Below, piece after piece: positions 1 to 64,000 of a stretch of 64,000 nt of DNA (the stretch's first letter is position 1; the number at the start of each line of letters is the position of its first letter). The notes under the pieces are model-generated. The model was not told where the DNA came from. It searched no databases and saw nothing but the letters and a program-made list of their open reading frames with translations. Origin of the DNA: Cyanidiococcus yangmingshanensis (taxonomy: Eukaryota > Rhodophyta > Bangiophyceae > Cyanidiales > Cyanidiaceae); the NCBI GenBank assembly GCA_013995675.1, contig VWRR01000003.1, positions 124,001-188,000 of the forward strand, in the 5' to 3' direction. Position numbers and translations under genes: made by a program.

Positions 1-153
1 AACAACCATCCATAAACAGTCGAAATATAGAGACACTGTTCACTGTCTCAACAGTGGGGCTCAGGCGGCTGGTGTCGCTTTGTCCTTCTCTAGTTCGTTG
101 CGCGTAACGACACAAGCACCGACACCGCTCGCACTGGTTCCGCCTATAACTGC

Positions 154-501
154 TTATCGGTTGTCGCCTCCTTCCTCTCGACCAAGCACTTGTAGCCGCT
201 CGACGATCGCGGATCGCAGACTCTTTGCGTCTGGATTCAAGAGGTCTCTCTCGCGCGCTAGGATGAGGTACTCGTCGATTCCACCAACTTTTTGAATCGA
301 CCGCAACGCCCTCGACGTCACCGTAAACTGCAACCACTCCCCAAGAACCCGGCTATAAAACGTCTTCCGGTGGACATTGGGTCGCCATGACCGCCTTGTT
401 TTATTCTCAGCGTGGCTTACTTGGTTTCCGAACGAAATATGACGGCCTTGGTAGAGACCACGAAAACGTCGCAACATTGTCCGGGCTCCTGACGACGTCA
501 T
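154..501 (-). CDS. mitochondrial large ribosomal subunit protein bL28m
   Basis: Likely the bL28 protein of the mitochondrial large ribosomal subunit. The first third reads LRRFRGLYQGRHISFGNQVS, followed by a basic stretch with RRSWRPNVHRKTFYS; this matches the bL28 pattern of a G-L-Y-x-G start, N-x-V-S-H and a W-x-P-N-x-x basic segment. The reading frame stays open upstream to 738, but the upstream part looks non-coding, so I chose the ATG at 501 (115 aa); an ATG at 477 is an alternative. A mitochondrial rather than plastid location is inferred from the longer C-terminal tail and sequence character. Recognition is by motif only. Confidence 0.72.
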   Translation of the reverse strand: MTSSGARTMLRRFRGLYQGRHISFGNQVSHAENKTRRSWRPNVHRKTFYSRVLGEWLQFTVTSRALRSIQKVGGIDEYLILARERDLLNPDAKSLRSAIVERLQVLGREEGGDNR

Positions 502-2061
502 CAAGAGCGCGTTACTCACCAGGTATAAGATGCTCGAGTGCGAAAAGCGTACGTGAACGTTTATCTCGTTTGGGAAGACCAGCCCCTGTTCCAGTACGAG
601 ATACGCACCCAGTGTTGGTTGCTCTCGTGTCTCAGCAGTGCGCACATGCGGAGCATTTCGTGACGGATTGCGCACGCTCAACAGAGAACCGAACTGGACT
701 CGTCGTCGTCGTCGAGCCGCAGCGGCCGCGATCTCCATCGATTGGGGTCCCGGACATCAGCCACCCGTCCCGCTCATGCGTCCTCATCGATTTTTCGTAC
801 CATGTTTGCGGCATATCAGGACGAGCACTGAATCAGTATGATGAAATACGAGCATTGAAGAATGGGGCTTACTTGTTTAAAGCGCTCACGCGCACGGAAG
901 GTTTCAGGCATTTGACGCAAGACAAGTCATCATGGTGATACAAGGTTCGGCGAGCACGCACCTGGGTACCTTTCCCAGTATCAGTGTCAGCGCATGCAAC
1001 GATGTTCCGCCGAATAGGAATATACATGCAGCGAGTCGATGATTCCCGGCCGCCAGCATCTCGTACGGCTCATGCCGGTGCCGATGCGTCCAGCGAATCC
1101 ATCGATCTGGGACCGCCCGGCATCAGGATGAAATCACTTGTTCGCATCATCGCCTCGGCCAAATCGGTCGCGGACACCAGCTTAAGCAATCGTCGCTGCT
1201 GCTGACGGTTTCGAGAACCAGCACCGCCGCCCTTTGCATCGTTCCGGGTAGATTCGCACTCGTCGCCATGTCCTCGCGGGAGGCGCCCACGCACACACCG
1301 TTCTGACGCCCAGCAGATCGTGCACACGCTCGTCTCACAACCGGCGCCTGACAAGGTCCCCATCTGCCGTATCTGCTTCAATGACCACCGCATGCCACTG
1401 CATGCCATGGGAGAATGCCGTGGCGTGGCGTGGCGGTCGCCCCTGTCGTCGACAACGAGGCCCGGCCGATCGTCCGCTGACCGCCGCGGGGCGCGCCAAT
1501 CACACACGGCGCCGAGAGACACGGACATGCGGTCCCAGATTGGCGACGCGCATTCGCCCTCGGGAGGCGCCTGGGCGACGCTCCGGCCGACCGGAGACAG
1601 CACAGACACGCGCGCCGATCAGACCTCGTTTCCTGATCAGCGACAATCCTGTCCATACAGGGGGAGCAGCGTCGTCGTCGTCGTCGTCGACGATCGGATC
1701 GGATTGGTCCCAGGCGGTCGCTTTCGGAGGTTGCGCCACCATGCGCGATGGATGCGGCGAGTTACACGTTTGGTCGGTCGGCGGCGTCATCGTCCGTCCA
1801 TTCGTTCGTCGGTCCGTCTGGCTGTCGGCGGCCTCGTATTCGGGGCGGCCCGTCGAGCGCTCCCTCTTTCTCTCTGGAGTGTTCGGGTCGCGCTGCGCTT
1901 GTGCGTTTCGCCAGTTCCGAGCGGCGGTTTGGGCACACCCCATCCATCAGTGGTCACTTCTACCTTGAAGCTGTCTGAACGAGTGTGGCATTTTATCGGT
2001 GAAGGTTACTGTCAGGTTTTTAGGGCTTGTAACTGTTGGGGTCACTCGGGGCAACGTCAGC
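502..2061. other. intergenic region, no gene recognised
   Basis: About 1.5 kb with long open frames on both strands, none of which resembles a protein family or shows a convincing start. It contains short GTC/GAC trinucleotide runs near 700 and 1670-1690 and a low-complexity GGTCGGTCGG-like part near 1775-1830 just upstream of the next gene, which may be 5' leader or promoter sequence. Confidence 0.4.
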
Positions 2062-3947
2062 ATGAGTGGAGCAGGAAACCATAACAACGCGAGTTCGCGC
2101 GTGATCCGTGGGCCACGCGGCTCCTATGGAGCGTTTGGTGCACGAGCGTATGCGGAAGCTCCTGACCTGCCGTCGCGGCAGGTCCCTGGTGCTGTCTATG
2201 TCGATGAGGAGTTTCCAGCGCTGACGCGGACCGGCGGTTCGAGTGCGAGGACCAAACAGGGCGAGCGTGTTGTTGTCTCAGCGAAAATGCACTCGGCGCT
2301 TTCCTCGAGGTTTGGTGAGGGGGACCCTGCGGTGACGCAAGCGAGTTACTCCGGGGTCAATACGGTTGCACAGAACGCCGGGCCTGATTCAGCTGGTGTG
2401 AGCGCGTCGGGGGCGCCACCCGAGGGCTCGGCGCGGGTGCGTTCTGCGTTCTCACAGTCTGCGCCACAGCTTGGTGCATTCTATGCACCTGCCTCTTACA
2501 TGACGGCGATGAGTGAAATGACAGCAGGCGTGCCACCACACCACGAGGGAGCAGGGATGCCGTATGGGATTCGGATGGGCGAGCAGTTTTCCCAACCAAT
2601 CGGCGCCATGCCCCTTCTGAATGGCATGGGCACTGGTGGGCATCGAACACGACGGATGCGCAACGGACCACGTGCGGGCACCGGTGCTGTCGCAGCCCAT
2701 ATTGGCGAGGAGCTCGCAACCTGTACGTTACAAATTGAACTGAAACGCTTTTATTTCGATCTGCGAGCGAATGAACGAGGCCCTTTTCTGAAAATCGCTG
2801 AGGCTGAAGCCAAGGGCACTCGAAGCAAGATCATCATTCCTGCCTATGGACTTGCGCAATTCAAAGCATTCTCGATAACATGGTGGCCGAGGCAAAAAAA
2901 GAGCACCAGCCAGAGCAGCGCGTCGATGCCGGAAACCTGGCAACACCGGTGGCACCCGATACAAGCGAGACGCCAGTGCAACCCAGTTCAGATGCACCCT
3001 CCGAGGCAGACGGGGACGGCCAACGCGGCTCCGAGCTCTCCTCTGAGGACAACGATGGTTCGCTCAGTACACCACAGAAGGAGCGAGATGCAGCTCTGGC
3101 CGCGCTCGGAGCCGAGGCAGTGGCCTCTGGCACACCCCAAAGCGCAGTGATAGCGGGACAGCTGGTTGAGATCCCGGCAACTGGTCTACCAACGACGCTC
3201 GCGTCAGAGACAATGCGCATCGAAACCAAAAAGTACTACTTTGATCTGCTGAGCAACGCCAAGGGGCGATACCTGAAGATCTCGCAGAGTGCTGGTGGCA
3301 ACAAACGCAGCAGTATTGTTGTGCCAGCGACCGGTCTTGCAGCGGTTCGCGATTCTGTTCACGAGATGTGTCGCTACGCTGAAATGTCTCTGCAGCTCGC
3401 GGCCAATCCCAATATGATGCACTTTGCGCCCGGCACAGCGCCTGCGATCGCTTATCCCATGTTTGCACCGGCAACGGCACCGCCGGGTATGCCGTCAGGG
3501 CTCTATCCCTCGATGGGGCCGCCTCCACCGCCAGCAGCACCGACACAGGCCGCGCAACCAGCGCCTGCGCCTGCAACCGTCACAAACGCGCCCGTGGCAG
3601 ACGCTGCTGGGCCAACGCCCGCAGAGGACTTGGCGGCCATGGGGCACACCACGACAGCCAGCGCTGCTCCGGATGCAACCGCCACTCCTGTAGATGTGAA
3701 TGTGGCACTGACGAATATACCAGCATCTCTGGTACACGGGCCTGTGCAAATCCCGATCGATGAACAGCATAGCATCCACTTGCAACTCATCAACAGCGAG
3801 ACGAACGAGGAGAGCCAATCCCGAACGACCCATCTCGAGATCACCGACACAAAACGGCAACAGATTCGCTTACCCCTGAATAGCCTTGCCGCACTGCACG
3901 CAGTCCTGGGCGACTTGCTGCAAGCGACGGCAACGCATCATCTGTAA
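2062..3947 (+). CDS. PUR-alpha-like nucleic-acid-binding protein (frame break)
   Basis: Two PUR repeats are visible. The first, near 2740-2870, contains KRFYFDLRANERGPFLKI and ends in QFKAF; the second, near 3215-3370, contains KKYYFDLLSNAKGRYLKI. Both match the PUR-alpha signature (K-R-F-Y-x-D-v-K-x-N-x-x-G-R-F-L-K-I), a fold that binds purine-rich single-stranded DNA and RNA. A third, more diverged unit may lie near 3730-3930. Ala/Pro-rich linkers separate them. The start is the ATG at 2062; the N-terminal part carries EEFPAL. The frame changes at about 2871 in the middle of a repeat: one frame ends QFKAF and the next begins LDNMVAEAKK, a -1 (or +2) shift. Coding on both sides is otherwise continuous, so a sequence error is most likely. 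Confidence 0.78.
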
Positions 3948-4420
3948 ACCGCAGCCCAGCGTACTCGACGAGAGCGCTGCGCCCCCGTCTATGACACGCC
4001 GTGTCCATGCCCTGTTTCGCGCGCTTCTCGACAACCGAGAGGTATCGCTCTGCTGTCGTCACCCAGCGTCATCTGGGACCAAGGGACACGCTGTGGGGGT
4101 CGTTGCGCGGCATACTCGCCCATGGAGGATGGTGCTAGCACGCGCGACGGCGTCGTTATCGGGCGACCAGGTGCGGGCGGGTGGTCGGACCGAACGCGCG
4201 TTCCCAAAATACGTTGACTGGCGTATACCTCGCGCCTTCCTCGATCCGGAGACGTCATCGGTTCAGCGAGAAGCGACACCGGTGATGGGTTGCTGACCCC
4301 GGCGCGTACGTCAACGTATCCGCCTATCCTGGAGCTTCGGCGGCGATCGTCTGTGGGCGCGCTCCCGGTTACCGCCGGCAGCCCATGAGGCAAAGAAACA
4401 GCGCTGGTGGTATGTTGAGT
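3948..4420. other. spacer between PUR-like gene and the permuted tRNA
   Basis: Nothing recognisable as a gene. The end next to the tRNA (4401-4409) carries a 9-nt sequence, CACCAGCGC on the minus strand, that is repeated on the other side of the tRNA at 4565-4573. Confidence 0.4.
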
Positions 4421-4557
4421 ACTCGAACCCGCAACCTTTCGCTTAGGAGGCGAACGCGCTATCCATGAGGCGACAAAACACGGAAGGTTTCGTTTGCGCC
4501 AAAGGTGTTGGTCTCGCACCGCATGATAGGAATCATGGGACGGACACACCTCACGGG
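4421..4557 (-). tRNA. circularly permuted tRNA-Arg(CCU) with a D-loop intron
   Basis: Read on the minus strand, the 3' part comes first: T-stem strand CCCGT (4557-4553), acceptor strand GAGGTGT (4552-4546), discriminator G (4545). After a 36-nt spacer comes the 5' part: acceptor ACACCTT (4508-4502), TG, D-stem GCGC, intron, loop rest ATGGATA, D-stem GCGC (4459-4456), G, anticodon stem TTCGC, loop CTCCTAA (anticodon CCU, 4447-4445), stem GCGAA, variable AGGTT, T-stem GCGGG (4432-4428) and loop TTCGAGT ending at 4421. All stems pair: acceptor 7 bp (one G-U), D 4 bp, anticodon 5 bp, T 5 bp (one G-U). The intron (4494-4467, 28 nt) forms a canonical bulge-helix-bulge. Permuted tRNAs are established for C. 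merolae; this one is read directly from the sequence. CCA is not encoded. Confidence 0.9.
4467..4494 (-). other. 28-nt tRNA intron with bulge-helix-bulge motif
   Basis: On the minus strand GGCG (4500-4497) pairs with CGCC (4472-4469) as the 4-bp central helix; CAA (4496-4494) and TCA (4468-4466) are the two 3-nt bulges on opposite strands; ACGAAAC (4493-4487) pairs with GTTTTGT (4479-4473) as the inner helix around a CTTCCGT loop. Cutting between bulge bases 2 and 3, as tRNA splicing endonuclease does, yields a D-loop of AATGGATA, the normal loop of this tRNA type. Confidence 0.88.
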
Positions 4558-4594
4558 ATGGCCGGCGCTGGTGAGAATTTGGAGTCCAAATCCA

Positions 4595-4602
4595 TATATA
4601 AA
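4595..4602. promoter_or_regulatory. TATA-like element between tRNA-Arg and the uL1 gene
   Basis: The sequence TATATAAA lies about 40 nt upstream of the transcribed 3' part of the permuted tRNA (minus strand) and immediately 5' of the ATG at 4607 (plus strand). The distance suits a TATA element for the tRNA gene; it is too close to 4607 to serve that start. No experimental support. Confidence 0.35.
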
Positions 4603-4606
4603 ATGA

Positions 4607-5492
4607 ATGGCGCGATTGGATGGTTGGGTGGATTGGTGTGCGTTCGGGTCTCGTTCGTCTCGGGACCTGTGCGGTCGCATGGGCTCTGTAACGCGATGGA
4701 CTGCTCACGTTACGATGAATGGGGCACCGTGGTGTTTTAATTGGGCTTGTCGGCTCGGATCTTTGGCAGACACGGTTAGGGGGCGCTTCGTGAGTGCGTT
4801 GTTCTCCACACGAGCGCTGCGTACCACAGCCGTCGCTGTTGACAAGTCGACGCCGACCCTGTCCGAAGCGATTGAGGCGTGTCTTGCGGGTGCGCGGAAA
4901 CGCTTCGACGAGACCATCGATCTCTGCGTCCGACTGAACCTCGATCCACGGAAGCCGGATCATAATCTGCGGGGACTGGTGCGGCTACCGGCTGGTGTGC
5001 CGAGAGCGCCGCGAGTTGCGGTGTTCACAACGGTGGCGTCCAGAGGCGGACGACGCTCGAGCTCGCGGCGCCCATCTGGTCGGCGCGGAGGAGCTTGTGG
5101 AACACATTCAAGAGCATGGAGTGACGTTCGAACGTTGTTTGGCGACTCCAGAGGCGATGCCTTACGTGTCCCGAGTGGCGCGTGTCTTGGGGCCTCGCGG
5201 CCTGGTTCCGAGCGAGAAGCTCGGCACTGTCGGCGTCGGTATTGGAGCCTTGGTGGAGGCCGCACAGAACTCGGTGCATTTCCGAACGGATCCTTTCGGC
5301 CAAATCCATCTCCCTGTCGCTAAGGTCTCATTCGGGCCGGAGCGTGTTCGGATAAATGTTTTGGCCGTGGTTCATCACCTTTTGAGTTTGCGGCCCGAGT
5401 CCGTGCGACGTCGTTATCTTCTCGGAGCGACGCTGTCACGCACCCAAGGGCCTGGCATCGAAATAGGGGCTGCGTCACTCGCCGAACGCTGA
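4607..5492 (+). CDS. mitochondrial ribosomal protein uL1m (frame break)
   Basis: Ribosomal protein uL1, the L1-stalk rRNA-binding protein. The N-terminal half contains RKRFDETIDLCVRLNLDPRK and VAVFTT; the C-terminal half contains GAHLVGAEELV, LGPRGLVPSEKLGTVGVGI, and KVSFGPERVRINV, all in the family order. The N-terminal extension (from 4607, or from ATGs at 4679 or 4715) is Arg/Ser/Leu-rich and would suit an organelle presequence, so mitochondrial targeting is likely. The two halves lie in different frames; the change is +1 between 5030 and 5040, just after VAVFTT. Everything on both sides is conserved, so the gene is probably functional and the base an error. The start remains uncertain. 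Confidence 0.78.
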
Positions 5493-6347
5493 GCGACCGG
5501 TGGATGCTTCGACCGAGCATACCATTCGATCGATACCAGGATCGAGCCGGAAACATTGAGGCTATCGTCGATGATCGCGCGCGAGACTCGGCGTTGTTTT
5601 CAAGAAGGCGCTACTTCACGTCCTGTCCTGGATATTGTCGAAGGATTCGAGCAGTTTACACGGTTGTGCACAGACGAATAGAGGATGACTCAGCAGTATG
5701 CGCTCTTCTTGCCTGATGGACCGGTGAGATCGCGATGCAGCCTCGGAATCAGACTTGGCCCGCGATTCCGAGCACCAAAGCCATCCAAGCCGTGACCGGT
5801 ACGCAACAACAGTCCATAGACGCGGGCGCTGGAATCTCAGATCATACCAAATATCTGGGAACACGCCAATGTTGGCACGGACCCGTGCATACGAGGCGCG
5901 AGACGACCACTCTCTGGACCAGAGGCGGGCGCCATACTCAAGTTGGCCGTCACGATTGTTTCGACTCGGTCGTTGGAATGATACCGCGCGAAACCAGACG
6001 GAAACAGCAGCAGCTGGTCGAGTTTGACCAAGCGTGGTAGAGGCGCGTCGCCTCTCTGGCTCATCCGGCTTCGCCGTGCGGCCGCAGCATCTTCACAACC
6101 TCGGCTTGTTCATTGAATGCGTGACTGAGTGTTTTTAAATCATCCTCGTGCCAGTAGTGCTTCCATGCGATGTCGGCCCCTAGAAGGACGTCGTGCTCTC
6201 GACCAAGTTCAGTGCGAGGGTGGTATACGCTCGCCGCTGATTACTTCGCTTCATCGACAAGGTCGTCAGTGCCATCTTTCCAGGACGCGAACCGTCTCCA
6301 GGTCTGTCTGCTCCGGTTGAACTTTGTCAATCTAATCGAATTTTCTT
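5493..6347. other. intergenic region, no gene recognised
   Basis: Convergent spacer between uL1 and metE. Open frames exist on both strands but none has family-like motifs or a convincing start. Nothing else seen. Confidence 0.4.
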
Positions 6348-8656
6348 TCACTTTCCGTACTCGGCGCGCAGCGCTTTCGCAACCGCTACCATGTTGGCGA
6401 GCGATTCCATGACTTCTGGCCACCCGCGAGTCTTCAAGCCGCAATCCGGATTCACCCAGAGCCGCTGGACGGGAATGTAACGAGCGGCTGCGCGGAGAAG
6501 CTCAGCGATTTCCTCCTTGCTGGGCACTCGGGGAGAATGGATGTCGTAGACGCCAGGGCCGATCTCGTTCGGGTACTCAAAACGCTGAAACACCTCAAGC
6601 AGCTCCATGCGCGAGCGCGATGACTCGATCGAGATGACATCAGCATCCAGCGCTGCAATCGCCTCAATGATCTCGTTGAACTCGGCGTAACACATGTGCG
6701 TGTGGATCTGTGTGCTTGGTGCTGCGCCACCAGCTGCCAGTCGGAACGCGTCCACAGCCCATTTGAGGTACGCATCTCGTTGCGACGATTTCAAAGGCAG
6801 ACCCTCACGCAGTGCAGGCTCATCAATTTGAATCACATGAATGCCTGCTGCCTCCAGGTCACTGACCTCATTGCGTAGCGCGAGCGCAATCTGGAAGGCC
6901 GTGTCCGAGCGCGGCTGGTCATCACGCACGAACGACCATTGGAGGATGGTCACCGGGCCCGTGAGCATGCCTTTCATTGGACGCTGAGTCAAGGATTGAG
7001 CAAAGCGACTCCAATCGACCGTCATCGGTGCTGGTCGGGATACGTCTCCGTAGATAATGGGCGGCTTCACCCCACGAGAGCCGTAGCTCTGTACCCAGCC
7101 ATTTTCGGTGAAAGCGAACCCTTCCAAGAGTTCACCAAAGTACTCCACCATGTCGTTGCGCTCTGGCTCTCCATGCACCAAAACATCAAGATCCAACTCA
7201 GTCTGTTTCTGCACCACCTGCCGGATTTCGGTCTGCATCGCATTGGACGTAATCCTTCTCGGATATCTTGCCGTTCTTGAACTGACGCCGCACGGAACGA
7301 ATCTCGGATGTCTGCGGGAACGAACCGATCGTCGTCGTCGGTAACAGAGGCAAATTCAGTTTCTCCCGTTGTGCTTGCGCTCGAGCGGCATATGGCTGCG
7401 AGCGACGTTTCATGGCATCGGTAATATTCGCCATTCGGTTTCGTACCAATGGATTCCGTGTTCGTGGCGAGTTACGGCGCGATTCCACCGCCTTGGAATT
7501 CTCCTCCAGATACGCTTGTGTTGCATCTGGTCCCGAGACCAAGGCCTGTCTCAACGCGTGAATTTCCTCCAGTTTCTGTACGGAAAAGGCCAACCAGGAC
7601 TTGAGCTCCTCATCCAGGCGCGTCTCGTTTTTCAAGTCCACTGGTGTGTGCAGCAACGAGCAGCTGGGCGCTAGCCAGAGCTGCTCGCCGCGCTCTTTAT
7701 ACAGCGGCTGCAGCCTCTTTAACGCGTGGCTCAGGTCAGTCCGCCAGATATTGCGTCCATCGACGATGCCGACGGAGAGGACCCGATCCTCTGGCCATTG
7801 TCGATGCACTTTCTCCACTTGTTCAGGGGCGCGCACAACATCGATATGCAGGCCTTGCACAGGTAGCCCAGCCACTACATCAAGATTCTCCAGAATACCC
7901 CCAAAATACGTCGCCAAAAGCAGTTTGCGTGAGTCACGCGCGTCCGCCAAGGAGCGATAGGTTTCTGAGAAGGCCTCGCGCCACGCCTGTGGCAGGTCCA
8001 GCGCCAAGATCGGCTCGTCCAGTTGCACCCATTCCACGCGCGCAGTCCAGCGTCTTGATGACCTCTTGATACACAGGCACAAGGCTACTGAGCAACGACA
8101 GACGATCAAAGTCCTTTCCAGCGCTCTTCGAGAGCCAGAGGAACGTGAGCGGCCCCAGCAGCACCGGTTTCACGCGGTACCCTGCAGAGAGCGCCTCCTG
8201 CGTCTCGTCAAACACTTTTCGGGACGATAAAGCAAAACGCTGATTTTCCTCCAACTCCGGAACGATGTAGTGATAGTTTGTATCGAACCACTTGGTCATT
8301 TCACAGGCAGCCACGTCGGCTTTCGCCGCCGCCCCGACCTGACTGCGCCCGCGAGCCATCCGAAAGTAAGTGTCTAGATCGCCACCTTGCGCCGCCTTTT
8401 CACCGTCATGAAAACGCGCTGGAACAACACCTAGCATCGCACTAGCATCAAGCACGTGATCGTAGAAAGAGAAATCATTAACCGTGATCAGATCGAGACC
8501 AGCACGTGCCTCTGTGGACCATTGAGCCTCGCGAATCAACTTTCCAGCCTGCAGCAGCTCCGCCTTTGAGGACTTACCACTCCAAAAACGTTCAAGTGCT
8601 TGTTTTAGCTCACGATGAGCTCCAAACCGAGGAAATCCAAGCGTGTGCACGATCAT
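6348..8656 (-). CDS. metE: cobalamin-independent methionine synthase MetE (two frame breaks)
   Basis: Transfers a methyl group from methyltetrahydrofolate polyglutamate to homocysteine, forming methionine. Starting at the ATG at 8656 the protein opens [18 protein letters not shown], the usual MetE N-terminus. Further landmarks are [27 protein letters not shown] at the start of the catalytic domain, [19 protein letters not shown], and zinc-site regions THMCYAEF (His and Cys ligands) and [13 protein letters not shown] (second Cys) near the C-terminus. The total length, about 770 aa, is normal. Two +1 frame changes interrupt it, near 8041-8044 (just before RVEWVQ) and near 7239-7242 (just before MQTEIRQ); the pieces together cover the whole family without loss. 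A GTC repeat tract lies upstream. Confidence 0.92.
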
Positions 8657-8728
8657 CGTAGCCAACCTTGAGTACTAAAAGCGAGCACGTTAACGCGTGA
8701 ACGCTACGAAGCCTTCTTGAGACGAATA

Positions 8729-8762
<34 letters not shown>

Positions 8763-9734
8763 GTGCCCTTACGCCACCGATACCGACGGGCAGCATCGCT
8801 CGAGCGCGATACGCGCATCTCCGTTCGATCGCGCACGCACCATCGACGCCGCTGCTCATGCTCTGTGGCGTGCGACACCGCCCCCGCCGCCCGTCCATGA
8901 TGCACGTGTCGACGCTCGCGCGCGTGGCGCTCGATCCGTTGCCACGGAGTCGCGCGGCTGTTTCATGTCGGAGAGTAGTTCCGCTGGTACATTGAACGGC
9001 GCTGTGACACAATCAGTGACTGGATCATGATCATCGTCTCGTTGACGTCTTGGGCAGAGGACGGGTGGCGCCGCGAGTCTCTGACGCGAGCGCAGACTCC
9101 GAGGCTCGGGGCGTCAACGTTTGGAAAAATATTCGACGGGGTCGAATGGGTCCAGGCTCGAGCCAGGGCGCATCGTATCGATGATGCGCAGGTGGCACGA
9201 CTCCACGTGTTCCGGTTCTGTGGTGCACGTGCCATGCGCCGCACCCGTGCATGCGTCTCTGGTTGCTCATGCTCGCCAAGGTTCCGCTCCGTTAGCCGTG
9301 TATCCTCGCATCTGTCGGAGCACAAGGCACAAGCACTTGAGCTTCTCAATCCAACTCTTTTCACGGACGCGATCCCTGTGCTCACTCCATTCCGGACGTT
9401 TCGGACACCTGCGTCGAGGCTGGCCCATTCCACGCGTGCACCGAAGCGACCGCACGCATTCGGATCGCCGCGCGCGTACAGTGCACGCATCGCCATTCGC
9501 CCGCTATGAGCATTGCACGCATTCACACGTGCGTGTTCGGTGCGTCGAACTTCCAACTCGTTCATCTTGTGGAACTGGCACGTTTTAAACGAGAGTTACC
9601 GAGCGTCCGACGGAAACCTACGGCGCAAGGCGTTGTCTTGTCGGGAACACTGGAGCTGTAGGTGGCGCCGGCGTTCACGGAACCGGTGGACGCACGGCCG
9701 GTGCGCTCGGGTGATCCGTGCACGCCAGTCGAGC
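8657..9734. other. divergent spacer between metE and the MBL-fold gene
   Basis: No gene recognised. It holds a (GTC)10 tract at 8729-8758 on the plus strand, about 75 nt upstream of the metE start, and otherwise GC-rich sequence. It probably carries the promoters of both divergent genes, but I cannot point to specific elements. Confidence 0.45.
8729..8758 (+). repeat. (GTC)10 trinucleotide repeat
   Basis: Ten perfect GTC units in the metE upstream region. Shorter runs of the same unit occur near 700 and 1670-1690, and as GAC inside the homeodomain gene near 45515. Confidence 0.9.
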
Positions 9735-10817
9735 ATGACTGCGAGCGCGCGCGATACGCAAGACGCCACGAAACCTGGGTCCTATTTGAACGTTCATCAA
9801 AACTTAGACCAGGATTGGATTGTGTTCCTTGGCACCGCTACATCGGAGGGCGTACCGCGAGTCTCGTGCCTTACCGAGCAACCGGCGCCTCGCTGTCGCG
9901 TTTGCGTCGATGCGAGTACGCGGCCACAGTCGCCCAATCGCCGGCGGAACACATCGCTGGTGGTACGACGTCGACGCAGAACGTTGGACGGTCGAGAAGC
10001 GCTTGGTGGGCGCACGCACGAGAATGTGGTGATCGACGTCGGCAAGTTCTTTTACCAGGCAGCGATCGACGTGTTCCCGGCTGCTGGCCTCCGTCAAATC
10101 GATGCGGTGGTCCTCACACACGAGCACGCAGATGCGACCAATGGTCTAGATGATCTACGCGACTGGACGCTGAATATCGGTCGACGACAAGGTGACGGAC
10201 CGCTCTGTATCCCGGTCTGGGGCGATGCGGCCACCCTGGAACGTGTCAAGAGTGCGTTTCCGTACCTCGTCGAGCCGTCGCGTGCCACTGGCAGTGGGCT
10301 CGTCCCTAAATTGAGCTTTCATCAGATAGAGGCCTACGAGCGATTCTGTCCAACGCATCCGCATTTGGCAGGGAATGGTTCGTGCGTGGATGCGAACCGA
10401 GCGCGAAACGCATTTGAGACGGACTGTTTGAACCTCCTTCCGATACCTGTGGAGCATGGTCGAGATCAAAGTTGCCTCGCGTTTCGCTTCGGAGAGGTTG
10501 TCTACATGAGTGATGTGAGTTGCATACCACCGAAAGCGATGGATGCCATTCGCGGCTGCCGTATCCTTGTGGTGGACGCACTGCACCCGGGGACTGGTAC
10601 GCATATCTCTCATTTTTGTGAGCAACAAGCTCTAGAGCTGGCGATCGAACTCAGACCGGAGTACACATTTTTTACCGGTATGACCCATATGTGGGATCAT
10701 GAACGCGACAACGAGCGATTGGCTGCCTGGGCCGCAGCCGAGTCGCGGCGTTCTGGCGCGCGTCCATTACATGTCGAGTTGGCCTGTGACGGCCTCTGTG
10801 TGCCAGTAAACTTGTAG
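9735..10817 (+). CDS. metallo-beta-lactamase-fold hydrolase (PhnP-like)
   Basis: A 360-aa protein from the ATG at 9735. It begins DWIVFLGTATSEGVPRV, the usual first strand and glycine-rich turn of the PhnP-like branch, has Cys pairs (CRVC) early on, then VVLTHEHADATNGLDDLR, the metal-binding H-x-H-x-D motif with A replacing the following H, and later VYMSDVS and VVDALHPG strands. PhnP-type enzymes are phosphodiesterases acting on cyclic ribose phosphates or nucleotides; the substrate here is unknown. The frame is fully open. The sequence upstream of 9735 in the same frame is Arg-rich and probably not translated. Confidence 0.75.
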   Translation: MTASARDTQDATKPGSYLNVHQNLDQDWIVFLGTATSEGVPRVSCLTEQPAPRCRVCVDASTRPQSPNRRRNTSLVVRRRRRTLDGREALGGRTHENVVIDVGKFFYQAAIDVFPAAGLRQIDAVVLTHEHADATNGLDDLRDWTLNIGRRQGDGPLCIPVWGDAATLERVKSAFPYLVEPSRATGSGLVPKLSFHQIEAYERFCPTHPHLAGNGSCVDANRARNAFETDCLNLLPIPVEHGRDQSCLAFRFGEVVYMSDVSCIPPKAMDAIRGCRILVVDALHPGTGTHISHFCEQQALELAIELRPEYTFFTGMTHMWDHERDNERLAAWAAAESRRSGARPLHVELACDGLCVPVNL

Positions 10818-11977
10818 AATAGAGGAGTTTTGATGAAAATAGTGCCAGCGTTGATGATCTGGATGTGGCGGTCACTTTCGCAGAATTGCGCCGTCGAGCG
10901 CGAAAACTGGCCGAGTCATCACACTGGAGAGGCGGTGCTCCAGATTCCAGCCTGTACAAGGAGTGCCGACGATTGCTGCCAGACGCCCCGAAATTTGCTT
11001 GTTTGTGAGTGCATGTCCGAAAACTCATCATCAGCGTTCCACATCGGGCACGTTGACGAAGAAAGGGATGAGGCGCGTCGAGTCGTCCACAAGGCGCTCA
11101 TCCGACACATCATGCATCGAACAGGCACCGAATAGGCAACCGCAAGCTCGCTGTTTGAATATGATGCGTATGATGATATTGAGCGTCTGGGCTTGCCCCT
11201 TTCTACGATGAAAGATCATCAAGCTGTCGAGCGAGTTCTGCCCGTTGAGACGCGGTCGCAAACTCTGCCGTGTGATTTCAAGGCGTTTTGTACTTGACGC
11301 CAGGGCCAAGAAGCGCACCTCGAGACGGTTCGGCGAATCGTGCCTCGACAAACGATCTACTACCGCAATTGGAGACGACTGCGCGGCGTACCGTTCCCTG
11401 GTCGCGACGAGTGCACACCTGCTTGTTCAAGGGGCAGCATGCACCTCTCGGGTGATCCAGTTTCTCTGAATGAACTGCTTTTTGGTGCGTTCAGAGAGCG
11501 TTTCCCACCATCTCCGGAACGAAGACCAGCTTTTAAGGAAGCGTGCAACAACATCTCCGAACGTGGCGCTCCGAAACTCCTGGTAGAGGCCCTGCGGCTC
11601 CAGGTGCCTCAATGCTTCAATGCTGCGAATGAGCGACGAATTCAAGTTTTTCATCGAGAATCTAGTCTCATTTTGAAGCAGTCCCAGTCGATTGCTCACG
11701 ATCGACTGAGATGAGAGACTGGATGTTGCTTTCCTTGACGCACGCCCTGTATGGAGTCAGTGACCGAGCCATCCACCCGTCGGGACAATCGAGCCAGCGT
11801 CGAAACGAAGAATCGGCGCCCTATAAAGACAAGTTTGCTACTGAGAGTGTCGCCAAATGACTCGTCAGCTGCAGGCGGCACCAGAGGCATTGGCTGGAGA
11901 TGCCTCAGAAAGCGGAAAGAGAGCGCCTTGACGAAATGAAAAGACGTCGTCTAGGAGAATTGATGGACCCGCTCTGA
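10818..11977 (+). other. probable coding region with several frame changes, family unknown
   Basis: Coding-like pieces follow one another on the plus strand without an intact frame: from 10832 a stretch with VDDLDVAVTFAELRRRARKL; from about 10998 one with GHVDEERDEARRVVHKALI; from 11137 one with FEYDAYDDIERLGLP; from about 11430 one with NELLFGAFRERF; and, last, one ending ERERLDEMKRRRLGELMDPL at the stop at 11975-11977. The first change, near 10997, is +1. I do not recognise the protein. It may be one acidic/basic helical protein with sequence errors, or a decayed gene. It starts only a few bases after the upstream stop codon. Confidence 0.35.
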
Positions 11978-13305
11978 ATCAATGGACAAGGTTCTTTCTA
12001 TCTCTGCGAGTTCCCTTCTATTCGCGATCATGAAGAAATGGTTCCGATCCATAGAGCTGTTCCATATCTGGAACGGCAATCAGCGTTCGTGGCTCTTGCA
12101 CGACGACGTGGGTCCGCAGGCACCCCATGTGTTCATGATCGAGCTCGTTTTCGTCGCCGAGCCGCTGCAACTTTTCCAGACCAGCTTCTCGCAGCGCTTC
12201 GTCGACATGGGGGTGTCTTTCACGAGCCAGCTTGAACCATCGCATTGGATGAAAAACCCTGCTTGCCTGGCTCCAACCAGTATACGTATTCGCGGGTAGC
12301 AGCCGAAGGATCTGCCTCCTTCTCGTGAGCATCCTTCATGCTGAGAACCAGGCGATAGCGCCCCGAGGCCATTTTCTCAACGCGTCCAAACCGTGCAGTA
12401 CCATGCAGTGGCAAGTACTGACAGGTAAGCGGCAAGTTCGGCCCGAGCTGCAGCCGCACCCAACTCGTGGAATCCTCAAGAAGCTCTCTGATTTCATCGG
12501 TTGAGGTGCCTGTCGCTGCATCTTCTCGCTCGACTCGATCTGCATCAGCTGTGTCCGAGACTTGTTCGTCAACATGAGGATCGTTCGAAACCATTTCCGT
12601 CCTTGAAATTGGTGTCTGCGGAGGGATCTGTTCGTCAAAGGTAACCACAGTGTCGCGATCTTGCTCGAGCAGCGTCCATAACGGGTTTGTTCTATCGTCC
12701 AGCGATCTACTCCGCTCAGGTTTCATTCGGTTTGGTCCGCATTCACTCGGCTCGCCATATCCTTCTAAGGAACAGGTCACTTGCGGAAGAGGAAGACTCG
12801 GTCTCGCTGCGCGGCCGCTCCCGTCACCCGGTTGCAAGGAGACCTCGACTTGTTGCCCACCTCTAGTGAGGTGTCTCCGCCTCTGTGTAGACGCCTCGAT
12901 GGCGCTCGTTGCTGCCGACCTGGACATCTGGGCAACAAAACTTCGATTATCCTGCGAGTTGTTCCCAAAGCGAGTCCCTTGGTGCGGACTCGAGCTCGGA
13001 TCGGACCTGTCCCCGCTGGTATACGTTGTCGGACCGTGTTCAGACGCTGCAGATCCAGGTTTGCTTCTGACACTCGGTCCTGACTCTGCCAGGCGCTGCA
13101 GGCTCCTCGAAGCGGCCACTGAGGCCCTTGTTGAGCGAAGACCAAGACCAAGTTTTAAACCACGATCTATTCGTGGTAGCTCTTCCGACGTTGATGCAAC
13201 ATCAACAACAACAAGTTCCTGTCGCTCTTGATTGGTAGCCGCAACTTGCTGAGTTGCTCGACCGACTTGATGAGACGCAGTCGTTCGCAGGCTTCGTCGT
13301 CGCAT
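11963..13305 (-). CDS. uncharacterised protein, Ser/Thr-rich N-terminus (frame break)
   Basis: Not recognised. From the ATG at 13305 a long frame begins with a Ser/Thr/Arg-rich, probably disordered region of about 270 residues, then a compact part with WVRLQLGPNLPLTCQYLPLH, RYRLVLSMKDAHEKE and YVYWLEPGK. A +1 change near 12252-12261 (a T-run on the minus strand) leads into a second piece containing HPMRWFKLARERHPHVDEAL and GLEKLQRLGDENELDHEH, ending near 12018; a further frame would carry it to 11963. The C-terminal part looks globular and charged. The 3' end faces the plus-strand coding region ending at 11977, so the two may overlap by a few bases. Confidence 0.4.
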
Positions 13306-13650
13306 GGACAGCGTACAATCAGCTGCCGGTCTGAATCGAAGCAGTCACAAGAACAACAAAAATAGTAAAGAAAACGTTATCGACGGGCAAAGGTACCGAC
13401 GGTGGTGCAACGTTGGCGACACACGGCGTCCTTGACCTTACTGACATCGCTTCGACGCACATCCGGTATGTGAATGCTCTTTGCTTGATCGATGAGGGTA
13501 CTCATTTGGCCATACCTGCATAAAGCTAGAGCAGGCCCAAAGTCATTAAATCCTACACAAAACGGGATCGGTTTTTGTCTTTAAGGGAATGTCAACAAGC
13601 GGTGCCATAGGCCTACTCCTCTCCAGGAAACAGTCAATCCGCAGACATTG
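13306..13650. other. spacer, no gene recognised
   Basis: Short non-coding stretch, relatively AT-rich, between the start of the uncharacterised minus-strand gene and the tandem duplication. Nothing else seen. Confidence 0.4.
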
Positions 13651-13898
13651 ATACAGAACACCAAGGGATGAACGTCAAAAACGATCGATTTGGAAATGCG
13701 TCTTGCCGTTTCCAGTCTAGAGACGGGTTTCAACAAGTTTCTTGACCTGGATACACATCAAAACGTCAGCGCTATTCATACGCATACAGAACACCAAGGG
13801 GTGAACGTCAAAAACGATCGATTTGGAAATGCGTCTTGCCGTTTCCAGTCTAGAGACGGGTTTCAACAAGTTTCTTGACCTGGATACACATCAAAGCA
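13651..13898. repeat. 133-bp tandem duplication
   Basis: Two nearly identical copies, beginning at 13651 and 13784 (both start ATACAGAACACC), lie head to tail. They differ at very few positions. The second copy runs into the last codons and stop codon of the minus-strand hydrolase gene (stop at 13891), so the duplicated unit includes the 3' end of that gene. Confidence 0.9.
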
Positions 13899-15072
13899 TG
13901 TCGAGCGAGCGTCTGAGGTAGCCATCGATTGCAACAGCGACAGCCTCTGGTCGTTCCAAATGTGGCAAGTGACCACACTCGGGGATAAGCACCACATGGA
14001 GGAGCGACTCGCAGCCCTGCTCACAGTAGAGTGAACGGAGCCTCTCCAATGTATCGACTGGAACGATTCGGTCCTGGGCACCCCAGATAGCCAACACGGG
14101 AAGACGAAGTTGAGCGAGCTTTGGCAGATCAGCCGACAACGTGTATCCATTGGCTCGAAGAAAACTGCGTGATGCTTCCATCCAACCACTCGTCAAGCAG
14201 TGTAAGCGACCAATAAGCATTGCATCTTCTGTGGCAAGAAGCTCTGGCCGATAAAAGGCCAGTCGATTCGCCCAACGTCGAAGTGCTTTCGAGCGCAGTA
14301 TCGCTAAGCCCAAATAATCAAGCGGCGTAACCAGCCAGCGAAAAGCTTTCCCGTCCACAAAGAGTTGCGCATCGATAAAGATGACCGATTGTATACGCGC
14401 TTGCTCAGTGGGTGGCGTTCGAAGGAAGTAGTCGGCAACCACAGCGCCACCTAGCGATGCTCCAGCCATGAAAACGGGAGCACGAGTAGCACTCTCTCCA
14501 TCGACAACTCGCCGAAGAAAACGCTGCAAATGAGCACGTTTCCCATTCGGTCCATAGTCCGCTCCAGCTGGTCGCGCGCCAAAGCCCCATCCCAGCACGT
14601 CAACAGCAAAAAGACGCAAGTGAGGTGGTAGAAGCTTTTCCAAAGCAGGTATGAGGTAACGAAACTCGAGCGAGGACGAGTCGAACCCGTGGACAAGCAC
14701 CAGTGCTGGCCTGGAGGCATCTCCTATATTCGCCGGATCGCCTGTGTAAAAGCAGATGGTTTCGTCATCGTCAAGGCGCTGTATTCGTTGCAGCATCTGC
14801 AGTGCTTGCTTGTCTTGAACTGCTGCAACCGCTTCCGGTGGCAGGAAAGCCGGTCTCGTGTTCTTCACCGTTCTGTCTGTCAGTTCATCTTGTCCTAATG
14901 GAGCCGTCGAGGTCAACTCGCTCTCGCCGTGCCGACAAGAAAGTCGTTTGTGTGACGAGTACGAGTCGCGCAGACAGTGTGCAGGAGGGCGTCGAGTCGT
15001 CGCGGTCACCTGTCTGGAGACGCAACCCGTACACTTCAATAGAGGCCAGCCATACGCCATTCCAAAAGCCAT
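13891..15072 (-). CDS. alpha/beta-hydrolase fold protein, possibly plastid-targeted
   Basis: A 393-aa alpha/beta hydrolase. The oxyanion region reads LVLVHGFDSSSLEFRYL, the nucleophile elbow GASLGGAVV (G-x-S-x-G), the acid region LAIWGAQDRIVPVDT and the His region VLIPECGHLPHLERPEAV, all in correct order, so the triad Ser-Asp-His is complete. The N-terminal about 90 residues before this are Ser/Arg-rich and look like a transit peptide. The ATG at 15072 is used; an ATG four codons later is possible. The nearest plant relatives by pattern are chloroplast hydrolases of the pheophytinase/epoxide-hydrolase-like group, but the substrate is not deducible. The stop codon lies in one copy of the tandem duplication. 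Confidence 0.8.
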   Translation of the reverse strand: MAFGMAYGWPLLKCTGCVSRQVTATTRRPPAHCLRDSYSSHKRLSCRHGESELTSTAPLGQDELTDRTVKNTRPAFLPPEAVAAVQDKQALQMLQRIQRLDDDETICFYTGDPANIGDASRPALVLVHGFDSSSLEFRYLIPALEKLLPPHLRLFAVDVLGWGFGARPAGADYGPNGKRAHLQRFLRRVVDGESATRAPVFMAGASLGGAVVADYFLRTPPTEQARIQSVIFIDAQLFVDGKAFRWLVTPLDYLGLAILRSKALRRWANRLAFYRPELLATEDAMLIGRLHCLTSGWMEASRSFLRANGYTLSADLPKLAQLRLPVLAIWGAQDRIVPVDTLERLRSLYCEQGCESLLHVVLIPECGHLPHLERPEAVAVAIDGYLRRSLDML

Positions 15073-15346
15073 TATCTCCTTGACGAGCCCCAGACTGCCT
15101 ATGCTATCGAAAAAAAGGAACAAATCAATCCATCAAAGCAAAAAGGTGCAGCGGAACGGACGGTCCAATGGTCGAAAGGGGTTCGTCTCCGAGGAGCCGT
15201 CCGAGATCGTTCCTGCGACCAGACCTGTTGCGATCGCCTCGGATTGACTTGCTTGAAGCCAAACTAGCACAAGTTGTGTGGCAGCCAATCAAAGCTACGA
15301 CAAGGACATTGTAGGAAAAGGCTTGTCTTCGAAACGGTTGGACGTG

Positions 15347-16795
15347 ATGATGGAGTCTGCTGAGCCGCTTTCGATGACGGAGAGTCGTGCAGTGCTCACG
15401 CGACTGCTCTCGAGACCGGAGAACCGTTTTTGCTTCGACTGTGAGGCGCACCACCCGACCTGGGCGTCTACCTCTTTTGGTGTATTTCTCTGCATCGACT
15501 GTGCGGGACTACATCGAAATCTTGGCACGCATGTGAGTTTCGTGCGCTCGACAGTCATGGACTCGTGGACCCGAGAACAGCTCTGGCGAATGACGGCTGG
15601 TGGTAACGGACGGGCGCGAAACTTTTTCAAAGCGCATCAGGCCCCAATGACTGGATCCCTATCGAACAAGTATTCCTCAAGGGCTGCGTACCTGTATCGG
15701 GAGCAACTCACTCGGGAAACAGAGCAAGTGCGTGTCGCTTGTGATGACGTCTTCCAGGGTGCCAACGCGTCGTCGTCGCCCTCGTCATCAAACCTGCCTC
15801 TGGAGCAGCCATTGCAGGCCACTGCATCCGCTTTGAAGAAACACTCGGAAACGGGGTCTGTAGAATATGCGAAGGTATCGATATCGGCAACGATAGCGAC
15901 CGACAGGGGAGGACACCAGCCCATGGCGAGCTCGAGCATAATGTCCGAGCAGCAGTCGACAACCAACAACGATGCAGCGCACGCTGTTTCAAGCCCGTCG
16001 TCAACTACTAACAACGTACCGTCTGCAAGTATCGAGCAGGCCATCAAGCCATTCGAACAAGGCAAGGTTTCGACGCGAACGAGTCAGACCCAGTCGATGC
16101 CAGTCGATCGTCCACGCTGGTCTACGGGTCATCGTCGAACGGGGACTGGTGCGCTTGGCGCCAGGCGTCTCGGCACGATCGTAACAGCTGCGTATGCAAA
16201 GGAAACAGCAACAACGGACACAAGTGCATCAAAAGAGGCTGGGACGAGCACTGGACCTGATCAAGCATCGTCAGCGTGCCTCAATGGGTCTCCAGTACAG
16301 CCTGCAACGTCGCAAGCGCTCGGTCCAACGAGTGCGACGACGACACTCACCCCGAATGATTGGGGCCGTTCCCAGTCAGTCACTGGCGTTCATGAACCAA
16401 ACCGCTCTGCATGGCTGGTAACGCCCTCGCCAACAGCTTCCGAAGCAAGTCGAGAGGCGCTGTCCTCTGGACCGAATACATCGGTGTCCATGACATCAAC
16501 CGACTGGAGAGAACGTCTTCGTCATGCAAAAGCGATCTCATCGGCTGATGTCAGCGGTCAGAGTGACCGCATGGCTGCGTTCCTGCGTTCAGATACCAAT
16601 TCGAATGGTCTCTTGACGACCTCTGGGGACGCGTTTGGTGACAACTGGTCAGCGAGTCCGCATTCTCGTGAGCGTTCTATCCGTTCTCCGAGGACACCCT
16701 CCTTGGAATCGGTGGGCAGCGTGGTGCGAAACGTTAGCCAACGGGTCAGTTCAGCAGTGTCAGAGTTTTTCGAGGATATCGATCGAAGTGCCTGA
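15347..16795 (+). CDS. ArfGAP-domain protein (ArfGAP2/3-Glo3-like)
   Basis: A 482-aa protein from the ATG at 15347. Residues about 10-125 form an ArfGAP zinc finger: [13 protein letters not shown] then [18 protein letters not shown], i.e. C-x2-C-x16-C-x2-C with the catalytic Arg in [13 protein letters not shown]. ArfGAPs stimulate GTP hydrolysis on Arf during COPI vesicle traffic at the Golgi. The rest is Ser/Thr-rich and disordered, with short helical repeats near the C-terminus ([20 protein letters not shown]), resembling the Glo3/ArfGAP2-3 tail. The frame is intact. Confidence 0.88.
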
Positions 16796-17490
16796 TGGGA
16801 ACCATGAACGCTGGACTTGGTGTGGTCGCAATGTTTTTTTCCTTCGGAATGAAGCTCTTCTTGACTGGAACTCGAGGCGACAACCCAGCGGATTCGTCTC
16901 AAAGCATCAACTTAGTGCTGTAGAACAAGAACTGGACTGGATAGACGTGGCCACCTCCAACAGGGTGTGCGGAGAATAGAGCTGAGTATTTCGTCTGATA
17001 AACATCGCGATTGATCGTCTGCAAAGAGATTGTGTGCAGATCCCTGGACTGAGCGAGGCACTATGACCATACTTTCCCGGTCTCTGGGTTGTCCCTGGAG
17101 GCCACGAACTTCAGGGAACGTCCTCGTCAGATTCCTCGGCGGATAGCTCCTCGTCTTTCGGATCATCAAGTCAAACTCTGATCGATACACCGAACTGACC
17201 AGGATTTCTGCTTTCATGGATGGGGCTCTGACTCGAGCACGACAGAAAACGAATTCCGGACAAGAGCAAATAGGTAGCATGTAACCAAATGATTGCCATG
17301 GTCGGTCCCTATCGAGCCTCCATACGATCGTTTTACCCAAATGGCTTTTTTGTACTGGGTGTTGGAAACGCTAAGGCCGACGCGATGTCACCGGTTGTCG
17401 CCAGTGAGGCGCTAGATACTGCTGCGTTTGAGTTCTTGGTTGATCGTTGTGTGTAATGCGGGTCTTGCACTTCAACGGGCTGTAAACTCA

Positions 17491-18180
17491 ATGCTTTCTC
17501 GAGTGGGGACGTCATATACCCAGTGCTGGCTCCTGCACACGAGCACTGTGTTGCTCTTTGCGCCAAGCTCGGGACGAACGTCTTTGTCCAGCCGGAAGAA
17601 CGTGTTGAAACACCTGATTCGATACCGTGGCACTAGTCGTACTCCTTTTGCCTGTTCAAGGAGCATTCAGGCAAATGGACGACTTGAATTTCGAGTTCTT
17701 TGTCAACCACAACTGCTCGTGGGTCGGGTCGTGCGCGGCTTCGGACGAGGCGCTCGGCAGTTGGGCTTTCCCACAGCGAACCTCGACACCGGTGCACCGG
17801 ATGTGGAGACCGCTTTACAAGCGCTAACACCAGGTGTCTATGCTGGTTACGCTACCGTCACGCCCGATGAGGTACACCGGCACGCTGAGGAGCGCTTGAC
17901 GTTGACCTGGTACCGCGCTGCCGTGAACCTGGGCTATGTACCAACCTTCGGGAACAAACAGCCGTCGATTGAGGCTCATCTCCTGCATCAGTTCACCGCA
18001 GACTTTTACGGCCACTACATGCAACTTATCCTGCTTGCCTATATACGACCAGAGCGAAAGTTTGACTCCCGCGAGGCGCTCACTCAACAGATTCAAAGCG
18101 ATATCGAGATGACCCAAGATACACTCGACCAACTCGATTTCGTGCCCGACGACTGGTGGACAACTCGACACCCGCTCTAG
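17491..18180 (+). CDS. riboflavin kinase
   Basis: Phosphorylates riboflavin to FMN. A 229-aa protein from the ATG at 17491. The kinase domain begins GRVVRGFGRGARQLGFPTAN, which matches the family's V-x-x-G-x-x-x-G-R-x-L-G-x-P-T-A-N, and continues with a strand NLGYVPTFGNKQPSIEAHLL (catalytic Glu in the S-I-E-A-H motif), DFYGHYMQLILLAYIRPERK and a C-terminal helix with Q-I-x-x-D-I. The N-terminal 80 residues are an extension that could target an organelle. The gene overlaps the 3' end of the minus-strand carrier gene by 101 bp. Confidence 0.9.
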   Translation: MLSRVGTSYTQCWLLHTSTVLLFAPSSGRTSLSSRKNVLKHLIRYRGTSRTPFACSRSIQANGRLEFRVLCQPQLLVGRVVRGFGRGARQLGFPTANLDTGAPDVETALQALTPGVYAGYATVTPDEVHRHAEERLTLTWYRAAVNLGYVPTFGNKQPSIEAHLLHQFTADFYGHYMQLILLAYIRPERKFDSREALTQQIQSDIEMTQDTLDQLDFVPDDWWTTRHPL

Positions 18181-19300
18181 CTTGCCGTATGCTACCACGC
18201 CAAGCAGGCACTCGCAGTCGGCTCTCAAGCAGGTCCGCACGTGAGACGAGCAGGGCCTTGCACCATTCGTACGTGGTGAATCCTATGGCACTGAAGAGTG
18301 CTGCCCAAACGGCTCGTGTTCCGACGCCTCGGAAGAGCCCGCCAAGACCCTCTTCTCGAATAATATGCGTTGCTAATGACACGAGGCTTCGAGAGGCGAC
18401 CCGCGCTGATGTCGCTGTACCGAAACGAGTCTTGAGCACATCAAACGGCGTCGTTATCGCGGATGACAGTGCCCCTGCCAGCGAGCCCGCTGTGAGCAGC
18501 TCTACCGCTGGAAACGATTTTCTTTCCGTATGCTGCTGGCTTCGTGGTCGGTAGGGATATTGGAGCGTGGCTTCGCGCAAATGACCTAGAAGCAACTTGA
18601 ACTCCTCATAGAGGACGAAATTCAGCATCGCATTGGGTACATTCCGCAGCAGTGTCGCTCGATAGCCCCAGTAGAGTCCTCGTAGATGTTGATGCGCGAA
18701 CACTTCACGGACTGTATGTTCACGACCAGTCTGCAGTCGCTGCTTGATTACCTCTTTTGGGACGAAGATAAATGATGAGACCACGTTCCCGGACGCTGCA
18801 GCGATCATGTGGATGAGACCTCGTTGGCCGAACGAGCGGGTGACCAACAGTGCATCCGCTGAAGTCGCGAGGCCTCTTCTTGAAGACGCGTTCTCTATCT
18901 GTTTCGGCGAAAACGAAACTCTCAGCTGGTGCCATAGAATGAGGGCTCGCACGCTCTCATACGTGCCAAAGTAAATGGCTGAGCTGGTGGCTGCGCCCAG
19001 GATCGCGGGCAAGACACCCCGATAGAGCGCGCTCGGTCCCGAGTCGCGAAGCAGCTGCCAGAACACCGTCCAAGTGCTCTGGCTCCGTCTCCACGAGTCC
19101 GCCTGTCGCACACTTTTGACAGTGTCGATCGGATGCAGGGCACCGTTCACCAGGGCGCCAGCTAGGCCACCAGCAAGGGCAGCTCGAGGAATCTTTCGTA
19201 TAGGCACGACGGTGGGCACCGTGCGAAAAGATACCTCTCGCTCAGACGGTACAAGCGAAGCTGCAATCAATGTCGACGAATTCGTATAGATTGCGTTCAT
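18080..19300 (-). CDS. mitochondrial carrier family (SLC25) protein
   Basis: A 406-aa protein with three carrier repeats. The signatures P-x-D/E-x-x-K/R are HPIDTVKS, VPKEVIKQ and TPFDVLKT, each after a G-x3-G-rich first helix (GGLAGALVNGA, GNVVSSF, GSLAGALSSA). The pattern resembles the S-adenosylmethionine/mitoferrin group, but the substrate cannot be fixed by eye. The frame continues upstream of 19300 only with a GTG at 19474; the ATG at 19300 gives a Ser/Thr-rich lead before the first repeat. The C-terminal tail beyond the third repeat is Arg-rich and is the part that overlaps riboflavin kinase on the other strand. Confidence 0.87.
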   Translation of the reverse strand: MNAIYTNSSTLIAASLVPSEREVSFRTVPTVVPIRKIPRAALAGGLAGALVNGALHPIDTVKSVRQADSWRRSQSTWTVFWQLLRDSGPSALYRGVLPAILGAATSSAIYFGTYESVRALILWHQLRVSFSPKQIENASSRRGLATSADALLVTRSFGQRGLIHMIAAASGNVVSSFIFVPKEVIKQRLQTGREHTVREVFAHQHLRGLYWGYRATLLRNVPNAMLNFVLYEEFKLLLGHLREATLQYPYRPRSQQHTERKSFPAVELLTAGSLAGALSSAITTPFDVLKTRFGTATSARVASRSLVSLATHIIREEGLGGLFRGVGTRAVWAALFSAIGFTTYEWCKALLVSRADLLESRLRVPAWRGSIRQARAGVELSTSRRARNRVGRVYLGSSRYRFESVE

Positions 19301-20181
19301 CGATTCGGTTCTGATTGAGCCATACGTCACCGGAAGCAACGTCCTAGTGGTACGGAGCCGCAAGTCAAACGCAACCAGCTCCAGCGTACCGAGACCTGGC
19401 ACGTTTCGACTCGTTGTTCGCTCCGGGGTGAGCACTCGCGAGCCCAACCGTGACTCGGGTTTGGTTGTCGACACGACTCAAGTTCGATTCAAGCGATAAA
19501 AGGTATGGATGGTATGTTTGGTATTGGATTGTCGAAGATGAAGGCGAATGCCTCGTTGCATTTTCGAAGAATGACACGCTGTTCATAATTGCGTTCCAAG
19601 TTGGTTACGCTGAACGCTGAGCGTACCCCAACGTTGATTCAGCCCCAGGACGGGAAACGGAGGCTAGTGATGCTCTTATGAAGCGATTCAAGTTACGTCG
19701 TGTTGCTCGACGTTGGGACATGAGCGTCCATGGAGAATCGGAGTTTCCTTTGAACAGATGTTGGACAAGACGCTCGTGTTTCCTTGGCGCTTGCGAACAG
19801 GGTTCTGTTCCTAGCACCGAGTGGCTGCCAAGGCGCTACGCGTTGTGAGCACTGACAACGACACTGATGATGATGATGATGCCCCGTGTCGACCCCAGGA
19901 CAAGCGCAGCATCAACGAGGGTTCCAAAGACGATATCTCCAGGGGCACTTGCGTGTTCGTCGTGACGCAGCGTTCGTCATCGTTGAGTGGGTTCGGTTTC
20001 CACGTCGGTACTGGTAGCAGCGACTTGAGCGACGCGGTCAGGAAATCAATGACGCTGACTGGAAAACAAGCACATGGATGGTTCGTGCCGCTAGAATCTT
20101 TCAAGAACGATACAGCATCAACAGATGTGCCGTGAAGAAAAACGGGAGAGATGTACCTCTTGTGAAGAGTGTGGAATTCAA

Positions 20182-21481
20182 TCAACGTTGAACCTTTGAT
20201 ATGCTTGTTTCTAGGTACCTGCGAACACGACCTGTTGTGCCATCCAGCAGATGCCTTGTCGAATGCCTGCGCTCCCGAAGAGACGCGCTCATAAAGCTCA
20301 GGTGGCGGCCCGAGCATCTGCCTGATGGGTAGGTGTCGGATACGACGCTTGTCCGTTCATCAAGACAAACATATTTTTTGGGCTGAAAATGGCAACCTTC
20401 CTGTGGCGAACGGTTCACCACGGCGTCTTTTCTTGGTTGTGCGGGCCTTTGTGCTTCATGGCCATGGTTCGCAAACGCTTCCTCAAAAATCGCCAATAGC
20501 TGCTGGCGATCAATGGAAAAGTGACGCAAGGGATCGAGGTAGAGCGCGTTGGCATAGCGATGCACGACATTTCCCTGGGATGATTCAAACGATGCTGTTT
20601 CCATCTGCTGACCAGCAGCCTGAGATGCCCAGTGCGGGGAGGTCGGCTGGTGACGAGTATCAACCCTCGGTGTTTCATCCGTACCGGGCAAGTCTGTGTC
20701 GGATACGGTCCTCAGAGCAATGCTTCCGGGGCTTGTCCCTGTTTGTTTCCGGACTTGTCGCAACCGCTTCGTCACGTTCCGTATCCAATGGAGAAATGGC
20801 CGAACCGCTTGAAATTTGGTAGGTGCAGGCCAGTCTGGTTGACGATCGTTTTCACTGGTCGCTCGTAGATGACGAGCGAGTGGCAGCACCGAGAACCAGC
20901 GTATCTCGGACACCTCCTTACGTACGAGCGGTTGAAAGCTGGCCGACTCTGGGACCCCTATCGCCATGAACAAGCGACATGGACGAGCGTGGACTTGAGC
21001 GTCAACGTACGTATCCGCTTGGATATAGTTTGAGACATCGAAACCAGTCTCTTCTGTGGCCTCGCGAATAGCGCACTGCAGGTGAGTCTCACCTTTGGCG
21101 ATTTTCCCTTTGGGAAAACTCCACTGCTGACGCTGCCAACTACGAATCAGTAACACCTTGTCCAGGTTCTCGTTCAGCATGGCCACACCTGCAGTCGGCA
21201 CTTCTCGCTTGTAGGCTTGAAAGTCAGCGAAGAGTCTCCCCAAGTGCTGGACATAGGGTCGGAGAAACTCGACCTGTTCAAACAACCGAGAAGCGAAGTC
21301 GGGTAGTGAAAGCGCTGGCAGCTTTGTGTTGTGGTCCCGATAAAAGTCCAGGTAAAACCAGTGTGCCTCCTCGATGGTGAAAAATAGTCGCTTCAAACGA
21401 CTCAAACTCTGATGCTGGCAAGTTGAGTAAAAAACGAGCTGCAAGATCAGTCAACACCGACGAAAGCGTCTCCTCCGCCAT
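20182..21481 (-). CDS. DCP2: mRNA-decapping enzyme DCP2 (frame break)
   Basis: Nudix hydrolase that removes the m7G cap of mRNA in the cytoplasm. From the ATG at 21481 the N-terminal helical domain reads SSVLTDLAARFLLNLP; after a frame change near 21391-21394 it continues RLFFTIEEAHWFYLDFYRD, LFADFQAYKREVPTAGVAML and WSFPKGKIAKGE followed by the Nudix box residues REATEETGFD (G-x5-E-x7-R-E-x2-E-E-x-G). Box B lies around the following strands. The C-terminal third is Ser/Arg-rich and disordered. The break is +1 and both sides match the family without loss. Confidence 0.9.
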
Positions 21482-21917
21482 GGTTGTGCGGCAGCAAAGT
21501 CTTCTTGTGGCTTGTGTACGTTCGTTCGAAGGATTATCCTCTGCATCCGTAGCCAGGTATTGCCTGAAGATGATGTTCGTGCCGAATGAAACCCAACTCT
21601 CCGAACGAATCTCTAACCGAGGCCAGCAACAATCACTGGAAAGCATATGCTCTAGCGCTCTACGACTGGCGACGCGTTGTGGTTGTCGCCACTGAACCAG
21701 TGCGTCCATACAAAGCTCGACCGCAGACTTTTCAGTGAAAAATCCCGTTCGCTCAGAAATGATAGAATAGATACGAACTGCAACATCACACTTCAAACAA
21801 GGAGCGTGCTTCGACGTTACCAATCAGCAGCCTGGAGCTTTCTTTTCGAGCTGGAGACGATACCACCAAGGTCTCGTTACCAGTCTGACTCGAATCCTGT
21901 TCAGTGCGTTAGAACGT

Positions 21918-24900
21918 TTACTCGCTTCCTGAAGCAGCGTCTGCTCTGCCGTCTGCACGAGCGTTCCTTGACTGGCACTTGTCGTCACTGTTGTTTCGAG
22001 TCTCGGCTTGGTGTACTGTTGCGGCTCCTTCGATGAGCGCGGTTTGGGTAGACGGTTGGCAGCGTGCTGTTCCCGCTGACGCAACTCGCTTCTCCGTGAA
22101 AACAGCAGTTGGGGGTTGTTCGTTCAGACACCAGCGTTTCAGCCAACTATCCATCTCAGCGAGCACATGTAGAACGCTTTCACGGGCCTGATAGGAATGG
22201 GACTCGAGCGGAAGCAATACCAGTCGAGCGATCTTTCCGTGTCCTTTCAGTGCTTGAAAGAAACGCTCACTCTGTAGCGGATACGTCCCCGGGTTGTCAT
22301 CGTCATCCCCGTGAATGAGCAGCAGAGGAGCTTCGATCTGATTCGCATAGAGATACGGTGAGAGTCGCACATAAATGTCTCGTGCTTGCCATAGGGTACG
22401 TTGTTCGTTCTGGAACCCGAACGGAGTCAGCGTGCGGTTGTAGGCTCCGCTACGGGCGATACCGCAGCAGAAAAGTCCAGGCGCATGACACAGTAGGTTT
22501 GCCGTCATGAAAGCACCGTAGCTGTGTCCACCAATGGCAATACGCTCTCGGTCCGCGTAGCCGTTGGAGACCAGAAAGTCTACTGCTGCTTTCGCCGAAG
22601 CCACCAGCTGCTCCACAAAGGTGTCATTTGCATCGTCTCCGTTTGGGCCAATGATTGGCATGGCAGGTCCCTCAAGAATACCAAAACCTTGGGTGAGCCA
22701 GTACAGAGGCGTGCGAGCCAGACGAATGAACCGATACGGTGAATCCCGTAGTTGACCAGCCGCATCAGCAGAGCGAAACTCGCGGGGATACGCCCAGACG
22801 AAGAACGGAAGCGGACCATCCCGTTCACGTTCATATCCCGGTGGCAAATATAGCGCAAGCACTGAGACGTACATCATCGGTTGAGCGGTTGTAACGGACA
22901 AGCTGGCGTTGCACCATAGCCAGTGCCGGTGCCGGATGAGGGAGCCAAGTCAATTGTTGGAGACGTCGCCACCTGGTCGAGCCTTTGTGATTCTCGCCAG
23001 CAACATTCGTTCCTAGTACGCGATCAAAATGGCTAGTCCATGCATCCATGGACGCGTCCAATGGCAACTCAACTGGATCAATCGTTTCCACGAGGAAGTA
23101 ATTCGTTGGTGAGTCGGGCGTCTCTCGGGAGATTACGATCTGTCGGGGAATCTCCTCTGTAGACGAGGACGAGGGCGACTCTAGGGCTGCAATGAAACTT
23201 TCATAATATGGAGGTGCCGATTGCCATAGTCGCCAGCGAGCTCGGGTATCCACATCCATGACATCGAGAAACGGTCGATCACCCTGGTCTGATGCACCGC
23301 GTCCAGCGAGAAGCACCTGTCGCTGTCGCGGACCTACCAGACGAAGAACACTCTTGCCGTAGGGTGTTCGCTTGCTCACTAGATCTCCGGGATCCCGATA
23401 AACATCCTCCCAGTTGACGATATCAAACAGAATTTCTAATTTGGATGGATGGTCTGTGGATACCGTCGAGCTTGTGTTCAGCAGCGATGCTGGACTGAAC
23501 GTATAGAGATGTAAAGAGCGCGTCTTGTACCAGCGCTCAGAGACGATGGCCAAATGGTCGTCTCCCCAGAGTATGCCAGCGAAACGTTTCTCCAGGCAGA
23601 TCAGCGGTCGCGGTCGGTCGTTTTCTCCAAACGGTGCGGATAGGCTGTAGACAATGTCCCGAACAGGCACGGCTTGTTCGGGATCACCCTGATCCTGGGT
23701 CTCGACCCAGACGAGCGTGGCCAACTGGTTATCGTCATTGCGCCAACCAAAAGACCGAGGTCCCAGCACTGTCGCATCGAAAGCCAGTGGTACGTACTCT
23801 TGGACAGGAACACGAGCCACTGCACGAACCAGGCTACCTCGTTGTAGACAATATATGTCGACAGCGCGGGGAAACCGTGACGCAGGTACAGTGGTACTGA
23901 AGGGTCGCTCGGTTCGTTCCACCAACAGATAGCGTCCATCCGGTGATGGAGACGCAGCGCGCACCAGAGCTGGTCCACCAATGCGTTTCATGGCAAGTGT
24001 ATTGGTGTCCATAAGGACAATTTGAGCGGTTGTATACAGTTCAAAAAGCTCCATGTCGTACTCATCGCGAAGTAGATCGGGATACGTTCGTGCTGGTGCA
24101 GCGCGAGTCTCCTCATGGACCTGAACAGTCGGCCCGATCGGCACTGGCGGGCGTTTTGCATTCTTCCATCGCTCTGCTTTGGGCGTGGCCGTTGCACAGT
24201 CCTGTTGTTCATCATAGACGACAAGTTTGAGCAGGAGTTGCTGACTGTTTCCACACCAGGCGTACGGGTCCGCCGCAATTGCACTGAGACGCAGCCTAGG
24301 TGGCAAAGTTGGGTCAGCATGATCACTGGCCAACACTGGCTCGAGTTCGTGGTCTCTTGCCAGGTCTATGCCGCTGCGCAATACACAGCGAGCAGTCCGA
24401 GTCTCGATGTTCGCTATCCAGAGATCCAGGCCTCGTTCACGGTCGAAGGTGCAGAACGCTACCTGCGTTCCATCAGGAGCCCATTTGATGTAACCGATAT
24501 CTAGTGGCTCAGGAGGTAGACCCTCCAACGCCCAAAGTGCCCCATTCTTTGAATCGAGTTCACGCAAACGAATGCTGCGAAAGAACTCGAGACGCGAAGG
24601 GGTATACGTCGCTGGGTAGAATCGATAGCCTGCCAGCCGCAGCTCTCTCAAGGCAAAGTTTTGAATCGGCGTCAGCGGCGGTCGATCTAGCACCAAAACA
24701 TAGGGTTGACGTTTGCTCGGTGACAGAAGCAGCACAGGTTCTATTGCAGCGTCCACGAGTGCCTGAATAGCTTCCGGAGGTTGCTGGTAGCGGACGGTGC
24801 CGTTCGCACCTCTCGTCGACTTGTCTGAGTTCGCCTCCAAAGACGCAGTAATGGGTCGTGCAAGTCGCGAGACAGCGCTAGCGTTCTGCCAACGCCAGTG

Positions 24901-25026
24901 CGTTGATCTTCTCGCAGGCGATGAAGCAACACGACGAGACCAGCGGGACGACCAGCGCCAAGCTGTTGGCACTGGGCACAACCACGCCATCGGTGACTTG
25001 GCCACAGTCACCACTAGTCCGGCCAT
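21918..25026 (-). CDS. chloroplast glutamyl endopeptidase (CGEP), peptidase family S9D (frame break)
   Basis: Serine peptidase of the prolyl-oligopeptidase family, in plants located in the chloroplast stroma. The N-terminal ~80 residues look like a transit peptide. The propeller begins YQQPPEAIQALVDA and contains LELRLAGYRF-like and DIGYIKWAPDGTQVAFCTF segments typical of CGEP. The catalytic domain has LYLPPGYE, then GGHSYGAFMTANLL (nucleophile Ser), HGDDDDNPGT (Asp) and ESHSYQARES (His). A +1 change near 22854-22857, right before LYLPPGYE, separates the two parts. Total length about 1030 residues, including a Gln/Ala-rich C-terminal tail. No other break seen. Confidence 0.92.
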
Positions 25027-25782
25027 TTTTTATGATCCTTTTTCGGTAACTTTTTAGGTATTCTTTGTCGAGCGCGTTGCACGAGCAACGAAAGCCACGG
25101 AGAATAAACAACGGCCACTTTGTGCAATGCTGCAGGCGACTACTCGTTGGGGCGCCTTGAGCGCTGGGCAATACGACAGAGCGTCTGGATGGAACAGAGG
25201 CTATGGAACGATCAGGACCAAGTGCGTAGTGATCAACGTGGTTGAGACCAGCCTAACAGAATCGGTATCTGAGCTGAAACGCAGGAGGACGATCGCTACT
25301 TGTAAGCACACCCCAGGGGTCTGCAGAGAGCGCCTCCACGGTCTCTCGTATGCGTCCCGAACGCAGCGATGGGCTTGAAAGTCGCCAAACCGCTCATTAG
25401 TCAAAGGCGAGATCTATTTTAGATCGGAAGTAGCTTTCAATACCAATAGGAGAGCGCACCGACTGGAGTGAGGAGACGTCGATGGACGTCACTGCCACTC
25501 GTTGTCTGCCGAGGTTTCAGTTCCCTGCAGACCACTGATTCAGGAACAATGACCGATCAGCAACCGTTTTTAACGTTCCATCTTGCCAAGCTGATCAACC
25601 AATTTTTCCTAGAGCACATGAACGAAAAAATTCGATAGAGACAGTGTCGTTCCCGATAGAAGTGTTTTCGAAACGGTGCCGCTCAACGCAGCGCTCGGCA
25701 CCGACGTGTTCGCCTTCATCGCAGTGAACCTTTTCCAGGAAACCTGTTATAGACGAGAGGTTCTTTCTGCGAGTGTTCCTCT
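25027..25782. other. divergent spacer, no gene recognised
   Basis: About 750 bp between the CGEP start and the ARP4-like start, presumably with both promoters. No clear TATA box or repeat seen. Confidence 0.4.
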
Positions 25783-26724
25783 ATGGATGCTGTGGACGAT
25801 GTGTCTGCAGTAATCATCGAGACTACAGCGGACAGGGTACGCATCGGCTACGCTGGGGAGTCTGCTCCGATGTACACGGCATCGCTGCTCGGGGGTGCGG
25901 TTGCTGGTGCCAATAGTGTGGACGCCGTTGAGCGCGCTTGGCAGCAGGGAATAGCAACGATGTTTTCAACAAAAGATCAGTCATCGGCTGCGGAGTTGTC
26001 GCAGGAAGCGAACGCTGGTATACCGTTGGCGAACGGAGCCACGTTGGCGGAACGGACGCCGTTGCTCTTAGTAGAGCCGGCTCGTCCCTGGAATGCGAGT
26101 ACCCGTCAAAAGTTGGTCAGCTTTGCGTTCCAAACGCTACGCGTGCCGGCAGTGTACGTGCTACGATCAGCGGTGGCGACCACGTTTGCCTGGGCGCGAA
26201 CAACGGCGCTGGTGTTGCACCTCGACGTTGACGGTGCGGTTGCAGCACCGGTTGTTGACGGTTATCTGCTGCTTCGTTGCATGCGGCAAGACCCGCTACT
26301 TGGCCTCCATTGGCCTGACCGGAACACGCTGAACGATGAGGAGATGAAAAAGCCTCTGAAGCAAGTTGAGGCGATCCTCTTTCCCTGTCTAACTCGTCTG
26401 GTATTCGACGCAATCATGGCTGTTGACGTCGATATGCGTCGAGAGCTCTTCTACAATGTCCTCGTAACTGGCGATGCTCTCTGCTATCTTGAAGAGAGTG
26501 CCTTGGTGATGCGTCTCCACGAATCGTTGGCGGAGGTCTGTCCGCACGTCTTTCGAAGTCGTGTTGTGAATACATCAAGCGAGAAGCTCGTGCATCCAGG
26601 TGTATCGGCTGCTTGGATTGGAGCGAGCCTCTGTGGCACGCTCGGAGTCTTTCATCAGCTGTGGATATCGCGAGCGGAATGGGAAGCATCACCAACAAGC
26701 ATTCTGGAGAAGCGATGTCCTTGA
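25783..26724 (+). CDS. actin-related protein, ARP4-like
   Basis: A 313-aa actin-fold protein. It opens VSAVIIETTADRVRIGYAGE (the first phosphate-binding loop region, diverged), has VYVLRSAVATTFAWARTTAL and LVLHLDVDGAVAAPVVDGYL (the second loop region), and ends HPGVSAAWIGASLCGTLGVF plus LEKRCP, the C-terminal pattern of ARP4/BAF53 (S-A-W-I-G-G-S-x-L-x-S-L-G-T-F). ARP4 sits in the SWR1/INO80 chromatin remodellers and the NuA4 acetyltransferase. At 313 aa it is about 100 residues shorter than typical ARP4, and the nucleotide-binding loops are degenerate. Assignment to ARP4 rather than another nuclear ARP rests mainly on the C-terminus. Confidence 0.75.
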   Translation: MDAVDDVSAVIIETTADRVRIGYAGESAPMYTASLLGGAVAGANSVDAVERAWQQGIATMFSTKDQSSAAELSQEANAGIPLANGATLAERTPLLLVEPARPWNASTRQKLVSFAFQTLRVPAVYVLRSAVATTFAWARTTALVLHLDVDGAVAAPVVDGYLLLRCMRQDPLLGLHWPDRNTLNDEEMKKPLKQVEAILFPCLTRLVFDAIMAVDVDMRRELFYNVLVTGDALCYLEESALVMRLHESLAEVCPHVFRSRVVNTSSEKLVHPGVSAAWIGASLCGTLGVFHQLWISRAEWEASPTSILEKRCP

Positions 26725-26762
26725 GAACGCCCCGAAACGGTGTCCTTTGGCCTTTCTGGTTC

Positions 26763-27281
26763 ATGGACACTTTGTGGCCGAGGAAAGTTTGGCCGTTGTA
26801 CCGTTGTCGCACGCGATGTGTGCGGCTTCTGCAGAGCTATGGTGTACCGACGAAACTCGGATCAAGATTGGGCATTCTCCATCACTCTGTAAAAGCATTG
26901 CCAGGAAGATTTTATTCCAGAGAATCGCTTTCGAAGGGTTTCGATCTCGGTTGGGCTCCGCTTTCCGAAGCTTCTTGTGCGCTTGCCTGGCTATACTCAG
27001 CAACCGCTCTTGAATCTGCTTTGGCCGATGCATTCGGGATACCTTACGACAAGGAAAGGTGCCTGGAGCACTTGCTGGTGTCGCTGCTCGAGTGCCAACG
27101 GTGCGTACCCGCACCCAGATCGATCACGCTTTCCGGATGCATCATTCAGAGGGTGCTTGTTGAAGAAACCATATCGATGCCTTGAATGCATGAATAGGAG
27201 CAGCATACAACGAGGGCATTGTGTTGCTTGCGAGAAACCAGAACAAACGTTCTGTTCAGTGACATCAGCTGCTCTGGAGTG
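26763..27281 (+). CDS. uncharacterised protein with C-terminal Cys pairs (frame break)
   Basis: Not recognised. A frame from the ATG at 26763 contains RLLQSYGVPTKLGSRLGILH and a Leu/Ala-rich helical stretch CALAWLYSATALESALADAF; a +1 change near 27155-27165 leads into YRCLECMNRSSIQRGHCVAC, i.e. C-x2-C-x11-C-x2-C, a likely zinc site, ending at 27281. It begins 39 bp after the ARP4-like stop. The protein would be about 170 aa. Confidence 0.35.
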
Positions 27282-28193
27282 AATGCGCACAGCCGCTAGA
27301 ACCTTTCGGCAGACTATCGCTTCGTTGGGAAAGGGGGTCGCTCGAAAAGCTCGGGAGAACAAGCTGTTCTTCTTCTGATGGCTCGCGATCTTTTGGAAAG
27401 GTACGAACATCCTCGTGAGCTACTTGATCAAGCAAGTGATTTCATGACGACAGGGACACGCATCTCCTGGACTGCAGTTGAAAATGCTTCGTATTTTGCC
27501 CAGCCAGCTTGGTATGAACCAAGTATTGCGTATTCAATCATGCGTCTACGTTTTTTGCGTTTGTGCGCTGTTTGGCGACCCAGCAGGTCACTATTTGGCG
27601 GCATCTTTGATCCTGTCGAGAGGTTCGTTGACATCAACGTACTCGCTTGCGCGCTGGTGGGTGCTCCTGCATGATGAACGCTCGTTATGTGCGCGCGGAC
27701 AAGCATAGAGACGCAATGTTTAGCGAACACTCGACGCTCCGATAGAACGTCCTCAGGTACAGTGCAAATGAGTGATATCCCTGCAGAGGCCGAACGAGAT
27801 TGTCTGCCGCATCTCCATGAACATTCCGACTGTTCATCCAGACAGCTGCTTACGTGACGAATCACTCGACTCGATGAAAAGCAAGATCACTTTATAAACA
27901 CTTTCGTCCGATGGTGCATCGACTGGCTAGCATGTCCGATCGATGACTCGTCCACTGCTCTATGATCAAAGACGAATTCAACCACTATGTCGCTAGATCA
28001 GCATCGCAAACGAAGAAAGAAACAAATGTCGTGTCAGCGCTTGCCCCAAACTTGTCCTCCCGCCGACGTCACCGTATGGCATGGGTGAGCAAAGCACCTT
28101 CCTGCATAATCTTTCGCAATATAGCCCTGGTTGGTGGGCAAGAGCCGCCTGTGCGAGGTCCATCGTGCATCCAATGCACGCCGAACTCGACAC
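27282..28193. other. mostly non-coding; possible small ORF
   Basis: A plus-strand frame from 27378 to 27674 (MARDLLERYEHPRELLDQAS at its start) has coding-like composition but no recognised family. The rest, 27675-28193, shows nothing I can support. Confidence 0.25.
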
Positions 28194-29135
28194 CTACAAC
28201 TGATCGAGGAGCTGGCCTACCTGCTCCCAGTTGTGAACCACCGTAACATCATCCGAATTCATAGAAGAGGATTTGCTCCATCCGTACTGACCTTGAAAAT
28301 CGAAAAGGACACCAAAAAGCCCAGTTTGTTGGCAGTCTTGAAGGTTGTGCGGTAAGTCATCGATCAACATCATTGCCCCGCAGGCGCGACAGATATCCGC
28401 TTTGCGTCTTCTTCGCCCTTGACCTCCAAACGGCTGGCTCTTCTGGAGACCAGCTCCACTCGTACCCGTATGAGAATGGTTCAGTGTCCACTGATTGCCG
28501 AAATAGACTTGTTCGAAGATACCTCCAAAGTTCCTGTCCAGCCAGGCCCGGGTCTCGCGCTCGATCACCAACTGTCGAGAGGTTACGACCACGAAGCGAA
28601 ACCGATCTAGTCGAGACTGCAGTACCTGCTTTGCACCAGGAACTGGAACAAGCTCCTGAAACGCTGGCGTTCGGAAAAACTCGTGCACTTTGTGGATCGC
28701 CTCGCTGTCAGTGCCACCCCAGACCTCAGCGAAACGATAGCTCTGAAAGTCTGCCGTTGTGAGCTTCGTCCCGTACCGTTCGTTATGAAAGTCACACAAA
28801 GCTGGTACGAAGAAAGCAAGCACCTCATCTACGTCAACCGCTATACATAGACGTTTGGGATGGAGCGGTCGCAACCACGTCCGCAGAGTTCGCTGCCGCC
28901 AGTGGACTCGAGGCGGCCTCGTGCCGACTGAAGCATCGTTTATCGTCCTTTCATTCGTTTCTCTGCGGGGATCATTGTTCTTAAAGTCCTGATCACAACG
29001 ATCTAGATCAACGTGCTCTGCTTGACCCAAGTTCATTGGTTGAGACCGCTCGCCGAAAGAGCCGACTGCAGTTCGAAAGTCCCTTGAGACGTCGCGTACG
29101 GTGGTGGCGGTGGCTTGGGCCCCCGAAGCGAACAT
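28194..29135 (-). CDS. HAD-superfamily phosphatase, 5'-nucleotidase-like
   Basis: A 313-aa protein. Motif I is CIAVDVDEVLAFFVPALCDF (D-x-D, followed by a cap-type helix with FHNERYG), motif II is FVVVTSRQ, and motif III/IV lies around LIDDLPHNLQDC. This order and the D-E-V-L start match the small group of HAD proteins related to NT5C-type deoxyribonucleotidases found across algae and plants. The N-terminal 90 residues are an unstructured extension. The reaction is probably dephosphorylation of a small phosphoester; the substrate is unknown. Divergent to the ChaC-type gene with a 105-bp spacer. Confidence 0.75.
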   Translation of the reverse strand: MFASGAQATATTVRDVSRDFRTAVGSFGERSQPMNLGQAEHVDLDRCDQDFKNNDPRRETNERTINDASVGTRPPRVHWRQRTLRTWLRPLHPKRLCIAVDVDEVLAFFVPALCDFHNERYGTKLTTADFQSYRFAEVWGGTDSEAIHKVHEFFRTPAFQELVPVPGAKQVLQSRLDRFRFVVVTSRQLVIERETRAWLDRNFGGIFEQVYFGNQWTLNHSHTGTSGAGLQKSQPFGGQGRRRRKADICRACGAMMLIDDLPHNLQDCQQTGLFGVLFDFQGQYGWSKSSSMNSDDVTVVHNWEQVGQLLDQL

Positions 29136-29240
29136 ACGACCTGGTTTCTAACGCGTGTTCGGTACCGGTAAAGGACCTTGCCTGTACCCGCACCTCAACG
29201 AGTCAGCAGCAAAGGTTGCACTCGTTGAGCAGCAGCCTCA

Positions 29241-29909
29241 ATGATTGATATTGACGATCGAGAACCGTCTCGTGACTTTTGGATTTTTGGCTTTGGAAGC
29301 CTAGTGTGGCGACCAGAACTCGCGTTTCAAGAGCGAATAGATGCATACGTTTGTGGTTGGCAGAGACGATTTTGGCAGCGCTCGAGCGATCATCGAGGTA
29401 CAGAGACGTTTCCGGGACGCGTTGTTACACTGGTACCGGCAACGTCTGGGACAGCGCGCTGTTATGGTCGAGCGTACCGCATCGCCGGTGAGCAGTTGGC
29501 GAGCGCGTTGACCTACTTGGACGAGCGCGAGAAACAGGGCTATTCGCGGCTCCATTTGCCGATCCATGATGCACATAGTGATCAGCTGGTCACGAACCAG
29601 GCACTGGTTTATATCGCTCGAGAGGATAACGAGCACTTTGTGCATGCTCCAGAAGAGCGTTCCATTCCTGTACTGTGTCGGGTCATTGCGAGCGCACGTG
29701 GCCCATCTGGTGACAATGCAACGTACCTCTTTCGACTGCATGAGGCACTTTCCGAAATGGGTGCTCATGATGAACACATTGATGCGTTGGTAACGGGTGT
29801 GCGAGCAGAGCTCGCGTCAACGGCGAATACTTGCAACGAGCACAAGTTACAACGTGCAACGAGCGCGGCTGACCGGATTGCAGCGCTAGCAGGAGACCCC
29901 AATCGCTGA
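29241..29909 (+). CDS. gamma-glutamylcyclotransferase, ChaC-like
   Basis: Cleaves the gamma-glutamyl bond of glutathione to give 5-oxoproline and Cys-Gly. A 222-aa protein from the ATG at 29241: FWIFGFGSLVWRPELAF (the Y/F-G-S-L substrate loop and W-x-P), CGWQRRFWQRSSDHRGTETF (typical R-x-F-W-Q-x-S-x-D-H-R-G), GRVVTLVPA, and LDEREKQGYSR, whose first Glu is the catalytic acid-base. Length and order are normal for ChaC1/ChaC2. Intact frame. Confidence 0.93.
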   Translation: MIDIDDREPSRDFWIFGFGSLVWRPELAFQERIDAYVCGWQRRFWQRSSDHRGTETFPGRVVTLVPATSGTARCYGRAYRIAGEQLASALTYLDEREKQGYSRLHLPIHDAHSDQLVTNQALVYIAREDNEHFVHAPEERSIPVLCRVIASARGPSGDNATYLFRLHEALSEMGAHDEHIDALVTGVRAELASTANTCNEHKLQRATSAADRIAALAGDPNR

Positions 29910-30173
29910 GTGGATCAGTCTTCTTTTTGAGTTTTCGTTTCTTAACGGATGAGAATAAAAGAATCCTGATCGGTGCCGGAACCGTGATGCAACAACACCG
30001 CATGGAAAGGCATCGCTCGCTTTCAGCGCGTATCGTTATGTGTTCGGTTTGCGTCCTCGACGCGGTGATTCGTGCAAGACGAAGGTAACGAGGTATCAAT
30101 GTAGCCTTTCGATGCTGGTGCTCTGAATGTTGGGGCGCTTGACTGAACCGCGATGCAGGATAACAACGTTTGA

Positions 30174-30876
30174 CGGCAGTCCTCATTCACGAGGCGACAA
30201 TCAAAGAGCGGCATTGTCACTTGCTTGTCCCATACACGCTTCGAAGAATCTAGAAAAAAGGCACCAACATTGGAGAGCAGGCGGGTCGTTGCATCCATCG
30301 GAAAAGATGGAGGGCTCCAAGTCCCATCGCAGCGAGTTCGGGCACTCGAGCACTCTTTCGAGCGCGCAACATCATTGTTCGCATGTGTGGACGAGCTCTA
30401 TAGGCGACGAATTACACGAGAACTTTCATGCGGATACACTCCATCAATGAGGCAGGGTGGTGCACGAGCTCACGTATCCGCTATACGCAAGCAAAACGCT
30501 TCTCCAAGAGCTCGTTCCGGAGCTCGTTGCGGCACAAACGCTTTTGATAACGCTCGACGAGTCCTGTGCCGATCATCCGACCATGCACAATACCAAGCGA
30601 GACGCGAATGGCACTGCTGAAACCATTCGAGTACATAAGCTGAGTGCCATTCCTTGTGGATCGGCATCCAGGTTCTTAGGTCCAACGTACTTGAGACGCT
30701 CTTTGAAAAGCGGTGCGTGTTCCGCATGTCTCTCCTGGATTGGTCGGAGCGGTGATGAATTTGTGTTCTTCAGGTTACTGCCTCGGAAAATGTTCTTCCC
30801 TGCGTTTCTGGGAAGCGCTCGTTTCGAGCCTCACCCGATAGATGTTCAAGGCCTGATCCTGGTCATGCAGTTATGA
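30174..30876 (+). CDS. uncharacterised protein (frame break)
   Basis: Not recognised. An open frame without ATG from 30174 contains QRVRALEHSFERATSLFACV; a +1 change near 30453-30459 leads into VHELTYPLYASKTLLQELVP and, further on, SLKSGACSACLSWIGRSGDE, ending at 30876 after about 230 residues in all. The lack of an ATG suggests another frame change or an upstream exon near 30127. Composition is coding-like on both sides of the shift. Confidence 0.35.
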
Positions 30877-31019
30877 ATGAATGCAAATCAGGGTAGCTCA
30901 TGAGTGAGACAAACGCTGGATTCAGCAAGTGCCAAACGCTTTCTCTGTCTCGAGCCGAGGCAGCCTCAGAATGCCTCGTTGACCCTATTCGCCCAGTCTT
31001 CGTCGTTGTCTCGCGCTTT

Positions 31020-33450
31020 TTATGATAGAGTCAGCGCCTGAATCGCCTCGGGACGAAACTCGACTCGTAGTTGGAGTAGTTGACGAACCTGGTCGGCGCT
31101 GAGCGAGTCCCGCACCTGCACCCAGAGTTCGGACACTTCAGCGGGCCGGTCAACGGTCAGAACCAATGCCACGTGGCTTAAGCGACGAAAGCTAGTCCGC
31201 ACACCTAGTTCGATGTGTTTCTGCAAGACCAGCGAACCTGTTCATCAGGTAACGGACATCTGCATCGAAAGCAAGTGCGCCTAATGCATTCATCGGGCAA
31301 CGACGCCCTATCGTGGCCTGTTCGAAGCGATCACGCGTCCATTCCGCAACCAGGCATACGAGTTCAGCAAATGCGTCCGTCGTGAGCTGGGGCAGCAACG
31401 GCTCCAGGGCCTCTTGATGAACCAGCTCGAAGAGGCGCGCAACGGGTAGACTGGGGCCCGGTTGGTACGTCGACTCCGAGATCTGATACGACCAAGCGGC
31501 TGATGCGTTCGTGGCACTCGATGAAGGCGCTGGAACGCGGAGTGCTTGTTCAGCGACCCGTTCGAGCGCACTCGTGCGCAGCGTCTGAAAGATGCCTCTG
31601 ATGCCCTGGCTCGCCAGTTGCTGAAACTCCTCGGCAGTCGCCTGCATCTCCATGAGAATGGGCGCAAGACTTGCCGATTCGGGAAGCTGCGCTTCGGAGA
31701 TCCCTTTTGGAATCGTTACACCGATCAGGCGTCTTACATAAAGACTACTGGTTTGCGCGTCATTCGTGGACCGGATGAGTCCGCGTAACGTCTCCACTTT
31801 GAAACTGTGACCGAAAACCATTTGAGCGGGGTTGAAAATGCTCAGCGAGGGAAGCTCTGTCTGCAACTGCTTTGTCAGATTTTCGAGGCAAGGCCCTGTC
31901 AAGAGTCCATTGACATGATTCAGCGTTGCACATAACGCCTCCGGATCGTAGGCTTGAATGGCTCTGCCAACGCTCCGCTTGATTGCATAAAACGTGTATT
32001 CGACAGGTTTCGATGCCTGGTCTCGGTCGATTGGTTGATCACTGCCTGTCTGCTCAGTGGTGTCTTCCAGGGCACGCGCAGCAAGCCACTCGCCATGGAG
32101 CAGATGCTGTTCCAAAAGCACATACATACCCATGAGCTCTTGCATCATCAGGTAGAGTGGCCCTTCTCGTCGTCGTTCTTGTTCGAAATCGGTCGCGATG
32201 CCGAGGCGACTCAGCAGGAAGTGCCGAAACATTGCGGTTCGTCGACTCATGATCACCAGCTGTTCAAGCAACACCTCCAGCTCGCTCGTATCGCTTTCAA
32301 CAGACTCTCTGTTTCCGTCTTTCAACGGTGCCGCACCGCGCGGATTGCCTATTTGCGCCACATTTCCCAACTGGACCAATTCTACATCATAGATTGTTTC
32401 CGTATCGCGCTCGATACTCGGTGCTGAGGACGCTTTGAATCTGTGCTGATGCAAGGCGACCGCGCCCTTTACAGCGTCGTTCAAGCCCCGTCGCTTTGAT
32501 AAAACCTCGAACGGTCTCCGCGCCCCGCTCATTTGCGAGCTGCTCGAGCTGCAGCAAAATTTGTCTCCGATCATTCTCGTCGAGACTTGTGGCCATCCTC
32601 TCAAAACGACCGACTGTCTCTGCAATGGCCTCGTAGAGGGCCGTCAGCTGCTCCAGCCACTGGTGTCGCTGGCGAACGATCTAGAGCCAGGCGCTGACTC
32701 ACCTGATGGAGCGCATATTCTCTCGCATAACGCACCAAGAACTCTTGTGCCTCGGAGGTATACCCGAGTTTGCGTAATCGTCCAACATGAGCAAGCAGCG
32801 CTTGTTCTGTGCCCTCATCGAAGACTGATCCAGTCTCGCTTGTGAACAACTGTTCAGCGTAACGTCGGATTCGCGAGCGAAGCTGCTGCCGGGCCTCTTC
32901 GACACGTTGTTGCAGCAGGGTAACCTCAGCGGAACCAAAGGCATCGCTGTCGCCGTGAAACTCAGACCCCGCTCGTTGCTGGCAAAACTCGGCCACAAGA
33001 CCACAAGCCCGATCGAGATCAGTATCACCATCATGAAGCAGCTTCTCTAAGGACTGGGCAGCGTCACGGAGTGCCAGCAAGTCCTGCACAAGTTTCAACG
33101 CTGTCTCGACCTTTCGAAGGTGCAGGTCGAGCGCTCGCAGCGTCGCAGTGGCTGCACGCGAGCGTCGCGCTCTCGACTGCGCTAGTGCGATCAACTGAAA
33201 CAGCTCCTCTTTTCCCTGGAGGATGAGCTGCAGTGCCTCTTGAACTTGAAGCGCCTGTTGTGGCGCTTTGCTGTACACAAGCCTCAAGTTTGCCTGCAGT
33301 TTCTGCTCGCAGGCTTGCTCTACAGGCGAGGCAGGCTGTCAGGAGTTCGTTCGCTTCGTCGCGTAAGCACCCGAGAGACACGTTCTGTTCACTGTCAAGT
33401 ACTTGCAACAGTCTCCATGAAACAAGATGGATCGTTCGATCGAAGAGCAC
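31020..33450 (-). CDS. COG4: conserved oligomeric Golgi complex subunit 4, COG4 (four frame breaks)
   Basis: COG4 is part of the tethering complex for intra-Golgi retrograde vesicles. Landmarks: helical N-terminal part (LEKLLHDGDTDLDRACGLVA), FYAIKRSVGRAIQAYDPEAL with ATLNHVNGLL (the conserved F-Y-x-x-x-x-x-x-R-A region), GALAFDADVRYLMNRF, and a C-terminal LSADQVRQLLQLRVEFRPEA, closely matching the COG4 end V-R-x-V-L-x-L-R-x-D-F. The coding sequence is spread over five pieces joined by four +1 changes near 33297-33300, 32674-32680, 32484-32487 and 31223-31227; at every junction the family continues without a gap. I could not fix the start: the most upstream piece begins at a GTG (33450) directly after an in-frame stop. 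Confidence 0.82.
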
Positions 33451-34506
33451 TTAATGGGAAAACCAGGTTCCGACGTCCATACTTGGGGCTCGCTTCACAA
33501 CAGGTGCACTCGTTCCCGCTGGCGCCCTGAAGCTGTTCGGTTTCGAAAGGCGCACCGCAACCTCTCTCGTCACGAGAGACAGTTTTCTTCGTACAGAACC
33601 GTAGGGCCTAAACCGTTCGTGGCGCTCGTTGCTGGGAGCTTTGGATGATTTTCTCCGACAGGTGACTGTCTTTCTGGACATGACAGCGTACCGAAGATGC
33701 ACTTGGTCTGCTTTTAGCACAAGTTTGTAGGAGATTCGGCGCCTGACTCGGCGTTCGGCTACAGTGACGTGTTCAGGGACTCAGCACAAGCGTCCAGGAG
33801 GGCAAACTTCCACTCACTTCATCAAACTAGATAAATGCCCATCCATGCGGTATATGGCGTAACCTACTCGACTAGGAAGGAAAGAGACGTTGTCGAGTGA
33901 GGTCAAAAAGGATCCTTCGCAGCGCACTGACTTGTACGTGCGTCCGCAGAGTGGCGTTCACGCTGGTTTAGACGCTCTGACGCAGCACCTGAGGGCCACT
34001 TGTGTGCACCAGTGTACTAGAAACGCACTCTGTGTCTACCAAGGTGGCGGCCGTTCCGAGCTTCATGGCGTCTATGCATCGCAGCGGTTGCACTATGACG
34101 CTCCCTAGTATGCGGATTCGAAGGCATCGCGTGCTGTTCTTCTTCATCATCCCGTCATCAGGTGTCCGTCGACGGCGTTTGATCACGAACGCTCTGGGAC
34201 TCTGTTCGGTGCGAGCAATCGGGAACTGCCAGCACCAGCACATTCGGCGGGACGCTCGTGCTGAACCAACGATTATCACAAAGCGTTCGAGCCACCAAGG
34301 TTGGAGCCAGCACGCTTCGCTGAGTTGCTCAACCCGAAAAAAACATGAACCAGATGACCACAGTTTCGCATTGCTCTCGTCACGCTCCTAGGGAACAAGC
34401 GCTTTTCATATGGATCTCAGATGTGCGGACCTGTCCGGGGAAGGAATCACCTACTCCATTCACATCCGTGACACTGAGCCTTCGTCGCCTTTTTTGGACG
34501 GTGGTG
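33451..34506. other. spacer with possible unresolved coding
   Basis: Plus-strand pieces near 33893-34110 (DALTQHLRATCVHQC) and 34265-34345 (FEPPRLEPARFAELLNPKK) look coding but are separated by stops in all frames and match no family I know. They could belong to one small gene with frame changes. I do not annotate a CDS. Confidence 0.25.
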
Positions 34507-36196
34507 TCAGGGATGCAAGCGTTTGGGATCGCGGGGGAATATCGCACATTCGCGAACGTTCCCAATACCTAGATAGAGCATCACAACGCGTTCGAGGCCG
34601 ATACCAGCGCCACCGTGCGGAAACACGCCGTATTGGAAAGCTTCCAAATAGTTCTGCAACGGTCTCCAGATTGATGCCTTTGTGAAGCGCGCGTCGCGTC
34701 AAGAGCTCGACATCGTGGATACGTTGAGCACCGGAGACAATTTCCTCCCCACGCATGAATATATCGAAAGCGTTGCTATACCGAGGGTCATCAGCCGCTG
34801 GCATCGTGTAGAAGGGGCGGCAGTCGGCAGGATAACGATCAATGACATAAAAGTCGGTCTCGTATCGTTTTCGAATGATCTCACCGAGAGTTTTCTCCTG
34901 TTCGCTCGTAAAGTCCGACAAGTCCGACATCTCCAGGCCATGTTCGCGCAGCATCTCTATAGCCTCTCTGTGACTGAGCCGCAACCACTGATCTCGACGA
35001 TAGCCGAGCGGCCGAAATGGATACTGGCGCTGAACACAAGCGAGCTCCTCTCGGTAGCGCTGTTCTAGGCCTTCAAAGATGTACAGGAACAGCCGTTCTA
35101 GAACGTCGAGAATCTCGTGATAGCTCTCCTGAATCTCCATCTCGATATCCATGCTGATGAACTCAGTAAGGTGTCGATACGTATTCGATTTCTCTGCGCG
35201 AAAAACTGGACCGACTTCAAATACGCGTCGCATATCCCCACAAATAGCCATTTGCTTGTACAGCTGTGGTGATTGCGCCAGACATGCATCCTCTTCAAAG
35301 AATTTCAAGCGAAAAACTTCAGCACCGCCTTCGCTTGTTCCACTAATGATCTTTGGGGTGTGAATTTCAGTAAAACCATTCCGGACAAGCCATTCTCGAA
35401 ACAGCGTCGAAACGCCAGACTGCAACCGGATAATGGCTTGATGTGCCGGCACCCGCAAATCCATGAAGCGATGATCTAGTCGGGTGTCTCGGTGTACGTG
35501 CGGCCCCTCTTCTTCCGGCCTTCGACCGGCATCCTCGACCTCAAATGGAAGCGGGACTTGCGCCTTGCTCACGACATACAAGCGTTTGGCTCGGATCTCG
35601 ACCTCGCGCTGCGTGCACGACTTGACTTGGGCCGGTACCACAGCCCCGCAGATATCGACGACACTCTCAGGGGTCACTTCACCTGAGCGCACAAGCCATC
35701 GCACCATTTCACGGGAGACACCAGTCTCCGAGTCGGCTGCGAACACTATCTGAACGGTGGCGTACTGATGGCGAAGGACCACAAAGGCCACCTTGGACCC
35801 CTGTGGGCGAATCGTGTGAACACGTCCCCGCAGCCACACCTCCTCAGCGTTCGCGCAAGCTGGATGGGCTGCGTCCAGTGCACCGACCTCAACCCAGAGA
35901 CGCCGACTAGAGTCTGCGTCGTTGGCTCGAGTTAACGCAGCTACATCGTAGCGAGCAAAGGCGGGGCTGCTCTCGTCCACGCGCAGCGTGTGCATCAGTG
36001 TCGCCGCAGCCACGACATCGCTACAAGTTATGGAAGATTCTTCCGATTTTGATTGCTTCTTTGCTGCTTTTTCAAGCTCTTTCTGTCGTTTCTTCTCCTC
36101 CTTGTACCAGCATCGTTCCTCCTCGGTCCATTCCGCGCGCGGAATATGCTCCTCCAGTTTCTGGCGCACGGACTCTGCTAACCGAGCGTCTTCCAT
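34507..36196 (-). CDS. aspartyl-tRNA synthetase, eukaryotic cytosolic type (frame break)
   Basis: Charges tRNA-Asp. From the ATG at 36196: a charged N-terminal helix, the OB-fold anticodon domain ([20 protein letters not shown]), [20 protein letters not shown] at the hinge, [20 protein letters not shown] (substrate-binding loop), motif 2 [18 protein letters not shown], and [10 protein letters not shown] with H-x-G-x-N-L-E-T. The final motif 3 region, [18 protein letters not shown] followed by [10 protein letters not shown], is in another frame after a +1 change near 34640-34645 and stops at 34507. This puts the whole class II catalytic core within the gene. It belongs to the archaeal/eukaryotic rather than bacterial type (no GAD insertion). 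Confidence 0.92.
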
Positions 36197-37184
36197 CCTG
36201 CTTCACGACCGAGATTCGCTACCGTGAACAAACAGACACCAAACCGCTCAAGTGAACACGCCACAAGTGCCTCGCGCAAAGGCTAGTCACACACCCCCGG
36301 CACCAGTACCGCCTACAAGAAGCGCGTACTGAAAACGCACCGCCGCTTCTACGGCAGCGGGACGAGCGCCGTCACGAAAACGCCCGCAAGTATCTGGGCT
36401 TGTTTGATCCGCCACGTCATGGCCGATGACGCGGAACCATCAACCAGAGACTCTGCATCCATCAGGGTAAACCTCTCAAGCAGGCATCGTCAGCGAACCT
36501 GATTGATCGGATGGTTATCCCGCGACCTAGTGGGAGACTAGGCGATATGAATCGTTAGCGATTCGGGTCTGTATCAGTTGCCGAATCGATATCCAGGGAT
36601 GGAATCAACGACCCGGACAGGTTATGTCGCTGTCGATCGACCCAGTCATTCAGTGACCTCTATTCGAGTACGGTTATCATTCCAGGTATCTCTTCAATGA
36701 TGGATACGCGTGGATGGTTCTGGTCCTATCGGAATGGCGCTCGAACATCAAAGTCAGAGCACTGGCATGCCAACGATCGCTTTCATCGAGCACGTCGCAG
36801 GAATGCGCGCCGGGCTCATTCGCCGGGAGTGCTACCGGCCAACGGTGCGCTTGATGATGACAACCGAGGGTGCTGCATTGCGTCTCGTTGGCTTGTGCAG
36901 CGCTCGCTGAGCCTTAACCTAGGAGAAAAGCTTGGGGGTAACATAGTGTCACCTCGGCACGATCACTCGACTTGATAAGGTAGGGGTTGTTGACCATCAC
37001 TAGACGTGGTCCTGTTCAGGGTATCCGATTGCACACACTCGACGAACTCGGTTTGCATCAGTCTTTGACAACGCTTGCCCTTTATCGGTGGCCGCAAAAG
37101 GCGCGAACTTTTTCATCAAAAATCGTTGTCTTGGCAGGTACACGATAGACATGACTGGTTTCATCTATTCGGTGCGTTCTCAGT
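36197..37184. other. spacer, weak coding potential
   Basis: About 1 kb. A plus-strand frame ending at 36910 (GMPTIAFIEHVAGMRAGLIR) and another near 36320-36500 look mildly coding, but neither matches a family. The region 36950-37184 may hold the 5' end of the next gene. Confidence 0.3.
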
Positions 37185-38396
37185 GTGGAGCTCTGGGGAG
37201 CGCACGCCAAACAGGTCACGTTTCCGTTTGCAGAGCCTTTCTGGAGCAGCGTTCGGGCTCTGCAAGTGGTTCTTTCGTCAATGATGCTGGCAGATGGCAA
37301 GGTCGAAGCTTTCTATGCAGGAGGCAGCGGCCGCGGTTCCCTCGCACATGGTTCGTTGCGACAGACTCGTCGCAAGAGGCGGGTATGTCACCGATGCCGA
37401 GGCGTTCGATGCTCTCTGTCGAGCTGCGTGCGCTACTCTCCATCGCGGATAACAAGGCACAGCCTGACACTGAAGGCGAAGAACAGAGCATGTTAGAGAA
37501 GAGTCTGAACGATCTATTCGAACGTCTTCGCGTTCATGTTGCCGCGACCAAGCAGCAGATTCTGTTGGTCTATTTTTTTGAGGGTACCTACTCGGAAGCA
37601 AGGGCATTGCTGGAACGATTTCCAACTGCTGCTGAGCCCGATATTCTATGCACGCTCTATGGCGCCGAAATATATCAGCGTGGCTATCTCGCACCTGATC
37701 CGTACTGGGAACAACGAATGGCAGCTGTGGGTCTGGGTTTGGATCCCAAGCCGATCGCCTGGATTATGCGAGAATCGTTCGGTCAATGGCTGGAGCCGCA
37801 GTTTGAGGAAAAGGCGCTCACCAGGCGAAAGTCTGTCGTGGATATGACTTTTCGAGAAGTCGCTTACTTGGAGTACGCTTGGAAAGAGGAAGCAGACACA
37901 AGGATAGACCGCACCGGTGTCATTGAATCCATCCAAAGCAAACTCCTCGAGATGGGCTTTTCCTCAATGCGATGCGCTACATCTCCAGTCAGTGGGAATT
38001 TGCTACTGATTCCTGCAAAAGCGAGTGTAAGCAGAAGCGTTCAGTTCATCATGAACATGGTTAAGCTGACTAGGGAAGACGTGGTGCTGATTGGATCTGA
38101 ATCCAGCCCGCTGGTACAAGATGCACTTCAGATATTCGAGTCGACACACCCGATGGAGTTGCTGGAGGATTTGGCTCCAGAGCTCCTTCAGTCAAGATCT
38201 CCGGAAGCGAAACGTGCAGGCGACGGGCCCAGATGAAGGAAAACAATCTGGCTCGGGGACCGTCATTCTATTGCCCAGTTCGTCGAGTGTCCCCGTGTTG
38301 GATATGGGCACATCCAAGCGTTTCCAGTTGGTCAAGGCATCGCGTGCCGGTGCCGCTGGTGTCACCGAGGCACTCTTGTCGCTCGGCAAGCTGTGA
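37185..38396 (+). CDS. sucrose-phosphatase-like HAD protein (frame breaks)
   Basis: Pieces in three frames joined by +1 changes near 37308, 37444-37447 and 38213-38216. The most telling part, near 37990-38100, is LLLIPAKASVSRSVQFI followed by REDVVLIGSESSPLVQDAL; it matches the C-terminal half of the sucrose-6-phosphate phosphatase domain (l-x-v-x-P-x-x-A-S-x-x-x-A-L-x-y-l ... V-x-V-x-G-D-S), as also found at the C-terminus of plant sucrose-phosphate synthases. Earlier pieces contain LYGAEIYQRGYLAPDPYW and GGYVTDAEAFDALCRAAC. The HAD catalytic Asp motif is not visible, and the G-D-S Asp appears as Glu, so activity is doubtful. It may be the C-terminal regulatory part of a sucrose-phosphate-synthase-like protein; the N-terminus is unresolved. 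Confidence 0.45.
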
Positions 38397-40113
38397 AGCA
38401 TAGGTTCAACAATAGCTTCGAGCCTAAATGCTGGCATCTGGACACAATTCACGGTAAAAAAAGGCGAGGGCATCAGCAAAGCATGGTTCATGTGATTGTA
38501 CTTGTTTGGAACGGGATGGGATTGAGTTCTCGACGTCACCAGGAAGCGTACCCCACTCCTTGGAGAAAACTGGAGATTCAGGTCCAGCGACAGATTGAAT
38601 TGGCTCTAGCCTGACGGGCGAGAGAGAGAGAGATGTCGTCTCGGCGGAGGGCGCTCGATTCATCCTGGCATTCAGAAGGACATGTCGGCGGCGCACACTC
38701 CTGCAAATGTCTAGTTTGATAATCTCCGGTCGCAGATTGCATACCTGAAACAGGAAGTTAGCAGTTTGTGTCTATGGCTTGACCTACCACAATGCATACG
38801 AGGCTTTTTTGAATTTTCGAGACTTTCGAATCGCTGCCACGAGTACGTATATTGCGACGCCTCAAAACCGAACCGATGATGGTGCCCTTGGATGGGCGGG
38901 AGCTCTCTCGAAAACTGGATCAGACGACGGTATCTGTCAGCACTGGCGCGTTTGAGCCAGACGGCAATGGATGCGAGCCACTACCGTCAAAGATGAAGCC
39001 ACCACGGCGTTTCCTGGTCTCACGTCCGAACGACTCGTACAGTATCGAGCAGCATCGGTTTTACTGCGGCGCCGTAGAGCATCCGACGATACTTTGGATT
39101 TCATCCATACCTGCCAGGGGTCTGCTTCATATCCATAGAGCGATTGATCTCCGCTGGTCATTGCGCTCCTTGTTCGAGTGCGTCCGCCATACCGTCCCTA
39201 AATGAACGCTGGTGTTGGTAGTGTCAATGTGCGCGCACGGCTTGCATACGATCGAAGGCTCGAGTGTTTATCCGCAGCTTCATCTTCATTGTGAGTGATT
39301 GGGCTGTTGGGCTCTGTACAGGCGACACAGGCATATTCGTAGCGCCTCTAGGTCGCTGGGACTGGGTCAGCACGCGATCGTATCTGCCGAGAGCCTTGCA
39401 TCGATCCACAAGCCATTGGTGGCGTGCTTCGATGTCGATATGCTGCATTTCAGCTGGCCAAGCAGACCATGCTCGACACAACTGAGTTACTCTGCTGAGA
39501 ACTTGACCCAGGGCGGGCATCTTTGGTGACATTGGCGGATTCAGGTCCTGCCACGCTCCATGAGAAACAAGACCGTGGGGGCGCTTCCCGCGTGTTTCAA
39601 ACCATCCTTTCCAGGATGACTCCACATCTCGTCCAGGATCTCAGCACAAATCCATCACCATCGAGAGCAGGTAGGGCAATGCAACACGATATTCGGACCA
39701 ATGAGCACTCACCACGGCATCGAATCCTCATATACGTTGCTGGGGTATTCATGTGCCCTTGAGGTGCTCATCTCTTCCCGGCCCAAGCGTAGGTACCAGA
39801 GGCGTATGACCATCCGACCGGTGGTTCTTGTCGTTGCTGCCTCCGCGTTCTCAAACCGCGCCAGAGATCATTCGAAAAAAACCGAAGAGGTTCGTCCCTG
39901 GAGCGACTCGAATACAGATCACACGAGTTTCCCTGGGCACTCCAAACACATCTTGATCTACTGATCGAACGTCCTGGGAAAGCGCAAGTACGCTTCACTT
40001 TGGTATGGTCATGCACCCGAACAACTGAAGCTTACACAGTCGTTTCGAATTTTTAAGTGCGTTCGTCCTGACTAGCAGGTAGAACGATTCAGGACATGCG
40101 TTCGATTCATTGA
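38397..40113. other. long stretch without a supported gene
   Basis: Minus-strand pieces at 39224-39625 (GQVLSRVTQLCRAWSAWPAE) and 38937-39161 (YGYEADPWQVWMKSKVSSDA) look coding but lie in different frames and match nothing I know; they may be parts of one frame-broken gene read from about 40000 downwards. A short GA-repeat lies near 38622-38634. No start or end can be fixed. Confidence 0.3.
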
Positions 40114-41955
40114 TCACATTTTCGGCAGCGGACGGAACTTCAAGCGAGTTGGATTGATGAAATTCTCACCGAGACGTGCCTTGCGATCCTCTTGATAGGC
40201 TTCGAAACCGCCAACAAAGAAACGCAGTTGCGAATCTCCTTCAAAGGCCAAAATATGCGTGGTCACTCGGGAGAGAAACCACGGGTCGTGGCTAATCGCA
40301 AGCACGACCCCAGGAAAGTCCATAATTGCTTGCTCCAAATTGGAGAGAGTGGTTGTGTCTAAATCATTGCCCGGTTCATCCAGAAGAAGCACGTTGCCGG
40401 CACCACCATGCTCTCGGTTAAGAATCGCTTTTGCCAGATTCAGTCGATTGCGCTCACCGCCACTCAGGACATCAACTCGCTTCTGTTGATCAGCGCCTTT
40501 GAAATTGAACCAAGCGCAGTAGGCACGAGCGTTCAGGACGCGGTTTCCCAAACGAACCGTCTCCACATTCACATCACCGCAGATCTCTGCAAAGACTGTC
40601 TTGTTCGGGTCGAGCGTCTCGCGGTTCTGATCCGCGTACATGAGTTTGACGGTCTCGCCGACGCGCAAAGTCCCCGAGCTCGGTTGTTCCTGGCCAGTAA
40701 TGAGGCGAAACAGTGTCGATTTTCCGGCTCCGTTTCCACCAATAATGCCGACAACAGAGCCTCGAGGAATAGAGAAAGTAGCATCGCTGATGAGACAACG
40801 TTCACCGTACCATTTGTACAGGGCCTCCGCTTCGATGACTTGCTCTCCGAGATGTGACCCAACCGGTATGCGAATCTGGTTCATGGACGCCGATTGAGTG
40901 CGATTCTCGTCGGCATGCTGCTGGTTGCGGTAGAGTTCCTCGAACCGCTCAATACGCGCTTTGTTCTTGGCCATTCGGGCTGCGGGTGCGGCGCGGATCC
41001 ATTCCAGTTCAGTCGCAATCAGACGTTGACGCGCATCGGAATCTTTCTTCTCCTGCTCTAATCGCGTCTGCTTCGCTTCCAGCCAGGACGAATAGTTTCC
41101 CTGGTGCGGTATACCTCGACCGTTTTCCAACTCCAGAATCCATTCGCAGGTGTTCTCCAGGAAGGAACGCGAATGCGTCACTGCCACCACGGTGCCCGTA
41201 TAATACGTAGACAAAAACTGCTCCAGCCATAATACCGACTCTGCATCGAGATGATTGGTTGGCTCGTCCAGTAGCAAAAGGTCTGGGCGGCGAATCAGCA
41301 GACGAACGAGCGCAACGCGACGCCGCTCGCCGCCAGAAAGAATTTTGACTGGTGTATCTGCAGGTGGAACCCGCAGTGCCTCCATCGCACGCTCCAAAAT
41401 CGAATCTAGGTTATAACCATCAGCTGCCTCGATTGCAGCCTGAACCTCGTCGATCTCCTGAGCGATCTTCTCTCGCTCAGTCGAAGCGCAGGACGGATCA
41501 GCGAGTTGTTGCGAGAGCTTCTCAAGCCTTAACAACTGATCCCGAATTTCTTTCACAGCCGCCATGATATTGTCCATCACAGTCTCGCCGTCATCGAGTT
41601 GGGGCTCCTGCGGCAGGTACCCGATGGTCGCCGTTCGCATCGGCCGAGCCTCGCCCTCAAACTCGGAATCAACACCAGCCATAATCCGTAGCAGCGTCGA
41701 CTTCCCTGCACCATTTGGACCAACCACACCAATCTTGGCACCAGGAAAAAAGGCCAACGAGATATCCTTGAGAATTTGCTTCCCATTCGGTAACGTCTTG
41801 CTGACCTTGAGCATCTGGAACATAAAGTCACGCCGGTTCGTGTCGATTTGACTCGGCGCGTCCGATCCCTCCGTCTGTTTTGAGGTATCTTTATTCCTCT
41901 TTTTGCCATGTTGCTGTTGCTCTTTCTTTCTGAGTTTTGAAGCGTTCAGACCCAT
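40114..41955 (-). CDS. ABC-F ATPase of the bacterial EttA type
   Basis: A 613-aa protein with two ABC domains in tandem and no membrane segments. Domain 1: Walker A GPNGAGKST, signature LSGGERRRVALVRLL, Walker B LLLLDEPTNHLD. Domain 2: Walker A GGNGAGKST, signature LSGGERNRLNLAKAI, Walker B LLLLDEPGNDLD (the usual T is G). The linker contains the charged arm helix (EWIRAAPAARMAKNKARIER) and the C-terminus has HILAFEGDSQLRFFVGGFEAY, both characteristic of EttA (energy-dependent translational throttle A), which binds the ribosomal E site in bacteria. In this alga it probably works in an organelle or came from a bacterium or endosymbiont; the N-terminal 40 residues are Lys/Gln-rich. Intact frame; ATG at 41955. 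Confidence 0.9.
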   Translation of the reverse strand: MGLNASKLRKKEQQQHGKKRNKDTSKQTEGSDAPSQIDTNRRDFMFQMLKVSKTLPNGKQILKDISLAFFPGAKIGVVGPNGAGKSTLLRIMAGVDSEFEGEARPMRTATIGYLPQEPQLDDGETVMDNIMAAVKEIRDQLLRLEKLSQQLADPSCASTEREKIAQEIDEVQAAIEAADGYNLDSILERAMEALRVPPADTPVKILSGGERRRVALVRLLIRRPDLLLLDEPTNHLDAESVLWLEQFLSTYYTGTVVAVTHSRSFLENTCEWILELENGRGIPHQGNYSSWLEAKQTRLEQEKKDSDARQRLIATELEWIRAAPAARMAKNKARIERFEELYRNQQHADENRTQSASMNQIRIPVGSHLGEQVIEAEALYKWYGERCLISDATFSIPRGSVVGIIGGNGAGKSTLFRLITGQEQPSSGTLRVGETVKLMYADQNRETLDPNKTVFAEICGDVNVETVRLGNRVLNARAYCAWFNFKGADQQKRVDVLSGGERNRLNLAKAILNREHGGAGNVLLLDEPGNDLDTTTLSNLEQAIMDFPGVVLAISHDPWFLSRVTTHILAFEGDSQLRFFVGGFEAYQEDRKARLGENFINPTRLKFRPLPKM

Positions 41956-43606
41956 GCACACCGTCCCAGCAGTGCAAGCGCTGGCCCGTTCGCAAGGTGC
42001 TTTGGAACCCGGACCAGACGCTCACCAGCCTGGTCAAGGAACGGAGAACATGTGCTCAGGTTCAGGTCACCTGATCCAGTCCTTCGAGAACTTGGTTTCG
42101 GTATACGCAAGCGTGACGAACATGAGCACTGAACAAGTCGTCAGGGTCTGACCGAACGCGCTCGTACAGTCGTCACAACCAGCAGACGTCTGCCTTGAGG
42201 AGGCGTTCTCGCCGCGAGCGTCTGGGGCATCGCCAGCGCACTCGGCGCAGCCAGTGTCCCAGCGAGGGCGCATTCCGCACTGCATTGGTACTCGGGCGTT
42301 GGTCAAGAGATCGAGCTGAGGTTTCATCCGTGCGTATGGTGTAGTGTTCCTCTGCCCGTCTATATCATCAAGGAGACATGATCGACTCAGAGGCCGCATC
42401 AAAACGAGGTCTGGATAGGCGCATATCTCCAGGGCTAGGTCCGATGCGATGCGCGTTTCGGCACTTCCGTACGCGAGAGACTCGGTCATATTCAGAGGCT
42501 CGAGAGCGCAGCCCCACCGCCCCGCGGCCTACAGGCATCGTTTCAGAGATCAGTTTTCGAATTGCTGCCCCGTTCTCGTATACCGTGGCAAGATACCCTA
42601 TCTGGGTCGTCCCTGTGAATTCACATCCAACAACTGATGAACCAAAAAACCTACATCATTCCCGACCATTGAGAGAGAGACATGCTCATGATCGGGCGTA
42701 ATTGATTGCGAGAGCCGCATCGCAACGCCCGGTCTCGAGCGCTCTGGCCTGCGATTCCTCTCCGTCTATCGCGAGCGTGGTTTATCCGAGCATCTCGCCG
42801 ATCCAGCATGCACGGCGATCATCCTGCAGCGTTCCTGTAGACGAATCATTCCGTGCGGGTGATGACCAGAGCCTTGCAGTCGTCACAAGCATCCCTAATA
42901 TCCATGCACGCTGCATTGAGCGAGCCGTTCACGACGACCCGACTCTGGGATCATGACGCTTGCTGCACACACCATGGCGTTGGTCCACTGTGTTCATCGC
43001 GATCCCCGCCATGATCTCCCATGCGATCCCGGTCGTGAGGCGCGGCACACGCGCCAGAGCGATGGCTTCGTCTTGTCGGCCAGCTGAGCCCGCGCATCTA
43101 TCCGTGGACGGCGGCCACGCATGCGCCAGGCACCATGGCGATCCTGGCGCGCGATGGGTGACTGCTTGCGCGCGCCCCAGGGCTGGCCAGCCACTTGGCG
43201 CCATCGGTCGATGTCATCCGGCGCGCTGGCAACGGCGGCAGTGCACCCGCGCCCCGCTAGCTGTCGAGATTCGCTGCGCGCGGTTGTCGACCATGCTGGG
43301 GCGAGCCCTGTGCACAATCGACGTTGCAACGCAGGATCTGCTTCGCGCTCACGGACAACGAGACCGCTCGCGTACGAGTGCTTTCGGTGACGGGGCGACG
43401 AGCCGGTTGTCGAGTCTCATCGGAAGGGAAGTCGTTTAAAATAGTTGATTGGGTTTGTGCTTCTGGCTAGGAGCCAACGCTGGCTTTTTTAGAGCGCTTG
43501 GCTTTGCGCAAGCCTTTGGCTTGGCTGGAGCGGGCCAGACTTGGCGCCCTGGCAGCGCTGTGGCTGCGTTGGTTGCGCAAGCCGTCATCTTGTGTATTTT
43601 TTGGAG
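41956..43606. other. spacer upstream of the homeodomain gene, no gene recognised
   Basis: About 1.6 kb with frames open on both strands; the GC-rich part 42960-43440 has overlapping frames with repetitive Arg/Ala composition that look like shadows. It may contain the promoter of the homeodomain gene. Nothing specific seen. Confidence 0.35.
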
Positions 43607-46033
43607 ATGGACTTGACAGGCCATAGTGCAATATTTCCTGTCACGATGGCGTGGCCATCAACCAACGCTGACGTGGCGACCTTAACATCTTTGGGTCAGT
43701 CGCCTGGTGAAGCAGAGGCGAGACCGCCAGAGGACACGTCAGCGATGCTCGCAGAGGGTTCGCCTGACGGCGGCGCAAGAGTCAAAAGACATCGCTTTAC
43801 TCCGGAACAGATGCGTCTTCTCAAAACAGTTTTTGAGCAGAATCCCATGCCGAGTACCGCGGAGTTGCGGATGCTCTCCAATGCTAGTGGGGTACCGCTG
43901 CGTTCCTGTCGTCTCTGGTTCAAGAATCGCCGCGCACGTGCTCCCGGAAAGCGCGGGCACGCTACCCACTTCGATGTGGTGAGTATGAGCGTGCCAACAG
44001 GCTCTGCGGATGCGGTTTCGTCGAGTACCAGTCTACCGGCAGCGACCAGTTCTCCACCAACATCGGGGTCGTCGGCGTGGAATGGCTCCCGCGAGGCCTC
44101 CAGGTCTCAAGCAGCAACGAGCACACTCGGTCCCGACGGCGACTGGAGTACAGCACTGCAGCGCAGCAGTGCGGAGCAACCTGCTGCCGTATTCGGTCAT
44201 CCGAAACGGCCGCGAGAGCGTGGTAGCGTGACCAAAAAATCGATTCGCACCAAAGAAAGCTCCAAGTTGGCAATGACAGCACATTTGGATACAGCAGAAA
44301 GCGGCAGTGGCGATCAGGCGTTGGCACATCCGATGCCAGTCCCAGCATCGGCTGCAAAAGAACCACTGGAAACCCTGTCTACGTTCTGGGGTCGTCTACC
44401 CTTTCGCTCAGAGCCGCCGGCGATTATGCAGTCTCCGCACCGCTCAACCGCTTTGCGAATCCCGCCCACACCGCGGCTTTTGTCCCAACGCATCTATGAA
44501 CCAGGCGAGTTCGTTGAGCTTTTAGAGTTTGTTGGTGCTGCGCGAGCATGGTGTCCAACTCGTATCGTGTCTGCCAATGTCTCGTGGCCTTCGGCCACAG
44601 ACTCGTTGCTCTCCGCAGTCGAAATTGCTCAAGATGATGGCATAGACCGCGTATGTGAATACGATGGGATTTCGCCTCTCACCAAGACAGCCTATGAGAT
44701 CGCGTTCGTCAGTGCAGAGGAGGCGCTCTGCATGCGAAGCAAACGAGCCCCCAACACTGAGGAAACTGGTGTGTCTGCTGACCCTCAAGATGCGCAGACG
44801 ACGTGGCGTGGGGGTGCCGGACCAGCTGGCCTGCATCGTGTAGTCCTGGGAGCGCGGTTGCGACCATGCCCGCCACCGCCGCCACCCGAGTGGCGGCCGA
44901 ATATTGGAGACGCAGTTGAAGCCTTGGTACCGTTCTCGCACAGAAGAGGCCGCCTACCATCATCTACAGCGAACGAGGAGCAAGCGATATCGAATCACGA
45001 TCGAGAACAATCCCATCCTCATACCGACTCATCGTCCGAAACTGGTCGACCGACTGGTCTGATTTGTTGTTGGACCGTTGGCCAAGTGCGCAGTTTTTTA
45101 GCGCGCAAAGGATTTCTCGTCGCATTCGCAGACAACATCGATGAATGGTTTCGCTTGGATCAGCTCCGCCCCTATGCTATCTGGCGAGGTGCTGAACATT
45201 GGCAGATCAAGAGCAAAGCACCCCCAGCAGTGCTTCGTCGAGCGATCGGTGCAGCACCTTCGGCTGAGCAGTCGACGGCGCCAAGACCGGAAACTGATGA
45301 AGGAAATCGCAGTACTTTAGAGGCGGCAAAGCGTTTGGCTGCCCTGAATGCCACCCGTACACAACCGGTAGCAGGACTCAGCGGAACAGGAGCAGCGACA
45401 ACACTGCATCCGCAACGGGCAGCGTCCGCTGCGACCCAATCTATGTATCCACATCGTGCCTGGTATACCCAGGACCTTTGTGAGCGAGACGAATCCGAGC
45501 GATTCTGGAGTGGTGATGACGACGACGACGACGACAACGACAATGCTGAAGGCGTCACAGACGCTCATGATGAGATGGTGAACGGCACTCGCAGTGAGTA
45601 CGAAATGCGCTCGTCATCGACGTCGCCACTAACATCGCCGCTGGCAGCACAGACGTGGGATGGCAGGACGCTCGATCGCTTTCGAGACTTTGCCTTCTCG
45701 GCGGGAAGAAGCGACGGCCAACGACTGGTCGTGCGCAAACGCAAGCGCCATCGAGGACCGCGAGGTGCTGCTAAGGAGACGCTGCGAACGGACCGCCAGA
45801 CCGAGGTCGTAGCCGGCCAGAGTGGTCTGGTGGTTGGTGCCGGCGCCTCTGATCGCAGGCATCGAGGTGGGCGAAAACCCTCGCTAACGTTGACCTTGCC
45901 AGCGGGTTGGAGGCTCGAGGAGCAGATCCGTAAGGGCGGCTCGTTGGCTGGACGAATCGACCGCGTCTATGTATCGCCTGACGGTCGCCGCTTTCGATCA
46001 CTCAAGGAGGTCGCTCGCTTTCTCGACCGATAG
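43607..46033 (+). CDS. homeodomain - Agenet/Tudor-like - MBD protein
   Basis: An intact 808-aa protein from the ATG at 43607 (the frame is open further upstream but without ATG). Residues ~58-117 are a homeodomain: RVKRHRFTPEQMRLLKTVFE and recognition helix RSCRLWFKNRRARA, with the invariant W, F, N and R. Residues ~298-425 (EPGEFVELLEFVG ... ARLRPCPPPP) and ~428-531 (WRPNIGDAVEALV ... WFRLDQLRPYAIWRG) look like two Agenet/Tudor-like units with the typical L-R-P-x-P-P ending. Residues 764-808 are a methyl-CpG-binding domain: LPAGWRLEEQIRKGGSLAGR and YVSPDGRRFRSLKEVARFLD. An acidic run (~634-645) and a basic RKRKRHRGPRG lie between. Probably a nuclear chromatin reader/transcription factor. The Agenet call is weaker than the other two. 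Confidence 0.85.
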   Translation: MDLTGHSAIFPVTMAWPSTNADVATLTSLGQSPGEAEARPPEDTSAMLAEGSPDGGARVKRHRFTPEQMRLLKTVFEQNPMPSTAELRMLSNASGVPLRSCRLWFKNRRARAPGKRGHATHFDVVSMSVPTGSADAVSSSTSLPAATSSPPTSGSSAWNGSREASRSQAATSTLGPDGDWSTALQRSSAEQPAAVFGHPKRPRERGSVTKKSIRTKESSKLAMTAHLDTAESGSGDQALAHPMPVPASAAKEPLETLSTFWGRLPFRSEPPAIMQSPHRSTALRIPPTPRLLSQRIYEPGEFVELLEFVGAARAWCPTRIVSANVSWPSATDSLLSAVEIAQDDGIDRVCEYDGISPLTKTAYEIAFVSAEEALCMRSKRAPNTEETGVSADPQDAQTTWRGGAGPAGLHRVVLGARLRPCPPPPPPEWRPNIGDAVEALVPFSHRRGRLPSSTANEEQAISNHDREQSHPHTDSSSETGRPTGLICCWTVGQVRSFLARKGFLVAFADNIDEWFRLDQLRPYAIWRGAEHWQIKSKAPPAVLRRAIGAAPSAEQSTAPRPETDEGNRSTLEAAKRLAALNATRTQPVAGLSGTGAATTLHPQRAASAATQSMYPHRAWYTQDLCERDESERFWSGDDDDDDDNDNAEGVTDAHDEMVNGTRSEYEMRSSSTSPLTSPLAAQTWDGRTLDRFRDFAFSAGRSDGQRLVVRKRKRHRGPRGAAKETLRTDRQTEVVAGQSGLVVGAGASDRRHRGGRKPSLTLTLPAGWRLEEQIRKGGSLAGRIDRVYVSPDGRRFRSLKEVARFLDR

Positions 46034-46755
46034 GCTACCCGATATCGTTATCGTCGTCGCGTACAAGTGTTGCAGAATGATCACGACATACCACTTGGAA
46101 TCATGATGATTCGATCGTGCAAAAGGCACCTAAAAGTTGACAACCCGACGAAACGAGTGGCATGCGCCCTGTCACTCGATGCAAAGGCGTTCTGGGCAGG
46201 CAGCGCTCGAAGGAGCCTTTCACCGCTTCTCGATGTCCATGAAACTTGCCACGAGACCGAATGATCTTGAGCTGGCTCGGACTGTCGATCGATGCGGTTC
46301 CAACTCGAACAACGGTCCTCCGCTGAAGCGCTTACCTGAGACGAAGGCGGAACGCTCAACCAGAGATTGAGATCATGTGGCGCTTGCCGCTAGACTTGGC
46401 GGTGGCTCAATCGTCCGCATGTTGCAACGTTTACCGTACTGTCAAGTTCATCGGTTTCGTGACCTGGCACTTGATAGGATCTGCGGTTTTATCAGAGCGC
46501 GCGCGTTGATTACGTTGGGCTTCAGCATCCGTTTCGGAGCGTTTCTTTCAAGCCAGGATACATGATGGTCCGCCGAGATGCAAGCCGCTATGCCAAATCC
46601 TCAAGCGCATTCGTTGGAAAGAAACGTACTCGAGCTAGGACGATTTGGAAGCTTTCGATGGAGGTCGCCGTACCGTACTGGCGCTGCGGGCATCAATACT
46701 CATGGCCACGATGTCGATTCGTCTCGTCGCCAATATCAACAGACTCATTCGAAGC
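46034..46755. other. convergent spacer, no gene recognised
   Basis: Between the ends of the homeodomain gene and GET4. Open frames here look like chance; nothing seen. Confidence 0.4.
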
Positions 46756-47637
46756 CTACATGTTGCGCGCCTTGAGAATGTCATCCACGAGGGTACTCAA
46801 CTCCGGGTCGAGCGTGAATGCCCAGCGGTAGACACGACGCAGTTCATCAACTAAGCTCCGCAGTGCTCGTCGTTTGTTCGCATCAGCGTTCCGACTCTGA
46901 TCCAGAACTTGTACGAAAAACGACGTCAAGTTCGTTAAAGGCGCCGATGGATGTTTCTCTTGTATGGCGGCTGCAAGCGCTTGGGCAGCGTCGTGGTTTC
47001 CAACCAGAGAATAGAACAACACAAAGCGGGTGCGAGCCAGCATGCGTTCAACCTCGTTTCCCAAATGGGGACCCAGTTGTTCATCCAGGAAAGCGAGATC
47101 GCGTTCAGCAGGTCCACCGCGACACAGGACCTGGTATTGTGCTCGGGGCCATTCCGCGCACAGGACGTAGGCATCGACAAGGGCGTCGAGCAGCGCGTAC
47201 TGGCTCTTTGGCGGCTCGGTGCCCGCAACAGAAGCTGCCCGACACCAGGCAAGTGCCGCCTCGAGGACCATCGCTCGTGCCCGGGCCGCTTCAACCCCGC
47301 TTTGGGACTGCAAAGGATTCAGGACGATCTGCTGCAGTCGATCGAGGTCAAAGGGCCGGGTCTCGATCTCGCGCCAGTGACGGACCAACCGAATGGCGAG
47401 CTCTGCAGCCTCAGCTGGCTTTCCGGCTTGAGCGAGACGACGAGCGTTTTGTTCCAATACAACTGAGGCCTGCGTCGGCTCCGAGCGCACAAGCCTGTCG
47501 TAGATCATTCCAGCGAGCTGTTCGATCAGGTAGCCGTCCTCGGCTTCCCAAGCCTTGACCAGGCGACGCTCCAAACGCTCAAGGGCGGCACCGTGGCCAC
47601 TATTCCGCTTCAACTCGCTCCTATGTTGTAGACTCAT
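46756..47637 (-). CDS. GET4-like protein of the tail-anchored protein pathway
   Basis: An all-helical 293-aa protein from the ATG at 47637. It begins with LERRLVKAWEAEDGYLIEQL and shows TPR-like helical hairpins throughout: QNARRLAQAGKPAEAAELAI, SQYALLDALVDAYVLCAEWP, ARTRFVLFYSLVGNHDAAQA, NLTSFFVQVLDQ and a last part LVDELRRVYRWAFTLDPELS. The order and the region L-L-N-F-x-x-x-L-L / Y-x-x-x-L-x-x-D-P match GET4/TRC35, which with GET5 hands tail-anchored proteins from SGT2 to GET3 for insertion in the ER. Length is close to yeast Get4 (about 310). Intact frame. Confidence 0.75.
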   Translation of the reverse strand: MSLQHRSELKRNSGHGAALERLERRLVKAWEAEDGYLIEQLAGMIYDRLVRSEPTQASVVLEQNARRLAQAGKPAEAAELAIRLVRHWREIETRPFDLDRLQQIVLNPLQSQSGVEAARARAMVLEAALAWCRAASVAGTEPPKSQYALLDALVDAYVLCAEWPRAQYQVLCRGGPAERDLAFLDEQLGPHLGNEVERMLARTRFVLFYSLVGNHDAAQALAAAIQEKHPSAPLTNLTSFFVQVLDQSRNADANKRRALRSLVDELRRVYRWAFTLDPELSTLVDDILKARNM

Positions 47638-48478
47638 TGTCGAAGCCCATCCCAATAGAGAGCCGAGTCTGTACCGAGTCTGGGAAGCGTTTCCCAGGCC
47701 GTCGCGGTCGCAAACGTAAACGTCGCGCAGCACGTGGCCGAGGCGCTAGGCGCCATGGCCGTGCGGTTCGCCTCGGTGGTGGGGTGCCCTCTGAAAATGC
47801 GACACCAGGCCAGGTATCATGCTGATTCATCTCTGCGACAACGTCTGCAGCGTTGTCACTGAGTGTTTCACAAAAAAACCAGCGTCAGTCTGATATTCAA
47901 CCTCGTCTATGCAGCGATCAGCGAAGCATCGTTTTCCATACGATAAGAAACGAGCGAGTTCAAGGTCTCAGGATATCTTTTCAGATGTGCACCGAGGAGT
48001 GATCGTCAGCGCCTACCCCGTCAAGATCGTGCATTCCAGTTTTCTACCATAAGCGCTCAAACTGCACTCGTCTCCATGCTGATATCAACGACCGTACCGA
48101 CAAGATACACACACTCTATCAGATACCCCTGTTCATTGGTATTCAGCGTTGGACAAACACACCCAGCCGCACGCCAACTTGACGACTCAAAACAAATGAA
48201 TCAACACCGCCATGCAATGCCATGATAACGATCAACAAGAAGACACCTATGACGAGGACAACAAGCACCATCGAGGCATCATCTGGAAGCGTTCGTTGCT
48301 CGTCGCGTCCTTGTCGATGAATGCCGCCGTCGTCGCCGTGCGTTCGTCCCGATGCGTGCCGTCGATCCGTGGTCGTCGACGCCGTCTCCGGGCCAGTGCA
48401 TGGCTCGTGCAGGCGTGCCCCATTCACAACTGTTTGATCGGATCGTTGTGAACGAGGCTTGGTACGGCGTTCGGTGTC
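47638..48478. other. divergent spacer, possible small membrane protein
   Basis: The minus-strand frame 48143-48595 contains a hydrophobic stretch (SMVLVVLVIGVFLLIVIMAL, near 48210-48280) after a charged region, as in small tail-anchored proteins such as Sec61-beta, but the start is unclear and part of it would lie opposite the cytochrome c gene. I do not annotate it as a CDS. Confidence 0.25.
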
Positions 48479-48811
48479 ATGGCAGATATACCTGAAGGAG
48501 ACGTTACTCGTGGAGAAAAGATCTTCAAGACCAAGTGTTCGCAGTGCCATACTTACGAAAAAGGAGGTCCAACGAAACAGGGTCCGAACTTGCACGGGCT
48601 GTTTGGGCGACCAGCTGGCTCTGTGCCTGGGTTCGCGTATACGGCGGCGAACAAGAACTCGGGTGTGGTCTGGAAGGAAGAGACGCTGTTTGAGTATCTG
48701 GAAAATCCCAAAAAATATATTCCTGGCACGAAGATGGTCTTTGCGGGATTGAAGAAACCACAGGAGCGTGCTGATTTGATCGCGTTTTTGAAGAAGGCTA
48801 CGAGTGAGTAG
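48479..48811 (+). CDS. cytochrome c, mitochondrial
   Basis: Soluble electron carrier of the mitochondrial intermembrane space between complexes III and IV. The 110-aa protein is complete: [20 protein letters not shown] holds the haem-binding C-x2-[18 protein letters not shown] follows, then [35 protein letters not shown] with the axial Met (GTKM-x-F-x-G), and [19 protein letters not shown] at the end. Start is the ATG at 48479. No intron or break. Confidence 0.97.
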
Positions 48812-49057
48812 TATGCGGGTTTGGTTATCGGCATGGGAAGCGCGGTATATAGCTCTGGCTGATCGGGTTCCTGGTTCTCGCTAGGATCAATGACGGTTGG
48901 TCTTCATTGTTCACGTGCGATTTTAGAGTGCTGCGGCACGCTCGGCAGTGGTGCAGAAGGTTTGCTCTCTGGTGGTGAAGCGCGCTAGGTGCCAGCTTCA
49001 CTCAACGCTGGTCCAGAAACCGACTTGGCGGGCTTGATCGTGCTTTCCAGGCGGTCG
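48812..49057. other. short convergent spacer
   Basis: Convergent spacer; nothing seen. Confidence 0.4.
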
Positions 49058-49357
49058 CTACGTGTCGGCAAGCGACGTATCCGCGTCAGGCGGTTGCCAG
49101 CGCCCTCGGGCGAGCTCAGCGAAACGCTCTAGAAGGACATAGCGCTCGCGATAAACACTCTTTTGTCCTTTGGCAAGACTCTGGTAAGTAAGGATGCCGA
49201 TGTCCTGAATCACAGAGGCAATCCAGTCGCAGCTGAGCTCATCCCGGAATTGCTGCACCGTCACGTAGGCTGCAGCAGGCTCCGTTCTGATCGACTCGCG
49301 TTCCGAGGTCGTGTCTCCAACCGCGGCACCTGTATATCCGCGCAACAGCGCTGCCAT
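49058..49357 (-). CDS. small uncharacterised protein (99 aa)
   Basis: Not recognised. From the ATG at 49357 the protein has a short N-terminal part and then a helical, mixed-charge region (VTVQQFRDELSCDWIASVIQ and KSVYRERYVLLERFAELARG). It reads like a small helical subunit, but no family is evident. Composition supports coding. Confidence 0.4.
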   Translation of the reverse strand: MAALLRGYTGAAVGDTTSERESIRTEPAAAYVTVQQFRDELSCDWIASVIQDIGILTYQSLAKGQKSVYRERYVLLERFAELARGRWQPPDADTSLADT

Positions 49358-50600
49358 GGCACCCGGGCTGGAATTTGAATCTCAATTCAAGTGTATGTAA
49401 ATGTAGGCGGCCTCTTCAATCCTTCAGGTCCGTGTGTCTCTCGGTCGAGGACGATGGTACCGGGACGCGCTGAAAGCGTACGGTCGCGGCGAGCACGTCA
49501 CGCGACGAGGCGCTTTCGGTTCGCGAACGCCGAGACGATCATAGCGCGTGGCAGCCTCTGGTGGTCGCTCCAGTACAACGCGTTTGTCAGTCCGAGGTTC
49601 ACCAAGGTCCCATTGTTCGACGATGCAGCTGCCTGATGACCAAAAAGTAGTTTCATAATCTTTATTTTGAGGCAGCGTGGTTGCGTGACACTGTATTGGA
49701 CGCAGTGCGGGGGAGTCAATGAAGTTTTGCCTTGGGAGAGCGGCGTTGCGTTCCTGAGGTTGCTCCGTTCGATGACGGCAAGTCAGTCTATTTTTGTATC
49801 AGGAACGAATTCTGTTAGAGTCTAGAGAGATTTTGTCAGCGAGATGCGGTAGGTCTTTTGATTGGCCCATGAAGAACCATGGAGATGACTTCTGAACGTG
49901 CAGCCTTGCCCTTGACGCAGCCACTGCACAGCCGGGCGAACAACCGGACGAGCGTTTTGTTCAAAACGGCTATCGCTACAAGCCGCATCCGTGCCTCGTA
50001 AAGTACTTCAGTCATTTCGATGATAGACAAAGAGGCAGTATCATCCCAGAGTGCGATGTATCATCGTAAACCACTGGTTACCTACTCATGGCCAGGAGAA
50101 AACGGAACGGGAAAGATGCATTGCATGCGAAGCCGTTGGCATGTTACCTGCCTGCCCGATCTGCATCGATACCGTTGTGCGTGTCGTAGCATCCAGCCAG
50201 ATGTTTCATTCTGACTCCGACCACGCCGGACTAAACGGGCATCAAAATCCCGTGATAGAACATCGACCGGTAAAGATAGAAACGATTGTTGAGGTTCATT
50301 TCCTCGGCCCATCAACAATGATCCCCAAACCTCGCTTTCTCCTGTCGAGCTGGAACATCTGCCGCTCCAGAGCCGATGTCTGCACCAATCACAACGCTGG
50401 TGCTTTTGGAACCCCTCTCGAAGTATGGGCGTGTGATCAGCGCGCTGTCGCTGGCGGCCAGTTGGAGAGCCGCCAGCGCGGCGTCGCGCGCCATGGCTTC
50501 ATCGCAGGCATCTGGTCCGCCAACACTGAAACAACGTCCATTTCACTTGCAACAGTTCTGGTGTCATTCACTCTGATTCGGGCACCTAAGGCGTGCGTCC
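49358..50600. other. stretch with unresolved small coding pieces
   Basis: Minus-strand pieces at 49660-49400 (NLGLTNALYWSDHQRLPRAM) and 50494-50312 (AALQLAASDSALITRPYFER) look coding but have no clear start or family; the second is followed in another frame by EMNLNNRFYLYRSMFYHGIL. They may be one or two small frame-broken genes. Not annotated as CDS. Confidence 0.3.
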
Positions 50601-52067
50601 ATGTGGAAACAAAGTCTGGTTTCTTCTCTGAGGCTATTCGGACGGTTTGGTACGCTTGTTGGCCAGCGTCGAAGTGGTTCCTTGCCGTGCTCGCGTGCTG
50701 AGTCGCGTTGGCTGGGCGCCGCTCTCGCACGATTTTATACCGTCGACGCAACCCGTGAACGAGCGTTCGTTAACTCGATAGCCGTCAAAGAACAAGAGGA
50801 TCTTTCGAAGTATGCAGCGTTTACTGGGGAAGTTGCAGTGGAACAACTAGAGCCGCGCGAGAGGGAGCGCATGCGTGCGAACTGGGAGAACGCTAAGGAA
50901 ATTCGCAACTTTACCCTGAACTTTGGGCCAGCAGCACCCAGCTGCTCACGGGGTCTTGCGTCTGGTTCTGCAGCTCGATGGTGAGGTGGTCGAGTCCTAC
51001 TGACCCGCACATCGGTCTGCTGCACCGCGGCACCGAGAAACTGATGGAGTACAAAACCTATCAACAGGCTTTACCGTACATGGATCGCCTGGACTATTGC
51101 TCGATGCTCTGCAATGAACAAGTGTTCTGCCTTGCAGTAGAGAAGCTTCTCAAGATCGAGGTACCCCTCCGGGCCAAATATATTCGCACCATGTTCGCGG
51201 AAATCACCCGCATTTCGAATCACTTGCTGGCGGTGACAACGCATGCCATGGATGTGGGCGCGCTGACGCCATTCCTCTGGGCCTTTGAGGAACGAGAAAA
51301 GACCTTTGAGTTCTTCGAACGTGTCAGTGGAGCACGTATGCATGCGAATTATTTTCGACCGGGCGGCGTGCACCAGGACCTCCCCCTGGGCCTCTGTGAT
51401 GACATCTACGCCTGGGGCCGTCAATTCGCCTCCCGTATCGACGAGATCGAGGAAATGCTCACCAACAACCGCATTTGGAAACAACGTCTAGTTGGTATCG
51501 GCGTTCTGAGCGCGGAGGACGCTTTGAACTGGGGTTTCACAGGCCCGATGTTGCGGGCCAGCGGCGTTCCCTGGGACATCCGCAAAGTTCAGCCCTATGA
51601 CGCGTACGCGCACGTCGACTTTCAAAATACCTGTGGGTTCTCACGGAGACAGTTATGATCGTTATCTGGTACGGGTTGAGGAAATGCGCCAATCCCTCGA
51701 TATCATCCAACAGTGCCTCAATCAGATGCCCTCAGGGGAGATTCGAGTCGATGATCGCAAGGTATCGCCACCGAGCCGCCACGACATGAAGTCATCGATG
51801 GAGTCTCTCATCCATCACTTCAAACTCTATTCCGAAGGCTTTGTTGTTCCTGCTGGTGAGACTTATGTCGCCATTGAGGCACCCAAAGGAGAAGAGGGTG
51901 TATATATGATCTCCGACGGGACAAATCGACCGTATCGAGTACATATTCGCGCTCCCGGTTTTGCGCATCTTAGCGGACTCAATATGCTTGCTCGTGGACA
52001 TATGATTGCAGACGTGGTTACCCTGGTTGGAACCTTGGATCTGGTTTTCGGAGAAGTAGATCGATGA
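50601..52067 (+). CDS. NDUFS2: NADH:ubiquinone oxidoreductase 49-kDa subunit, NDUFS2/Nad7 (three frame breaks)
   Basis: Core subunit of respiratory complex I that forms the quinone site with PSST. The gene starts at 50601 with a Ser/Arg-rich mitochondrial presequence, so it is nuclear encoded. The mature part shows [29 protein letters not shown] (in a second frame), [68 protein letters not shown], and, in the last frame, [20 protein letters not shown] to the end DLVFGEVDR. Three +1 changes lie near 50931, 50992-50999 and 51618-51623. With all pieces the protein is complete and of normal length. Confidence 0.95.
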
Positions 52068-53181
52068 GTGGCCGAATGAGTGCAGACGCACGGGCGACGT
52101 GAAGCGGATGTGCGCCGAAGCACTCGTGGCGAACGCGCTACTCGGCAGCCGAGAAAGCGATTGATGCATTCATTCCCAAGTGATGGATCCGGCAGGACCC
52201 TCACATGCAAATGCATTGGGCAATACTCAACACCAGCTCAATTTCTGTTCTGAAACAGCGTGACAAACTCGATCCATGGGCAGGCGAATTTTCGTATGGG
52301 AATGATCCCAGTGACGAGCACCAATGAGCATTCGAGTTTCTGTCGCGCGGAATTCGCGTGCCATGATGGGTGTGTGAAATCGTGAGGATGTGTCTCCTCA
52401 GCGGCCGAGAAGATAAGCTGCAAACTTGATTACAAGCGCAATAAAATGGCGGAGTGTGCTTACCAAGAACGCAGATGCATCCAGTGGGCAGTCAGCGTAG
52501 CATCGGCCCGCCTTGCCGAGCGGCTCCCAGGGGCCGTGATTTCGTCCCGCACAGCAATAGCCTCTTGGGGTCAGACAGCCACGCTATCAATGCTTCATGT
52601 GGTCGCATGAAAAAGGCATCGGTTTGGCGTCGCGGCATGTTCAAGACGGGTGCGGAGAGTCCCCAGCAAGGCCCGTGTGCTCGCGCTCGATAACACCGTG
52701 GGATGAATCAGACATGGTCGATTCGCCAGTTTTTTCGGGCCCCAAGCGTGACCTCCCCCTATGTGGACAGTTGCTCAGCTAGCAGTCCGCCTATCGTCCT
52801 CTACGATACGCGCCTGTCCTCAATGCTAGAGTAGATACGCAAACGTTGCCCTGTGGTGGAGCAAGATCTACCAAGACGTTGATGCGGATCGCCGACCCAA
52901 CGCGAGGCTGCGTCTTGTCAGCCAGCGCTCCTGAAACACGCACCATGGTTTCCCATTGCGAATATATTTGCTAAACACGTCCAGGATGCGCTTGCAGGCT
53001 GCGAGTGCCAAAAAGAAACCTGCCGCCAACGATGCATCGTAAAGCGACGCAAAGCTTCTAGCACCGGGCGCGCGACCATGAGTTGAATACAAAACGCTTT
53101 GACGACCTCTGTTTCAAAACATTTTGTGCGAGCTTTTTCAGCCGATGCCCTATCATCGCAGCTACCAATCTCCTCTCTCGT
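52068..53181. other. convergent spacer, no gene recognised
   Basis: 1.1 kb between NDUFS2 and DUS1 ends. No frame here resembles a protein family. Nothing else seen. Confidence 0.4.
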
Positions 53182-54286
53182 TCAGTTTTCCATCTCGTTA
53201 TCGAAATGGCTTCCGTGGCCAATGGTATCGAAGAAGACATGCGGCTGCCATCCTCGACGCTCAGTTCCAGCAGGTGCCGACTCCATTCGGGAAATGTTTG
53301 CAGCACGTCGCTCAGCCATCTTGAGCACGTCCGTGAACGCTGCGACTGTATGGGCTTGCAACAAGCCATTTCGAATCGTTTCGTCACGGCGAATATCTGA
53401 CGTCAACATTCGGAACAAATGACCGCGGATGATACGCGGATGCGTTCGGGGATCATACGTTTCCACAATGTCCAAGTATTCGTGGGCCAGCTGATAGATG
53501 CACAAGTCCTCTCGACCAGAGAATAAGGCCGGATACGCCAGCAGCCGATCTGCAGAGAGGATGCCATCACAATGCGTCTCGGCGAGGCCGCGTTGCACAT
53601 CAGCCCAGCTCTGGATGTTCCCGTTCAGAAGCACTGGGATGCGCAAGTGCTCCTTGATCTGCTTGATTATCGACCAGTTTGCTGGGCCCGGTTCATTGCC
53701 TTTCTGGTCCCGAGTCCGCCCGTGGACAGCAAGCACTGCGCAGCCTGCGTTTTCCAACAACTGTGCATAGGCCAGTGTTCGACTCTCGTCGGGGAAGACG
53801 CGAATCTTGCACCATACCGGCACACGACAAGCAGCGTCAAGCGAAGACACCAAGCGCTGCACCAGCGTCCAATCATCCTGCAGAAAGGCACCGTATCGCC
53901 CTCGCCGAGCAATGTTCTGTGGACAGCCAAGGTTCAGATCGATCGCGTCGACGTGTGACTTCTACGTGTTTGGCGGCAGCGACCAACGTTTCCGGCTCGT
54001 TGCCGCAAAACTGAGCCACCAAAGGTCGATCAATGGAACACGTAGAAAAGTACTCTTCCCGGTACTTTTCGCATCGTAGAAAGTTGCTCGAGTGCAGCAT
54101 TGGTGTGTACGCCAGCTGGACACCGTAACGACGAACAAGAATCCGAAAAGCGAGCTCGGATGCGTCCACCATCGGCGCACAGAGATAACGTGGAGAACCC
54201 AACGAACGAAAGTGTTCCCAAGCTCGTTGAACCATTCCGCTTCGGCTTGCTGATACTGGAGCTGATGGTGCAATCTGTGCAAACAT
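53182..54286 (-). CDS. tRNA-dihydrouridine synthase, DUS1-like (frame break)
   Basis: Reduces uridine to dihydrouridine in the D-loop of tRNA (DUS1 modifies U16/U17), with FMN in a TIM barrel. From the ATG at 54286: RYLCAPMVDASELAFRILVR (the A-P-M-V-x-x-S start), GVQLAYTPMLHS, FCGNEPETLVAAAKHVE, then in the next frame DAIDLNLGCPQNIARRGRYG with the catalytic Cys in G-C-P, VPVWCKIRVFPDESRTLAYA, LAVHGRTRDQKGN, IPVLLNGNIQSWADVQRGLA and DGILSADRLLAYPALF. The frame changes +1 near 53953-53960, immediately before D-A-I-D. The length (about 370 aa) is normal. Confidence 0.9.
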
Positions 54287-54894
54287 TCCTCGAGTCGCGT
54301 GAATCAACACCCTGATTGCTAACGCCCCCGAACGAATCAAGAACAAACGAACGAGTTTCTGCGACCGATCGATTGGGTCTCAGGGGCTTGCGCCCGCAGC
54401 GCCACACCCCCTCTTCTCCAAAGCCCTTGTCGTTGCGTTCGCTTCAATGGTCGTCGCCGGAAGACCCCATCGACCTTGCCACTTATATCGTTTCTGTCTA
54501 AGTCGAGGCCTCAATGCTCACCGCACCTCGACTCGATAACATTCGTATTCAAGACCGCATCCAGTCTTTAGGCCTCGGCAGCATACGATTGAGCAGGCAT
54601 GTCACCGAGCCTCGCCAGGATCGTTATGCGAACAGCACCCTCGTTCAAGTCCCTGTATCGATCATTGTTGGCGCTTTTGAATGATTAGAAGCACCTCATC
54701 CTGTCGAGTATGTACATAAAGAATGAAACAATCATCAATACGAGTCATGATTGCCTCAGTCAGGTTCCGAGTCAGCGTCAATCCTCGACGCCTGTCCATG
54801 GTGAAGACGCGTGCATCGAGACGGGCACGAGCCAAAGCTGTCGGCCGTCTTGCGAGCACAGCCTGATCTTGTATGGCCTCTCGCTGAACAGTGG
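54287..54894. other. divergent spacer, no gene supported
   Basis: Between the starts of DUS1 and the zinc-ribbon gene. A 45-codon minus-strand frame (54799-54662) is discussed among the rejected items. Nothing else seen. Confidence 0.35.
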
Positions 54895-54902
54895 CAGTGA
54901 GG

Positions 54903-55578
54903 ATGCGGCGAAAACCTAGGATAAACTTGCTGTTTCTGGCGAATCATCTTTTCGTCTTCACATCAGGGCATGAAAAGGTACGAACTGCGGAGGGCACGGT
55001 GACCATTCGGTTGCAGGGACGGCAATATCCTGGCTGCTGGGTTGGCGTGCGTTCAGGACACGTCGCTCGCAGCGTACGCGGGTGGATGGGGGTTTCTCGT
55101 TTCGGTAACGTCCGAGAAAACCGATCGATGAAGCGACAGAAACACTTTCTGCAGACGTTAAGGTCGCAGGATCGGCGTGGTGGTCCGCGTCTCGACTGGA
55201 ATACGGCTGTGATTCGAGCTTCGAGGTGGTTGTCATCCGACTCAGGGACAGCTGGTCATCTGGGCTTTGCTGGTATGGCTCGTGATCAGCGGTCGAATTG
55301 GTGTCATTTTCGACTCTTTTCTGATTCTGTTTGCGGTGTTGAGCTTTGCGCCTATTGTGGGTGCTTTCGCACTGCGTTGGTGGATATCGGCGAACGTGCG
55401 CGAAGGCACTTGTCCGAACTGTCGTTTTCCAGTAACAGGTATTGTTGGACGAGAGTTCCGCTGCCCGTCTTGCTCACAACGAATTTTGGCTGAAAAAGAC
55501 GGTAGATTTGTGTTCACCGAAGACGCTCGTTCCGCTGTTATCAACATCGAAGCGCGAGAGGTCGATCCCAAGGATTAG
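54903..55578 (+). CDS. zinc-ribbon membrane protein, possibly plastid (frame break)
   Basis: Function unknown. The N-terminal half (from the ATG at 54903) is basic, like a transit peptide. A +1 change at about 55269 leads into a hydrophobic segment with VWLVISGRIGVIFDSFLILF and VLSFAPIVGAFALRWWISAN (two predicted membrane spans), then VREGTCPNCRFPVTGIVGRE and FRCPSCSQRI, i.e. two C-P-x-C pairs of a zinc ribbon, and a short acidic end. Plant chloroplast proteins with two transmembrane helices followed by such a ribbon are known, but I cannot name this one. Confidence 0.5.
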
Positions 55579-56538
55579 AGAGCCCTCCATTCCTGACACC
55601 CGATGATGGTGCTCGCGGAACTCAACCAGAGCCGTTGCATGCATTCGCTTGATCTCTAGTTCTGTCCAAAGACGGGCTCCCAGCAAGGCCGATACATCAG
55701 CTGCATTCGCGCCATCATCACAAAGAGCAGCATCGCAGCGTCTCGAGTCGCCACCGCGCAGCGACACTCCCTCAACAAGGACTGGTTGCGAGAGCCGACG
55801 TCGTTCCGGTGATTGCTGCAGATAGTCAGCGCCTCCAAAGCACATCATCTGACGGACGCAAGGCCGTGCATGCGGGGAGAATCCCACACGCGAATACGTT
55901 CCGCATACAGCGTCTCCAATGCAGATATAATGCGACAAGACTGAGCGTCATAGGTCTTACTAGGTTTGCGTTTGGACTCAACGCCCCTTGGCATAGAGAG
56001 AAGTGACGCGAACCGGGATGCAGCGATCCAGCTGAGCAGTGATCTCCTAAACGCTTTTCATGGGAAGTAACGCTCGAAGAACGAAAACGACCGCTCAATG
56101 GTTGCCAACGTCCAGCTCGTGATGTCTTTACCCGACGCGATGATCCATGACTCCAAACGCGATGCATCAGCTATTCTCGAGAGGAGGCCTCCGCCACAAC
56201 CTTCCAGTAATCCAGCATTGGCCGATTGCCTGATAAGCCTTCCATCTCAACAAGCTAAGACACCGAGAAAAAGAGCTTCACAACTCGAGATTGACTGGAA
56301 GGAAGCTTCACCGCGGATCTATTGCAGCAACCGGGTCATTCGCGAACACACCATGACGACGGTGGTGTTGCGTCACCAGCGGACGCGAAGTCGCAGGTGC
56401 ATCATGGCGAGAGGCGGCCACCATGGCGCGAGCTTGAGCGTCACCAACTGTACGAATCTTTGGTTTCTTTTCGGGTACAGACCCAGTCTCTGGTAAGGCC
56501 ACTGATCAGGTGACTTTGTGGCAACAGGAGAGACACCA
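55579..56538. other. spacer, no gene recognised
   Basis: Nearly 1 kb between the zinc-ribbon gene and MO25. Frames on both strands look random. Probably holds the MO25 promoter. Confidence 0.4.
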
Positions 56539-57852
56539 ATGTCCGTGTATGTGAGTGACCCTTCCAGGTCAGTCATTGAAGCGTTGTTGCGGTTGCGGCG
56601 CGCTGCGGAGGCACTCCCAAACCAGGCTTCGGCGACGACTCCCCAGTCGATTGAGAAGCACTCGCTTGGATCACCAAAAGACACCGAAATTGTTCAGGCA
56701 GAGAACCAGGAGGTTGAGAAAGCGCCATCGACAACCGAGGCTATGAAGGTCCAGGAAGAGCAACAACGAGTGGCGATCGTGCTAGCAGCGTTGCGATCGC
56801 AGCTATATGGTGAGGGTCGGCACGACCAGCCGAGTCCCGAAGCCTCCGGAGCAGCTACGACACACGGCAAACATGGACAGACTGGGGTCGCTGACACCGA
56901 CCAAGCCACGCCCAGTCGCAACGCGGACCAGCAGTTGTCCGCTGAGGCATTGCAAGCGGTTGTCTATGACGCGGACCTGTTGCAACTGTTGGCCTCGTCG
57001 TTGCCCTTGATGGAGTTCGAGTCACGCAAAGATGCTGTTGCGATCTTCAACAACATTCTGCGAAGACAAGCGGAGAATAGATGTATGCAGGTATGTGCCA
57101 AAGTGATCGAGCATCTGCTACTCGACTACGGGCGACCGGATGTATCGCTCACCTGTGGCATGATGCTTCGCGAGGCGCTTCGGCACGAGGACTGCGCAAA
57201 GGTGCTCTTCATGCTGGATAGTTTCTGGGTTTTCTTCAAATTGGTGCAGATGAACAATTTTGATGTGGCGAGCGATGCCTTTACGACCTTGCGTGTAGCA
57301 CTCACGCGACACAAGAAGCTTGCGGCAGAGTTCATGCTCGAGCATTTCGATCGCTTCTTCCTCACCGAATACAACAGTTTGCTACGATCCAACAATTACG
57401 TCAGCAAGCGACAAGGTCTCAAACTCTTGAGCGAACTCTTGCTCGATCGGTCCAATTTCTATGTCATGATCCGATATATCGGGATTGTGGACAACCTCAA
57501 ACTCGTGATGACGTTGATGTTGGATCCTGGCAAATCCATTCAGTTCGAGGCGTTTCATGTCTTCAAACTCATTGTGGCGAACCCGAACAAGCCAGACGAT
57601 GTGAAACGTATTTTGATACGGAACCGCGAGAAACTTTTGCGCTATTTAACCGCTTTCGGGAAGGAGGTTCCGGCCGGTAATCCGGCGTTTACGAGTGAAG
57701 CTTTTCGAGATGACCTGCAGCTCGTCATGAATGAGATTCAAAAACTCGATACAGAGCGCGCAACTGGGCCAACGGATTCCACAGATTCATCCAAAGACAC
57801 CAGTGGGCTTGCTTCCAAATTGGAGGCCCCAAACCACGATAGCGGTTTGTAA
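56539..57852 (+). CDS. MO25/CAB39-like scaffold protein
   Basis: MO25 is an armadillo-like helical scaffold that activates STE20/LKB1-type kinases. The 437-aa protein (ATG at 56539) has an acidic, Gln-rich N-terminal third, then the MO25 fold: LLQLLASSLPLMEFESRKDA with AIFNNILRRQ, PDVSLTCGMMLREALRHEDC, FKLVQMNNFDVASDAFTTLR, FDRFFLTEYNSLLRSNNYVS, RQGLKLLSELLLDRSNFYVM and IQFEAFHVFKLIVANPNKPD, all in the family's order. The N-terminal extension makes it about 100 residues longer than animal MO25. Intact. Confidence 0.95.
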   Translation: MSVYVSDPSRSVIEALLRLRRAAEALPNQASATTPQSIEKHSLGSPKDTEIVQAENQEVEKAPSTTEAMKVQEEQQRVAIVLAALRSQLYGEGRHDQPSPEASGAATTHGKHGQTGVADTDQATPSRNADQQLSAEALQAVVYDADLLQLLASSLPLMEFESRKDAVAIFNNILRRQAENRCMQVCAKVIEHLLLDYGRPDVSLTCGMMLREALRHEDCAKVLFMLDSFWVFFKLVQMNNFDVASDAFTTLRVALTRHKKLAAEFMLEHFDRFFLTEYNSLLRSNNYVSKRQGLKLLSELLLDRSNFYVMIRYIGIVDNLKLVMTLMLDPGKSIQFEAFHVFKLIVANPNKPDDVKRILIRNREKLLRYLTAFGKEVPAGNPAFTSEAFRDDLQLVMNEIQKLDTERATGPTDSTDSSKDTSGLASKLEAPNHDSGL

Positions 57853-58016
57853 AACGAAACGTTGCCGAATTTGGAAGACTGGTGGTTTCTGTGTGCCGCT
57901 TCGTCGGCGCGGAAACGCGGTCGTAAAGAAGCTAGCTAGTTTACTCATCGGGGCCGCCAGCCTACCAAATGGATTTCGTCCGGGACGTCGGGCTAAAATT
58001 CATTCACAAACGCTCT

Positions 58017-59768
58017 CTAGTATGGCCCATAGCAACGAATGCGGTACACGAGCGCTCGTCCGCGATCATTGCCTAGAGCGAGGAATCCGCCACCAGGCGA
58101 GAACGAGGCTGACCAGACCCGATGCAATGGAGTCTGTGCAGTTGGCCAGTTCGAGAATGTTTTGCCCACCCCGAGATGAACGACGCGGGCCGCATTCCGC
58201 TTGGCCCGAGAAGCATAGAGCAGTCCCTGGTCGTCGGGTAAAAACGCCAAAGTATCGATATGCGTTACCAAGTTCGATACCGAATATTTGGGTGCTACGC
58301 TGGACGTTCTTGAATTGATGGACTCGCCACACTGATTCGTCAGCTGCTCACGACGAAGGCGTCTCGCGTCGTAGATGTGCACAAAGCCAGCGTCCGAGCC
58401 GGTTGCCAGGTAGTGCCCACCCGGCGACCAGCTCAGCGCCGTACAGCGAACGGTGCCTTGATCCAGGAATCGGGTCATAGGGCGTGATACGACCGCATCC
58501 GATGAATCAGCACCCATTCGCAGATCGTACAGGGAGACATAACCACTGGTCTCACCAGCGCAGGCAAGCACGGCACTATCCGGGGCAAAGGTAACCACGC
58601 GAACAGATGAAGCCCCACTCTGCGGACCGCAGCCGACTCGGATGCATCCGACGTAATCCTTGCTATGCGCATCGAGTAGAATCACTTGACTATCGTCGCC
58701 CACAAATGCGAGCAGTTTCCCATCAGGGGAAGCAACCAAACGCTCGTAGCTACGCTCCCTACGCAGGCTCTCCAGGGTTCGAACCTTTATTCCACGCTGC
58801 GCAGCCAAGTCGTACTCATAGAAATAGCGGCGACGCCCAGCCAGATAGATCGCTCGGCCATTATCAGAGCCTGGACCACGCGCGAACCCAGCAGTGTAGA
58901 TGGGCATATCAGCGAAACAGACTGTATGCAAGCACTCGTTTTCGTGCGCGCCACGCCATCGTACCATGTCGGCAGGCTCATCGGTCACGTGGAACAGTCG
59001 AAGGCGTTTGTCCAGCCCCGCAGTAAAGAAGAGATGGGCGGACACTGGATGGAATCCCACACTCGACAGGACGCTCGCTGATGGAGCCGCTGCATTCGCA
59101 TCTGTTAGTCTCTGAATGGGCAACATCCCTGACGGCAACGAGCCCTTGCCTTTCCTCTCTGATTTACCCGTCGCCGGGGGAGAGATCGACTCGCAGAGGG
59201 CTGCTGAGTCTGTCGGGCAATGTTCGGCGACCCCGCTCACAAGGCATCCTTCGGGCTCGCTATCGAGGTGTCGGGTTGCCCATTTTGGTAGACCATGTAG
59301 CGCGATAAACTGATCTCGTAGCCGTTTCTCAAACGTTTGCCGACTGATCGCGGTTTCGGTTAGCGCGTGCCGCAGTTTCCGCCGGCGGCTTTTAGAGACC
59401 AGCGATACAAGTTCACCCTCGACGTCGCTTGCGGACGACACCGCGTTTGCAGGCTCTGACGCCGCCTCCACCCGCCCGTCGCTGGATAGACAACGTCGAC
59501 CGAGGTCGCTAACTTTGCACGCCTCTGAATCAAACTCCAGTTCACAGAGGGCAGTTGCGTTGTGGTTGAGGAGAACTGTCGAAGCGCGTTCCTCTTCTGG
59601 GCCAAAGACGAACCGTTCCAGCTCGACTTCCGTCTCAGGTAAACGTGGCGTTCGAGCACTAGAGGGAGAGCGTTTCCCCGTCGGTTTTCGCCGTGCCGAC
59701 GCCTTCCGAGACCTAGAGATCGGGCCGTAATCTTCATAAAATGCTCTCGTACTTTCCATCGAACGCAT
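58017..59768 (-). CDS. UTP18-like WD40 protein of the small-subunit processome
   Basis: UTP18 belongs to the UTP-B module that matures 18S rRNA in the nucleolus. A 583-aa protein: a basic/acidic N-terminal region with a helical segment (TAISRQTFEKRLRDQFIALH, preceded by SRRRKLRHAL), then WD-type repeats beginning HPVSAHLFFTAGLDKRLRLF, with GRRRYFYEYDLAAQ, ERLVASPDGKLLAFVGDDSQ, VVTFAPDSAVLACAGETSGY, CTALSWSPGGHYLATGSDAG and SASFSPGGGFLALGNDRGRA. The A-G-x-D-K-x-L-R-L-F start and the R-R-x-F-x-Y-D-L motif are typical of UTP18. Intact; the ATG at 59768 or 59759 may be used. Confidence 0.85.
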   Translation of the reverse strand: MRSMESTRAFYEDYGPISRSRKASARRKPTGKRSPSSARTPRLPETEVELERFVFGPEEERASTVLLNHNATALCELEFDSEACKVSDLGRRCLSSDGRVEAASEPANAVSSASDVEGELVSLVSKSRRRKLRHALTETAISRQTFEKRLRDQFIALHGLPKWATRHLDSEPEGCLVSGVAEHCPTDSAALCESISPPATGKSERKGKGSLPSGMLPIQRLTDANAAAPSASVLSSVGFHPVSAHLFFTAGLDKRLRLFHVTDEPADMVRWRGAHENECLHTVCFADMPIYTAGFARGPGSDNGRAIYLAGRRRYFYEYDLAAQRGIKVRTLESLRRERSYERLVASPDGKLLAFVGDDSQVILLDAHSKDYVGCIRVGCGPQSGASSVRVVTFAPDSAVLACAGETSGYVSLYDLRMGADSSDAVVSRPMTRFLDQGTVRCTALSWSPGGHYLATGSDAGFVHIYDARRLRREQLTNQCGESINSRTSSVAPKYSVSNLVTHIDTLAFLPDDQGLLYASRAKRNAARVVHLGVGKTFSNWPTAQTPLHRVWSASFSPGGGFLALGNDRGRALVYRIRCYGPY

Positions 59769-59929
59769 TTAAGGTACCACACGCAATACGTGTACTGAGG
59801 CAGGATTCCCGCTACACCCTGGACGAGACGCTGATAGCCAAACGAGTTGTTGAGGCCAGTCGGCAAGCCAGCGAGACGCCGGCGACCGCACTGTGGCTGC
59901 ATTTCGCGTTGGCTTATCAGCGCACTCGG

Positions 59930-60061
59930 TTGCAAGGCATTCAAGTAGTTGTATTCAGAGCTAGAGATTTTACAGGGTCGATAGAGACGGAGTCTAGTAG
60001 TTGCAAGGCATTCAAGTGGTTGTATTCAGAGCTAGAGACTTTACAGGGTCGATAGAGACAG
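59930..60061. repeat. 71-bp tandem duplication
   Basis: Two copies starting at 59930 and 60001 (both TTGCAAGGCATTCAAGT) share about 60 nearly identical bases, with small differences, then diverge. They lie in the spacer between the divergent UTP18 start and the NFU1 end. Confidence 0.9.
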
Positions 60062-60269
60062 GAGAGCACCCAAACTCGCGCAAGCTTGTCCTCGAAGCGA
60101 AGACGGTTCGTACAACGCGAGGAGCTTCCGTTTTTGGCTATAGTACCTCGGTAAAGTGCGGTGAGGTCGCCTCAAACGCTTTCCAGGCACGAATATGTGC
60201 GCGTATACAGAGCACGTTTTTCAAACATTGTAGAGAAGCGTCAAAATCAGAGGTCGAATGTTGTCGGTG

Positions 60270-61250
60270 TCACCGAGTTGTTCTACCGCTGGGGTTGATG
60301 TTTCGTGGCCAGGTTCTGCAGAGCACCGCCATCGGGTTTGACTCAGTTGCAGCGGCCGACGCTCTGAACAGCGAAAGTACAGAGCTTGTCTCCGATATCT
60401 TCTTAATCAGGAGATCGCGTGCTCGGAACAGAATGGCGAGGTACTCGGAGGTTTTCATTTGACCTCGTAAGGGGGTAGCACCTTGTCTAGCCGCGACTTG
60501 GCGCTCCAGCTCACTCAACATTCGATTGCTTTCCGCCTCTAGCGAGTCGCTTTCCACGTTCTTGACTTCTCTGACAGCCTTGACTTCAGGCACATAATGC
60601 CGCAGCATGTTTTCGACGCCGTTTTTAAGCGTGACGCTGCTGCTTGCGCAGCTCGAGCAAGCGCCTTGCAGTTCCAACAAGACGGTGCCGGTCTGCTCCT
60701 CAAAACCGCGATACAAGATGCTGCCACCATCCTCCGCGACTGCAGGTCGAATGCGGGTCTCGATGAGCTCTTTGATCATGGCCACATGCTCCGGGTCTGT
60801 GTCCAAAATCCTCGTGTCCGCGTCCAGTTCCGGAGAGTCAACACTACCGGTTGTTTCATCCAGAAATAACGGTTGGCCAGACATGTAAAAGTCCATGATG
60901 GCGGAGAAAATCTCGGGCCGCAGGACGCTCCAGTCAATATCCTCGCGTTTGGTCACGGTGACAAAGTCCGGTCCAAACATGACACCTACAACGCCGTCGA
61001 TCTGGAAAAGTCGCCGAGCAAGCGGTGACGCACTTGCGGCTCGAACGGACGAAAAGTCAAAAGTGCTTTCATTTTCCATCACCACTGAACCAGGCAAAAA
61101 CTTGACCGAGTTTGGATTCGGTGTGGTTGCGGTTTGAATGAAGAGTGTGCGACGTTGGCGTGCGAAGACAACAGGTTGTCCAGCCAACCAACCAGGGAGC
61201 TTTTGGTGCCAGCCACTGCGACGACCATTGCGGTCCCAAAGAGTGAACAT
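60270..61250 (-). CDS. NFU1-like iron-sulfur cluster scaffold, mitochondrial
   Basis: Carries [4Fe-4S] clusters to mitochondrial targets such as lipoyl synthase. A 326-aa protein from the ATG at 61250: Arg-rich presequence; Nfu N-domain ATTPNPNSVKFLPGSVVM and FQIDGVVGVMFGPDFVTVTK; then the NifU-like C-domain ELIETRIRPAVAEDGGSILY and LLELQGACSSCASSSVTLKN with the cluster-binding C-x2-C, and GVENMLRHYVPEVKAV. After this it has an unusual tail of roughly 95 residues (helical, with LSELERQVAARQG and YLAILFRARDLLIKK) not present in standard NFU1. Intact frame. Confidence 0.93.
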   Translation of the reverse strand: MFTLWDRNGRRSGWHQKLPGWLAGQPVVFARQRRTLFIQTATTPNPNSVKFLPGSVVMENESTFDFSSVRAASASPLARRLFQIDGVVGVMFGPDFVTVTKREDIDWSVLRPEIFSAIMDFYMSGQPLFLDETTGSVDSPELDADTRILDTDPEHVAMIKELIETRIRPAVAEDGGSILYRGFEEQTGTVLLELQGACSSCASSSVTLKNGVENMLRHYVPEVKAVREVKNVESDSLEAESNRMLSELERQVAARQGATPLRGQMKTSEYLAILFRARDLLIKKISETSSVLSLFRASAAATESNPMAVLCRTWPRNINPSGRTTR

Positions 61251-62763
61251 AGCGTAGTGCTCGTCGTCGACAGCCTTCCTTAGTCACAATGGGATCCGTG
61301 TACTTGGAAACATGGCTAGTTGGCCAAGACCACCGCTTCACTGCCGGTTCGAGTCGAGGCCACCACGAACGCAAGCGTTGCATGACTGCAGTAAACAGCT
61401 TCTGTATAGAACGTCGCTCAAGCCTCTTCGTTTCCTTTTCGGTGAGTTTGGTCACTCGATTCGTTGGCCAGTCTTAAACACCGCTTTATGCCAAGCTGAG
61501 CTCCCGTAACCTCGGTCAAGTGCAGTGTACAGTACAACGAGTCTCTAGCAGTCGCGACGGGTTTCCAACCGGCCCGAGCGCCGCCTGGATATATTGTCGC
61601 TTGCGGGTCTCCAAACTCGTCCGCTGCACCACGCTTCCAGAATACCGTTCGGCACTAGAATGACGAACGTTCCTGGTCATGAACTGGTGTAGATCATCAA
61701 ACTGGTCGAATTGAGTAGCAGAGAGGTTCCAGTTCCAAAAGTAAACAAGATTTGCGGGACCAAGAGGCCTGCTTGCTCTGCAGACACGGAGGCGAAGAGC
61801 GGGCACGCCTTGGATAGAGTCGAACGTTTAGACGGGAGCTCCGTACCTGCAACGAAGAACATTTTGCTTTGGATCTTACGCTAGAGGTGTGTTCCTGTTC
61901 CAAACGTCTCGCAGAAGCCGCTACTGAACGTGAGCACGTGATGCTAAGTTATCAAAGGGGTTGCTGGCTCGTCAGCAAGGACGCTGGCCGATCAGCGTCG
62001 AGTCGGTAGCCCGCAAGTCGCACCGCAATGAACTCGCTACGCTCTCTATTTCAGCACATTTGGAGTGCACATTCGAAGCCCGTATGGATGTGGTGCTCAC
62101 AGAGTGCTCGGATAACTTGTTAATACAATATCTCGCCACGAATGAGCTAGCGTACAGATGCTGAATCATTCCGAACATGCAGGTGCTTTTGGAAACGTTT
62201 CTTGATGAAAATAATGCCTCGTGTCTTGCTGCCGCTCCTTCAAGGATGATTGCTGTCATTCATAGAACCAGAACTCAGAATCGAGACTCGATACTTCGCG
62301 ACGATAGAATGCATCACCAAATCGACGCGATCGTTGTACCCGAAAGATATCCCCTATAGAGGATTCGACTGAGGTCCTGTATTCTATCACATTCTTTGGA
62401 CGCAATGAGCTAGAGCAGAGTCACGAGCCACTCGTTGGTCACCGACACGCCACGGAGACACGAACTCCTCATGACAACGTTCTATTGCGGGAACTTTTGC
62501 AACGCTCATTCGAGTGGTCACAAACTCCACCGATGAGCGTTTGCAGCAAACAAGCACAGTCCAAGTGACGTCAGAGACATTTTCCGGGGTTTCGCGCCAA
62601 AGCGTTTCCCACCGCCAATCATTCTCCGAAAGACCCAGGACCCATTTTTGAACTCGTTCGATTCGCGGCAAGCGATCGAAAGGCGGACCAACGTTCAACA
62701 GCAGCAAAGAACGGTGCCTCCATTTGCAGCGTCACTGCACTTCATATACCGGCTTGTACATTG
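61251..62763. other. spacer, no supported gene
   Basis: 1.5 kb. A minus-strand frame 62707-62387 (RVQKWVLGLSENDWRWETLW) and one at 61455-61069 (KETKRLERRSIQKLFTAVMQ at its start, overlapping NFU1) look mildly coding but match no family. Otherwise nothing seen. Confidence 0.3.
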
Positions 62764-64000
62764 ATGAAAGCTGGTGTGCTGTTTGGTCCAATGAGCGGCG
62801 ACAACCACGACCTTGGGCGCTGGCGTCCGGCGAGTTGGTCTAGCGGTAACGCTCCCGGCGCGGATACGTTTTCAATCGTTCTTCGACGCCCGGTACTGGG
62901 CTTGCATGGCGGCTGCCGCCCTCGGAAGCATACAAGTCGTGTAAAGGAGGTTCAAGTGCCTTTTTCTCAGTCTATGGCGATAGATCTGGCCTTTCTGGGA
63001 ACTTGGGTTGGAAGCGCGATCAGTGCTACAACCAGTGTTCCTGTGTTGAGGACCGAGCGGAGAACGCCTTCGTGGAGACACCGTGGCGTTCTTCAAACGC
63101 AAGCACGGTTGCCTAGATCTTCTTTTTTCGTTCCAAAATGGTTGCATTATCAGGTTCGGGACGATATCGAATGGATAGCGTTGCCGCCGAGACGACTTGT
63201 GGACTTTGCGTTCTTGATCCGCCACGAGACTCGAGCACCAGAGAGTGTTTTGGGCAGTGGCGCTGCCGAGGATGGAGCGGTAAGCGACTTGGCTGGCTGC
63301 GACGGACCAGGTCAGCGTAACGGCGGCGGTGGCGACAAGAACAAAAATAACGATGACGATGCGTTTGGCCCGCCACCAGAGTCACAGAAACCTAGAGGCT
63401 TGCTCCTCTGGCTGGGGCTGCTCTTGCAGGCGCTTCACGCCCGCTCCGCGTATTACACGCTCGCTCATGCGGCAACAACCGCTGTCGAGGAGACAGATGA
63501 GATATGCGCGGAGCACCCGAGTGATCAGAAGCGAGGTCCACTGCATCAAGTGGTGGTTCGCGGCCCGGTCGATCGTCTTCTGATACCGCGCGATCGACTG
63601 GAACGAGCGGTGGAATCTATGCTGACAGCAAACCGTGATGGTGATGCTCCCATTGATCATACCGCTATTCGGCATGCAATCGATGGTTTGAATGCTTTTT
63701 ACGGTGAGCATGGCTATGCGCTGGCACTCGTAAGAAGGGCACCCGACACACCGATCAGAGATGGCGTGCTGGTGCTTGAAGCGTACGAACCGCTCGTAGC
63801 TCGTATCCTTATCCAGTATGTGGACGCGAACCATGAACCGTGTCAGGGCCGAACTCGGGCCTATGTTATTGCGCGAGCCCTGGGCTATGACGGGCTCGCG
63901 GAAGACGCGTCTCTCTTGGACAAGAAGGCTCTCGGGCATCGTTATCGACGACAGAGACACCTTCATCGTGGCAGGAAATGCCCACGGAAGCGCCCGTTTC
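62764..64000 (+). CDS. Omp85/Toc75-OEP80-type outer-envelope protein, 5' part (cut by window end)
   Basis: An open frame from the ATG at 62764 (or 62794) to the window end. After ~180 residues of leader with a Gly/Asn/Asp-rich spacer (near 63310-63365) and a hydrophobic RGLLLWLGLLLQALHARSAY, a POTRA region follows: LHQVVVRGPVDRLLIPRDRL, AIDGLNAFYGEHGYALALVR, RDGVLVLEAYEPLVARI and GRTRAYVIARALGY. This matches the cyanobacterial-type Omp85 pattern (A-I-N-x-x-Y-x-x-x-G-Y-V-x-A-x-V ... D-G-V-x-x-L-x-V-x-E-G ... G-R-T-R), the family of Toc75 and OEP80 that builds the plastid outer-envelope translocon. The beta-barrel lies outside the window. Near 63900 the match weakens, possibly from another frame change. 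Confidence 0.68.
   Translation, partial: MKAGVLFGPMSGDNHDLGRWRPASWSSGNAPGADTFSIVLRRPVLGLHGGCRPRKHTSRVKEVQVPFSQSMAIDLAFLGTWVGSAISATTSVPVLRTERRTPSWRHRGVLQTQARLPRSSFFVPKWLHYQVRDDIEWIALPPRRLVDFAFLIRHETRAPESVLGSGAAEDGAVSDLAGCDGPGQRNGGGGDKNKNNDDDAFGPPPESQKPRGLLLWLGLLLQALHARSAYYTLAHAATTAVEETDEICAEHPSDQKRGPLHQVVVRGPVDRLLIPRDRLERAVESMLTANRDGDAPIDHTAIRHAIDGLNAFYGEHGYALALVRRAPDTPIRDGVLVLEAYEPLVARILIQYVDANHEPCQGRTRAYVIARALGYDGLAEDASLLDKKALGHRYRRQRHLHRGRKCPRKRPF

Follow-up and report, generated by a model that had tools for sequence, protein, structure and literature searches.

On the minus strand of a 64-kb stretch of DNA from Cyanidiococcus yangmingshanensis (hereafter the window), the pieces of a tRNA-Arg(CCU) are found in an unusual order, with the 3' part of the tRNA lying upstream of its 5' part and an insert interrupting the D-loop. 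This raises the question whether these pieces represent a gene at all and, if so, how a tRNA could be made from them. The analysis described here leads to the view that the locus is very probably a nuclear tRNA-Arg(CCU) gene that is circularly permuted (type IV, 59/60) and interrupted by a bulge-helix-bulge (BHB) intron at position 14/15, most likely the ortholog of Arg(CCT) in Cyanidioschyzon merolae.

Layout of the locus

A preliminary description of this DNA had reported a 3' part, a 36-nt gap and then a 5' part on the minus strand, and its positions held almost to the base. The 3' part (4558-4545; this and all other features of the locus lie on the minus strand) has the sequence TCCCGTGAGGTGTG and comprises T60, the T-stem 3' strand CCCGT, the acceptor 3' strand GAGGTGT, and the discriminator G73. 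It is followed by an intervening spacer of 36 nt (4544-4509), which in the precursor connects the 3' acceptor end to the 5' one. The 5' part starts with exon 1 (4508-4495, ACACCTTTGGCGCA, tRNA positions 1-14), continues with an intron of 28 nt in the D-loop (4494-4467), and is completed by exon 2 (4466-4422, positions 15-59), which contains the anticodon CCT and ends with TTCGAG. A leader (4570-4559) precedes the gene and a trailer (4421-4392) follows it. The join between the two parts can be written as 59/60 or 60/61, as T4558 and T4421 are interchangeable.

Several protein-coding genes in the neighbourhood are broken into pieces. MetE (6348-8665, minus strand) extends over three overlapping frames and ribosomal protein L1 (4607-5492, plus strand) over two, with abutting domain matches in both cases, and PurA (1999-3947, plus strand) is divided between two overlapping frames, with 34 profile positions missing between the domain matches. 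These split frames probably reflect indel errors in the local assembly. An AspRS-like open reading frame was seen at 34460-36196 of the window; in a search with 8000 candidates scored, 90% of its protein aligned at 97% identity with one from C. yangmingshanensis.

The joined tRNA

All stems had been said to pair once the parts are reordered. Indeed, with the insert left out and the parts in tRNA order, the resulting 73 nt folded into a perfect cloverleaf with stems of 7, 4, 5, and 5 bp and the anticodon CCT, and ARAGORN identified the joined 73-mer as tRNA-Arg(cct). Consensus elements, namely U8, A14/A15, G18G19, U33, and TTC, were recognised from the ARAGORN output and the fold. No tRNA was found by ARAGORN in the unjoined 241 nt of the locus, and over the whole window none was reported either by ARAGORN or by Rfam at gathering scores, which is expected because the gene is permuted and carries an intron in the D-arm.

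The frequency with which such an arrangement arises by chance was estimated by a scan of both strands, in which GTTCRA, T8, and T33 were obligatory, the T and acceptor stems had to be free of mismatches, and at most one mismatch each was tolerated in the D and anticodon stems, with G-U pairs allowed, a D-loop of 7-54 nt, and a spacer of 5-79 nt. G18G19, the intron motif and the promoter were ignored. The locus was the sole match in the window, and 150 Markov-resampled windows gave one match in total.

The D-loop intron

The insert had been described as containing a canonical BHB motif. The helix GGCG/CGCC with the bulges CAA and TCA and an intron stem of about 7 bp can be drawn at a position outside 37/38, and in the minimum-energy fold of the 35-nt core this helix, the intron stem, and the bulge CAA on the 5' side all reappeared, with 18 of 1000 shuffled sequences folding equally well or better. 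The 3' bulge TCA follows CGCC. The outer exon helix beyond TCA is weak and comprised only 2 bp when 54 nt were folded. BHB motifs are cut after the second bulge base, which places the intron at 14/15. Two open reading frames in the genome scored over the cut-off for the tRNA-intron endonuclease domain PF01974.

Alternative ways of reading the insert were also considered. A 5' part starting inside the insert was rejected by eye, as it left an acceptor mismatch and no good D-stem. ARAGORN, when given the join with the intron kept, returned a shifted 76-nt call beginning within the intron, which was treated as spurious, and in covariance models stretches of the insert stood in for the genuine acceptor and D-arm parts. 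The intron parse was preferred because pairing is then complete throughout and the intron position of C. merolae is matched. Within the intron, AAACCTT is similar to the ACACCTT of the acceptor strand, and TGTCGCC to the TGGCGC at the start of the D-arm; this likeness of intron to exon is possibly due to chance or possibly the trace of a duplication.

The T-loop junction and folding of the precursor

At the T-loop junction, where no clean BHB had been recognised, the motif is imperfect, yet a relaxed version, with its cut exactly at 59/60, can be drawn. By the cleavage rule, this cut is set by the bulges AG/T (after TTCG) and CA/T (before CCCGT), the latter belonging to a candidate half-motif CGGC-CA/T in the leader (4564-4558). 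The central helix TTCG/CGGC, drawn by eye, has three of four pairs (one is G-U), and no outer helix lies next to it. The three pairs changed the computed energy by only -0.2 kcal/mol, or by +0.1 when the leader/trailer helix was present.

This second helix is formed by CAGCGC-C-GG in the leader (4570-4562) and CC-A-GCGCTG in the trailer (4407-4399, with GCGCTG at 4404-4399) and consists of 8 bp with one mismatch. The duplex had an energy of -14.2 kcal/mol, and 2 of 1000 shuffles were as good. Since 14 trailer nucleotides (4421-4408) stay unpaired next to the junction, the pairing does not amount to a canonical BHB. It was assessed within a set of 19 units, four permuted and 15 conventional, in which the loci L016, L019, and L021 were entered as permuted and two irregular ones (L017 and L020) of the 20 RF00005 matches described below were excluded. 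Among the permuted genes, only Arg stood out, being equalled by 2 of 1000 shuffles as against 103 for Lys, 471 for Ala, and 128 for iMet, and the 15 conventional units ranged from 96 to 994 of 1000. These values do not support the idea that permuted genes are in general marked by leader/trailer pairing, and at the Arg locus, after 19 tests, such pairing is suggestive and not a proof.

Folded without constraints, the 181-nt precursor reached -60.5 and kept the intron and anticodon stems while the T-stem was lost; with the cloverleaf stems enforced, the value was -57.5. One could imagine that the junction of pre-tRNA-Arg(CCU) is no longer a canonical BHB and that its ends are instead held together by the 8-bp leader/trailer helix with its one mismatch, a long loop on one side lying between this helix and the cut, so that the endonuclease would circularise the RNA via a strongly relaxed motif. 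This proposal is considered rather doubtful.

Promoter and terminator

Upstream of the 3' part lies a TATA-like tRNA promoter element, TATATATGGATTTGG (4600-4586), which starts 42 nt upstream and thus within about 50 bp of the tRNA. It was the single match in the window when TATATANNNATTTGG was searched with at most one mismatch, with 0.02 matches expected. In the genome, TTTATA or TATATA, often followed by ATTT, occurred at most 140 nt upstream in 18 of the 20 tRNA matches. For the conventional loci this was the case in 13 of 15, and in 11 of these 13 the element started 33-60 nt upstream. The upstream element of tRNAs in this genome is frequently CTTTATATACCAATTTG or close to it, and TATATATGGATTTGG is similar. 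A composite element consisting of TTTATATA, about 3 nt, and ATTT was seen upstream of many of the tRNA loci (L002-L021). A search for the TFIIIC subunit Tau95 (PF09734) gave no match in the genome, nor in any of the control genomes, and is therefore uninformative.

Downstream of tRNA-Arg(CCU), no TTTT run was found within 60 nt, where only the interrupted stretch TTTCTTT (4398-4392, at the end of the trailer) is located. Such a run was present at most 60 nt downstream of 18 of the 20 tRNA matches of the genome.

tRNA genes elsewhere in the genome

The genome surveyed comprises 12.07 Mb on 20 contigs. Searched with Rfam RF00005, it yielded 20 matches, 18 of them over the cut-off, with 63 of 292 candidates scored; the number is a lower bound. 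A second, conventional tRNA-Arg(CCU) gene had been named beforehand as part of an observation that would speak against the permuted gene. No such gene came to light: ARAGORN called 14 of the 20 matches and none as CCT, a CCT anticodon was not seen by eye in the six remaining ones (of which L014 was not firmly assigned), and the joined Arg sequence found only its own two pieces in the genome at E≤10, again a lower bound. These searches leave room for a diverged or disrupted second copy.

Further permuted tRNA genes were recognised on three other contigs by reading the flanks of RF00005 matches by eye, each around positions 1400-1600 of the respective locus: Lys(TTT) of type IV with a 38-nt spacer (L016), Ala(TGC) of type IV with an 8-nt spacer (L019), and iMet(CAT) of type III with a 21-nt spacer (L021). 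All three were accepted by ARAGORN when joined, and the free folds of joined Ala(TGC) and of the iMet T-arm were not those of a cloverleaf. Two other loci look further disrupted. L017 (1501-1573, minus strand) resembles Pro(CGG), but by eye its anticodon is followed by what looks like an intron and the surrounding sequence lacks a normal acceptor stem, and L020 (1501-1567, plus strand) resembles Glu(TTC) with a D-arm that is irregular by eye; ARAGORN reported Ser(aga) with a 42-nt intron at the latter.

A covariance model in permuted order (R3), built from eight ordinary tRNAs, was run over 21 sources and gave 16 matches at E≤10. Ala ranked first with 66.4 bits and with its true 3' part placed. 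Lys came second with 57.8 bits, a wrong piece of the spacer being taken as the 3' part, and an ordinary Lys(CTT) locus, itself part of the model, was third at 51 bits. The Arg window scored 29.3 bits, and its true 3' part was not placed. R3 thus supports Ala alone and is uninformative for Lys and Arg.

Comparison with known permuted genes

In C. merolae, Arg(CCT) is listed as a type IV gene (59/60) with a 23-bp spacer and a 27-bp intron of the form hBHBh' at 14/15 (PMC3978253, Table 1). It shares with the locus described here the isoacceptor, the type IV 59/60 junction, and a BHB-class intron at 14/15, and differs from it, by the same table, in the spacer (23 versus 36 nt) and the intron (27 versus 28 nt) and in being listed as hBHBh', whereas the outer exon helix is weak here. 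Orthology of the two genes is probable, as judged from the architecture only, which for C. merolae is known from table entries. The original reports behind the C. merolae entry are said to be Soma 2007 and Soma 2013.

The genes for Lys(TTT), Ala(TGC), and iMet(CAT) are of types IV, IV, and III in C. merolae as well; according to the entries, the spacers of Lys (38) and Ala (8) have the same length in both genomes and that of iMet differs (21 nt here versus 74), and a D-loop intron is absent from all three in both genomes. As stated in Soma 2014 (PMC3978253), most C. merolae permuted genes have a TATA-like element at most 50 bp upstream, and such an element is present here, too. Outside the red algae, Table 1 of the same paper lists iMet(CAT) and Tyr(GTA) of Thermofilum pendens as combining a type IV 59/60 permutation with an intron in one gene. 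These differ in being archaeal, with an intron at 37/38 and an encoded CCA, and no sequence relation is claimed.

The preliminary description had also implied that permutation and intron in one gene were a novelty. This does not hold, as four such genes, Arg(CCT) among them, are published for C. merolae (PMC3978253). The architecture of tRNA-Arg(CCU) is already known from there, and the locus described here is the counterpart in a sister genus. For Cyanidiococcus itself, no report on permuted tRNA genes was found in the freely accessible papers searched; in a 2026 paper on the species (PMC13353863), 'permuted tRNA' occurs once, within the references.

Proposed maturation

By analogy to C. merolae, where permuted pre-tRNAs mature through a circular intermediate (PMC3978253), tRNA-Arg(CCU) probably also matures via a circular RNA. 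A single linear transcript would start from the upstream TATA element, and the tRNA-splicing endonuclease would cut both the BHB motif of the intron and the one to which leader and trailer contribute at the T-loop. Ligation would then yield a circular pre-tRNA, the acceptor end of which may be freed of the 36-nt spacer by RNase P and tRNase Z before CCA is added. The intron motif is the more stable one and would probably be processed first, as in Gly(CCC) of C. merolae, for which the same source describes processing of the intron motif before that of the termini.

Weighing the alternatives

A permuted gene whose D-loop carries a BHB-type intron, as put forward in the preliminary description, is supported by the cloverleaf of the joined parts and by the lack of a CCT gene elsewhere in the survey. 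It is favoured because the joined tRNA is perfect, the raw order is empty, and the randomised windows gave one match in 150; because C. merolae Arg(CCT) agrees in isoacceptor, junction, and intron position; because the promoter is unique in the window and like that of the genome's other tRNA genes; and because three more permuted genes match C. merolae types and two PF01974 open reading frames are present. The weak junction helix, the weak outer helix of the intron, the missing T4 run, the loss of the T-stem in the free fold, and the misplacement of the 3' part by R3 were counted against it.

Some of these points would suit a degenerate relic, that is, a formerly working permuted gene that is no longer transcribed or processed after decay of its junction motif and terminator, with AGG being read by tRNA-Arg(UCU). 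The junction helix is imperfect, no T4 terminator lies within 60 nt, and a UCU anticodon is in principle able to read AGG. However, a decaying gene would be expected to have lost some pairs, whereas the joined tRNA is intact in every stem, and the BHB core of the intron and the promoter element have been preserved as well, so that a relic is very unlikely. An assembly artefact, in which a local inversion or duplication makes a normal gene look permuted, might be suspected from the split frames of the neighbouring MetE, L1, and PurA and the indel errors they suggest. Yet indel errors do not swap the halves of a gene, and the permuted genes for Lys, Ala, and iMet, located on three further contigs, together with the C. 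merolae counterparts listed in PMC3978253, indicate that permutation is biological in this lineage; an artefact is highly improbable. That complementary pieces came to lie side by side by chance, without there being a gene, has a negligible probability: random windows do yield about one such arrangement in 150, but G18G19, the promoter element, and the intron BHB are all there although the scan did not demand them, and the same arrangement is published for the same isoacceptor in C. merolae (PMC3978253, Table 1).

Significance

With the permuted tRNA-Arg(CCU) gene and its intron, a second genus is now seen to have a doubly disrupted tRNA gene and, besides it, at least three more permuted ones. 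This suggests that both the permutations and the D-loop intron arose before Cyanidioschyzon and Cyanidiococcus diverged and have persisted since then. As C. yangmingshanensis can be transformed and crossed, according to PMC13353863, it offers a second host for genetic tests of whether permutation is needed and of the limits of the junction motif.
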